Assembly: GCF_900102145.1 (NCBI RefSeq)
Contig: NZ_FNBC01000018.1
Location: forward strand, 1-46,355
DNA from: Thermus arciformis
GTDB taxonomy: Bacteria > Deinococcota > Deinococci > Deinococcales > Thermaceae
Direction of reading: 5' to 3'
DNA: 46,355 nucleotides
Below are positions 1 through 46,355 of the stretch, in pieces. The number at the start of each line of letters is the position of its first letter. The stretch's first letter is position 1. Made by a program: the position numbers and the translations under genes. The notes below the pieces were generated by a model that saw only the letters and a program-made list of their open reading frames with translations, was not told the origin of the DNA and ran no database searches.

Positions 1-403
1 GGGGTTGCGCCTTGGGGTCCGGGAGTGGCTGATTGTGGCTACGGACCTGGACCCTCACCGGGTGCTGGAGGTGTACGGGCTCAGGTGGGGGATAGAGCGG
101 CTCTTTGGGGCCCTGAAGGGGCGGGGATTTGACCTGGAGGCCACGCACGTGACGCGGGGGGAGAGGCTTTCGCGGCTTTTGGTCCCCTTGAGCCTGGCCT
201 TCGTGTGGGCGTTTCGGACGGGGCTTGTGCTGCACCGGGTGCGTCCGGTGAGGCCCAAGAAGCACGGGAGGCTGGGACAGAGCCTCTTCCGGGCGGGGCT
301 GGACCTGCTCACCCTTTGGGCGCTTGCCCTCTGGGGTGCAGGGGGAGGAAGGCGCGGAAGTCCCTTGGGGTTATGCCCTATGGAGGTTTTGACGTGTACA
401 TAG
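1..403 (+). CDS. IS4-family transposase, C-terminal part (runs off left edge)
   Basis: The frame is open at the left edge, so only the last ~133 residues of a DDE transposase are seen. Near residues 24-39 of the fragment is Y-x2-RW-x-IE-x2-F-x2-LK, the Y-R-E-K signature around the catalytic Glu of IS4-type transposases. The frame then runs through a Leu-rich segment and ends in VLTCT, much like the natural end of many IS4 transposases, so the 3' end is probably intact. The IS right end must lie close after the stop, because the reverse-strand lipoprotein frame becomes protein-like again from about 404. I could not identify the terminal inverted repeat with the other end missing. Confidence 0.8.
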   Translation, partial: GLRLGVREWLIVATDLDPHRVLEVYGLRWGIERLFGALKGRGFDLEATHVTRGERLSRLLVPLSLAFVWAFRTGLVLHRVRPVRPKKHGRLGQSLFRAGLDLLTLWALALWGAGGGRRGSPLGLCPMEVLTCT

Positions 404-1311
404 GTCCACTGGTAATAGTAACCTGCCCAGGCTGAGCTTTCGCACCCCATACTCCCGTAGGCCACGCTCATGCACTGGGAAGTGGGCCAACCCGAGTCGT
501 AGCAAGGTGGGGGCCAGTCGCTCGCCGCCCTGGCGCTAGTTCGGGTTTCCACCTGGCCCCAGATGAGGCTTTCGGTAGAGCAGCTGGCGGTAGCGTAGGC
601 CTTAGCCCCAGGAGAGGCCGTAGTGGGCATGGCCGAGGCCGCCAGGCTACAAGAGGGGAAAAGGGAGTGAGGGCCCAGGTACTGAACCAGGAGGGAAAAG
701 GTGTCCGGGCCCACCACCATTCCCCCGTCGGGGGTCTTGAGCTCCGGGGGCAATCCCTGGAAGCCTCCACCCCCGGGGAGGTTCTCCGGACCATACCGTT
801 TCACCTGCCTCACGATTTCCCTCAGCTTCGCCCTAAGTTCCTGGCGTTGCAGTTCCCCAAGAGGAAGAGGAATCCGGCTCAAGAAGATGTTTTCCAAGAC
901 GCTTACCACAAGCTCCTCATCCGACCAAAGGGCGTGCTGCTCCTTTACAAAGCGGAGCTGTTCCTCCCAGAATGCCTTTTCCTCGGGGATGGCTTGGGCC
1001 ATTTTCCCTTGGGCGTATGCAGCGAACTTCTGCACGCTCTCCTCGGTGAAGAGGGCTGGCGAAAATTCCATATCAACCCTCCCCTCCTCCTCCCGGTACC
1101 AGATTCCGGGGGCGAGTTCCGTCCAGGCACCGGATTCTCTCTGGGAAGATGTTGCGGTTGCCGCTCCCCGCCCACAGCCCGCAAAAAGCCCAGAGAGAAC
1201 GACCAGGAGCGCCAAGGACACCCTTGGAATCCAGGCGAAGGGGCTCCCGTGAACCCGCCGCGTCCGGCCGCCGACCTCGGCTTCCCGCACCCCCTTGCGC
1301 ACCTTCTTCAC
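404..1311 (-). pseudogene. Secreted lipoprotein gene, 3' end cut off by the IS4-type element
   Basis: GTG start at 1311 after a GGAAGGGGGG Shine-Dalgarno. The N-terminus has a long basic region, a hydrophobic stretch (about residues 31-44) and lipobox FAGC with the acylated Cys at 46, so the product should be an outer-surface lipoprotein. The body holds a charged, probably helical part (residues ~60-180) and then a Cys-, Ser- and aromatic-rich part with short spaced Cys. I do not recognise the family. The frame continues into the IS to position 55, but from about 403 down it reads only the reverse of the transposase gene, so the native C-terminus is missing. The upstream region carries paired direct-repeat sites (1349-1364 and 1394-1409). 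Fold and function are unknown. Confidence 0.6.
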
Positions 1312-1331
1312 CCCCCTTCCAAGTTAACCCC

Positions 1332-1409
1332 AGGATAGCAGGGGGAAGGTAACGCCCGCGTAACTCAGGAAGCTCTCATAAAGACTCCAGGGCGTTACGC
1401 GGAGGTTAC
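1332..1409 (-). promoter_or_regulatory. Promoter of the lipoprotein gene with two GTTAC-N6-GTTAC sites
   Basis: On the minus strand a -10-like TATCCT lies at 1337-1332. Where the -35 should be sits GTTAC-N6-GTTAC (1364-1349). A second GTTAC-N6-GTTAC in the opposite orientation is at 1394-1409. Direct half-sites with an 11-bp period are typical of OmpR/PhoB-class response regulators (known for the family). Placement over the -35 suggests an activator (inference). Confidence 0.45.
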
Positions 1410-1513
1410 GTGGGCCGGGGTAGCGCCTGTAGCTTCTCCTCGCCCTCCTCGGGGGTTCTGGAATGTTTCCCCAGTGCCTCGCCCCCCACTGCCCGCCTCC
1501 GGGGCTTGGGCTC

Positions 1514-1614
1514 TAAGCGCCACTTCGGCTTTGCAACATGGGATGCCCAAGCCGGGGCTGTGGGAATACCTTTTGGGGCCCCCACCGCGGCCAAAGCTGC
1601 GGTGGGGTACCTTA
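1514..1614 (-). repeat. Dispersed TA-flanked hairpin element, copy A
   Basis: Read on the minus strand it starts CTAAGGTACCCC, has the GC-rich hairpin (arms 1596-1607 and 1580-1591, 11 Watson-Crick pairs of 12), then GGGGGCCCCAAAAGG and the conserved tail with CCCATGTTGC, ending GCTTAG. The TA at each end is at 1514-1515 and 1613-1614. Its CTAAG edge supplies the TAA stop of the regulator gene at 1612. It matches copy B over its whole length. Confidence 0.85.
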
Positions 1615-3075
1615 GAGGCCCCACTCCCTCCTGAGCCTTTCCACCCGGGCCTGGGCGATGGGAAGGCGGGGGTCTTGGGAGGGTAGCCTCTCCAGGAGGG
1701 CCTCCCAGACCCCCAGGTCCTCCCCCAGGCGCTCGGCCAGGAGGAAGAGGCTTTCCACCTCGCCCTGGGCCAAGACCGCCCGCCTCAGGGCCTCTTCCAG
1801 CTCCGCCCTCAGGGCCTCCACCCCCGGGGCCTGGCTCTGGGGGAGGAGGGGGCCCCGGTAGCGGGCAAGGGCCCCGCTCAGGTCTCCTTGACGCAGGGCC
1901 CCCCATACCTCCAAGAAGTCCGCCTGTAGGGCCTGGGCCAGGCGGTAGGGCCGGCTTTCCACGGCAAGCCCCCGTTGCCTCAGGCGGAGCACCTCCATGC
2001 GGAGGGCGGGCCCGTTGGCCTCCCCGTAGAGGGCCAGGGCCAGCTCCTCCCCCCTCCACCCCTCCTTCCGGGCGAGGAGGAGGACGAGGAGCTCCGCCTG
2101 GCGCAGGGGGAGGGGCTTGCCCCCAAGCCTTGGCTCTCCCAGGGCCTGGAAGTAGGCCGAGGGGCTTGCGGCCCAGAGGAGCTCCTGCCCCCTCCGGGAG
2201 AGCTCTCCCAGGAGGGGATGGGGCCTTCCCAGGAAGAGGAGGCCCCGCATGGCCTCCTCCGCCACCTCCTCCAGGAGGAGGGGCAGGGTCTTGGCCACCC
2301 CTTCCTCGTCCTCCCGGTAGAGCCCTTCGGCCAAGGCGAGGAGGGCCTGGGTGAGGGGCTCCTTGGCCCAGGGCCTCGCCGCCAGGAGGAAGGGGAGGAC
2401 CTCCTTCCCCAGGAGGCGCACCCCGGCGGGGGCGAGGTAGGGAAGGGCGGGAAGAGGGGCCTCGTCCAGGGCCTTCCGCAGGTAGGCCCTCCCCGAGGCC
2501 TCCTCCCCCTGGAGGAAGCGCAGGTGGGCCATGAGGAAGCGGGCGTAGAGCCCCGTGCCCCCCTCCAGGGCCAGGAGTTCCACCTGCCGGAGGAGGTCGG
2601 GAAGGGGAGGGTCCTCCTCGGCGAGGAGGGCGAGCCAGGCCCACTCCAGGAGGGCGAAGGGGCCAAAGCCCCGGGCAAGGGCAAGAGCGGCGTAGCCCAG
2701 GGCCTCCCTGAGGCGGCCAAGCCCCCTTAGGGCGCGGGCCAGGGCGAAGGCGAGGCGGGCCTCGGCCTTGGGGTCTCCCTGGAAGCGGTGGAGGGCCTCT
2801 TCCAGGGCCAGGGCCCCCGCCTTTGGAGGGAGGGCCAGGCCCAGGTGGTAGAGGGTGAGGGGGGTCTGGGCCCTTCAGGCGGCCTCCAGGGCCAGGGCGC
2901 GGTAGGCCCGAAGGTTCCCCTTACGGGCCTCTACGAAGCCTAGAAGGGCCAGGCGCTCGGCCTCCGGGAGGCCTTCTTGGGAAGTTTGGAGGAGGGCTTC
3001 CGCCTCCCGGTCCCGCCCTTCCTCCAGGAGGCGGAGGGCGGGGGCCAGGGGGCTTGCCGGGAAATCCAGGGCCAT
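1612..3075 (-). pseudogene. TPR/BTAD (SARP-like) transcriptional regulator interrupted by an in-frame TGA
   Basis: One frame runs from ATG 3075 to TAA 1612 (about 487 codons) with a single stop, a TGA at 2877-2875 (codon 67). No other stop occurs in between, and both sides have the same composition and helical, Leu/Ala-rich character, so this is one gene with a nonsense change. The N-terminal part looks like TPR-type helical repeats. Residues ~300-385 resemble the winged-helix DNA-binding domain of SARP-like regulators, and after it comes a BTAD-like helical segment (DFLEVWGALRQGDLSGALARY). A shorter product could start at GTG 2583. The stop codon is provided by repeat copy A. Target genes are unknown. 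It is divergent from the vapBC-like pair. Confidence 0.65.
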
Positions 3076-3150
3076 GGAGCCATTTTAGACGTGTGAGGGC
3101 CTGGGCTTCCGCCCCTGCGGCTCTGACCCTCGAGGTCCGCTGACGACACC

Positions 3151-3176
3151 TACCATATAAGGTGTACAGTGAAGAC
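3151..3176 (+). promoter_or_regulatory. Probable -10 and leader of the antitoxin gene
   Basis: TATAAG at 3156-3161 lies 15 nt before ATG 3177. No convincing -35 is visible. The GTG at 3162 abuts this -10 and is therefore a poor start. Confidence 0.4.
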
Positions 3177-3401
3177 ATGGAGAAGACGACCCTCTACCTC
3201 CCCCCTGAGCTTCACCGCGCCCTAAAGGAGGCCGCGCGGCGGGAGGGCAAAAGCCAGGCAGAGCTCATCCGGGAGGCCTTGGCCGCTTACCTTACCCAGC
3301 GCCAAAGACCCGCCCTTCGTTCCCTAGGCGTGGGCGAGGACGAGGAGCTCTCCGGGCGCGCCTCCGAGGGGTGGCTGGAAAGGGTCTGGTCCGAGCGATG
3401 A
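3177..3401 (+). CDS. Ribbon-helix-helix antitoxin (VapB/CopG-like)
   Basis: A 74-residue protein. Residues 1-45 fit a ribbon-helix-helix DNA-binding fold: a beta strand KTTLYLPP, then helices with the pattern HRALKEAARREGKSQAELIREAL. The C-terminal acidic tail (GEDEEL...WLERVW) is the usual toxin-wrapping segment of VapB-type antitoxins. The stop overlaps the toxin ATG by four bases (ATGA at 3398-3401). The ATG at 3177 is preferred over GTG 3162. The partner toxin is broken, so this is an orphan antitoxin that may still repress its own promoter. Confidence 0.75.
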   Translation: MEKTTLYLPPELHRALKEAARREGKSQAELIREALAAYLTQRQRPALRSLGVGEDEELSGRASEGWLERVWSER

Positions 3402-3893
3402 TCACTCTGGACACCTTCGCCTCTTCGCCCTCCTGAACCGGAAGGACCCGGACCACGGCCGCGTTAAGGCGCTCCTTCTTTCTGATCCGGGTCCCTACCT
3501 GGTGCCCATGGGCATCCTCGCCGAGATCGCCTACCTCGCGGAAAGGCGCCTGAGCCTTGGGGCCCTCGAGGCCTTCCTCCAAGACCTCGAGGCCGGGGCT
3601 TTCTCCCTGGAATGCGGGGAAGAGGACCTGCCCCGGGTCAGGGCGCTCGTGGCCCGGTACCGGGCCCTGCCCTTGGGCTTTGCCGACGCCGCGGTCGTCG
3701 CCGTAAGTACCCCACCGCGGCGAAAGCCGCGGTGGGGGCCCCAAAAGGACCTTCCCAAGCCTTATTTCGGGCGACCCATGTTGCGAAATCAACGTGCAGC
3801 CACTTAGCCGAGCGGAACGGGGGCCTGGTCCTAAGCTTGGACCGGCACTTTCACGTGGTGGCGCAGGAGGGGACCATCCGGGTACTCCCCTAA
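3398..3893 (+). pseudogene. PIN-domain (VapC-like) toxin, broken by a frameshift and an inserted repeat
   Basis: The gene starts MITLDT at 3398, then loses one base near 3415-3420: frame 1 stops at 3436, but the next frame continues LFALLNRKDPDHGRV... through the PIN core to VALVV-type residues before 3703 (GFADAAVVAV). There the 101-bp repeat copy B is inserted. After it the protein resumes as AERNGGLVLSLDRHFHVV and ends at 3893. Removing 3706-3806 gives one continuous PIN domain. The acidic residues expected of the family are recognisable (D5, the E of MGILAEIAYL, the D of GFADAAV, the D of LSLDRHF). The toxin cannot be made as one chain. The last three bases overlap the convergent tpiA stop. 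Confidence 0.85.
3704..3806 (+). repeat. Dispersed TA-flanked hairpin element, copy B (inside the toxin gene)
   Basis: The best-preserved copy. TA at 3704-3705, AGTACCCC, then a perfect 12-bp hairpin (3710-3721 with 3726-3737, GAAA loop), GGGGGCCCCAAAAGG, a tail with CCCATGTTGCGAAATCAACG, and CCACT followed by TA at 3805-3806. The insertion adds 101 bp, shifts the frame, and the element's own TAG ends the truncated toxin at 3807. Perfect removal of the element plus one TA restores the PIN reading frame, so the TA is most simply a target-site duplication. Confidence 0.9.
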
Positions 3894-4642
3894 CCCGCGA
3901 TCCGGAGGAGGGCGAGGAAGCTTTCCAGCTCTAGGCTCGCCCCGCCCACGAGCCCCCCGTCCACGTTGGGCATGGAGAGGAGGTCGGCGAAGTTCTTGGG
4001 GTTCACACTCCCCCCGTAGAGGACGCGCACCCGGCTCGCGAAGGCCTCCCCGTACCGCTCGGCGAGGGCCTTGCGGATCTCCTGGTGCATGGCCTCGGCG
4101 TCCTCGGGGGTGGCGTTCTTCCCGGTGCCGATGGCCCACACGGGCTCGTAGGCGATGACCAGGCGCTCGGGGGCGTTGGGCTCCACCCCCTCGAGGCTCC
4201 CTAGGAGTTGCCTCAAGGTGTAGGGCACAGCCTCACCCCTCTCCCGCACCTCCAAGGGTTCCCCCACGCAGAGGATGGGGGTGATCCCCTCCTCCAGAAG
4301 CCTCTTGGCCTTCTCCGCCACCAAGGCGTCCGTCTCCCCGTGGTAGCGCCTTCTCTCCGAGTGGCCCACGATGGCGTAGCGGCAGCCGAGGTCGGCAAGC
4401 ATCCGCGCCGAGACCTCCCCCGTGTAGGCCCCCTCCTTGTGGGCGGAGACGTCCTGGGCTCCGTAGCCCACCTGGGTTTCGGCCAACACCTCCTTGGCCG
4501 CGGGGAGGATGGGGAAGGCGGGGAGGACGGCGGCCTCCGACTGCAAGGGGGGAAGGAGCCTCCTGAGCTCGGCGAACCACACCCGGGCCTCGGAGGGGGT
4601 CTTGTGCATCTTCCAGTTGCCCGCCACAAGGACGCGCCGCAT
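3890..4642 (-). CDS. tpiA: Triose-phosphate isomerase
   Basis: Interconverts dihydroxyacetone phosphate and glyceraldehyde 3-phosphate in glycolysis; cytoplasmic. 250 residues, normal length. N9-W-K11 (substrate-binding Lys), catalytic H94 in IVGHSERR, and catalytic E166 in [10 protein letters not shown] are all present, as is the phosphate-binding VLYGGSV and GGLVGGASL near the C-terminus. It is the last gene of gap-pgk-tpiA, six bases after the pgk stop, so it is surely co-transcribed. Its TAG stop overlaps the end of the convergent, broken PIN gene. Confidence 0.97.
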
Positions 4643-4648
4643 GGCCAG

Positions 4649-5818
4649 CTACTTCAAGACCTCAATCCCCGGGAGGGTGCCCTTCTCCAAGAACTCCAGG
4701 CTGGCCCCACCCCCGGTGGACACGTGGCTGAAGCGGTCTTTCAGGCCCAGGCGGTTCACCGCCGCCACCGAGTCGCCCCCGCCCACCACGGTGAAGGCCC
4801 CCTCGAGGCTCGCGATGGCCCGCCCCACGGCCAGGGTCCCCTCGTCAAAGGGGGGCACCTCAAAGACCCCCATGGGCCCGTTCCAAAAGACCGTCCTCGC
4901 CCCCTCCAGGGCCCGGGCGAAGGCCTCCCGGGTCTTGGGGCCGATGTCTAGCCCCATGTAGGGGATGGGAATGGCCTCCGCAGGGAAGAGGCGGGTCTCC
5001 ACCCCCGCCTCAATGCGCTCCGCCGCCACCACGTCCTCGGGGAGGTAAACCCGAACCCCCAAGCCCTCGGCCCGCCGCAGGAGGTCTTGGGCCAGGTCCA
5101 GCCGGTCCTCCTCCACCAGGCTCTTCCCCACCTCCTTCCCCAAGGCCTTGAGGAAGGTGAAGGCCATGGCCCCGCCGATGAGGAGGCGGTCTATGCGGGG
5201 AAGGAGGCTCTCAATGACCCCGATCTTGTCCGAGACCTTGGCCCCGCCGAGCACCACAGCATAGGGCCTTTCCGGGTCCTGGAGGAGGCGGGAGAGGGCC
5301 TTCACCTCCTTCTCCATGAGGAAGCCGGCGTAGGCGGGGAGAAGCCTCGCCACCCCCACCACGCTGGCGTGGGCCCGGTGGGCGCTCCCGAAGGCGTCCA
5401 GGACGAAAGCCTCCCCGAGCCGGGCGTACCGGGCGGCAAGCTCCGGGTCGTTCTTCTCCTCCCCCGGCTCAAAGCGCACGTTCTCCAGGAGGAGGACCTC
5501 CCCGGGCCTCAGGGCCTCCGCCTCCCGCCTGGCCTCCTCCGAGCCCGGAAGGAAGGGGGCGAAGCGGGCCTCGGGAATGTGGGCCTTCAGCGCCTCCCCC
5601 ACGGGGGCCAGGGAGTGCTTGGGGTCAGGCCCCTTGGGGCGGCCCAGGTGGGAGAGGAGGACGAGGGAAGCCCCGCCCTCCAGGAGGTGGCGGAGGGTGG
5701 GGAGGCTTTCCAGGATGCGGGTCTCGTCCTGGACCTTCCCCCCTTGGATGGGGACGTTATAGTCCACCCGCACCAGGACCCGCTTGCCCTTGGGGTCCAG
5801 GTCCAAAAGGGTGCGCAT
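4649..5818 (-). CDS. pgk: Phosphoglycerate kinase
   Basis: Transfers phosphate from 1,3-bisphosphoglycerate to ADP. 389 residues, the usual bacterial length. The N-terminal substrate domain starts with the family signature LVRVDYNVP (residues 15-23). The nucleotide domain has [10 protein letters not shown] in the middle and the C-terminal glycine loops GGGDSVAAV and [12 protein letters not shown]. The ATG directly follows the gap TAG with no gap, and tpiA starts six bases after its stop. Confidence 0.97.
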
Positions 5819-6844
<1,026 letters not shown>

Positions 6845-6856
6845 TTAGCCCCCGCC

Positions 6857-6893
6857 TTGACACGTCAACCGAAAACCCATAGCTTGGTTGACG
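6857..6893 (+). promoter_or_regulatory. bioY promoter with BirA-like biotin operator
   Basis: TTGACA (6857-6862), 17-nt spacer, TAGCTT (6880-6885). Overlapping it is the inverted repeat CGTCAACC-N15-GGTTGACG (6863-6870 and 6886-6893). Half-sites of the form GTnAACC-N14/16-GGTTnAC are the known BirA biotin operator (E. coli TTGTAAACC...GGTTTACAA). The position, spanning the -10, would repress when biotin is plentiful. Seen: the repeat. Inferred: BirA binding. Confidence 0.65.
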
Positions 6894-6925
6894 ACCCGCC
6901 TAGGGCGGGAAAAGGAGGCGAAAGC

Positions 6926-7531
6926 GTGAAGACCGAGGTGTTGCCCTACACCCCCCTTATGAAGACCCTCTGGTCCCAAAGGACCCTGGCCCGGGACCTC
7001 CTCCTCATCCTTGCGGGAAGCCTCTTCGTGGCCCTCACCGCCCAGATCGCCCTCCCCCTCCCCTTCACCCCGGTGCCCATCACCGGCCAGACCCTGGGGG
7101 TGCTCCTGGTGGGGGCGGCTTTGGGAAGCCGCCTGGGCTTCCTCGCCCTCCTCGCCTACCTCCTGGAGGGGGCCATGGGCCTTCCCGTCTTCGCCGGGGG
7201 CACGGGCGGGCTCGCCAAAATCCTAGGGCCCACCGGGGGGTTCCTCCTCGCCTTCCCCCTGGCGGCGGGCCTGGTGGGGCTTTTGGTGGAGCGCTTTGGC
7301 CTGGACCGAAGCTTCCTCGGCACCCTCCTCGCCATGCTCCTGGGGAACGCCCTCCTCTACCTCGTGGGGCTTCCCTGGCTTGCCGCCTGGCTCATGGGGG
7401 CGGGGAAGTTCGGGGGCGTTTCCGCCCTCCTCACCATGGGGCTTTTCCCCTTCATCCCCGGGGACCTGGTGAAGGCGGTGTTGGCCGCCCTCCTCCTCCC
7501 CACCGCCTGGCGCTTCCTGGGCCAAAGGTAG
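6926..7531 (+). CDS. bioY: Biotin transporter BioY (ECF S component)
   Basis: Integral membrane substrate-binding unit for biotin uptake; in ECF systems it works with EcfA/EcfT, which are not in this window. 201 residues with about six hydrophobic segments. The BioY hallmark QIALPLPFTPVPITGQTLGV follows the first helix. The start is GTG 6926 after AAAAGGAGG; the same frame is open far upstream, but only this start has a Shine-Dalgarno and follows the promoter. A BirA-like operator overlaps the promoter. The stop abuts the ATG of the next gene (7532), so at least the nitrilase-like gene is co-transcribed. Confidence 0.92.
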   Translation: MKTEVLPYTPLMKTLWSQRTLARDLLLILAGSLFVALTAQIALPLPFTPVPITGQTLGVLLVGAALGSRLGFLALLAYLLEGAMGLPVFAGGTGGLAKILGPTGGFLLAFPLAAGLVGLLVERFGLDRSFLGTLLAMLLGNALLYLVGLPWLAAWLMGAGKFGGVSALLTMGLFPFIPGDLVKAVLAALLLPTAWRFLGQR

Positions 7532-8239
7532 ATGCGCCTCGCCCTGGCCCACCTGGCCAAGCGGGAAAGCCTAGGGGAGCTCCTCCAAGCCCTCCGCCCC
7601 CTGGCCCAGGAGGCCCGGGAGCGGGGGGCAGGGCTTTTGCTCCTTCCCGAGCTCGTTCTGGGCAAACGGGAGGCGCCTGGCCTCCCCCAGGCCCTGGGGG
7701 AGCTGGCGGAGGAGGCGGGGCTTCTCCTCCTCGCGGGGCACCTTTTGGAAGGGCAAAACCGCCTGCAGGCCTTCCCCCAAGGCCCCGCCTACGCCAAGCT
7801 CCACCTCTACCGGGCGGAAGGGGAAGAGGGGGACGAGGGCCTCCGCCCTGGGGAAAGGCCCGTCTTCCTCCCCTGGGGAGGAAAGGTCTTCGGGCTTGCC
7901 CTCTGCTACGACCTGGACTTCCCCGAGCTCTTCCGGGCCTACGCCCTTAGAGGGGCGCAGGGGTTTTTGGTAGGGGCGGCCTGGCCCGGGGCCTACGCCG
8001 GGCTTTTGGAGGTCCTCGCCCGGGCCCGGGCGGCGGAGAACCAGGCCTACCTCTTCCTGGCAAGCCGCGCCGACACGGGAAGCCCCTCCCTCTTCGTCGC
8101 CCCCGACGGGCGGGTCTTGGGGCGGCAGGAAGAGGAAGGCCTCCTCGTGGCCGAGCCCGACTGGGCCTTTTTGGAGGCCTACCGCAAGGAGTACCCCCTC
8201 CTCCAGCACCGCCGGGAAGACCTCTACCGGCTTTGGTAA
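7532..8239 (+). CDS. Carbon-nitrogen hydrolase (nitrilase superfamily)
   Basis: A 235-residue amidase/nitrilase-fold enzyme with the full catalytic triad: E40 (LLPELVL), K89 (YAKLHLY) and C125 (LALCYDLDFPE). Members hydrolyse amides such as omega-amides, deaminated glutathione or N-carbamoyl compounds. The sequence does not settle the substrate. It starts directly after the bioY stop and one base before smpB. Adjacency to bioY makes a biotinamide-type salvage role conceivable, but that is only a guess. Confidence 0.85.
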   Translation: MRLALAHLAKRESLGELLQALRPLAQEARERGAGLLLLPELVLGKREAPGLPQALGELAEEAGLLLLAGHLLEGQNRLQAFPQGPAYAKLHLYRAEGEEGDEGLRPGERPVFLPWGGKVFGLALCYDLDFPELFRAYALRGAQGFLVGAAWPGAYAGLLEVLARARAAENQAYLFLASRADTGSPSLFVAPDGRVLGRQEEEGLLVAEPDWAFLEAYRKEYPLLQHRREDLYRLW

Positions 8240-8240
8240 G

Positions 8241-8675
8241 ATGGCCCCCGTGCTGGAGAACCGCCGCGCGCGGCACGACTACGAGATCCTGGAAACCTAC
8301 GAGGCGGGCATCGCCCTCAAAGGGACCGAGGTGAAGTCCTTAAGGGCGGGGAAGGTGGACTTCACGGGAAGCTTCGCCAAGTTTGAGGACGGCGAGCTTT
8401 ACCTGGAAAACCTTTACATCGCCCCCTACGAAAAAGGCTCCTACACCAACGTGGACCCCCGGCGCAAGCGCAAGCTCCTCCTCCACCGCCACGAGCTCAA
8501 CAAGCTCCGGGGCAAGGTGGAGCAAAGGGGCCTCACCCTCGTCCCCCTGAAGATCTACTTCAACGAGCGGGGCTACGCCAAGGTGCTCCTGGGCCTCGCC
8601 CGGGGGAAGAAGGCTTATGAAAAGCGGCGCGAGGACAAGAAGGAGGCGGTGCGCCGCGCCCTGGAGGAGCTATGA
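8241..8675 (+). CDS. smpB: SsrA (tmRNA)-binding protein SmpB
   Basis: Partner of tmRNA in trans-translation, which rescues stalled ribosomes and tags nascent chains for ClpXP. 144 residues, normal length. Typical features are N-terminal ENRRARHDYEILETYEAGI, GTEVKSLRAG, the loop YEKGSYTNVDPRRKRKLLLH, and a basic C-terminal tail (GKKAYEKRREDKK) that inserts into the empty mRNA channel. The last four bases (ATGA) overlap the amidase start. The tmRNA gene is not in the window; clpX and clpP are, at 34-36 kb. Confidence 0.97.
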   Translation: MAPVLENRRARHDYEILETYEAGIALKGTEVKSLRAGKVDFTGSFAKFEDGELYLENLYIAPYEKGSYTNVDPRRKRKLLLHRHELNKLRGKVEQRGLTLVPLKIYFNERGYAKVLLGLARGKKAYEKRREDKKEAVRRALEEL

Positions 8676-9820
8676 GGGCCCTTTTCCTCTTCCTCGCCTC
8701 CTTCGCCCTGGCCCAGGCCCCCAAGCCCCTCAAGGTGGGGGCCCTCACGGGGGAGGCCCTCTACCCCGGGGGCCTGGGGGTGGCCTACGGGGAGGCCAGG
8801 CTCGTGGCCCAGGGGCTTGGACTTTCCCTCTGGGAAGGGGAAGGCCAGGTGGCCCTGGGCCTCGGAAGCCGCTTCCGGAGCTTTCCCGTCCTCGCCCGGG
8901 AAGGGGAGGCCGCCCGCAAAGGGGCCGCCTGGAAGCGCGAGGGTCGGACCTACGTCCCCCTGAAGCCTCTGGCGGAAGCCCTGGGCCTCTCCTACCGTGC
9001 CCAGGTGGGCATTGACCTGGGCCTTCCCTGGGCGAGGCTTTTGGGGGTGGAGCGCGCCCAGGGGCGCATCCTCCTCCGCTTCTCCCGGGAGGTGAACGCC
9101 ATGTGGCGGGAAGGTGGGGTGCTCTTCCTCCTGGCCCAGGGGGCGGAGCCCGGCCTGAGGCAGGAGGCCCTGGGGCTTTTCCTGCCCCTGGAAGCGCCCC
9201 CCGACCGCCTCTTCTACCCGGGAGGGGGCCAGGTGGCCCTGGAGTGGGGGCCCCTCCCCAGGCCCACCCCCACGGTCCTCCTGGACCCCGGGCACGGGGG
9301 GGCGGACCCCGGGGTGGTGGTGGAGGGGCTTAGGGAGAAGGACCTCGCCCTGGACCTGGCCCGGCGGGTGGCGGCCCGCCTCCCGGGAAGCCGCCTGACC
9401 CGGAAGGGGGACGAGACCCTTCCCCTAGAGGCCCGCCTTCTCCAGACCCAGACCGCCTCGGTGGTGGTCTCCTTCCACGTGACCGGGGGGAGCGCCCTCA
9501 ACCTCTACCTGCCCAAGGCCCGCTCCACCCCCCTGGCCAAGAACGCCGAGGCCCTCTTGAGAACCGCCCCCAAGGAACAGGCCGCCCTCCTCAAGGTCTA
9601 CGCCGGGGACCCCCGCCTCCTGGCGGAGGCCCTGGCCCGGGCCTTCTCCGCCTTGGGCCTGGTGGTGGCCCAGGCCGAGGGGCCCTACGCCCTCACGGAC
9701 GTGCCGGGGGCGGCGGTGGTCCTGGAGGTGGGGGTGGAGCGGCTCAAGACCCCGGAGGCCCGGGAGACCCTGGCCCAGGCCGTGGCCCAGGGCGTTCGCC
9801 AGTACCTGGAGGGGCCATGA
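8672..9820 (+). CDS. N-acetylmuramoyl-L-alanine amidase (Amidase_3) with N-terminal stalk domain
   Basis: A secreted cell-wall hydrolase that cuts the amide between muramic acid and the stem peptide. The signal peptide MRALFLFLASFALAQA is followed by a domain (about residues 20-120) like the copper-amine-oxidase N-terminal/stalk domain (RTYVPLKPLAEALGL). The catalytic domain runs from about residue 200, with zinc ligands H208 (LDPGHGG), E222 and H269 (VSFHVTGG), and a C-terminal catalytic Glu in VVLEVGVERL. 382 residues. The start overlaps the smpB stop and the end overlaps the GerMN gene, both by ATGA. The neighbours include smc, so a role in cell separation is plausible. Confidence 0.88.
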   Translation: MRALFLFLASFALAQAPKPLKVGALTGEALYPGGLGVAYGEARLVAQGLGLSLWEGEGQVALGLGSRFRSFPVLAREGEAARKGAAWKREGRTYVPLKPLAEALGLSYRAQVGIDLGLPWARLLGVERAQGRILLRFSREVNAMWREGGVLFLLAQGAEPGLRQEALGLFLPLEAPPDRLFYPGGGQVALEWGPLPRPTPTVLLDPGHGGADPGVVVEGLREKDLALDLARRVAARLPGSRLTRKGDETLPLEARLLQTQTASVVVSFHVTGGSALNLYLPKARSTPLAKNAEALLRTAPKEQAALLKVYAGDPRLLAEALARAFSALGLVVAQAEGPYALTDVPGAAVVLEVGVERLKTPEARETLAQAVAQGVRQYLEGP

Positions 9821-10311
9821 AGCGCTTCCTGACCCTTTGGAACCTCTTGGGCTTGGGGGTCTTCCTCCTGGGGAGCCTCGTCTACTGGGAGGCCGGGAAG
9901 GGCCCCGCGGCCCACGCTTTGCCCCTGCCCGCCGAGGAGCAAAAAACCCCCTCCCTCTCCCTGGTCCTCTACCGCCCCAACCCCCCCCAGGGCTTCCTCA
10001 AGGAGACCCTGGCCCTGGAGCTTGGCCCCGGGGAGACCCCGGAGGCCAAGGCCCTGACGGCCTGGGCGGAGGCCCTGAAGGCCCCTAAGCCCAAGGCCCT
10101 CTTCCAGGCGAAGGGGGCCTGGGTGGTGGACCTGCCCCAGGACTTCGCCCAAGGGTTGGACGCGGCCCTCGAGGTCTACCGCCTCTACAGCCTGGTCTAC
10201 ACCCTCCTCTCCACCTTCCCCGAGGCCAAGGAGGTGCGCTTCCTGGTGGAGGGGAGGCCAAGCCCGGGGCTCGCCCACCTGGACCTGAGCCTGCCCTACA
10301 CCCTGCCATGA
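9817..10311 (+). CDS. GerMN-domain protein, membrane-anchored
   Basis: 164 residues. One N-terminal hydrophobic segment (LLGLGVFLLGSLVYW, about residues 10-24) serves as anchor or signal. Residues ~45-155 resemble a GerMN domain: an extracytoplasmic alpha/beta fold with VDLPQDFAQG..., a helical YRLYSLVYTLLSTFP, and EVRFLVEGRP. In sporeformers GerM acts at the envelope; in non-sporulating bacteria these domains often sit beside amidases, as here. It overlaps the amidase and smc by ATGA. The specific role is unknown. Confidence 0.8.
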   Translation: MKRFLTLWNLLGLGVFLLGSLVYWEAGKGPAAHALPLPAEEQKTPSLSLVLYRPNPPQGFLKETLALELGPGETPEAKALTAWAEALKAPKPKALFQAKGAWVVDLPQDFAQGLDAALEVYRLYSLVYTLLSTFPEAKEVRFLVEGRPSPGLAHLDLSLPYTLP

Positions 10312-13300
10312 AGGAGACCTGGCGCCTGGACCGCCTTATCCTCCAGGGGTTCAAGTCCTTCGCCGAGCGCACGGTCCTGGACTTCCCTGACCCCATCACC
10401 GGCATCCTCGGGCCGAACGGCTCGGGGAAGAGCAACCTGGTGGAGGCCCTGCGCTTCGTCACCGGGGCCCGCGCCCACGAGCTACGGGGCCAGGAGCTCA
10501 AGGCCTTCCTCTTCCACGGGGCCGAGGGCAAGCCCCCGGCGGGCTTCGCCGAGGTGCGCCTGGAGCTTTCCCGGGGCGCCGAGCGCCTCACGGTGGAGCG
10601 GCGCATTGAGGGGGAGCGGAGCCTCTTCCGGGTGAACGGCCGCCCCTTAAGCGCCAAGGCCCTGGCCCTGCACCTGGCGGGCACGGGCCTGGGCCGGGGG
10701 GGGTACGCCATCGTGGGCCAGGGGGAGGTGGGGGCCCTCCTCGAGGCCCCCGAGGAGGTCCTTCTGGGCCACCTGGAGGAGGCCGCGGGGCTTCGCCCCG
10801 TGGCCGAGGCCGCCCGCGCCGCCTCGGAACGCCTGGAGGAGGCCACGGCCCTCCTGGAGGCCAAGGAGAAGGCGCTTTCGGAGCTGAAGGCCCGGGCCCA
10901 GGCCCTGGAAAGGGAGGCCCGCAAGGCCCAAAGGGCCCGGGAGCTCGCCGGGCTCGCCCTAAGCCTCAAGCGAAGCCTCCTCCTCGCCCGCAAGGAGGAG
11001 GCGGAGAAGGAGGTGGCCCTGGCGGAGGCCCGCCTAGAGGCCCTGGCCCAGGAGGAGGGAGACCTCCTGAGGAGGCGGCAGGCCCTCGAGGCCCGGCGGG
11101 AGGCCCTGGCCCAGGAGGAGGAGGCCCTGAGGAGGCGGCTTGAGGAGGTCCGCCTGGGCCTCAAGGAACGGGAGGCCCTTCGGGCCGAGGCCCGAGAGCT
11201 CCAGCGGGTCCTCCAGGCCCTGGACCGCCCCCCGCCCCAAGACCCTGGCCCCCCGCCTCCCCCGCCCCCCCTGGGCCGGGAGGAGGCGGAAAGGCGGCTT
11301 AAGACCCTGAAGGAGGCCGAAGCCCGCCTCCAGGCCAAGAGGCGCCGCCTGGAGGAGGCCTGGCGCCGCTACGAGCTGGAGCTCGCCCGCCACCAGGAGC
11401 GCCTCCTCGCCCACGAGCGGGCCCGGGAGGAGCGGGCCCGCCTGGAAAGGGAGCTTAAGGAACGGGAAGAGGCCCTGAAGGCCCTGGAGGAGGCCGCGGA
11501 AAGGCGGAGGGCCCTGGAGGCACAGCTTCGGGAGGTCCAGGCCCAGGCCCTGGCCCTGGAAAGGGAGCGCGGCCGGATAGAGGGGCTTCTCGCCTCGGGG
11601 GCCGACCTCCAGGAGGGCCCGAGGCGGGCCCGGGGCCTTCCCGGAATCCTGGGGGTGGTGGCGGACCTGGTGCGGCCCGAAGAGGGGCTGGAGCTCGCCC
11701 TGGAGGTGGCCCTGGGCCCAAGGCTGCAGTGGGTCCTGGCCGAGGACGAGAAGGCGGCCCAAGGGGCCATCGCCCACCTCAAGGCCCGGGGGGGCCGGGC
11801 CACCTTCCTTCCCCTCACCCTCCTGGACCCTCCCCCCCCGCCCAGGCCCCGGGAGGCCGAGGGGCTTCTCGGCCCCGCCTACCGCCTGGCCCGCCTGCGC
11901 CTCCCGGGCCTTCCCGAGGAGGCCGTCTTGAGGGTCCTCCTGGGGGACACCCTGGTCTTCCAGGACCTCGAGGCCGCCCTGGCCTACCGCAAGGCGGGGG
12001 GGCGGGAGCGGCTCGTGACCCTGGAAGGGGAGGTCCTGGAGCGCACCGGGGCCCTCACCGGGGGAAGGGTGAAAGGAGGGGGGGAGGCCCTCCGCCTGAG
12101 AAGCCGCCTGGAGGAGCTTTCCCGGGAGCTCGCCCGCCTCCAGGAGGAGGCCCGGACCCTGGAGGAAGCCCTGAAGCCCCTCCCCAGGCTCCAGGCCCTG
12201 GAGGAGGCCCGGGCCCAGGTGAAGGCCCTCTGGGCCCGCCTGCAAACCCCCCTTCCCCCCCCTCCCGAGCCCCCCTCCCCCCCCGAGGCGCCCCGGGAGG
12301 AAGAGGCGCTGGAGAGGCTTAAGGAGGAAAGGGACGCCCTGGAAGAGGCCTTAGCCCTGGCCTCGGCCTGGGAGCGCTGGAACCTCCTCCAGGAGGCCCG
12401 GCGGGCCTGGGCCGAGGCCCAGGAGGAGGCCAAACGGGTGAGGGCCCGCCTGGCGGAGCTGGAGGGCCGCCTAAGGGCCTTCTCCCCCCTGGAGGAGGAG
12501 GCCAGGGCCCTGGAGGCCCGCTGGGAGGCCCTGCGCCGGGAAAGGCGCGAGACGGAGGAGCGCCTGGCCCAGGCCCTCGCCCGGTGGAACGCCCTCCTCG
12601 CCGAGCGGGAAAACCTCCGCCTCACCCTGGCCCGCAGGGAAGCCCTCCTGGAGGAGCTTTCCCGGGAGCTCGCCCAGCTTCCCCCCACGGAGCGCCACCC
12701 CGGCACCCCCAGGGCCCTGCAGGGGCGGCTCGCCCAGGTGGAGAGGGAGCGGGAAGCCCTGGGCCCGGTGAACGCCCTGGCGGAAGGGGAGCTCGCCTCC
12801 TTGAAGCCCCTCCTGGAGGCCAGGGAGAAGGAGGTGCAGGAGGCCACGGAGGCCCTTCTCCGCCTCGAGGCCGAGGTGAAGGCCGTGGAGAAGGCCTACG
12901 CCGAGCGCCTAAAGGAAAGCTTCCACCGCTTCCAGGAGGCCTTCCGGGCCCAGGCGGAACTCCTCCTCGGGGCCCGGGCCGAGGCCCGGCGGGAAGGCCG
13001 GGGGCTAAGGCTCTTCCTCGTGCCCCGGGGCAAGCGCACCCAGGACCTCCGCCTCCTCTCCCTGGGGGAGAAGACCCTGGGGGCCCTGGCCTTCCTCTTC
13101 GCCCTGGGGGAGCTGCAAGGAGGGCTTCCCATCGCCGTCCTGGACGAGGTGGACGCCGCCTTGGACGAGGCCAACCTCCTCCGCTTCGCCCGCTTCCTCC
13201 AAGGCGGGCGGCAGTTCCTCCTGGTCACCCACCAGAAGCGCACCATGGAGGCCTGCCACGCCCTCTACGGGGTGACGGCGGAGGGCGGGGTGAGCCGGGT

Positions 13301-13337
13301 CTACGCCATCCGCAAGGAGGTGGCCCATGACGCTTGA
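10308..13337 (+). CDS. smc: Chromosome segregation ATPase Smc
   Basis: Core of the Smc-ScpAB condensin. Walker A GPNGSGKS at residues 35-42, a first coiled-coil arm ~150-420, hinge ~425-540 (globular, LPGILGVVADLV to TGALTGGRVKGGG), a second arm ~545-840 with Pro-rich breaks, and the C-terminal ATPase lobe with the signature motif and Walker B PIAVLDEVDAALDEAN. The ABC signature reads LSLGEK, not the usual LSGGEK. At 1009 residues it is shorter than the ~1,150-1,190 common for bacterial Smc, so the arms are short. The partner scpA lies at 21 kb; scpB is not in the window. It overlaps mazG by 11 bases. Confidence 0.95.
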   Translation: MKETWRLDRLILQGFKSFAERTVLDFPDPITGILGPNGSGKSNLVEALRFVTGARAHELRGQELKAFLFHGAEGKPPAGFAEVRLELSRGAERLTVERRIEGERSLFRVNGRPLSAKALALHLAGTGLGRGGYAIVGQGEVGALLEAPEEVLLGHLEEAAGLRPVAEAARAASERLEEATALLEAKEKALSELKARAQALEREARKAQRARELAGLALSLKRSLLLARKEEAEKEVALAEARLEALAQEEGDLLRRRQALEARREALAQEEEALRRRLEEVRLGLKEREALRAEARELQRVLQALDRPPPQDPGPPPPPPPLGREEAERRLKTLKEAEARLQAKRRRLEEAWRRYELELARHQERLLAHERAREERARLERELKEREEALKALEEAAERRRALEAQLREVQAQALALERERGRIEGLLASGADLQEGPRRARGLPGILGVVADLVRPEEGLELALEVALGPRLQWVLAEDEKAAQGAIAHLKARGGRATFLPLTLLDPPPPPRPREAEGLLGPAYRLARLRLPGLPEEAVLRVLLGDTLVFQDLEAALAYRKAGGRERLVTLEGEVLERTGALTGGRVKGGGEALRLRSRLEELSRELARLQEEARTLEEALKPLPRLQALEEARAQVKALWARLQTPLPPPPEPPSPPEAPREEEALERLKEERDALEEALALASAWERWNLLQEARRAWAEAQEEAKRVRARLAELEGRLRAFSPLEEEARALEARWEALRRERRETEERLAQALARWNALLAERENLRLTLARREALLEELSRELAQLPPTERHPGTPRALQGRLAQVEREREALGPVNALAEGELASLKPLLEAREKEVQEATEALLRLEAEVKAVEKAYAERLKESFHRFQEAFRAQAELLLGARAEARREGRGLRLFLVPRGKRTQDLRLLSLGEKTLGALAFLFALGELQGGLPIAVLDEVDAALDEANLLRFARFLQGGRQFLLVTHQKRTMEACHALYGVTAEGGVSRVYAIRKEVAHDA

Positions 13338-13653
13338 GGAATACCAAAGGGAAGCCCAGAAGACCGCCCTCTACCCCGAGGCCTACCGCCTGGTCTACCC
13401 CGCCTTAGGCCTCGCGGGGGAGGCCGGGGAGCTCGCCAACAAGGTGAAGAAGGTCCTCCGCGACCACGGGGGGCGCCTCAGGGAGGAGGACCGGGAGGCC
13501 ATCCTCGCCGAGCTCGGGGACGTGCTCTGGTACGTGGCCCAGGTGGCCACGGACCTTGGGGAAAGCCTCGAGGCCGTGGCCCGGGCCAACCTGGCCAAGC
13601 TCCGCTCCCGCAAGGAGCGGGGCAGGCTGGGAGGGGCGGGGGATAACCGCTAG
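13327..13653 (+). CDS. MazG-like nucleotide pyrophosphohydrolase
   Basis: 108 residues, the size of a single MazG domain. The metal-binding pattern is visible as GEAGELANKVKK (helix 2, E-x2-E) and AELGDVLWYVAQVA (helix 3, E-x2-D). Such proteins hydrolyse NTPs or dNTPs to the monophosphate and pyrophosphate, often for pool cleaning. It is the last gene of the bioY-to-mazG run and starts 11 bases inside smc. The C-terminal tail is short and basic. Substrate unknown. Confidence 0.85.
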   Translation: MTLEEYQREAQKTALYPEAYRLVYPALGLAGEAGELANKVKKVLRDHGGRLREEDREAILAELGDVLWYVAQVATDLGESLEAVARANLAKLRSRKERGRLGGAGDNR

Positions 13654-13663
13654 TGCAAACCAC

Positions 13664-13692
13664 TTGCGTTAAATACCCCCGGAAGGTATGAT
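13664..13692 (+). promoter_or_regulatory. Peroxiredoxin gene promoter
   Basis: TTGCGT (13664-13669), 17-nt spacer, TATGAT (13687-13692). The Shine-Dalgarno GAAAGGAGG follows at ~13715-13723. This is one of the clearest sigma-70-type promoters in the window. It lies just after the mazG stop. Confidence 0.75.
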
Positions 13693-13729
13693 GTTCCCCG
13701 CTGGCCTGGCCAGCGAAAGGAGGTTCTTT

Positions 13730-14386
13730 ATGGAAGAAACCACCGTGCCCACCCTACCCCGCCTGAACGAGCCCGCCCCCGACTTCGTGGCCAAGACCAC
13801 CCTGGGGGACCTCAGGCTTTCCGACCTCAAGGGAAAGTGGGTGGTCCTCTTCAGCCACCCCGCCGACTTCACCCCGGTGTGCTCCACGGAGTTCTTGGCC
13901 TTCGCCGAGAGGCAAAAGGAGTTTGAGGCCCTCGGGGTACAGCTGGTGGGCCTTTCCATTGACTCCATCCACGCCCACCTGGCCTGGGTCAAGGACCTCG
14001 AGGAGATGGCGGGCATCCCCATCACCTTCCCGGTCATCGCCGACTTGGACATGAAGGTGTCCAAGCTCTACGGCATGATCCACCCTGCCGCCAGCGAGAC
14101 CGCCGCGGTGCGGGCGGTCTTCATCATTGACCCGAGCGGCATCCTCCGGGGCATGCTCTACTACCCCCTCACCACGGGCCGCAACATTGACGAGATCCTC
14201 CGCTTCATCCAGGCCCTGCAGTTCACCGACCGCACCGGCCTCAACACCCCCGCCAACTGGCGGCCCGGGGAGCCCGGCATCGTCAAGCCCCCCGCCACCT
14301 TCCCCGAGCTCAAGGCGGACGAGGCCAAGAAGGGCGAGTACACCGAGTACCGCCGCTGGTACCTCCGGCTCAAGCGGGCGGAGTAA
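13730..14386 (+). CDS. 1-Cys (Prx6-type) peroxiredoxin
   Basis: Thiol peroxidase reducing H2O2 and organic peroxides. The ATG at 13730 is chosen because GAAAGGAGG lies just upstream and the promoter -10 overlaps the alternative upstream ATG. The protein is 218 residues with one Cys only, in the peroxidatic motif HPADFTPVCSTE. The long C-terminal domain (NTPANWRPGEPGIVKPPAT...YTEYRRWYLRLK) is typical of the archaeal and thermophilic Prx6-type enzymes. No second resolving Cys is present, so it should use an external reductant. A strong hairpin terminator follows. Confidence 0.93.
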   Translation: MEETTVPTLPRLNEPAPDFVAKTTLGDLRLSDLKGKWVVLFSHPADFTPVCSTEFLAFAERQKEFEALGVQLVGLSIDSIHAHLAWVKDLEEMAGIPITFPVIADLDMKVSKLYGMIHPAASETAAVRAVFIIDPSGILRGMLYYPLTTGRNIDEILRFIQALQFTDRTGLNTPANWRPGEPGIVKPPATFPELKADEAKKGEYTEYRRWYLRLKRAE

Positions 14387-14397
14387 ACCCCAAAGCC

Positions 14398-14431
14398 GCT
14401 ACCCCCCGGGGCCTCCCGGGGGGTAGCTTTT
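14398..14431. terminator. Intrinsic terminator shared by convergent genes
   Basis: A 13-bp stem (GCTACCCCCCGGG at 14398-14410 with 14415-14427), loop GCCT, then TTTT on the plus strand. It lies between the peroxiredoxin gene and the convergent zinc-ribbon gene and could end transcripts from both sides. Confidence 0.85.
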
Positions 14432-14438
14432 GAAGCCC

Positions 14439-14687
14439 TCAGTCAAACAGGTCAAAGAACTCCAGGAAGCCCTTTTTCTTCTTGTAGGGCTTGCCCTCCT
14501 TGCGGTAAAAGCCCTCCAGCTCCTCCTCGTAGCGGCGCTCCACCTCCTTGGCCTCGGCCAGGAGCTTCTCCAGCTCCCCCTTGTCCAGCCACACCCCGCC
14601 GCACTGGGGGCAGACGTCAATCAGGACGCCGCGCCGCTCCACCTCCCGCATGCCCACCCCGCAGTGGGGGCAAAGGAGGAGGGGCAC
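14439..14687 (-). CDS. TFIIB-type zinc-ribbon protein
   Basis: 82 residues. Two CPxC knuckles (CPHCGVGM at 6-13 and CPQCGGVWLDKGEL at 26-39) make a zf-TFIIB/COG3809-like zinc ribbon. An amphipathic charged helix follows, with a basic patch KPYKKKK and a hydrophobic acidic tail FLEFFDLFD. The ATG directly abuts the stop of the membrane metallopeptidase upstream (14688), so the two form an operon under the riboswitch-like leader. Role unknown; it may be a chaperone or adaptor for the peptidase (inference from adjacency only). Confidence 0.8.
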   Translation of the reverse strand: MPLLLCPHCGVGMREVERRGVLIDVCPQCGGVWLDKGELEKLLAEAKEVERRYEEELEGFYRKEGKPYKKKKGFLEFFDLFD

Positions 14688-15374
14688 CTACTCCTCCCTC
14701 CGGCCGAAGAGGCCGAGGAGGCTCGCGTAGTAGAGGATCGTGGCCAAGGAGGAGGCCAAAGCCGCCACGTAGGTGAGGGCCGCCCAGGTGAGCACCCGCC
14801 GGGCGGGGCCCATCTCCTCGCGCCCCAGGAAGCCCATGCGCCTCAGGAACTCCAGGGCCCTCTTGGAAGCGTCAAACTCCACGGGCAGGGTGATGAGCTG
14901 GAAGAGGGCCACGGCCAGGTAGAGGTAAAGGCCGAGCTTGGCGAGGCCCAAGGCCCCGAGAAAGAGGCCCGCGAGGACCAAGATGGGCCCCAGGTTGCTC
15001 CCCAGACTCGCCGCAGGCCAGAGGCTCGCCCGCACCCTGAGCCAGGCGTAGCCCTGGGCGTCCTGCACCGCGTGGCCCACCTCGTGGGCGGCCACGGCCA
15101 AGGCGGCCAGGCTCGGCGAGGCGTAGTTGGGCTCGGAAAGCCGCACGGCCTTGGCCTGGGGGTCATAGTGGTCCGTGAGGGCCCCGGGCACGGGCTCCAC
15201 CCGCACGTGGCTGAGCCCGTGGGCGTCCAGGATGGCCCGGGCCACCTGGGCCCCCGTGAGCCCCCGGCTGTTGGCCACCCGGCTGTAGCGGGCGAAGGTG
15301 GCCTGTAGACCCCCCTGGATGATCAGGCTGGCCACGAACACCAACCCCATGAGCAAGAAAGCGAGCGTGTCCAT
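14688..15374 (-). CDS. Membrane zinc metallopeptidase, YugP family (Zn_peptidase_2)
   Basis: 228 residues. An N-terminal membrane helix ([19 protein letters not shown]), then the protease core with HExxH in [15 protein letters not shown] (about residues 90-104), and two or three further hydrophobic segments. Segments such as [15 protein letters not shown] and [17 protein letters not shown] are typical of the COG2738/YugP family, whose substrates are poorly known. AAGGAGGG lies just before ATG 15374. The 5' leader contains a probable yybP-ykoY riboswitch, which would make expression Mn2+-responsive. The next gene is the zinc-ribbon protein. Confidence 0.9.
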
Positions 15375-15384
15375 GTCTTCCCTC

Positions 15385-15516
15385 CTTGGGAAGTAGCAAA
15401 AGCCTCGAGGCCACCCTTACAGGTGGTCTCGCCATGCGCCCTCAGGCGCCCCAGCCGACCGGGGAAACCTCCCGTACTGACGGCCGGCTGGCCCCTTCCG
15501 GGGCGGCTACTCCCCA
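15385..15516 (-). ncRNA. Probable yybP-ykoY (Mn2+) riboswitch in the metallopeptidase leader
   Basis: On the minus strand the leader starts with GGGGAGTAGC (15515-15506), has a GC stem-loop, GTCAGTACGG, further stems, and GGCGAGACC near 15433-15425. The GGGGAGUAG loop and the GAGACC loop are the two conserved metal-site loops of this riboswitch class (known). Downstream, GCTACTTCCC (15397-15388) can pair with the aptamer's GGGAGTAGC, and it lies right before the Shine-Dalgarno. A short GCCTCGAGGC palindrome followed by TTTT (15411-15398) could be a terminator. I infer control of transcription or translation by Mn2+. Boundaries are approximate. Confidence 0.7.
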
Positions 15517-15521
15517 AGGCC

Positions 15522-15550
15522 TTTATACCAGAACCCCCGAAGGGGCACAA
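15522..15550 (-). promoter_or_regulatory. Promoter of the riboswitch-metallopeptidase operon
   Basis: Minus strand: TTGTGC (15550-15545), 17-nt spacer, TATAAA (15527-15522) with TGG just before it. Transcription would begin about 15515, at the first bases of the aptamer. Confidence 0.65.
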
Positions 15551-15598
15551 GGGCCCCCGAATGTGGCCCCCTTCTCCTTACTTTTTCACGCTCAAGGG

Positions 15599-15604
15599 TA
15601 TACT
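15599..15604 (+). promoter_or_regulatory. -10 element of the sulfurtransferase gene
   Basis: TATACT at 15599-15604, followed by GGAGG at 15612-15616 and ATG 15624. The -35 candidate (CTTACT near 15577) is weak. Confidence 0.5.
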
Positions 15605-15623
15605 GGGGGCCGGAGGTGCGCGC

Positions 15624-16481
15624 ATGAGCTACGCCCATCCCGAGGTACTGGTGAGCACCGAGTGGGTCCAGGCCCACCTGGACGACCCCCAGGTCCGGGT
15701 CCTGGAGGTGGACGAGGACATCCTCCTCTACGAGACCGGGCACATCCCCGGCGCCCAGAAGATTGACTGGCAGCGGGACTTCTGGGACCCGGTGGTCCGG
15801 GACTTCATCAGCGAGGAGGGCTTCGCCAAGCTCATGGAAAGGCTCGGCATCTCCAACGACACCACCGTGGTCCTCTACGGGGACAAGAACAACTGGTGGG
15901 CGGCCTACGCCTTCTGGTTCTTCAAGTACAACGGCCACAAGGACGTGCGGCTCATGAACGGGGGACGGCAGAAGTGGGTGGAGGAGGGCCGCCCCCTCAC
16001 CACCGAGGTCCCCGCCTATCCCCCCGGCCGCTACGAGGTCCCCTACCGGGACGAGTCCATCCGGGCCTACCGGGACGACGTATTGGAGCACATCCTGAAG
16101 GTGAAGGAGGGCAAGGGGGCCCTGGTGGACGTGCGAAGCCCCGAGGAGTACCGGGGGGAACTCACCCACATGCCGAACTACCCCCAGGAGGGGGCCCTCC
16201 GGGCGGGCCACATCCCCGGGGCCAAGAACATCCCCTGGGCCAAGGCGGTGAACCCCGACGGCACCTTCAAGAGCGCCGAGGAGCTTCGGGCCCTCTACGA
16301 ACCCCTCGGGGTCACCAAGGACAAGGACGTGGTGGTCTACTGCCGCATCGCCGAGCGCTCCAGCCACTCCTGGTTCGTCCTCAAGTACCTCCTGGGCTAC
16401 CCCCGGGTGAGGAACTACGACGGCTCCTGGACGGAATGGGGCAACCTGGTGGGGGTGCCCATCGCCAAGGGCGAGGAGTAA
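15624..16481 (+). CDS. Thiosulfate sulfurtransferase (rhodanese, two-domain)
   Basis: Moves the sulfane sulfur of thiosulfate to cyanide or another thiol acceptor. 285 residues with two rhodanese domains. The first is inactive-type (residues ~8-125, with [16 protein letters not shown]). The second (~140-280) has [23 protein letters not shown], and the active loop [13 protein letters not shown] with the catalytic Cys. The ATG at 15624 is preferred (GGAGGTG upstream) although the frame is open to 15423. It is divergent from the riboswitch operon. Confidence 0.92.
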
Positions 16482-16502
16482 GACCCCCAGGCGCGCAGGC
16501 CC

Positions 16503-17357
16503 TCACGTCTTCTTCAGGGCCTCCTCCGCCAGCCTCCGGCCCGTGGGGGTGTCCGCCAGGCCCCCCAGGCCGGTCTCCTTGAGCTCCAGGGGGAGGAGGC
16601 GGCCGATCCCGGCCATGGCCAGGACCACCTCGTCGGGGGGGATGACGCTCCTTATGCCCGAAAGGGCCATGGAGGCGGCGCTCACCGCGTGGACGGCGTA
16701 GAAGCCGTTCCGCATCACGCAGGGCACCTCCACGAACCCCCCCACGGGGTCGCAGACCAGGCCCAGGGTGTTCTGCAGGGCCAAGGCGGCGGCGTGGGCC
16801 GAGGCCTCCGGGGAGCCGCCCAAAAGCTCGGTGACCGCGGCGGCGGCCATGGCGGCGCTGGAGCCGATCTCCGCCTGGCACCCCCCGCTCGCCCCGGCGA
16901 TGTGGATCACCCGGCCGATCATCTTGGCCACCCCCGCGGCCAGGACCAGGGGCATGAGGAGGCGCTCATCGGGGATTCCCAGGTGGTCCGCCACGCCCAG
17001 AAGGGCCCCGGGAAGCGTCCCGGCGCTTCCCGCCGTGGGCGCGGCCACGATGCGCCCCATGCGGGCGTTTTCCTCGTTCACCGCCATGGCGTAGGCCTGG
17101 ACCCGCTTGAGGAGGGGGTCCTGCAAGGGGTCGGGAGCCTCCCAAAGGGTCTTGGCGTTCTTCCCCACGAGGCCCGCCACGCTGGGGGCGTCGGAGGCCA
17201 GGCCCCGCCGGATGGAATCCCGCATCACCGCAAGCCGCTCGGCCATCTTGGAGAGGATGGCCTCGGGGGGAGTGCCCGTCTCCTCCACCTCCTCCCGGAG
17301 GACGTGCTCCGAGGCCAGGCCCGAAAGCTCCGCCAGGGTGTTTAGGGTGAGGGGCAT
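16503..17357 (-). CDS. sdaAA: L-serine dehydratase, iron-sulfur type, alpha subunit
   Basis: Deaminates L-serine to pyruvate. 284 residues, matching the alpha chain of the two-subunit enzyme. Three conserved Cys that would hold the 4Fe-4S cluster are seen in [20 protein letters not shown] and [10 protein letters not shown]. Also visible: [14 protein letters not shown]. The beta subunit gene is not next to it. A TATACT -10 (17368-17363) ends only five bases before the ATG, which suggests a leaderless mRNA. Confidence 0.93.
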
Positions 17358-17362
17358 GCCCC

Positions 17363-17385
17363 GAGTATAGCCCCTGGGGTAGCCT
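17363..17385. promoter_or_regulatory. Divergent -10 elements of sdaAA and the response regulator
   Basis: Minus TATACT (17368-17363) is five bases from the sdaAA ATG. Plus TAGCCT (17380-17385) is seven bases from the regulator ATG. Both distances imply transcripts that start at or near the start codon (leaderless), which is common in Thermus. No good -35 is seen. Confidence 0.5.
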
Positions 17386-17392
17386 AAAGGGG

Positions 17393-17974
17393 ATGCGGGT
17401 CCTCATCGCCGACGACCACCCCCTCTTCCGCCTGGGCCTGCGGGCGGGCCTTCAGGCGGAGGGCCTGGAGGTGGTGGCCGAGGCCGCCACGGGGGAAGAG
17501 GCCCTGAACAAGGCCCTGGCCCTGAGGCCGGAGGCCGTCTTGCTGGACCTGCGCATGCCGGGCCTGGACGGGCTCGCCTGCGCCAGGAGGCTCCGGGAGG
17601 CGGGGTACGGGGGGGTTATCGCCCTCCTCACCACCTACCAGGAGCCCGCCCTCCTCCTGGAGGCCGCCAGGGCCGGGGCGGACGCCTACTTCTCCAAGGA
17701 GCTCTCCGCCCCCGAGCTCAAGCGGCGGCTGATGCGGGTCTTGGCCGGGGAGGAGCGCCTAAAGCCCCCAGAGCTTCCCCGCCTCACCCCCCGGGAGGAG
17801 GCGGTGCTAGGGCTCCTCGCCCGGGGGCTTTCCACCAAGGAGATGGCCCGGGCCCTGGCCCTCTCCCCGGACACGGTGAAAGACCACCTGGAAAGCCTCT
17901 ACGGGAAGCTCCAGGCCCGCAACCGGGTGGAGGCCCTGGAAAGGGCCCGGGCCCTGGGCTTTCTGAACCCCTAG
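17393..17974 (+). CDS. NarL/FixJ-family response regulator
   Basis: 193 residues. The receiver domain (1-~118) has the acidic pair D7-D8 (IADDHPLF), the phospho-acceptor Asp in [12 protein letters not shown] (about residue 51), the Thr of LLTTYQ and the Lys of YFSKELS. The C-terminal LuxR-type helix-turn-helix (about 130-185) reads [20 protein letters not shown] and [16 protein letters not shown]. No sensor kinase is nearby, so it is an orphan. It is divergent from sdaAA across only 35 bases. Targets are unknown. Confidence 0.92.
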
Positions 17975-17975
17975 C

Positions 17976-18392
17976 CTACTCCTGGGGGCTTTCCTGGGCG
18001 GCCGCCTTGGCCCTCTCCTGGTCCTGGCCGATGCGCTTGCGGTCGGCGCGAAGCTTGCGGCGGATCTCCCGCTCGGAAAGCTCGCGGATGAAGTAGAGCT
18101 TGGCCCGGCGGGCCCGGCCCCGCTGTACGATCTCCACCTTCTCAATGAGGGGGGAGTTCATGGGGAAGATGCGCTCCACCCCCACCCCGTAGCTCACCTT
18201 GCGCACGGTGAAGCTGGAGTTGTAGCCGTTCCGCTTGATCTTGATGACGATGCCCTCAAAGTTCTGGATGCGGCTCCGGTTGCCTTCCTTCACCCGGTAG
18301 GCCACCCGCACGGTGTCCCCGGGGCGGAACTCCGGCAGGTCGGTGCGGGCGTAGCGGGATTCCACCACCTTAAGCAGCGCTCCTCGGTTCAT
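17976..18392 (-). CDS. rplS: Ribosomal protein bL19
   Basis: Large-subunit protein at the interface with the 30S subunit. The true start is ATG 18392 ([22 protein letters not shown]); the frame is open further but that stretch overlaps trmD. Family hallmarks are [28 protein letters not shown] and [13 protein letters not shown]. 138 residues with a charged Ala/Glu-rich tail. It is last in khpA-rimM-trmD-rplS. A GAGGAGG Shine-Dalgarno and a 16-bp palindrome lie upstream. Confidence 0.96.
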
Positions 18393-18412
18393 GCGTGCCT
18401 CCTCTCCCAGAG

Positions 18413-18428
18413 GAACCCTTAAGGGTTC
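18413..18428 (-). promoter_or_regulatory. 16-bp palindrome in the rplS leader
   Basis: GAACCCTTAAGGGTTC is a perfect palindrome about 20 bases before the rplS ATG, between trmD and rplS. It could be a protein operator, an RNA processing site or part of an L19 autoregulatory leader. I cannot tell which. Confidence 0.35.
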
Positions 18429-18447
18429 ATGGGCAACAGCCTTAAGT

Positions 18448-19167
18448 TTAGCCTTCCCGGTCCAGTTCCGCAAGCCAAAGGGCCTCGAGGGCCCCGATCC
18501 TCGCCTCGGAAAGGAGTTCGGGCCTCAGGGCGAGGGTGCGCTTTAGGGCCTCCCTCCTGCGGAAGCGGAGGACCTCCTGGTGGTTCCCGGAAAGGAGCAC
18601 CTCGGGCACCCTAAGCCCCCGGAACTCGGGGGGGCGGGTGTAGTGGGGGAAGTCCAGAAGCCCCCGCACGAAGGAGTCCTCCCGGTGGCTCTGTGGGTCG
18701 CCGATGACCCCGGGGATGAGGCGGGCGGTGGCCTCGAGGACCGCCAAAGCCGCCACCTCCCCCCCCATGAGCACGTAGTCCCCTATGGAAAGCGTCCGGG
18801 TGACGAAGGCCTCCACCCGGGCGTCAAACCCCTCGTAGCGCCCCGCGAGGAGGACCAGGTGCTCCTTCTGGGCCAGCTCCTCGGCCACCTTCTGGGTGAA
18901 GGGCTTCCCCGCCGGGGAAAGGAGGATCACCTCCTCCGCCGGGCCCACCGCCTCCAGGGCGGCCACGGCCACGTCGGCCCGGATCACCATCCCCGCCCCG
19001 CCGCCGTAGGGGGTGTCGTCCACCGCGCGGTGCCGCCCCAGGCCGAAGGCCCTGAGGTCCACCACCTCCACGGAGATGAGCCCCCGCTCCCGGGCCTTCT
19101 TGATGAGGGACTCGGAAAGCCAAGGCGTTATGAGGCCCGGGAAGAGGGTGAGGATGGTGTAGCGCAT
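18448..19167 (-). CDS. trmD: tRNA (guanine37-N1)-methyltransferase TrmD
   Basis: Makes m1G37 next to the anticodon, preventing +1 frameshifts. 239 residues. N-terminal [35 protein letters not shown], the trefoil-knot SAM site [20 protein letters not shown] and [19 protein letters not shown] are all present, as is the C-terminal [18 protein letters not shown]. The ATG overlaps the rimM stop by one base. It lies in the khpA-rimM-trmD-rplS cluster. Confidence 0.96.
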
Positions 19168-19655
19168 TAGTCAAAAAGCCCCGGGATGGGCTCCACGTGG
19201 ATGGCCTCCCCTTCCACCCGCACGTAGGGGGCCTGGAGGGGCACCAGGCGCTCCGTCTGGTCGCGAAGCCTCTCCCCCACCCCGCGGATCACCAGCACGT
19301 CCTGGGCCCCGGCGTCCAGGATGTCCACCACCTCCCCCACCTGCTTCCCGCCCACGTAGACGGGAAGGCCTATAAGGGCGAAGTAGTAGTACCGCCCCTC
19401 CTCCAAGGGGGGAAGGTCCTCCACGGAGGCGTAGACCCTGAGGCCCACCAAGGCCTCGGCCAGCTCCCGGGAGGAGACCCCCGCCAGGTGGACCACGAGC
19501 TCCTCCCCCACCCGGTAGAGGTCCTCCACCGCCCGGAAGCCGTGCCCTTCCACATAGACCCGCTCCAGGTGGAGGAGGACGGGCTCCCCCCGGAACTTAA
19601 GCCCGCCCTTCAAGGCGAAGGGCGCCCCGAAGCGGCCGATCTCCACCAGGCGCAT
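19167..19655 (-). CDS. rimM: 16S rRNA processing protein RimM
   Basis: 30S-assembly factor that binds S19 and helps mature the 3' head domain. 162 residues, normal length. The N-terminal barrel contains IGRFGAPFALKGGLKFRGEP. The C-terminal PRC-barrel contains YYYFALIGLPVYVGGKQVGEV, DVLVIRG and the final IHVEPIPGLFD. A TAGAAT-like sequence and GGAGG lie just before ATG 19655. The gap up to khpA is filled by repeat copy E. Confidence 0.94.
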   Translation of the reverse strand: MRLVEIGRFGAPFALKGGLKFRGEPVLLHLERVYVEGHGFRAVEDLYRVGEELVVHLAGVSSRELAEALVGLRVYASVEDLPPLEEGRYYYFALIGLPVYVGGKQVGEVVDILDAGAQDVLVIRGVGERLRDQTERLVPLQAPYVRVEGEAIHVEPIPGLFD

Positions 19656-19665
19656 GCCTCCATTC

Positions 19666-19717
19666 TAAGGGCCCGCACCTTGATTTCGCCACACTTTTGG
19701 GACCCTCGGGGTACTTA
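19666..19717 (-). repeat. Dispersed TA-flanked hairpin element, copy E (internally deleted)
   Basis: Both ends are kept: minus-strand CTAAGTACCCC at the khpA side and, at the rimM side, GTGGCGAAATCAAGGTGC to CTTAG. The hairpin and the central part are missing, leaving 52 bp between the outer TAs (19666-19667 and 19716-19717). It supplies the TAA stop of khpA and fills almost the whole khpA-rimM gap. Confidence 0.75.
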
Positions 19718-19933
19718 GCGCACCTCCACCCCCACCTTGCGCTTGGCGTAGGCCCGCACCAGGGTGCGGATGGCCTCAATCACCCGCCCCCCCTTGCCGA
19801 TGAGGCGGCCCTTGTCCTCGGGGGCCACCTCCACCACGTAAAGGGGGCCCTCCCGGCCCCGCCGCTCCTGGACCCGCACCGCCTCGGGCCGGTCCACCAC
19901 GCTCTTCGCCAGGTACTCCACCAGGTCCTTCAT
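19715..19933 (-). CDS. khpA: KH-domain RNA-binding protein (KhpA)
   Basis: 72 residues forming one KH domain: an N-terminal helix (MKDLVEYLAKSVVD), beta strands around LYVVEVAPED, the GxxG loop in RLIGKGGRVIEAIRTLV, and the final KRKVGVEV. KhpA-type proteins bind many RNAs and act in cell-size and division control or ribosome assembly. It begins the minus cluster with rimM, trmD and rplS. In many bacteria rpsP precedes it; here trpS on the other strand takes that place, so rpsP must be elsewhere. Its TAA stop is part of repeat copy E. Confidence 0.9.
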   Translation of the reverse strand: MKDLVEYLAKSVVDRPEAVRVQERRGREGPLYVVEVAPEDKGRLIGKGGRVIEAIRTLVRAYAKRKVGVEVR

Positions 19934-20001
19934 CCCCTCATCCTACCTAAAGCGCCTGGCGGCGTTGACGCCCCGCCCTCCACCCCCTACCCTGGGAGGT
20001 A

Positions 20002-21015
20002 ATGAAACGGGTCCTCTCCGGCATCCAGCCCTCGGGGGAGATCCACATCGGCAACTACCTGGGGGCCATCAAGCAGTGGGTGGCCATCGGGGAGAAGCTG
20101 GGGCGGGACGCCTTCTTCTGCATCGTGGACTACCACGCCCTCACCAACCCCCTGGCCTACGACCCCTCTACCCTCGCCCGGCGCACCTTTGAGGCCGCCT
20201 TGGTGAACATGGCCGCGGGGCTTGACCCCGAGCGGGTCACCCTCTTCGTCCAGTCCCACGTGCCCGAGCACACCGAGCTCGCCTGGGTCTTCACCACCCT
20301 CACCCCCTTGGGGGACCTCACCCGCATGACCCAGTTCAAGGACAAGGCCAGCAAGCAGGAGACCGTTTGGTCTGGCCTCCTCATGTACCCGGTGCTCCAG
20401 GCGGCGGACATCCTCATCTACAAGGCGGACACCGTCCCCGTGGGGGAGGACCAGGTGCAGCACATTGAGCTCACCCGGGAGATCGCCCGCCGCTTCAACC
20501 ACCTCTTCGGGGAGACCTTCCCCGAACCCCAGGCCCTCTTAAACCCCGAGGCCCCCCGGGTCCCCGGGATTGACGGCAAGGCCAAGATGAGCAAGTCCTT
20601 AGGCAACACTATCGGCCTCCTGGAGCCCGAGGAGAGCATCTGGCAGAAGATCCAGCACCTCCCCGACGACCCCCAGAGGATCCGCCTCTCCGACCCCGGG
20701 GACCCCGAGCGCACCATCGTCTTCACCTACCTCGCCTACTTCGCCCCCAAGGAGGTGGTGGAGGCCCTGAAGGAGGAGTACCGGAAGGCGGGGGTGGGGA
20801 CCTACGTGGTGAAGCGGATCCTCTTTGAGCACCTCATGCGGACCTTGAGGCCCATAAGGGAGCGGGCCGAGGCCCTGAAGAAGGACCCGGACTACGTGAT
20901 GGACGCCCTCCTGGAAGGCGCCAAGCGGGCGCGGGCCGTGGCCCAGGCCACCATGGAGGAGGTGCGGGAGAAGGTGGGGCTTCTCCTGCCCAAGGGGCAC
21001 CCGGTCCTCCGGTGA
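20002..21015 (+). CDS. trpS: Tryptophanyl-tRNA synthetase
   Basis: Class I synthetase charging tRNA-Trp. 337 residues. The HIGH-type motif is in SGEIHIGNYLG (about residues 11-21) and the KMSKS loop is KAKMSKSLGNT (about 193-203). Specificity segments PVLQAADILIYKAD and PVGEDQVQHIELTR are present. Shine-Dalgarno GGGAGGT before ATG 20002. The last four bases (GTGA) overlap scpA. Confidence 0.97.
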   Translation: MKRVLSGIQPSGEIHIGNYLGAIKQWVAIGEKLGRDAFFCIVDYHALTNPLAYDPSTLARRTFEAALVNMAAGLDPERVTLFVQSHVPEHTELAWVFTTLTPLGDLTRMTQFKDKASKQETVWSGLLMYPVLQAADILIYKADTVPVGEDQVQHIELTREIARRFNHLFGETFPEPQALLNPEAPRVPGIDGKAKMSKSLGNTIGLLEPEESIWQKIQHLPDDPQRIRLSDPGDPERTIVFTYLAYFAPKEVVEALKEEYRKAGVGTYVVKRILFEHLMRTLRPIRERAEALKKDPDYVMDALLEGAKRARAVAQATMEEVREKVGLLLPKGHPVLR

Positions 21016-21674
21016 TCCACCTCAGCTTTCCCGGCTTCTCCGGCCCCCTCGAGGCCCTGCGGGAGGCCCTCCGGCGGGGGAAGCTTTCCCCAAAGGAGGT
21101 GCCCGTCCTCCTGGTGGTGGACCAGGCCCTGGCCCAGGTGCCCGAGGACCTTCGGGAGCGGAGCGAACTCCTTCCCCCCCTCGCCGAGCTTCTGGTGCTC
21201 AAGCTCGCCCCGGAAAGGGCCCTCGCCCCCAAAGAGGAAGGGGAGGAGGCCCCCCTGGTCCGGGCCCTTTTGGACCTCTCCGAGACCGTGGCCTTCCTCG
21301 AGGCCCGCCTGCAGCGCCGCGCCCGCCTCCTCCCCGTGCCCCCACCCCCCCTGCCCAAGCCCGCCCTCCGCCTCCCCAAAAAGGCCCTCCTCCAGGCGGC
21401 GAAGCCCTTCCGCAGGGCCCTTCTCCACCTTCCCCGGGAAGGCTTCGGCCTGAAGGAGGCCTGGGAGCGGCTTAGGCACCTCCTCCGGGGCCGGGTGGCC
21501 TTCGGAAGCCTCCCCTTTCGCGCCTGGCCCGAGCGGGCCGTGGCCTTCGCCGCCCTCCTGGAGGCCCACCGCCTGGGGCGGGTGCGGCTTTGGCAGGAGG
21601 CCCCCTTCGCCCCCCTCTACGTGGAGCCCCTGGGGGACCTGGAGGCGCTTGACGAAGGCAAGGGGGTGGCCTAG
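21012..21674 (+). CDS. scpA: Segregation and condensation protein A
   Basis: The kleisin subunit that bridges the Smc heads. 220 residues, near the usual length. The N-terminal Smc-neck-binding helix region reads FPGFSGPLEALREALRRGKL. The middle is Pro-rich and charged. The C-terminal winged helix has AFAALLEAHRLGRVRLWQEA and FAPLYVEP, typical of ScpA. GTG start overlapping the trpS stop. The tRNA-Leu promoter lies in its 3' end. smc itself is about 8 kb upstream in another operon. Confidence 0.9.
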   Translation: MIHLSFPGFSGPLEALREALRRGKLSPKEVPVLLVVDQALAQVPEDLRERSELLPPLAELLVLKLAPERALAPKEEGEEAPLVRALLDLSETVAFLEARLQRRARLLPVPPPPLPKPALRLPKKALLQAAKPFRRALLHLPREGFGLKEAWERLRHLLRGRVAFGSLPFRAWPERAVAFAALLEAHRLGRVRLWQEAPFAPLYVEPLGDLEALDEGKGVA

Positions 21675-21677
21675 AAT
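21649..21677 (+). promoter_or_regulatory. tRNA-Leu(CAG) promoter inside the scpA end
   Basis: TTGACG (21649-21654), 17-nt spacer, TAGAAT (21672-21677); the tRNA begins 14 bases later. A clear consensus-type promoter that reads within the last codons of scpA. Confidence 0.8.
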
Positions 21678-21690
21678 GGGCCTTGCGTCT

Positions 21691-21777
21691 GCCGGGGTGG
21701 CGGAATTGGTAGACGCGCATGATTCAGGGTCATGTGCCCGCAAGGGCGTGCGGGTTCAAGTCCCGCCCCCGGCACCA
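21691..21777 (+). tRNA. tRNA-Leu (anticodon CAG)
   Basis: 87 nt including encoded CCA. Acceptor GCCGGGG pairs with CCCCGGC, anticodon stem CATGA/TCATG with loop TTCAGGG (CAG), a long class II variable arm, and the T arm with GTTCAAGTC. Decodes CUG, the main Leu codon in this genome. Confidence 0.96.
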
Positions 21778-21781
21778 AGGG

Positions 21782-21803
21782 GCCCCGCGAAAGCGGGGCT
21801 TTT
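21782..21803 (+). terminator. tRNA-Leu terminator
   Basis: Stem GCCCCGC/GCGGGGC with GAAA loop (21782-21799), then TTTT. Five bases after the tRNA. Confidence 0.85.
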
Positions 21804-21851
21804 CCCCTTGTCCCCTCCCCTTTCGGGGGGCAAACTGGGCGGGGAGGAGGG

Positions 21852-22160
21852 ATGAAGGCCTACCTCGGCCTCTACACCGCCCGCCTGGAGACCCCCGCGA
21901 GGAGCCTTAAGGAGAAGCGGGCCCTCATCAAGCCCGCCCTGGAGAGGCTTAAGGCCCGCTTCCCCGTCTCCGCCGCCAGGCTCTACGGCCTGGACGCCTG
22001 GGGGTTTGAGGTGGTGGGCTTCAGCGTCTTGGGCAACGACCCCGCCTGGGTGGAGGCGACCCTGCGGGAAGCCGCCCGCTTCCTGGCGCAAAACGGGGGC
22101 TTCCGGGTGGCCTTGGAGGAATACCGCCTCGAGGCCTTTGAGCTGGATGGGCTTCTTTAG
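21852..22160 (+). CDS. DUF503 family protein
   Basis: 102 residues from ATG 21852 (GGAGGAGG just before). The pattern YLGLYTARLETPARSLKEKR, VSAARLYGLDAWGFEVVGFSVLGND and the helix WVEATLREAARFL match the small DUF503 (YlxP-like) family. In other bacteria it often lies near infB/rbfA and is thought, without proof, to have a ribosome-related role. It follows the tRNA-Leu terminator here. Confidence 0.85.
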   Translation: MKAYLGLYTARLETPARSLKEKRALIKPALERLKARFPVSAARLYGLDAWGFEVVGFSVLGNDPAWVEATLREAARFLAQNGGFRVALEEYRLEAFELDGLL

Positions 22161-22218
22161 GGCAGACAGCGGACCCGAAGGCGAAGACACCCACCCCCTC
22201 GTCGGTCAAAAGCTTCAC
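22160..22218 (-). pseudogene. Remnant of a PIN-like (DUF5615-type) toxin start
   Basis: GTG at 22218 overlaps the DUF433 stop (GTGA), the usual arrangement of a DUF433-DUF5615 pair. The first residues, VKLLTDEGV, fit the start of DUF5615 proteins (K-L-L-x-D-E). After about nine codons the frame loses all similarity and soon runs into the DUF503 gene on the other strand. I read this as a toxin deleted down to its first few codons. Confidence 0.45.
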
Positions 22219-22412
22219 GCCCCCAGGGCCTCTGCCGCATAGAGCAAGGCGGCGCGCAGGCCCTCCGGGGTCAGCCGGGGCAGGGCTTCCAGGATGGCCT
22301 CCGGGCTTTCTCCCGCGGCGAGGCGGCGGAGGATCTCCTCCACCGTGATCCGTGTCCCCGCCACCACAGGCTTTCCCCCCATCACCTCAGGGCCCACCAC
22401 GATGAGGTCCAC
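22215..22412 (-). CDS. DUF433 antitoxin-like protein
   Basis: 65 residues, a normal DUF433 (VapB45-like) protein: GPEVMGGKPVVAGTRITVEEILRRL then a helix-turn-helix-like part (GESPEAILEALPRLTPEGLRAALLYAAE). Such proteins pair with a downstream DUF5615 PIN-like toxin, and here only a remnant remains. It lies 19 bases after the thiolase stop on the same strand, so it may be transcribed with it. Confidence 0.85.
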   Translation of the reverse strand: MDLIVVGPEVMGGKPVVAGTRITVEEILRRLAAGESPEAILEALPRLTPEGLRAALLYAAEALGA

Positions 22413-22431
22413 CCCATCCCCCAGGGTACCG

Positions 22432-23622
22432 CTAAACCCTCTCCACCGCCACGGCCACCGACCCCCCGGTGCCGTGGCAGATGGCGGCGAGGCCCCTTTC
22501 CTCCCCCTTGGCCCGGAGGGCGTTCAGGAGGGTGACCAGAATCCGCGCCCCGCTCGCCCCGATGGGGTGGCCCAGGGCCACCGCCCCCCCGAAGACGTTG
22601 AGCCTTTCGTAGGGCACCCCCAGGAGGCGGCTGAAGAGGACGTTGTTCAGGGCGAAGGCCTCGTTGTTTTCAAAGAGGCCGAAGTCGGAAACCCGCATCC
22701 CCAGGCGGTCCAGGAGCTTTTTGGCGGCGGGGATGGGGGCCTCGGGGAAGCGCCAGGGCTCCCCCGCAGCCCAGGCCCCGCCCAACACCTTGGCGATGGG
22801 CCTGAGCCCATGGGCCTTCACCGCCTCCTCCGAGGCGAGGAGAAGGGCCGCCGCCCCGTCGGAGATCTGGCTGGAGTTCCCCGCGGTGAGGACCCCGTCC
22901 GGCCTGAAGGCGGGCCTCAGGGCGGCGAGGCCGTCCGGGGTGGTCTCGGGGCGGATCCCCTCGTCCCGGTCCACCACCACCGGGCCCTTCTTGCCGGGAA
23001 GCTCCAGGGGGGCGATCTCCCAGGCGAACTGCCCCCCTTCCGTGGCCTCCCAGGCCCGCTTGTGGGAGAGGTAAGCGGCCTCGTCCACCTCCTGCCGCGT
23101 CACCCCGTGGTCCCGGGCGAGCCTTTCCGCCTGCTCCCCCATGGCCTCTCCGGTGAAGGGGTCGGAAAGCCCGTCCCGGAGGAGGATGTCCTGGAGGTTT
23201 TCCGGAGCCCCCATGAGGAACTTGTACCCCCACCGGGCCCGGTGGCTGAGGTAAAACCCCGCCTGGCTCATGGACTCCATCCCCCCGGCGAGGACCAGGT
23301 GGGCCTCCCCGGTGCGCAGGAACTGCGCCGCGTTCAAGACGGCCATCATCCCCGAGGCGCAGACCATGTCCACCTGGTACCCGTCCACCTCCTTGGGGAT
23401 GCCCGCCCTTAGGGCGGCCTGCCTCGGCAGAAGCTGCCCGTGCCCGGCCCTGAGGACGTTCCCGAAGACGTAGAGGTCAAGGGCCTTCCCCTCCACCCCC
23501 GCCCGCTCCAGGGCGGCCCGCATGGCGTGGGCCCCGAGCTCCACGGGGCTTAGGTCCTTCAGGGCCCCCCCGAACCTGCCGATGGGGGTCCTGGCCGCGG
23601 CGACGATGTAGACCTCCCGCAT
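22432..23622 (-). CDS. Acetyl-CoA acyltransferase (thiolase)
   Basis: Thiolase II fold, condensing two acetyl-CoA or cleaving 3-ketoacyl-CoA. 396 residues from ATG 23622 (MREVYIVAAARTPIGRFGGAL); an upstream in-frame start would add only an unlikely leader. Nucleophile C88 in DMVCASGMM, catalytic His near 351 in GGAVALGHPIGASG, and the second active Cys near 382, here in CHGTGGS instead of the usual CxGxGxG. The neighbours do not show whether it is degradative or biosynthetic. Confidence 0.92.
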   Translation of the reverse strand: MREVYIVAAARTPIGRFGGALKDLSPVELGAHAMRAALERAGVEGKALDLYVFGNVLRAGHGQLLPRQAALRAGIPKEVDGYQVDMVCASGMMAVLNAAQFLRTGEAHLVLAGGMESMSQAGFYLSHRARWGYKFLMGAPENLQDILLRDGLSDPFTGEAMGEQAERLARDHGVTRQEVDEAAYLSHKRAWEATEGGQFAWEIAPLELPGKKGPVVVDRDEGIRPETTPDGLAALRPAFRPDGVLTAGNSSQISDGAAALLLASEEAVKAHGLRPIAKVLGGAWAAGEPWRFPEAPIPAAKKLLDRLGMRVSDFGLFENNEAFALNNVLFSRLLGVPYERLNVFGGAVALGHPIGASGARILVTLLNALRAKGEERGLAAICHGTGGSVAVAVERV

Positions 23623-23691
23623 GGCCCCATCATACCCCCCCGTTTGGGGGATGCGCACCCGGGGGGCGGACCCCTAAAGTGGTTTAGCGAA

Positions 23692-24159
23692 ATGGCTCCT
23701 TGGGCGAGGCAGGGCTTCAGCGTGCTGGAACTTCTCGTGGTCCTGGCCGTCCTGGGCATCCTGGGCGGTCTTGCCTACACCAACTACAGCGCCGCCTACC
23801 GCCTCGGGGCGGCGGGGGCCGAGCTCAGGACCTTCCTCCTCGCCGCCCGCACCGAGGCCATCCGCAGGGGGACGGGGGTGGCGGTGGTCCCGGAGGGCCG
23901 GGGGCTCCTAAGCTGCGTGGACGAAAACCGAAACCGGGGGTGCGACGCAGGGGAAGCCGTCCTGCGCCGGTTTGACCCAGGAGGGTATGGCGTGGCCCTG
24001 GACCTGAGGAGCGGCTTCTCCCCCGGCCTTCGCTTCAACGCCCTGGGGAGGCCCAACACGGGGGCGCGCCTGGCCCTGCGCCTGGGCGGGCGGACCCTCA
24101 CCCTGTGCGTGGGCATGGGAGGAAGAGCGCGGGAGGTGAGCGGCGATGGGTGCCCGTAA
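23692..24159 (+). CDS. pilA1: Type IV minor prepilin (GspH/FimT-type), PilA1
   Basis: 155 residues from ATG 23692. The leader MAPWARQG is cut before F9; Glu at +5 and the hydrophobic helix FSVLELLVVLAVLGIL follow. Length and the beta-rich C-terminus with Cys pairs (SCVDENRNRGC, TLCVG, DGC) fit a GspH-type minor pilin. It is first in pilA1-pilA2-pilA3-comZ, which in T. thermophilus HB27 is needed for DNA uptake and pilus assembly (known by gene order). It overlaps pilA2 by 14 bases. Confidence 0.88.
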   Translation: MAPWARQGFSVLELLVVLAVLGILGGLAYTNYSAAYRLGAAGAELRTFLLAARTEAIRRGTGVAVVPEGRGLLSCVDENRNRGCDAGEAVLRRFDPGGYGVALDLRSGFSPGLRFNALGRPNTGARLALRLGGRTLTLCVGMGGRAREVSGDGCP

Positions 24160-24517
24160 AGGCTTTACCTTGCTGGAGGTGCTCCTGGCTTTGGGGCTCC
24201 TCGCCGTGGTGGTGCTGGCCTTCGCCTCTCTGCAGGTGACGAGCCTGCGCGGGGGCCGGCAAGGCCGGGAGCTCCAGGCCGTGGTCCGGGAGATGGAAAA
24301 CTTCATGGAAAGACTGAGACAGGACCCCCAGGGCGTCCCCACCCTTTGCAACGGCGCCCTAACTCTCGGGGGCAGGCAGGGCACCTGCACCGCCGTCCCC
24401 TGTGGCGTGGCCCAGGACGGCGGCCTCACCTGCCCCACCTCGGGGGACGCGCGGGCCTTCCAGGTGGTCCTGGAAGTGGAAGGAAAACGGCTGGAAACGG
24501 TGGTGTATCGGCCATGA
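24146..24517 (+). CDS. pilA2: Type IV minor prepilin (PilV/GspI-type), PilA2
   Basis: 123 residues. Leader MGARKG, cut before F7, with E at +5 in FTLLEVLLALGLLAVVVLAF. A short globular part with Cys at CNGAL, TCTAVPC and LTCP. The second gene of the competence pilin cluster; in HB27 PilA2 is reported to interact with ComZ. It overlaps pilA1 by 14 bases, and its TGA overlaps the pilA3 ATG. Confidence 0.87.
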   Translation: MGARKGFTLLEVLLALGLLAVVVLAFASLQVTSLRGGRQGRELQAVVREMENFMERLRQDPQGVPTLCNGALTLGGRQGTCTAVPCGVAQDGGLTCPTSGDARAFQVVLEVEGKRLETVVYRP

Positions 24518-25224
24518 GAAGGCACGGGTTCTCGCTCCTAGAACTCCTGCTGGCCTCCGCCCTCCTGGGGAGCCTCTTCCTGGTGGTGCTGGCCCTGGAA
24601 AACTCCAGCGCCATCCTCAGGGAGCGGGAAAGGGCGAGGGGGCGGCTCGCCGACGAGCTTAGCCTCACCGCCCTTGCCCTGGCCCGGGAGCTTTACACCG
24701 TGGGCTACCGCCTCACGGGCCAGGCCCTGGTCCTAAGCCCAAGCCCCGAGGGGGACGGGCTTACGGGCTGGTTCCTCTGCGAGGCGGGGATGGAGGAGGT
24801 CTGTGGGGAAAGCCTGGGCCAGGTCAGGGGCACGGGCTACGGGGTGAGCCAGGGGGTCTTCCGCTGGGGCGCCTGCACCGGCGAGGGGTGCACGCCCTCG
24901 CCCACCAACCCCGTCTTGGGAGGGGACGAGATCCGGGTAGAGGCCTTCCGGGTGGCCTACCTGGAAGGGGGCACCTGGAGGCGCCAGGCGCAGGCCGTGA
25001 ACCTGAGGGCCGAGGGCGCAACCCCGAAGGTGAGCGCCCTGGCCCTCTACCTCCTGGCCTCCATCCCCGTGCGGGGAGGCGCCCCCGCCTTCACCCCGGG
25101 GAGTACCTTGGACTACCCTCCTGGGCTTTCCCCTGGCCTCCTGGCTCTGCCCCCTGCGGCAGGCGACGGCCGCCTGCGTGCGGAGAAGCTGTGGCTCGTG
25201 CAGACGCCGAACCTGGCGCACTGA
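24514..25224 (+). CDS. pilA3: Type IV minor prepilin (PilW/GspJ-type), PilA3
   Basis: 236 residues from ATG 24514, overlapping the pilA2 stop (ATGA). Leader MRRHG, cut before F6, E at +5 in FSLLELLLASALLGSLFLVV. Larger globular domain with Cys-containing loops (LCEAGMEEVCGE, GACTGEGC). The position between pilA2 and comZ and the size fit PilW-like minor pilins. Confidence 0.87.
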   Translation: MRRHGFSLLELLLASALLGSLFLVVLALENSSAILRERERARGRLADELSLTALALARELYTVGYRLTGQALVLSPSPEGDGLTGWFLCEAGMEEVCGESLGQVRGTGYGVSQGVFRWGACTGEGCTPSPTNPVLGGDEIRVEAFRVAYLEGGTWRRQAQAVNLRAEGATPKVSALALYLLASIPVRGGAPAFTPGSTLDYPPGLSPGLLALPPAAGDGRLRAEKLWLVQTPNLAH

Positions 25225-25237
25225 AAGGAGGTGTGGG

Positions 25238-26728
25238 ATGAACGCAAAAGGCATAGCGCTGGTGGTGGCTCTCGTGGGAATGATGGCGGTCCTCGCCTTC
25301 TCCCTGGCCATGGTGCAAAGCGCCCTAGGCAACCTTAAGACCGGGGGTGACCTCCTAAACCGGGCCCAGGCCCGCCAGCGGGCGGAAGCGGGCGTGGACC
25401 ACGCCCTGGCCTACCTCCACGGCAAAACGGCCTTAAGCGCACCCCAAACCCTCCCCGGCCAAGGCTACCAGGTTTCCCTGACCCCCCAGGGGGCCCAGGG
25501 GAACGAGATCCGGGTGGAAAGCCAGGGGCAGATGGGCCTCGCCCGGCACACCGCCGTGGCCGTGGTGCGCCTCCAGAGCGTTCCCACTCAGGCGCAAAAC
25601 CCCCTGTTTGGCCAGGGATGGATTAGCGGCGGGCGCATCACTATCAACGGGGGGGTGGACCTCTGGGGAAGCCGGCTCCACGCCGACCAAGGCTACGCCA
25701 ACCTCTCGGGCCAGATCCGGGTGTGCGACGAGGACGGAAGTAACTGCCGCGGGATTAACCAGGTCAACCCGCCGCCCATCACGGGGGGACAAGGGGTAAC
25801 GGGCACCCAGTGCAATGCGAGCGGGAACAACAGGGTGGTCTGCAACGGCTCCACGCCCAGGTACCAGGTCTGCCCGGTGTACCAGACCCCCTCCGACCCC
25901 AACCTTACGTGCCTGGACGCCGTCACGGGCAGAGCCGTGCGCTGGGACCAGGCGACCCGCATCCAAAGACCCGACGTGGACGCGATCAGCCAAGGGAGCC
26001 TAGGGGTCCGCGTTACAAGCCCCTTTCAGGACGCCCAAACCAAAGGCTTTTGCCAGTACACCCTCACCTCTTTGGACCCCGGTCAGGCGGGCGAGCTGTT
26101 GGCCTTCCTCACCAGCAAGGGGATCACGCCCAACACCAGCAACGTCAACGCCCTTCTGGCCCAAGCCCTTCCCCTCTTCTCCGGAAGCAGGGTCTGCGTC
26201 CAGGGGAACGTCACCCTTCCCAACAACACCACGCTCCGCGACGTGACCTTCTACGTGGGGGGCACCTTCCAGGTGAACGGCGCCGCCACCCTGGAAAGGG
26301 TCAAGGTGGCGGCCCAGGGTGGGCTGAACCTGGGAAACGTGCAGGCCACGGACAGCAAGTTCTTCGCGAACGGCACCGTCAACCTCAACAACGACGCCAC
26401 CTTCAAGGGGGACTCCACCCTCGCCTCCCGGCAGTCCCTCAACTTTAACGGCGGGGCCGACCTGCTGAACAACCGCGCCCTCCTAGTGGTGAGCGAGGGG
26501 GACATCACCTTCAACGGCCGGGCGGACACCCACGCCTTCATGTGGGCGGGGGGGACCATCACCTTCAACGGTACCGGAGCCTTTATCGGCGGAGCGGTGA
26601 GCCTCGGGGGCACCATCCGAAACGGCGGGGGGCAGTTCTACATCCAAAACTCCAACGCCCTCAACAGCGACCTGCCCAACACCCAGACCGACAGCGCCCC
26701 CCGGCCCGTGGTCCTGAGCCGGAGGTGA
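25238..26728 (+). CDS. comZ: Competence protein ComZ (large PilX/GspK-like minor pilin)
   Basis: 496 residues from ATG 25238 (AAAGGAGG upstream). The N-terminus MNAKG/IALVVALVGMMAVLAF resembles PilX-type prepilins: a cleavage-site Gly, but V instead of Glu at +5. A globular part with several Cys follows (residues ~95-280). From about 320 on there are repeated NGxxxL/V and FNG..-type strands (FQVNGAATLE, INGGV-like, FNGGADLL, FNGRADTH, FNGTGAF) that suggest a beta-solenoid. In Thermus ComZ is needed for DNA uptake and is reported to bind DNA at the pilus. It is last in the minor pilin operon. Confidence 0.88.
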   Translation: MNAKGIALVVALVGMMAVLAFSLAMVQSALGNLKTGGDLLNRAQARQRAEAGVDHALAYLHGKTALSAPQTLPGQGYQVSLTPQGAQGNEIRVESQGQMGLARHTAVAVVRLQSVPTQAQNPLFGQGWISGGRITINGGVDLWGSRLHADQGYANLSGQIRVCDEDGSNCRGINQVNPPPITGGQGVTGTQCNASGNNRVVCNGSTPRYQVCPVYQTPSDPNLTCLDAVTGRAVRWDQATRIQRPDVDAISQGSLGVRVTSPFQDAQTKGFCQYTLTSLDPGQAGELLAFLTSKGITPNTSNVNALLAQALPLFSGSRVCVQGNVTLPNNTTLRDVTFYVGGTFQVNGAATLERVKVAAQGGLNLGNVQATDSKFFANGTVNLNNDATFKGDSTLASRQSLNFNGGADLLNNRALLVVSEGDITFNGRADTHAFMWAGGTITFNGTGAFIGGAVSLGGTIRNGGGQFYIQNSNALNSDLPNTQTDSAPRPVVLSRR

Positions 26729-26806
26729 TCCCCAGGCCCGCCCTAGGCGGTGGGGTGGGCCTGGCCTTCACACCGCTTTCACACCCTTCCCCCATCCTGA
26801 GGATGA

Positions 26807-26829
26807 CCCCCCAAAAGGGGGGGTTGACA
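26807..26829 (+). promoter_or_regulatory. Hairpin and TTGACA upstream of pilA4
   Basis: CCCCCC-AAAA-GGGGGG (26807-26822) is a short hairpin after comZ that may end the minor pilin transcript. TTGACA (26824-26829) follows at once, with a weak -10 GAGAAT 18 bases on. If used, the pilA4 leader would be about 135 nt. A second AT-rich stretch (TACATATA at 26948-26955) lies nearer to pilA4 and might be the real -10. The 26729-26986 gap holds nothing else I can name. Confidence 0.35.
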
Positions 26830-26986
26830 AGGGCAAGGGGCGAGCGAGAGAATGGCCCCAGAAGGGAGGTGAGAAAGGGCTAAGAGAGGTTGAAGCAAGG
26901 CTGGGTAGGAGGTAGGCAAGTCGGCTTCAGGCACTCATGGCCGCGCGATACATATAGGCGCGGGAAACCTTAGGAGGAAAAGAAGT

Positions 26987-27346
26987 ATGCGGAACGCGAA
27001 AGGCTTCACCCTGATTGAGCTTCTGATCGTCATCGTCATCATCGCCATCCTTGCGGCTGTGCTGATCCCCAACCTTCTTAACGCTAGGAAGCGGGCGAAC
27101 GACACGGCTGCGGTGGCCTACACGCGCAACGTGGCTACTGAAATTGAGGCCACTCGGGACCCCGCTACGGGGCAAGTTACGGCCACAACGTGCCCTACCT
27201 CGGTTACCAAGCCTGCCGTAGTGCAAAACTGCACCGTAACGGCTACTGACAACAACAACAATTTCCAAGTCGAAGTCACCTACTCGGGTGGGTCAAAAAC
27301 TAAGGTGACTTACGACAGCTCCACGGGACAGCTGACCTTCCAGTAG
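26987..27346 (+). CDS. pilA4: Major type IV pilin PilA4
   Basis: 119 residues. Leader MRNAKG, cut before F7, with the classic FTLIELLIVIVIIAILAAVL helix and E at +5. A small C-terminal domain with one Cys pair (TTCPTS and QNCTVT), Thr/Asn rich. Main subunit of the wide pilus in T. thermophilus by homology. Shine-Dalgarno AGGAGG before the ATG. GC content is visibly lower than in the surrounding genes, as usual for variable pilins. A 42-bp palindrome starts 11 bases after its stop. Confidence 0.93.
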   Translation: MRNAKGFTLIELLIVIVIIAILAAVLIPNLLNARKRANDTAAVAYTRNVATEIEATRDPATGQVTATTCPTSVTKPAVVQNCTVTATDNNNNFQVEVTYSGGSKTKVTYDSSTGQLTFQ

Positions 27347-27357
27347 ACTGAAAGGGC

Positions 27358-27399
27358 TAAACAGGTTGGGATCGGATATATCCGATCCCAACCTGTTTA
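27358..27399. repeat. 42-bp perfect palindrome between two pilin genes
   Basis: A perfect inverted repeat with no loop, centred at 27378/27379 (arms start TAAACAGGTTGGGATCGG). The next bases, AAGGAG, are the Shine-Dalgarno of the following pilin. As RNA it would form a stem of up to ~19 bp. No T-run follows, so it is not a normal terminator. Confidence 0.9.
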
Positions 27400-27414
27400 A
27401 GGAGAAAATAACTT

Positions 27415-27777
27415 ATGCGCCTAGGCTTCACGTTAGTGGAGCTTCTCATTGTCCTCATCTTTCTGGGCATTTTCATAACTTTCTCCTACTCACCCGTAGC
27501 CAGCACTTACAAAAAGGCCCATCTCCTAGCTGGGCAAAGCTACGTCCGGAACGTGGCCCTAGCCCTAGAAGCTCAGCGCGACCCTTCCACGGGAGCCCTC
27601 CCCACCCATCTCACCGATTGCCTAAGCGGCTTTGGCCAGCGCCCAAGCACAGTAAAGGAGTGCACTATCACCTACCTTGACTCCCAAGACTACGTCATTG
27701 AAGCTTCGCTGGAAGGGGCGGATTTGAAGAAGGTGATCTACAAAAGCTCGGACGGAACGCTCGTAAGCCTTCCCTAG
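27415..27777 (+). CDS. pilA5: Type IV pilin, probable PilA5 (narrow-pilus subunit)
   Basis: 120 residues. The very short leader MRLG is cut before F5, E at +5 in FTLVELLIVLIFLGIF. C-terminal domain with a Cys pair (DCLSG and ECTITY), of similar size to PilA4. T. thermophilus makes a second, narrow pilus from PilA5, whose gene lies near pilA4 as I recall, so I assign this by position and size. The gene is lower in GC than its neighbours. A 42-bp palindrome sits just before its Shine-Dalgarno. Confidence 0.7.
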   Translation: MRLGFTLVELLIVLIFLGIFITFSYSPVASTYKKAHLLAGQSYVRNVALALEAQRDPSTGALPTHLTDCLSGFGQRPSTVKECTITYLDSQDYVIEASLEGADLKKVIYKSSDGTLVSLP

Positions 27778-27857
27778 CCACCCAGCAGCGCTAAGCCTGG
27801 CCAGGAAAGAGGGGCGCTGTACTCCCCACGCCCCCAACCTGTGCTACCTTGAGGGCA

Positions 27858-28184
27858 ATGACCACGGAGGAACGCCTCTACAAGCTGGAGGGGATCGTGG
27901 AGGGGGTCATGGCCACCCTCCCGGGCCAGGTGGCCTCTCTGGAGGGGCGGGTGGACCTCCTCCGCCAGGAGGTCAAGGCGGAGATCGGGGCTCTGCGCCG
28001 GGAGGTGGAGGAAAAGCTCAACGGCCTCCGCCAGGAAGTTAAGGCAGAGATCCAAAGCCTGCGGCAGGAGATGGCGGGCCTCCGCCAGGAGGTGAAGGCG
28101 GAGATCAACACCGCCTTCAACAAGCTCATGCTCTACTTCACCGCCCTGGCGGCGGCCCTGGCCGTCCTCACCTTCCTCCGCTGA
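27858..28184 (+). CDS. Small coiled-coil protein with C-terminal membrane helix
   Basis: 108 residues from ATG 27858. Residues ~5-85 form one long amphipathic helix with repeats: LRQEVKAEI occurs three times exactly, plus LRREVEEKL and LRQEMAGL. The end is a single membrane segment (LMLYFTALAAALAVLTFL). This resembles DUF1640-like or other tail-anchored coiled-coil proteins. The function is unknown. A TTG nine bases upstream is also possible but has no advantage. Confidence 0.65.
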   Translation: MTTEERLYKLEGIVEGVMATLPGQVASLEGRVDLLRQEVKAEIGALRREVEEKLNGLRQEVKAEIQSLRQEMAGLRQEVKAEINTAFNKLMLYFTALAAALAVLTFLR

Positions 28185-28270
28185 ACCCCCGGGCGGCGCA
28201 GGGGGTGGCCGTTCTGCCTTGAGGCGAGGCGACCTCTCGGGCCCTCCTTAGTGTTACAGTGAGGTAAGCT

Positions 28271-28570
28271 ATGTCCTCCCGGCTCCCTCTTCTCTCCCCT
28301 GACCTGGCGGAGGTCTGCCAGCGGTACGGGGTCCGGCGCCTCCTCCTCTTTGGTTCCTTTGCCCGGGGCGAGGCCGATGAGGAAAGCGACGTGGACCTCC
28401 TGGTGGAGTTCTTTCCCGGTCGCACCCCGGGCCTGGGCTTCGCCAGGCTTCAGGAGGAGCTCACCCGCCTTTTCGGGCGCAGGGTGGACCTCCATACCCT
28501 GGGGAGCCTGAGCCCTTACCTCCGGGAAGAGGTCCTAAGGGAGGCCCGCCCCATACATGAGGCGGCGTAG
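28271..28570 (+). CDS. MNT-domain nucleotidyltransferase (MntA-type antitoxin)
   Basis: 99 residues. Minimal nucleotidyltransferase with G28-S29-F and two catalytic Asp (D40, D42) in FGSFARGEADEESDVDLLVE; the third acidic strand is RRVDLH. In HEPN-MNT modules such proteins inactivate the HEPN RNase by AMP transfer. Here the HEPN partner is only a short remnant (next entry), so this gene is orphaned. The ATG is 10 bases after GTGAGG. Confidence 0.88.
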   Translation: MSSRLPLLSPDLAEVCQRYGVRRLLLFGSFARGEADEESDVDLLVEFFPGRTPGLGFARLQEELTRLFGRRVDLHTLGSLSPYLREEVLREARPIHEAA

Positions 28571-28620
28571 CCTTTCCGACCGCGTCCGGCTCCTTCACAT
28601 GCGGGACGCTTGTAGGCGTC
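28557..28620 (+). pseudogene. Remnant of a HEPN (DUF86) toxin start
   Basis: ATG 28557 overlaps the MNT stop by 14 bases, as in intact MNT-HEPN pairs. The peptide SDRVRLLHMRDACRRL resembles the first helix of HEPN/DUF86 proteins (DRVRLLHMLDAA-type). Similarity ends after about 20 codons at the edge of the convergent Uma2 gene. The RNase motif RxxxxH is absent. I read it as a truncated toxin. Confidence 0.5.
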
Positions 28621-29178
28621 TCAAATCCCCACCCCTTCGTAGATCGCCTCTAGAGGGAACCGGGCTTCCAGGCAAGGCCCCTCCACCTCCCCTTCCCCCT
28701 CCCACAAGCGGTAGAGCCAACCCTCCCCCTGGCGGAAGTAGCCCTCCACCCGCCTCTCCCGGGAGTCCACCAGGAGGTAGCCCTGGAGGCTCGGGATCTC
28801 CCGGTAGCGCCAGAGCTTCTCCCTTCGGTCTATGGCCTCGGTGGCCTCGGACACCACCTCCACCACCAGGCAGGGGGCCTCCTCGTAGTGGGTGTGGGGC
28901 GGAACCCCTTGGCAGACCACCATGAGGTCGGGGTAGTAGAAGGTCCTGGCAGAGACCCGTAGCTTCACCGTCTCGGTGTAGATGCGGCAGCCCTTGGCCA
29001 AGGCGCCAGGCCTGAGGAGGGCGTAGAGGTTGCCCACGGTGCGGTTGTGGGCAAGGCTTGCCCCCGCCATGGCGTAGGGCACGCCCTCAAAGAGCTCGTG
29101 GCGCACGGGGGACTTTTCCTCCAGGGCCAAGTAGGCCTCGGCGTCCAGAAGCTCCAGCGTCCTTGCCGCCTCGCCCAT
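28621..29178 (-). CDS. Uma2-family (DUF820) endonuclease-like protein
   Basis: 185 residues with a PD-(D/E)xK nuclease core: the helix SLAHNRTVGNLYALLRPG, YYPDLMVVC (catalytic Asp), then LVVEVVSEAT (E-x-V-type acidic position) and RREKLWRYREIPSLQGYLLVD. Uma2 proteins are common in thermophiles and cyanobacteria; their biological role is unknown. It begins nine bases after the metH stop on the same strand, so it may be part of the metH transcript. Its end abuts the HEPN remnant. Confidence 0.85.
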   Translation of the reverse strand: MGEAARTLELLDAEAYLALEEKSPVRHELFEGVPYAMAGASLAHNRTVGNLYALLRPGALAKGCRIYTETVKLRVSARTFYYPDLMVVCQGVPPHTHYEEAPCLVVEVVSEATEAIDRREKLWRYREIPSLQGYLLVDSRERRVEGYFRQGEGWLYRLWEGEGEVEGPCLEARFPLEAIYEGVGI

Positions 29179-29187
29179 AGGGCCATT

Positions 29188-32100
29188 TTAGTCCACGCTG
29201 AAGTAGCGGGCCTCGGGGTGGTGGACCACGAGGGCGCTGGTGGCGTGCTCGGGCTCCAGCTGGAAGTTCTCCGTGAGGCGCACCCCCACCCGGTGGAAGC
29301 CCATGAGCCGGTCCAGCTTGGCCTGGTCGGCGAGGTCGGGGCAGGCGGGGTAGCCGAAGGAGTAGCGGGCCCCCTGGTAGCCCTGCTGGAAGAGCTTCTG
29401 GACCTCGGTGGCGTCCTTGTGGGCGATGCCCCACATCTGCCGCATCCTCTTGTGCCAGTACTCCGCCAAGGCCTCGGTCATCTCCACGCTGAAGCCGTGG
29501 ACGAAGAGGTAGTCCTGGTAGGCCCCGGACGCGAAGAGGGCCTGGGCCTTTCGGGAAGGGGCCTCCCCCATGGTGACGAGCTGGACCCCGAGGACGTCCC
29601 GGGCCCCCGCCCGGAAGGCCTCCTTGGGCATCCAGTCCGCCTCGTCCCCCAAAGGGGCGGCGAAGCGGGGGCGGAAGTAGTCCACGAGGCTCAGGCCCCC
29701 GCCCCTTTGCCGAGGGAAGCGGAAGCGTTCCAGCACCTCCCCCGTCTCCGGGGAGAAGACGAGAAGCTCTTCCCCCTCCCGGGCCACGGGGAAGAAGCCG
29801 TAGAGGACCTTGGGCTCAAGCCACCCTTCCGCCATCGCTTCATTAAGGAGCCTCCGGAAGACGGGCTCCGCCTCCCGCTCCACCAGGGCCTGCCACGCCT
29901 CCCGGTCCATCCCCTTGCGGCTATAGCCCCACTGGCCCCGGTAGAGGGCGAGCTTGTTGACGTAGTGGGCGATGGTGGCGAGGTCCAGCCCCTCCTCCAC
30001 CCGCACGCCGAAGAAGGGGGGCCGGGGGACGGCGGGGACCTCCCCCACGGGCCGGGGGCGGGGCGCCGCCTTGGGGGCCTCCCTCTTGGGCCTTTGGGGG
30101 GGCTTTTGGGTAAGCTCGGGAGGGGCGTGGCCCGTGAGCTCCTCCATGAGCCTCAGGCCCTCAAAGGCGTCCTCGGCGTAGTAGACGTTGGGGTAGATGG
30201 CCCTTAGCTCCTCCACGTAGCTTCGGGTGAGGGCGGCCCCGCCCAGGATCACGGGGAGGGTGTAGCCCCTATCCCGCATGTACTCCAGGTTCTCCTTCAT
30301 CACCAGGGTGCTCTTCACCAGGAGGCCCGACATGCCCACGGCGTGGGGCTTGTGGGCCTCCACGGCCTTCAGGATCTCCTCAATGGGCACCTTGATCCCC
30401 AGGTTCACCACCCGGTAGCCGTTGTTGCTGAGGATGATGTCCACCAGGTTCTTGCCGATGTCGTGCACGTCCCCTTTGACGGTGGCGAGGACCAGGGTGC
30501 CCTTGCCCTCCCCCTTCTTCTCCATGTGGGGCTCGAGGTAGGCCACCGCCCGCTTCATCACCTCGGCGGCCTGGAGGACGAAGGGAAGCTGCATCTTCCC
30601 CGCCCCGAAGAGCTCCCCCACCTCCTTCATCCCCGCGAGGAGGGGGCCGTTGATGAGGTCCAAGGGCTTGTGCCCCGCCTTCAGGGCCTCCTCCAGGTCG
30701 GCCTCGAGGCCCCCCTTCCTCCCCTCCACCACCCGGCGCTTGAGCCTCTCCAGAAGGGGCAGGGCCAGGAAGGCGTCCTCCTTCTGGGCGGGGTCTTCCT
30801 TGTGGGCCTCAAAGTAGGCCATGAAGGCGAGGAGGGGGTCAAAGCCCTCCTTGCGGCGGTCGTAGATGAGGTCTAAGGCGAGGGCGTAGGCCTCCTCGGG
30901 GATCTGGCTTATGGGAAGGATCTTCCCCGCGTCCACGATGGCCGCGGTGAGGCCCCTTTTCCTCGCCTCGTCCAGGAAGACGGAGTTGAGAACGCGCCTG
31001 GCCCGGGGCTTGAGCCCGAAGGAGACGTTGGAGACCCCGAGGATGAAGCCCACCCCGGGAAGCCTCTCCCGTAGCTCCTCTAGGGCGAAGAGGGTCTCCT
31101 TGGCGAGAGGGCGGCTTTCCTCGTCCCCTTGGGTGATGGGAAAGGTGAGGAGGTCAAAGAGGAGGTCCTCGGGGCGGAAGCCGTGGTGCTCCGTGAGGCG
31201 CTCGTACATCCTCAGGGCCACCCGCACCTTCTCCTTGTGGGTCTTGGCCATCCCCCTCTCGTCAATGGCGAGGACCACGAGGGCCGCCCCGTGGGCCTTG
31301 GCCAGGGAGGCCACCCGGTCAAAGCGCTCTAGGCCGTCCTCGAGGTTGGCGGAGTTCAGGAGAACCCGGCCCGGGAGGTGCTTGAGGGCGAGCTCCATGG
31401 CCTCAGGGGAGGTGGAGTCCACCATGACGGGGACGGTGACGGCGGTGGCGAGGCTAGGAAGGAGCCACCGGAGGTCCTCAAGCTCGTCCCGCCCCGTCCA
31501 GGCCACGGAGAGGTCCAGGGCGTGGGCCCCCTCCTCCACCTGCTCCCGGGCGAGGGCGAGGAGGCCCTCGAGGTCGCGGGCGAAGAGCATCTCCCGGAAG
31601 CGCTTGCTCCCCGTGGCGTTGAGCCTCTCCCCCACGAGGAAAAGGCTCGCCTCTTGCCTCAGGGGCACCGCCTGGTACAAGGAGGCCACCTGGGGAGGGA
31701 AGCTTTCGGGCCTTGGCCTCGGGGTGAGCCCCTTCACCGCCTCGGCCACCTTTCGGATGTGCTCAGGGCCCGTGCCGCAGCACCCCCCCACGGCGTTCAC
31801 CCCGTAGTCCAGGACGAACTTGGTGTGCCACTTGGCGAGCTCCTCGGGGGTGAGGTCGTAGACCACCCTCCCCCCCTCGTTCCGGGGGAGGCCCGCGTTG
31901 GGGAGGCAGGCGACGAAGCGGGTGCTGTGCTCGGCGAAGTAGCGCACCTTGCTGTCCATGAGGTCGGGGCCCGTGGCGCAGTTCATCCCCACCACGTCTA
32001 TGGGGAGGCTCTCCAGGGCGGCCAGGGCCGCCTGCTCGTCCGTGCCCACGAGCATCGTCCCCGTGGCCTCAAAGGTCACCTGGACCTGGAGGGGCACCTC

Positions 32101-32745
32101 CCGGCCCACCTCGGCCATGGCCTCCCGCACCGCCAAGACGGCGCAGCGCACCTGGAGGATGTCCTGGGCGGTCTCCAGGAGGATGAGGTCCACCCCGCCC
32201 CTAAGGAGCCCCCGGGCCGCCTCCTTGTAGGCCCGGTGGAGCTCGTCCCAGGAGATCTGGCCCAGGGAGACGAGCTTGGTGCCCGGGCCCAAGGCCCCGG
32301 CCACGAAGGCCCCGTAGGGGTCGGCGGCCTCCCGGGCGATCTTGGCCCCGAGGAAGGCGAGCTCCTCCGCCTCCTCGCCAAGGCCGTACTCGGCGAGGAC
32401 GTGGCGCAGGACCCCGAAGGTGTTGGTCTCTATGACCTCGGCCCCGGCCTCGAGGTAGGCGAGGTGGATCTCCCGCACCACCTCGGGCCGGGTGCGGTTC
32501 AGGACCTCGGGGCAGCCGAAGTAGGCCTCCCCGCCGTAGTCCTCGGGGGTGAGGTCCCTTTTCTGGAGCTCGGTGCCCATGGCCCCGTCAAAGACCAGGG
32601 GCCTCTCCAGGAGGGCCTGGAGGTAGGGAAACTTCTTCGCCCGGGCCTCCTTGTTGTAGCCGAGGCACACCAAGGGGGCGTCCCCCCAGCCCGCCCCCCC
32701 CAGGTGGTGGCGGCAGCCGGGGCTACAGGTGTGGACCTCCACCAT
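29188..32745 (-). CDS. metH: Cobalamin-dependent methionine synthase
   Basis: Moves the methyl group of 5-methyl-THF to homocysteine through cob(I)alamin. 1185 residues, all four modules. Homocysteine/zinc domain: VFDGAMGTELQ (~50), GMNCATGP (~250) and GGCCGTGP (~315) with the zinc Cys. Folate domain from ~355 to 620. Cobalamin domain with the DVHDIGKN loop (~758; His ligand). C-terminal SAM-activation domain from ~900. The first 40 residues (HTCSPGCRHH...) precede the usual start of the family. ATG 32745 is eight bases from a TACACT -10, which supports a leaderless start there. Confidence 0.96.
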   Translation of the reverse strand: MVEVHTCSPGCRHHLGGAGWGDAPLVCLGYNKEARAKKFPYLQALLERPLVFDGAMGTELQKRDLTPEDYGGEAYFGCPEVLNRTRPEVVREIHLAYLEAGAEVIETNTFGVLRHVLAEYGLGEEAEELAFLGAKIAREAADPYGAFVAGALGPGTKLVSLGQISWDELHRAYKEAARGLLRGGVDLILLETAQDILQVRCAVLAVREAMAEVGREVPLQVQVTFEATGTMLVGTDEQAALAALESLPIDVVGMNCATGPDLMDSKVRYFAEHSTRFVACLPNAGLPRNEGGRVVYDLTPEELAKWHTKFVLDYGVNAVGGCCGTGPEHIRKVAEAVKGLTPRPRPESFPPQVASLYQAVPLRQEASLFLVGERLNATGSKRFREMLFARDLEGLLALAREQVEEGAHALDLSVAWTGRDELEDLRWLLPSLATAVTVPVMVDSTSPEAMELALKHLPGRVLLNSANLEDGLERFDRVASLAKAHGAALVVLAIDERGMAKTHKEKVRVALRMYERLTEHHGFRPEDLLFDLLTFPITQGDEESRPLAKETLFALEELRERLPGVGFILGVSNVSFGLKPRARRVLNSVFLDEARKRGLTAAIVDAGKILPISQIPEEAYALALDLIYDRRKEGFDPLLAFMAYFEAHKEDPAQKEDAFLALPLLERLKRRVVEGRKGGLEADLEEALKAGHKPLDLINGPLLAGMKEVGELFGAGKMQLPFVLQAAEVMKRAVAYLEPHMEKKGEGKGTLVLATVKGDVHDIGKNLVDIILSNNGYRVVNLGIKVPIEEILKAVEAHKPHAVGMSGLLVKSTLVMKENLEYMRDRGYTLPVILGGAALTRSYVEELRAIYPNVYYAEDAFEGLRLMEELTGHAPPELTQKPPQRPKREAPKAAPRPRPVGEVPAVPRPPFFGVRVEEGLDLATIAHYVNKLALYRGQWGYSRKGMDREAWQALVEREAEPVFRRLLNEAMAEGWLEPKVLYGFFPVAREGEELLVFSPETGEVLERFRFPRQRGGGLSLVDYFRPRFAAPLGDEADWMPKEAFRAGARDVLGVQLVTMGEAPSRKAQALFASGAYQDYLFVHGFSVEMTEALAEYWHKRMRQMWGIAHKDATEVQKLFQQGYQGARYSFGYPACPDLADQAKLDRLMGFHRVGVRLTENFQLEPEHATSALVVHHPEARYFSVD

Positions 32746-32753
32746 ATCCCGCT

Positions 32754-32781
32754 AGTGTAGCGAAAAGGAGGGGGCTATGCT
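32754..32781. promoter_or_regulatory. Divergent -10 elements of metH and pncB
   Basis: Minus TACACT (32759-32754) is eight bases from the metH ATG. Plus TATGCT (32776-32781) is six bases from the pncB ATG. Both spacings predict leaderless mRNAs. No clear -35 is seen on either side. Confidence 0.5.
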
Positions 32782-32787
32782 AGGCCC

Positions 32788-34308
32788 ATGGACCCCTTCG
32801 GCATCCTCTACACCGACCTCTACCAGCTCACCATGGGCCAGGTCTACTTCCGCCTAGGCCTCCACGAGAAGGAGGCCCTCTTTGAGGCCTTCTACCGGAA
32901 AAACCCGGACTACGGGGCCCACCAGGCGGGCTACACCGTCTTCGCCGGGCTGGACCCCCTCCTAAGCTGGATGGAGGGGGCCCGCTTCGGTGAGGAGGAG
33001 CTTGCCGCCCTCCGCAGCCTAAAGGGCCGCTCGGGGAAGCCCCTCTTCGCCGAGGACTACCTCCGCTACCTCAAGGCGATGGAGGGGTTTTCCGGCCTCA
33101 CCCTAAGGGCCCTCCCCGAGGGGCGGGTGGCCCACCCCCAGGTGCCCCTGGTGAGCGTGGAAGGCCCCCTCCTCCAGGCCCAGCTCCTGGAGACCGCCCT
33201 CTTGAACCGCCTGAACTACGAGACCCTCATCGCCACCAAGGCGAGCCGGGTGCGGGAGGCGGCGGGGGAGGCTGTGGTCTTGGAGTTTGGCCTCCGCCGC
33301 GCCCCGGCCAAGGGCGGGGAGAGCGCCACCCGGGCGAGCCTCATCGGGGGGGCGAACCGGAGTAGCGCCGTGAGCCTCTCCCACCTCCTGGGCCTTCCCG
33401 CCTCGGGCACCCACGCCCACAGCCTGGTCCAGGCCTTCATGGCCCTGGGCTACGGCGAGGAGGACGCCTTCCGGGCCTTCGCCGAGGTCTTCCCCGACGA
33501 CACCATCCTCCTTTTGGACACCGTGGACACCCTCCACTCGGGGCTTCCCCACGCCATCCGGGTCTTTGAGGAGCTTAGGCGCAAGGGGCATAGGCCCGTG
33601 GGGGTGCGCATAGACTCCGGGGACCTGGCCTACCTCGCCATCCAGGTGGCCAGGGAGCTGGACAAGGCGGGGTTCCCCGAGGTCCTGATCGTCCTCTCCG
33701 GGGACCTGGACGAGCTCGTCATCTGGCAGATCAAAAGCCAGGTCCTGGAGGAGGCCCCCCGCTACGGGGTGGACCCCGAAGGCCTCCTCAAGCGCCTGGT
33801 CTACGGGGTGGGCACCAAGATGGTGGTCTCCTGGGGCGCCCCGGCCTTGGGCGGGGTCTACAAGCTGGTGGCGGTGCGGGAGGACGGCACCTGGGCCCCG
33901 GCCATCAAGATCTCCGACTCTCTGGAAAAAGTCTTAAACCCTGGGCACAAGAAGGTCTTTCGGGTCTACGATGGCCGGGGCCTCGCCACCGCCGACCTCC
34001 TCGCCACCCACGAGGAGGAGGTGCGGGAGGACCAGGCGCTTTGCCTCCGCCACCCCACGGACCCCACCAAAAGGCGCACCTTGAGGCCGGGGGAGTTCCG
34101 CTTAGAACCCCTCCTGGAGGAGGTCTACCGGGGAAGGAGGCTCTTTCCCCCCCTCCCCCTGGAAGCCCTAAGGAAGCGCCGGGACCGGGACGTGGCCCTC
34201 CTGGACCCCGGGGTGCGCCGCCTCGTGAACCCCCACGTCTACCACGTCTCCCTCACGGAGAGGCTTTTCGCCCTGAAGGAGGAGCTGGTGCGGCGGCTTG
34301 GGGGCTAA
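32788..34308 (+). CDS. pncB: Nicotinate phosphoribosyltransferase
   Basis: Makes nicotinate mononucleotide from nicotinate and PRPP in NAD salvage. 506 residues. Family segments: [14 protein letters not shown] (~9-22), the GxxH-type loop [33 protein letters not shown] and [18 protein letters not shown] directly after a -10, so probably leaderless. The TAA stop is the first part of repeat copy C. Convergent with clpX. Confidence 0.95.
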
Positions 34309-34408
34309 GTACCCCGCTCTGGCTTGCGCCAGAGCGGGGGCCCAAAAGAGCCTTCGCAAAGCCCTACTTCCGGCGTCCCATGTGGCGAAATCAAGGTGCG
34401 GCCCCTCA
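34306..34408 (+). repeat. Dispersed TA-flanked hairpin element, copy C
   Basis: TAAGTACCCC, a perfect 12-bp hairpin (34312-34323 with 34328-34339), GGGGGCCC, and a tail with CCCATGTGGCGAAATCAAGG, ending CCTCAG where the others end CTTAG. The hairpin sequence differs from copy B at several positions but is still fully paired. One edge is the stop of pncB (TAA), and the other the stop of clpX on the minus strand (TGA). Confidence 0.88.
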
Positions 34409-35605
34409 GGAGGCCTGCTTGAGCCGCGCCTCCTCCAGGGCCTTCAGGGGGTGGTCCAGGTGGGGGAGGTCAAAGACGATCTCCTTCACCCCGCTCCCCG
34501 GAGCCTCAAACATCAGGTCCACCATGGCCTTCTCCAGGATGGCCCTGAGGCCCCGCGCCCCCGTGCCCCGCTTGAGGGCCCGCCTCGCCACCTCCTTGAG
34601 GGCCGCCTGGGTGAAGCGGAGCTCCATCCCCTCCATGCGGAAAAGCTCCTGGTACTGCCTCACCAAAGCGTTCTTGGGCTCGGTGAGGATGCGCACCAGG
34701 TCGTCCTCGGTGAGGGGATGGAGCTGGACGATGAGGGGGGCCCGGCCCACGAACTCGGGGATCATGCCGAACTTGATGAGGTCCTCGGGGATGACCTCCA
34801 GGGGCTCCTCCCGCTCCTTCCGCCCCCCGGTGAAGCCGATGGCCGTCTGGCCCACCCGGGCCTTGACGATGTTCTCCAGCCCCTCAAAGGCCCCGCCCAG
34901 GATGAAGAGGATGTTCTTGGTGTTCACCGGGATGAACTCCTGGTGGGGGTGCTTCCTCCCCCCCTGGGGCGGGACGTTGGCGATGGTCCCCTCAATGATC
35001 TTGAGGAGGGCCTGCTGCACCCCTTCCCCGGAGACGTCCCGGGTGAGGGAGGGGTTTTCCGACTTGCGGGCGATCTTGTCAATCTCGTCAATGTAGACGA
35101 TGCCCATCTCCGCCCGCTCCACGTCAAAGTCGGCGTTCTGGAGGAGGCGGAGGAGGACGTTCTCCACGTCCTCGCCCACGTACCCGGCCTCGGTGAGGGT
35201 GGTGGCATCGGCGATGGCGAAGGGCACCTCCAGGAAGCGGGCCAGGGTCTCGGCGAGGAGGGTCTTGCCCGTGCCCGTGGGGCCGATGAGGAGGATGTTG
35301 GCCTTGCCGATCTCCGCCTCGGGGTGGAGGAGGCGCTTGTAGTGGTTGTAGACGGCCACGCTTAGGGCGCGCTTGGCCGCCTCCTGCCCCACCACGTACT
35401 GGTCCAGGTGGGCCTTGATCTCCTGGGGCCGGGGGAGGCGGCTCGGCCCCTTGGGGGCGCGGCGCCCCTCCTGGGCCAGGAGCTCCTGGGCCCTTTCCAC
35501 GCAGTCCTCGCAGATGTAGACGTCCTCAATGGGGCTTTCCAGAAGCCGCCCCGTCTCGGGGGGGCGGAGGCCACAGAAGCTGCAGTGGGGCCTAGGCCTC
35601 TTCAC
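34406..35605 (-). CDS. clpX: ATP-dependent unfoldase ClpX
   Basis: AAA+ unfoldase that feeds ClpP and recognises SsrA tags. 399 residues. Zinc domain with C8, C11, C32 and C35. Walker A GPTGTGKT, pore-1 loop GYVGED, Walker [13 protein letters not shown], and the ClpP-binding loop region near IGFTGG. It overlaps clpP by 14 bases; order tig-clpP-clpX. The stop codon comes from repeat copy C. Confidence 0.97.
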
Positions 35606-36176
35606 GGGTCACCACCTGGTCAATGAGGCCGTACTCCAGGGCCTCCTGGGCCGAGAGGTAGTAGTCGCGGTCCGTGTCCTTCTCCACCTTCTCCAGGGGC
35701 TGGCCGGTGTGCTTGGCCAGGATCTCGTTGAGGAGCTTCTTGGCCTTCAGGATCTCCTGGGCCTGGATGGCGATGTCGCTCGCCGTGCCCCGGGCCCCGC
35801 CCCAGGGCTGGTGGATCATCACCTTGGAGTGGGGCAGGGCGTAGCGGCGGCCCTTCTCCCCCGCCGCCAGGATCACCGCCGCCATGCTGGCCGCCATGCC
35901 GATGACGATGGTGGAAACCGGGGCCCGGACGAACTGCATGGTGTCGTAGATGGCGAGGCCCGCGTCCACCTCCCCCCCGGGGGAGTTGATGTAGAGCTTG
36001 ATCTCCTGGTTGGGGTTTTGCGCGTCCAGGAAGAGGAGCTGGGCCACGATGGTGTTGGCCACCTGGGCGTCTATGGGGGTGCCGAGGAAGATGATGCGGT
36101 CTTTGAGGAGGCGGGAGTAGATGTCGTAGACCCGCTCCCCGCGGGCGGTCTGCTCAATGACGTACGGGATCACCAT
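35592..36176 (-). CDS. clpP: ATP-dependent Clp protease proteolytic subunit
   Basis: Serine protease barrel that works with ClpX. 194 residues from ATG 36176 ([24 protein letters not shown]). Catalytic triad S97 (GMAASMAA), H122 (MIHQPWGG) and D171. The frame extends upstream, but a TACAAT -10 at about 36195-36190 makes starts before it unlikely; ATG 36188 is the only other candidate. Confidence 0.96.
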
Positions 36177-36238
36177 ACCGTTCCCCATTGTAGCGGCAAG
36201 CCCAGGAGGAAAACCCCCCTGGGCCACCATGGGCGCCT

Positions 36239-37453
36239 TCAGGCGAGTTCCGCCAGGGCCATGCGCAAGGCCTTGTCCTGGAGGTAGGCGGCCCTAAGCC
36301 GCTCCAGGCCTCTTTCCCCGAACTCCCGCCTGAGCTCGGGGAGGGTGAGGCCGTAGGAGCGGGCCACCGCCTGGAGGTAGGCCTGCCACTCCTCCTCGGT
36401 GAGCTCGGGGCGAAGCTCCTCGGCGAGCCGCTCCTTGGCCAAGGAGCGGCGCACCCGCTTCAGGGCCTCCTGGCGGAGCTCCTCCTGGAACTTCTCAAAC
36501 TCGCCCTTCTTCTTGAGGGCCTCGAGGTAGGCCTCGAGGCCGATCCCCTGCCGGTAGAGGTCCTCGGCCAGGTGCTCCAGGAGGTGGCGCTCCTCCGCCT
36601 CCACCATGGAAGGGGGGATGTCCGCCTCCAGGCCCTCGGCGAGCTTCTCCAGGAAGGCCCGCTCCCTGGCCTCCTGGTGCTGGGCCTCCGCCTGGCGCTT
36701 GAGGCTTTCCCGGACCTTGGCCTTGAGGTCCTCGAGGCTTTCCGCCTCCAGGGTCTTGGCGAACTCCTCGTCCAGCTCGGGAAGCTCCAGGGTCTTGACC
36801 TCCAGGACCTCGGTGCGCACCTCCCGTACCTTCTCGCCCTTGTCGTTTAAGACGGGGACCATGACCACGTCCCCCGCCCGCTTGCCCAAAAGGGCCTCCC
36901 GCACGTGGGGCAGGGCCTTGGAAAGGTCAATGGGGAACTCCGCCCCCTCCCCCGTGCGCACGAAGACGTGGTCCCCCTCCCGCGCCTCCCGGTCCACGGG
37001 GACGAGCTCGGCGTAGCGCTGGCGAAGCTCCTCCAGGGCCCTTTCCACCATCTCCTCGGTGACCTCGGGAGGGGAGACCTCCAGGGCGAAGCCCCGCCAG
37101 TCGGGGAGCTTCACCTCGGGGTAGTTCTCCACCTCGGCCACGTAGCGGAAGCCCTCCCCCTCCTTAAGCTCCTCCTCCACCACCCGGGCGGCCACGGGGA
37201 GAAGCCCGAGCTCCCGCACCGCCTCGGGGTAGGTCTCCTCCACCAGGCGCTCCTTGAGGTCGGCGAGGAGCTCCTCCCGGCCCAGGCGGGCCTCCACCAC
37301 CTTCAAGGGCACCTTGCCAGGGCGGAAGCCGGGAATCCGCACCCGCCGGGCCAGGTCCTTCAACATGGCCTGGTAGCTCGCCTCCACCTTCTCCGCCGGG
37401 ACCTCTACCCGGACCTTCACCCGATAACCGGAACGCTCCAGGATCTCCGCCAC
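36239..37453 (-). CDS. tig: Trigger factor
   Basis: Ribosome-bound chaperone at the exit tunnel. 404 residues. The ribosome-binding signature GFRPGKVP is near 42-49. A PPIase-like domain from ~150 to 230 (GDHVFVRTG...[24 protein letters not shown]), then the helical C-terminal arms. GTG start at 37453 with GAGG before it. Followed by clpP and clpX on the same strand; a tRNA-Leu gene lies just upstream. Confidence 0.95.
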
Positions 37454-37487
37454 GCCTCACCTCGCCAAAGGGGGGGCCCCGCCCGGC

Positions 37488-37572
37488 TGGTGCGAGGAGC
37501 GGGACTTGAACCCGCACGGGTTGCCCCACCGGATCCTAAGTCCGGCGCGTCTACCGGTTCCGCCATCCTCGC
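37488..37572 (-). tRNA. tRNA-Leu (anticodon TAG)
   Basis: 85 nt with encoded CCA. Acceptor GCGAGGA, anticodon stem CCGGA/TCCGG with loop CTTAGGA, class II variable arm, T arm GTTCAAGTC. Reads CUA and, by wobble, other CUN codons. Confidence 0.96.
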
Positions 37573-37595
37573 AAGGGAGGGCGAGGCCCCCCTTT

Positions 37596-37619
37596 AAAAT
37601 ACCACCCCGTTCGGGGTGG
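37596..37619 (-). terminator. Terminator between tRNA-His and tRNA-Leu
   Basis: Minus strand: stem CCACCCC/GGGGTGG with GAAC loop (37619-37602) followed by TATTTT. It would end the tRNA-His transcript. Confidence 0.8.
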
Positions 37620-37625
37620 CGGGAT

Positions 37626-37703
37626 TGGGGTGAGCGATGGGACTTGAACCCACGACCCCCGGATCCACAGTCCGGTGCTCTAACCAGCTGAGCTACGCTC
37701 ACC
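37626..37703 (-). tRNA. tRNA-His (anticodon GTG)
   Basis: Full cloverleaf with encoded CCA. Anticodon stem CCGGA/TCCGG around CTGTGGA (GTG). The extra 5' G(-1) at 37703 faces C73, the histidine identity feature. Confidence 0.96.
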
Positions 37704-37719
37704 ACGCTCAGCATCCGCC

Positions 37720-37748
37720 ATTCTAAGGGGCTATTTCCCCTTCGTCAA
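37720..37748 (-). promoter_or_regulatory. tRNA-His promoter
   Basis: Minus strand TTGACG (37748-37743), 17-nt spacer, TAGAAT (37725-37720). Same box sequences as the tRNA-Leu(CAG) promoter. It overlaps the 3' end of the rhodanese gene. Confidence 0.8.
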
Positions 37749-38015
37749 GGCCTCGAGGCCGCCCTCCAGGCTCATGGCCTCGTAGCCCTCGGCCTCGAGG
37801 TAGAGGGCGGCCACCTGGCTCAGGAGGCCCTTTTCGCAGACCAGAAGGAGGGGAACCCTGGGAAGGCCGTGCTCTCCCTTTTGGATCTTCTCCAAGGGAA
37901 CCCAGAGGGCGGGGAAGGGCAAAGGGGTCTTCCGCTTCTCCTCGGGGCGGACGTCCACCACCTGCACCCCGGAGGCCAGGAGGGCGGGGAGCTCCTCGGG
38001 AGGGACCTTGCGCAT
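37731..38015 (-). CDS. Single-domain rhodanese-like protein
   Basis: 94 residues. [28 protein letters not shown] and the active loop [18 protein letters not shown] with Cys near residue 60, then [14 protein letters not shown]. The loop CEKGLLS resembles single-domain sulfurtransferases. The substrate is unknown. It is divergent from carB. Confidence 0.88.
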
Positions 38016-38057
38016 AGAAAAGAGTATAGCGCGGGGGGTGGGGAGCCTGGCGCAAGA

Positions 38058-38089
38058 TTATGCATGTTCTCCCGGAGCTTCTCGCATAA
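38058..38089. promoter_or_regulatory. Inverted repeat upstream of carB
   Basis: TTATGC (38058-38063) and GCATAA (38084-38089) are 20 bases apart, just before the carB promoter. It could be an operator for arginine or pyrimidine control, but does not match the ARG box well. Function unproven. Confidence 0.3.
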
Positions 38090-38104
38090 CTTCGCCAAAG
38101 CGCC

Positions 38105-38133
38105 TTGGCGTCCTCCCGGTTTTGTGCTAAGCT
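38105..38133 (+). promoter_or_regulatory. carB operon promoter
   Basis: TTGGCG (38105-38110), 17-nt spacer ending TGC, TAAGCT (38128-38133). The carB ATG is 18 bases on, so the leader is about 10 nt. Confidence 0.65.
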
Positions 38134-38150
38134 CATCCCCCGGGTACGCG

Positions 38151-41100
38151 ATGCCGCCGAGAAAAGACCTGAAAAAAATCCTCATCATCGGTTCCGGGCC
38201 CATCACCATCGGCCAGGCGGCCGAGTTTGACTACTCGGGCACCCAGGCGGTGAAGGCCCTGAGGGGGGCGGGGTACGAGGTGGTCCTGGTGAACTCCAAC
38301 CCCGCCACCATCATGACCGACCCGGAGCTTGCGGAAAGCACCTACATAGAGCCCCTCACCCTGGAGTACCTGGAAGCCGTCCTGGCCAAGGAGGCCCCGG
38401 ACGCCCTCCTCCCCACCTTAGGGGGGCAGACGGGCCTCAACCTGGCCATGGCCCTCTACGAGGAGGGCATCCTGCAAAAGTATGGCGTGGAGCTCATCGG
38501 GGCCAAGGCGGAGGCCATAAGGAAGGGAGAGGACCGGGAAGAGTTCCAGAAGGCCATGCGGAGGATCGGCCTCGAGGTGCCCCGGGGGCAAATGGTGGGG
38601 AGCGTGGAGGAGGGCCTCCACTTCGCCCGGGAGGTGGGCTACCCCGTGGTGGTCCGCCCCTCTTTCACCCTGGGGGGCACGGGGGGCGGCGTCGCCAGGA
38701 GCGAGGCCGAGCTCAAGGAGGTGCTCGGGCGGGGCCTCACCCTCTCCCCCGTCCACACCGCCCTCGTGGAGGAGTCGGTCCTGGGCTGGAAGGAGTTTGA
38801 GCTGGAGGTGATGCGGGACCACGCCGACACCGTGGTGGTCATCACCAGCATTGAGAACCTGGACCCCATGGGGGTCCACACCGGGGACTCCATCACCGTG
38901 GCCCCCGCCCAGACCCTCTCCGACGTGGAGTACCAGAGGATGCGGGACGCCGCCAAGGCGGTGATCCGGGAGATCGGGGTGGAGACGGGGGGGTCCAACA
39001 TCCAGTTCGCCGTGGACCCGAGGACGGGCCGGATGGTGGTCATTGAGATGAACCCCCGGGTCTCCCGCTCAAGCGCCTTAGCCTCCAAGGCCACGGGCTT
39101 CCCCATCGCCAAGATCGCCGCCCTCCTCGCGGTGGGCTACCGCCTGGACGAGCTCCCGAACGACATCACCCGCAAGACCCCGGCCTCCTTTGAGCCCACC
39201 ATTGACTACGTGGTGGTGAAGATCCCCCGCTTCGCCTTTGAGAAGTTCCAGGACCTCCCGAACACCCTGGGAGGGCTAAGGGACGAGCTTTCCACCCAGA
39301 TGAAAAGCGTGGGGGAGGTGATGGCCATGGGCCGCACCTTCAAGGAGGCGCTCATGAAGGCCCTGAGGGGCCTGGAGCGGGACGTAAAGGCCCTCGCCGG
39401 GGTGAGGACGGAGGCGTTGGAGAAGAAGCTTTACCCCAACCCCGACCGCATCTACGCCGTCATGGAGCTCCTTAGGCGGGGGATGCCCGTGGAGGAGCTC
39501 TACCAGGCCACCCGGATAGACCCCTGGTTCCTCCACCAGATGAAGGAGATCGCCGAGGCCGAGGCCTGGCTCAAGGGCCACCCCCCCAAGGACCGGGAGG
39601 ACTTTCGCTTCTACAAGGCCCTGGGCCTTCCCGACCGGAGGATCGGGGAGCTTTTGGGGAAGGGAGAGAAGGAGGTGCGGGCCGAGAGGAAGGCCCTGGG
39701 GGTGGCGCCCGTCTACAAGACCGTGGACACCTGCGCCGCCGAGTTTGAGGCCTACACCCCCTACCACTACTCCACCTACGAGGTGGAGGACGAGGTCTGG
39801 CCCACCCCAAAGCCCAAGGTGGTGATCCTGGGCTCGGGGCCCATCAGGATCGGCCAGGGGGTGGAGTTTGACTACGCCACGGTCCACGCCGTCTGGGCCC
39901 TTAAAGAGGAGGGGTTTGAGACCATCATGGTGAACTCCAACCCCGAGACGGTCTCCACGGACTACGACACCGCCGACCGCCTCTACTTTGAACCCCTGAC
40001 CCTGGAGGACGTCCTGAACCTGGTGGAGCACGAGAAGCCCCTGGGGGTCATCGCCACCTTGGGGGGCCAGACCCCCCTGAAGCTCGCCCAGGGCCTGGAG
40101 GAGGCCGGGGTCAGGCTCCTCGGCACCCCCTTTAGCGCCATCCACCAGGCGGAGGACCGCCACGCCTTCCACGCCCTCTGCCAGAGGCTCGGCATCCCCC
40201 AGCCCGAGGGCCGGGTGGCCGAGACCCCGGAGGAGGCCTTGAGGCTCGCCGAGGAGGTGGGCTACCCCCTCCTCGCCCGGCCGAGCTACGTCCTGGGGGG
40301 GCGGGCCATGCGGGTCCTTTATGGGGAAGAGGAGCTCAGGCGCTACCTGGAGGAGGTCTACGCCCCCCTGGAGGAGAAGCCCTCCATCCTCCTGGACCGC
40401 TTCCTGGAAGGGGCCACGGAGCTGGACGTGGACGCCCTCTCCGACGGGGAGGAGGTGATGATCGCCGGGGTGATGGAGCACGTGGAAAGGGCCGGGGTCC
40501 ACTCCGGGGACTCGGCCACCCTCCTTCCCCCCGTCCACGTCCCCGAAAGGGCCCTGGAGAAGGTCCGGGACTACACCCGGCGCCTGGCCTTGGCCCTCGG
40601 GGTGCGGGGGCTTTTGAACGTGCAGTACGCCGTCTTGGGGGAGGAGGTGTACGTCCTCGAGGCCAACCCCCGCGCCTCCCGCACGGTGCCCTTCGTCTCC
40701 AAGGCCATCGGCGTCCCCCTGGCCAAGCTCGCCGCCAAGATCGCCGTGGGGAAGACCCTGAGGGAGCTTGGGGTAAAGGACCTGGAGCCCAGGCCCCCCT
40801 ACTACGCCGCCAAGGAGGTGGTCATCCCCTGGATCAAGTTCCCCGGGGTCATCCCGGTGCTGGGCCCGGAGATGCGCTCCACCGGGGAGAGCATGGGGAT
40901 AGACGAGGACCCCTACCTGGCCTACTACAAGGCGGAGCTCGGGGCCGGGCAGCGGCTACCCCTCCAGGGCCGGGTGCGCTTCATCACGGAGGGGCTCCCC
41001 CCGAGGGAAGAGGCGCGGGCCGAGGAGCTCAAAGCGGCCTACAGGGAGGCGGGCTTTGACCTGGTGGAAGGGGAGTACGACCTCCTCATCGCCCCCCTTC

Positions 41101-41261
41101 CCCACCCCGAGCTGAGGCGGGCGGTGGAGCGGGGGCTTCCCTTCATCACCACCCTGGAAGGCGCCTGGTGGAGCCTAAAGGCCATCCTCCGGGCCCGGGA
41201 AGAGCCCCAAAGGGCCCTAAGCCTCCAGGAGTGGCATGGGGTGTACAATAGGCTCCAATGA
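38151..41261 (+). CDS. carB: Carbamoyl-phosphate synthase, large subunit
   Basis: Makes carbamoyl phosphate for arginine and pyrimidine synthesis, with CarA (not in this window). 1036 residues from ATG 38151. Two ATP-grasp halves: the first begins [25 protein letters not shown], the second [20 protein letters not shown] (~557). The oligomerisation part is between them, and a C-terminal MGS-like allosteric domain lies from ~930. Glycine-rich loops [13 protein letters not shown] and [12 protein letters not shown] are present. The last four bases overlap darA (ATGA). Confidence 0.96.
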
Positions 41262-41587
41262 AGCTCATCGTGGCCATCGTGCAGGACACGGACGCCCCCG
41301 GGCTCACCAAGGCCCTCCTGGAGCGGGGCCTCCAGTCCACCAAGCTCGCCTCCACCGGGGGGTTTTTGCGGGAGGGGAACACCACCTTGCTCATCGGCCT
41401 CGAGGACGAGCGGGTGCCCGAGGTCCTGGACCTCATCCGGGAGAAGTGCCGCACCCGCACCCGCCTGGTCACCCGGGGCCTGCCCCTCTCCGAGGCCCCC
41501 GACCCCTTCCTGGCCCAGCCCGTGGAGGTCCAGGTGGGCGGGGCCGTGGTCTTCGTCCTGCCGGTGGAAGGCTTCTTCAAGGTATGA
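41258..41587 (+). CDS. darA: PII-like cyclic-di-AMP receptor (DarA/PstA/YaaQ)
   Basis: 109 residues. The DUF970 pattern is clear: [57 protein letters not shown], and a final [17 protein letters not shown]. In Firmicutes this trimer binds c-di-AMP between subunits, with T28/STGGF-region contacts. It starts within the carB stop and ends within the next start, so it is made with CarB. Target in Thermus unknown. Confidence 0.87.
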
Positions 41588-42441
41588 GGGCCCTCTGGCT
41601 CCTGCCCCTTTTGGGCCTGGCCTGGGCCCAGATCGCCAGGCCCGTGGAGGCCTTCCGCCAGGCCCTAGGCCCCCTGCCCGAAGGGGCCAAGGTGGTGGAG
41701 GAGGTGCGAAACGGCCGCCTCCTGGCCCTCCGCTACCAGGGCCCCGAGAACGCCTCCTTCCTGGCCCGCCTCCTGGAGAAAGGCACGGGGATGGGCTTCT
41801 CCGGGCCCTTTTTGGACTGGTACGCCAAGAACCGGGAGGCCCTCAAGGGCCAGCGCCTCACCCTGGGGCTGGGGGAGGCCTTCCTCCTGGAGCTCGCCCT
41901 CTCCGGCTCCCTGGAGGCCCGCCTCACCCCCCGGCAGGTCCCCGAGGAGGCCTTTGGGAAGGACCGGCACGTCCTCGGGAAGAAGGGGCCTTTCCTGAGG
42001 GTCTTCTCCGACTTCCAGTGCCCCTTCTGCCAGCGCCTGGCCCGGGAGGTCCTCCCCGCCCTTAGGGCCCGGGCGGAGCGGGGGGAGGTTCGGGTGAGCT
42101 ACCGCCACTTCCCCCTCGTGGAGATCCACCCCGAGGCCCTCCCCGCGGCCATAGCCAGCGAGTGCGCCGCCGAGCAGAAGGCCTTCTTCCCCTACCACGA
42201 CCGCCTCATGGAGGGGCGCCTCGGGGACTACCTGGGCCTGGCCCGGGCCCTGGGCCTGGAGGAGAAGGCCTTCGCCGCCTGTCTCCAAGACCCCAAGGTC
42301 CGGGCGCGGGTGGAGGAGGAGCGGGCCTTGGCCCTGAAGCTTGGCCTCAGGGGCACCCCCACAGCCTTCGCCGGGCCCTACCTGGTGCCGAACCCCTTTG
42401 ACCTGGGCCGGGTGCTGGACTACCTGGAGCTCGCCCGCTAA
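41584..42441 (+). CDS. DsbA-family thioredoxin-fold protein, exported
   Basis: 285 residues from ATG 41584, overlapping the darA stop (ATGA). A signal peptide ([16 protein letters not shown]), an N-terminal domain of ~100 residues, then the thioredoxin-like domain with FSDFQCPFCQRLAREVLP (active CPFC) and cis-Pro loop GLRGTPTAF. A further Cys pair (SECAAEQ, AACLQD) is in the helical insert. It should act as a periplasmic disulfide oxidase or isomerase, possibly for the Cys-rich pilins (inference). Confidence 0.88.
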   Translation: MRALWLLPLLGLAWAQIARPVEAFRQALGPLPEGAKVVEEVRNGRLLALRYQGPENASFLARLLEKGTGMGFSGPFLDWYAKNREALKGQRLTLGLGEAFLLELALSGSLEARLTPRQVPEEAFGKDRHVLGKKGPFLRVFSDFQCPFCQRLAREVLPALRARAERGEVRVSYRHFPLVEIHPEALPAAIASECAAEQKAFFPYHDRLMEGRLGDYLGLARALGLEEKAFAACLQDPKVRARVEEERALALKLGLRGTPTAFAGPYLVPNPFDLGRVLDYLELAR

Positions 42442-42450
42442 AGTGGCCCG

Positions 42451-43212
42451 ATGAGCGAGGTGTTCCTGCTGAAAGACGGCAAGGGCCGGGCCTTCCTGGT
42501 CCGCCCGCGGCTCGGGGGGGTCTTCCACCACCACCGGGGGACGGTGCCCCACGAGGCCATCCTCGAGGCCGGCCCCGGGGGCGTGGTGCGCACCCACCTG
42601 GGGGAGCCCCTCTCCGTCCACCGCCCCACCCTGGAGGAGTACGTGCTCCACATGCGGCGGAGCGCCACCCCCACCTACCCCAAGGACGCGAGCGCCATGG
42701 TGGCCCTCCTGGACCTGGCCCCGGGGATGCGGGTCCTCGAGGCGGGCACGGGCTCAGGAGGGCTCACCCTCTTCCTGGCCCGGGCGGTGGGGCGGGAAGG
42801 GCTCGTGGACACCTACGAGAAGCGGCCCCACCACCTCAAGCAGGCGGTGGAGAACGTCCGCGCCTTCTGGCCGGTGGACAACGTCCGCTTCCACGAAGGA
42901 GGCCTGGAGGAGGCCGAGCTTCCCCAAGAGGCCTACCACGGGGTGGCCCTGGACCTCATGGAGCCCTGGAAGGTCCTGGAGAAGGCGGCCTCGGCCCTCA
43001 TGCCGGACCGCTTCCTCGTGGCCTACCTCCCCAACGTCACCCAGGTCCTGGAGACCCTAAGGGCCGCCGAGGGGCTTCCCCTCAGGCTGGAAAGGATGCT
43101 GGAGGTGGCCTGGCGGGAGTGGGAGGTCAGGCTTCCCGTGGCCCACCCCCGCTTCCAGCAGGTGGGGCACACCGCCTTCCTCCTCGCCTTCAGGAAATGG
43201 AAGGCCTCCTGA
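42451..43212 (+). CDS. trmI: tRNA (adenine58-N1)-methyltransferase TrmI
   Basis: Makes m1A58 in the T loop, which is needed for growth of T. thermophilus at high temperature. 253 residues, near the size of the solved Thermus enzyme. N-terminal RGTVPHEAILEAGPGGVV barrel; SAM motif VLEAGTGSGGLTLFLARAVG; catalytic Asp in VALDLMEPWKVL; YLPNVTQVLETL. Starts nine bases after the DsbA-like gene and overlaps rqcH by 16 bases. Confidence 0.95.
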   Translation: MSEVFLLKDGKGRAFLVRPRLGGVFHHHRGTVPHEAILEAGPGGVVRTHLGEPLSVHRPTLEEYVLHMRRSATPTYPKDASAMVALLDLAPGMRVLEAGTGSGGLTLFLARAVGREGLVDTYEKRPHHLKQAVENVRAFWPVDNVRFHEGGLEEAELPQEAYHGVALDLMEPWKVLEKAASALMPDRFLVAYLPNVTQVLETLRAAEGLPLRLERMLEVAWREWEVRLPVAHPRFQQVGHTAFLLAFRKWKAS

Positions 43213-44744
43213 TCCACGCCGTCTTACGGGAGCTTGAGAAGGAGCTCCCCGCCCAGAACCTGGGCCTGGCCTTCCCCGAGGAGGGGACGGTGGCCGTCCT
43301 CCTCAAGGGGCGAAGCGGGCGCCTTTTCAACCTCGTCCTCCACCACCGCCCGCCCACCCCGAGCCTCGCCCTGGAGCCGGGGAGGCTTCAGGGGGAACCC
43401 AAGACCCCCTTCCAGCGCCAGCTCCAGGCCCGGGTCAAGGGGCCTTTGGTGGAGGCGAGCCAGCTCAAGCTGGACCGGGTGGCCTTCTTCCGCTTCGCCG
43501 GGGAGAAGGGCTTCGTGGACACGCCCCCCTCGGTCCTGGTCTTGGAGGCCACGGGCCGCAACGCCAACCTCCTCCTCCTGGACGAGGAAGGCCGGATCCT
43601 GGGGGTGGACCGGCCCATCACCAAGGAGGTGAACCGCTACCGGGAGCTGAGGCCGGGCCTCCCCTACACCCCCCCGCCCCCCTACGCCAAGCTGGACCCG
43701 AGGACGCTAAGGGAGGAAGACCTCCGCCCCCTCCTGGGCAGGCCCCTCAAGGAGGTGGTCCGGCACGTGGACGGGGTGGGGCAGGAGCTCATGGGGGAGC
43801 TCGCCCGGCGGGCCGGCCTCACCCCCGAGACCCCCCTGGACGAGGCGGGGCTTGGGCGGGTGTACCAGGCCCTAAAGACCCTGGTGGAGGACCCCGCCTT
43901 GCGCACCGAGCTTTCCGAGGAGCTTCGGGCCCGCTGGGCCGAGGAGGAGAAGGAGGCCTTGAGGAAACCCCTCCTCGAGGCCCTGGACCGGGAGGTCCGG
44001 ACGCTTCGGGCGAGGCTTAGGGACTACCAGGAGGCCCTGGAGCGGCTGGAGGAGGCCGAGGCCCTCCGAGGGAAGGCCGACCTCCTCCTCGCCTGGCTCA
44101 AGGAGGTGCCCAAGGGGGCGGAAAAGGCGGTCCTCCAGGGCTTTGACGGGAAGCCCGTGGAGATCCCCTTAGACCCCGCCCTCTCCCCCCAGGAGAACGC
44201 CCAGAAGCTCTACCAGCGGGCGAGGCGCCTCGAGGCCCTCGCGGAAAGGGCCCTGGACCTCATCCCCCAAACCGAGGCCAAAATCCGCGAGCTGGAAGCG
44301 GAAAAGGAAAGGCTCAAGACCCTGGACCTGGAGGGCCTCCTCGCCCTCCGAAGGCCCAAGGGGGAAAAGGGCCTTAGGATCGGGCTCCGCTACACCTCCC
44401 CTTCCGGGTTTTTGGTCCTGGTGGGCCGGAACGCCAAGGAGAACGACCTCCTCACCCGCGCCGCCCACTCCGAGGACCTCTGGTTCCACGCCCAGGGGGT
44501 GCCGGGAAGCCACGTGGTCCTGAAGGCCGAGGGGAAGAACCCGCCCCTGGAGGACCTCCTCTTCGCCGCGAGGCTCGCCGCCTACCACTCCAAGGCCCGG
44601 GGGGAGAGGCAGGTGCCCGTGGACTACACCCGCAAAAAGCACGTGTGGCGGCCCAGGAAGGCCGCCCCGGGCCAGGTGCTCTACACGGGGGCCAAGACCC
44701 TCTTCGTGGAGGGCACCCTCCCCGAGGAGGCCCGGGAGGAGTAA
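43197..44744 (+). CDS. rqcH: Rqc2/RqcH-family NFACT protein (ribosome quality control)
   Basis: Binds the stalled 50S-peptidyl-tRNA and directs Ala-tailing. 515 residues from ATG 43197 ([17 protein letters not shown]). NFACT-N (1-~190), two HhH-like helices and a coiled coil (~255-400), then NFACT-R with [34 protein letters not shown] and [19 protein letters not shown]. The tail is short. Its products are degraded by ClpXP, which is encoded at 34-36 kb. It overlaps trmI by 16 bases. Confidence 0.9.
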
Positions 44745-44755
44745 ACTCGGGCTTC

Positions 44756-45118
44756 GTGAGGCGCGTGATGTTCCACGCCAAGATCCACCGGGCCACCGTG
44801 ACGGAGGCCGACCTCCACTACGTGGGCTCGGTGACGGTGGACCAAGAGCTCCTGGATGCGGCGGGCATCCTTCCCTACGAGCAGGTGGACATCTACGACA
44901 TCACCAACGGGGCCCGGCTCACCACCTACGCCCTTCCCGGGGAAAGGGGTTCCGGGGAGGTGAAGATCAACGGGGCCGCGGCCCACCTGGTGCGGCCAGG
45001 GGACCTGGTGATCCTCGTGGCCTACGGGGTTTTTGAAGAGGAGGAGGCGAGAAGCCTCAAGCCCACCGTGGTCCTGGTGGACGAGAAAAACCGCATCCTG
45101 GAGGTGCGCAAAGGGTGA
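44756..45118 (+). CDS. panD: Aspartate 1-decarboxylase
   Basis: Makes beta-alanine for pantothenate. A pyruvoyl enzyme: self-cleavage at G24-S25 ([13 protein letters not shown]) makes the pyruvoyl group. 120 residues from GTG 44756 ([20 protein letters not shown]), 11 bases after the rqcH stop. [20 protein letters not shown] and [17 protein letters not shown] are typical. Overlaps the next gene by four bases (GTGA). Confidence 0.96.
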
Positions 45119-45966
45119 GCCGCCTCAAGCTTTACCTGGACCTCGTCCGCTTTGAGCACACCCTCTTCGCCCTCCCCTTCGCCTACGGGGGGATGCTCCT
45201 TGCGGCCGGGGGGTGGCCGGGGTGGCGCACCTTCCTCCTCGTCACCCTGGCCATGGTGGGAGCCAGGACCATGGCCATGGCCTTAAACCGCCTCATTGAC
45301 TGGCGGCTGGACGCCTTAAACCCCAGGACCCAAAACCGCCACCTGCCCAGGGGGCTCGTCAAGCCCTGGGAGACCCTGGCCCTCGCCCTCTTCGGCCTCC
45401 TCCTCCTGGTCTACGCCGGGCTCCACCTCAACCCCCTCACCGCCAGGCTCCTCCCCGTGGCCGTCTTCTTCCTCGTCTTCTACAGCTACACCAAGCGCTT
45501 CACCTGGCTTTGCCACTACGTGCTGGGCCTCACCATCGGGGCGGCGGCCGCCGGGGGGTGGATCGCCGTCACGGGGAGCTTCGCCCCCACGGCCTACGCC
45601 CTTTGGACGGGGGTGGGGCTTTGGATCGCGGGGTTTGACATCCTCTACGCCACCCAGGACTACGCCTTTGACCGGGCCCATGGGGTGAAGAGCATCCCCG
45701 CCCGCTTCGGGATCCCTAAGGCCCTCTGGGTGGCCCGGGCAAGCCACCTCCTGGCCTGGCTCGCCTTCCTCTTAGCCGGGGTGGGCTACGGCGCCGGGCC
45801 CCTTTACTACCTGGGCCTCCTCCTCGTGGGGGGGCTTCTCCTCCTGGAGCACCGCCTGGTCTCCCCCGAGGACCTCTCCAAGGTGGACGTGGCCTTCTTC
45901 CAGGCGAACGTGGGGGTGAGCCTGGGGATGTTCCTCTTCATCGTGCTGGACCTCTTCGTGGCCTAA
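45115..45966 (+). CDS. UbiA-family prenyltransferase (probably menaquinone, MqnP-type)
   Basis: 283 residues, about eight or nine membrane helices. The first Asp-rich motif [15 protein letters not shown] (~59-73) and the second [13 protein letters not shown] (~180-192) bind Mg2+-prenyl diphosphate. The GTG start overlaps the panD stop. Thermus makes menaquinone by the futalosine route (known), where a UbiA-like MqnP attaches the prenyl chain, so that is the likely role (inference). The TAA stop is the first part of repeat copy D. Confidence 0.85.
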
Positions 45967-46031
45967 GTGGCTGCACGTTGATTTCGCAACACGGGTTGCC
46001 CCAAATAAGGCTTGGAAAGGTCCTTTTGGCC
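45964..46031 (-). repeat. Dispersed TA-flanked hairpin element, copy D (cut by the IS)
   Basis: On the plus strand it begins CTAAGTGGCTGCACG, continues TTGATTTCGCAACACGG and AAATAAGGCTTGG, and stops at TCCTTTTGGC near 46031. The hairpin end is missing, and sequence leading to an IS1634-type transposase follows. TAAG gives the stop of the prenyltransferase gene. Confidence 0.8.
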
Positions 46032-46355
46032 GACATTCCGCACCCCTCGTTCCTTGGCCTTAGGATTTTGGGATGGAAACCACACCCAACCTACAGGTGT
46101 ACGACCTGGGCCACCTGGGCCTGGTGGCCAGCATCCTGGATCAGATAGGACTGGTACAGACCGTAGACCGGTTCGTGGGCCCAAGGCCGGGCGAAAAGGT
46201 CTCCACTGGCATGGCCCTCAAGGCCGCCATACTGAACGCCCTGGGCTTCGTCACCTCTCCCCTCTACCTCTTCGGCCACTTCTTCCAGGGCAAGCCCACC
46301 GAGCTGCTCCTGGGGCCCGGCATCACCCCCGAACTTTTGAACGACGACCGCATGG
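46032..46355 (+). mobile_element. IS1634-type insertion sequence, left end (runs off right edge)
   Basis: Starts where repeat copy D breaks off (about 46032) and contains the transposase start at 46073. The right end is outside the window. The exact terminal inverted repeat cannot be set from one end. Confidence 0.65.
46073..46355 (+). CDS. IS1634-family transposase, N-terminal part
   Basis: ATG 46073, open to the right edge (94 codons seen). NLQVYDLGHLGLVASILDQI, LVQTVDRFVGPRPGEKVSTG and LKAAILNALGFVTSPLYLF match the DUF4277 N-terminal domain of IS1634-family DDE transposases. No catalytic residues are in the visible part. Confidence 0.8.
   Translation, partial: METTPNLQVYDLGHLGLVASILDQIGLVQTVDRFVGPRPGEKVSTGMALKAAILNALGFVTSPLYLFGHFFQGKPTELLLGPGITPELLNDDRM

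Follow-up and report, generated by a model that had tools for sequence, protein, structure and literature searches.

The locus examined here, in a 46,355-nucleotide stretch of Thermus arciformis DNA (contig NZ_FNBC01000018.1, hereafter the window), raises the question of why a leader resembling a manganese riboswitch should stand in front of a gene for a membrane peptidase, and whether it could act there as a switch. The leader and the two genes behind it all lie on the minus strand: yugP (14688-15374) encodes a membrane metallopeptidase of 228 aa (PF04298, Zn_peptidase_2, E 1.1e-84, 283.8 bits), and immediately 3' of it is a gene for an 82-aa TFIIB-type zinc-ribbon protein (14439-14687; PF13453, Zn_ribbon_TFIIB, E 8.6e-20), these profile matches bearing out the gene identities proposed in a preliminary description of this DNA. 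The order of yugP followed by the zinc-ribbon gene recurs in all 24 Thermus loci examined, and in a sister genus (G071). A 1-Cys peroxiredoxin gene (13688-14386, plus strand) is convergent with the yugP operon, and elsewhere in the window a tRNA-SeC called by ARAGORN (10020-10113, minus strand), where Rfam detects no tRNA, is probably a false positive.

A promoter at 15550-15522, composed of a -35 element TTGTGC (15550-15545) and an extended -10 element TGG-TATAAA (15530-15522), is separated from yugP by a leader of about 140 nt. This promoter is not listed by a stricter consensus scan of the window; its TTG...TATAAAGG columns are kept across 24 aligned Thermus leaders, and the DNA 5' of it shows no conservation in the same alignment. 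Immediately 3' of the extended -10 (TATAAA, 15527-15522) lies GGGGAGUAGC (15515-15506), and transcription is consequently expected to start at about 15517-15515. The Shine-Dalgarno sequence AAGGAGG (15387-15381) is conserved in Thermus leaders.

Judged by comparison of sequences, the minus-strand yugP leader is an aptamer of the yybP-ykoY (Mn2+) class (15515-15425), which confirms the preliminary observation; conservation throughout the genus, the adenosine of L3, covariation in P3, a sister riboswitch at terC and occurrences in other families all support this assignment. The preliminary description had named a sub-threshold RF00080 score among its grounds for refutation, and here the outcome was divided. 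At the gathering cut-off of 45 bits nothing in the window is found, and the leader scores 21.3 bits in a focused search (E 3.6e-4) and 22.1 bits genome-wide (E 4.3e-4); yet it is the best of three matches in the genome, and in a blind search the leader of the yugP orthologue was the top match in 24 of 27 Thermus genomes. No site in Deinococcota reaches the cut-off, terC leaders included, so the shortfall at yugP is explained by the weakness of the model for this group. The gathering value is a search threshold and not a biological feature, and at that threshold RF00080 misses the Deinococcota members of the class.

A plain pattern search for the motif pair GGGGAGTAG-N60-90-GSRAGACC, which is independent of covariance models, found exactly two sites in the T. 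arciformis genome, against none for a reversed-pattern control, and one to three sites per genome across Thermus, almost always at yugP and terC. Given that the control also yields 0 to 3 sites per genome outside T. arciformis, the weight of this result rests on the identity of the sites, not on their number, each Thermus genome having in essence two, at yugP and terC. The motif precedes a TerC-family gene in all 27 Thermus genomes (L209-L235; in T. arciformis at G000:C54:15303-15386, minus strand), and its RF00080 score there is far under the cut-off. TerC is a classic target of the Mn riboswitch class, and Thermus therefore does use the class for Mn. The Thermus terC aptamer is without P2 and has an intrinsic terminator behind it (GACCACCGC.../GCGGUGGUC-UUUUCUUU); in Thermus terC leaders the terminators overlap the 3' strand of the aptamer.

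The yugP leader contains the four helices P1-P4, with P3 covarying as judged by the fold and by P3.1 pair counts. The 5' strand of L1, together with that of P1.1 (GGGGAGUAG, 15515-15507), is invariant in all leaders, and the 3' strand of L1, preceded by the P1.2 3' strand GGC (GGCGAGACC, 15433-15425, with GCRAGACC at 15432-15425), does not vary among the 24 Thermus leaders whose aptamer is intact. These conserved loops had been correctly recognised, GGGGAGUAGC being placed at the predicted transcript start, but three hairpins (P2, P3 and P4) lie between them rather than the two stems first counted. P2 (GCCCC-GGAA-GGGGC, 15504-15491) is present in the minimum free energy fold and P4 (GCGCC-UGAG-GGCGC, 15449-15436) is likewise found by folding, both being conserved. 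P3 (15490-15452) comprises a 10-bp P3.1 (15490-15481 with 15461-15452), L3 and P3.2. L3 is a 7-nt bulge, UCAGUAC (15480-15474), in which the invariable adenosine A15478 is the counterpart of the Mn-binding A41 of L. lactis and A48 of X. oryzae; the L3 of L. lactis, UCAAUUC, has the same length, and its third base, A41, binds Mn2+ via N7 (PMC6754395). Two Thermus species have UCAGGAC or UCAAGAC at this position.

In the alignment of Thermus yugP leaders the stretches GGGGAGUAGCC and AUGGCGAGACCAC are invariant, and the P3 region with UCAGUAC is also conserved. Despite sequence change, P3.1 keeps 9-10 pairs across Thermus, two other Deinococcota yugP leaders (G071 and G109), terC leaders and Firmicutes relatives; a third (G100) scored only 7 pairs, under automatic anchoring. 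P1.1, the usual switching helix of the class (PMC11087558), is by comparison reduced: only GG (15515-15514) is able to pair with CC (15426-15425), and the helix is thus limited to 2-3 bp. In two Thermus genomes (G018 and G025; leaders L167 and L168) the yugP leader retains GGGGAGUAG and the anti-aptamer described below while P3 and L3 are degenerate, a possible case of riboswitch decay.

It had also been proposed that GCUACUUCCC (15397-15388), which abuts AAGGAGG, pairs with the core of the aptamer, and this pairing is upheld by the fold, by every leader tested and by a permutation comparison. Folded to its minimum free energy, the leader adopts an OFF form (z = -4.15), in which P2, P3, P4 and a 3' hairpin are all enclosed by CCUUGGGGAGUAGC paired with the anti-aptamer GCUACUUCCCAAGG (15397-15384, pairing with 15519-15506 over 14 bp, one of them G-U), an element that the Shine-Dalgarno sequence both overlaps and abuts. 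The same long-range pairing is possible in 27 of 27 yugP leaders tested, and pairing within species was stronger than between-species swaps with only 14 exceptions in 5000 permutations, a statistic that ignores kinship. Matched changes occur just 5' of GGGG (GC with GC, UU with AA, CC with GG), implying that those bases are transcribed. A competing, terminator-like hairpin, CGAG-A-CCACCU/GGGUGG-C-CUCG (15431-15406), takes the 3' strand of the aptamer and is followed by a U tract which, by tract counts, is U4 in the window and U5-6 in most Thermus. A consensus terminator scan of the window was negative, and we therefore do not claim the hairpin at 15431-15406 as a clean terminator.

Anti-aptamer and 3' hairpin are each predicted to be incompatible with the aptamer and, as a Mn-bound aptamer would exclude both, the predicted response is ON. 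For secondary structure without tertiary contacts, the OFF form is favoured over the ON form, the difference being 17 kcal/mol at 37 C but 11 kcal/mol at 70 C; because energies alone favour OFF, a cotranscriptional, kinetic switch is implied. In the mechanism that we propose, the aptamer 5' strand would, without Mn2+, pair with GCUACUUCCC beside the Shine-Dalgarno sequence and the 3' hairpin would occupy the aptamer 3' strand, the two pairings jointly blocking ribosome loading and, in most Thermus, perhaps also terminating transcription. With Mn2+, L1 and L3 would dock, both strands would be held in the aptamer, and yugP and the zinc-ribbon gene would be expressed. YugP would then most likely serve Mn2+ stress through proteolysis of membrane proteins, with mismetallated proteins, or importers that leak Mn, such as MgtE, as possible targets.

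We consider it probable that the yugP leader is a Mn2+ ON riboswitch which raises YugP and the zinc-ribbon protein, with YugP serving Mn2+ stress. Within this explanation, class membership and gene linkage are shown by comparison, as are the predicted alternative pairings, and we infer the ligand, the direction of switching and the substrate of YugP; Mn2+ binding and Mn2+-driven membrane proteolysis are accordingly offered as predictions. Several features count against a Mn2+ ON switch, namely the short P1.1, the energy difference in favour of OFF, the U4 tract, the degeneration in G018 and G025, the sub-threshold RF00080 score, and the lack of the motif at yugP in Meiothermus-like genomes and most other families examined.

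A leader that belongs structurally to the class could nevertheless sense a different divalent ion (Ca2+, for instance) or more than one, with YugP answering to that signal. We regard this as unlikely, given that the Mn-specific adenosine is invariant and that the sister riboswitch controls terC, a usual Mn target, although L3 here is UCAGUAC, rather than UCAAUUC or ACAUACU, and for the mgtA member of S. pneumoniae tighter binding of Ca2+ than of Mn2+ has been reported (PMC9495176). Less likely again is a conserved structure that no longer switches, or that acts mainly as a heat-sensitive structure at the ribosome binding site (an RNA thermometer), as might be envisaged in a thermophile. The great stability of the OFF fold, the minimal P1.1 and the retention of the anti-aptamer in the two species with decayed P3/L3 would be consistent with such a role, as would a D. 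radiodurans mutant in which a yugP orthologue rises 2.4-fold alongside heat-shock genes (PMC4507557). However, the unpaired nucleotides of L1 and L3, which are important for metal binding, rank among the most conserved parts of the leader, and distant lineages retain the aptamer with a different platform. Chance resemblance in GC-rich DNA, to which the sub-threshold RF00080 score might point, has a negligible probability and is already refuted by the comparative data, in which the same orthologous position tops the genome-wide list in 24 of 27 genomes, alongside the covariation and the motif-search sites.

Relative to the L. lactis yoaB type (RF00080), the Thermus yugP leader shares L1 GGGGAGUAG, the 3' GCRAGACC, the four-helix layout, a 10-bp P3.1 with a 7-nt L3 carrying the Mn-binding A, and a predicted ON logic in which the P1/L1 strands are common to the platform. 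It differs in its P1.1 of 2-3 bp, in that the 5' core of the aptamer itself pairs beside the Shine-Dalgarno sequence, in its target, which is a metallopeptidase and no transporter, and in scoring under the Rfam cut-off. The terC riboswitch of the same genome has the same L1, L3 and GACCACC start of the 3' platform but, unlike the yugP leader, it lacks P2, possesses a clear intrinsic terminator and controls TerC; a three-way junction without P2 has also been described for the S. pneumoniae mgtA member (PMC9495176). The class is already known, and its target gene, near-absent P1.1 and genus-wide dual platform make the Thermus yugP case a variant. As far as we have searched, yugP is new to the class as a target, since no link between YugP and a riboswitch was found in a literature search that did not extend to the gene tables of Dambach 2015 and Price 2015; the one paper containing both words uses each of them once.

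YugP is widespread, and we know of no substrate or Mn phenotype for it. The protein carries the motifs HEVGH and PVEFDAS, HExxH being invariant, and this motif and the PF04298 match place it in Zn_peptidase_2, with peptidase activity predicted from sequence. Its structure model is mostly helical (pLDDT 94); a fold search against the PDB returned nothing with E below 0.001, so that no solved relative was found by sequence or by fold, and YugP is unmatched in NCBIfam. In B. subtilis, YugP is a protease of the inner spore membrane with a mild effect on germination when htrC is also missing (PMC13393411). A separate B. subtilis system, in which YqgP and FtsH destroy MgtE at high Mn2+ and low Mg2+, links Mn2+ excess to membrane proteolysis (PMC7231995), yet the likeness is one of analogy only, given that YqgP, a rhomboid protease, is switched on when Mn2+ binds to its own domain, whereas YugP is an unrelated HExxH peptidase for which we propose control at the RNA level. 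The T. arciformis genome encodes MgtE and no Nramp was found in it; by analogy, YugP might have a role comparable to that of YqgP on MgtE.

Beyond Thermus, the aptamer was present in 3 of 58 yugP leaders taken from other Deinococcota genomes, one in the same family (G071) and two in another (G100 and G109, YugP near 50% identical); the G109 leader has a terminator that takes in the 3' strand of P1.1. The motif is absent from the yugP leaders of the same family's other genera, of Meiothermus-like genomes and of most other families examined, and Mn control is therefore not general for YugP. Outside Deinococcota, RF00080 matches occur in five of 34 genomes with YugP relatives, none of them near yugP, and among 151 genomes from the phylum of an Anaerolineales bacterium there are 12 matches, none at yugP, which, where readable, precede genes for TerC, UPF0016-like proteins and P-type ATPases. 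In a tree of these short sequences, Thermaceae yugP leaders group with Thermaceae terC leaders, and those of G100 and G109 with the leaders of TerC and antiporter genes from the family to which these two belong, which suggests, with modest support, that the aptamer was recruited ahead of yugP at least twice, independently in G100/G109.

Linkage to a riboswitch is strong evidence of gene function, and the presence of a Mn2+ riboswitch before yugP in several lineages leads to the prediction that YugP acts in Mn2+ stress; if true, proteolysis joins a regulon that otherwise consists mainly of transporters. More tentatively, and with a likelihood that we place somewhat short of even, recruitment of the Mn2+ riboswitch at least twice in Deinococcota, placing a membrane metallopeptidase directly under the control of Mn2+, may define Mn2+-induced membrane proteolysis as a branch of Mn homeostasis, in which YugP, in Thermus with its zinc-ribbon partner, would clear Mn-mismetallated transporters or enzymes. 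In a distant member of Deinococcota (G097), we also observe RF00080-like leaders (L041 and L044) before two calcium/cation antiporter-like genes.
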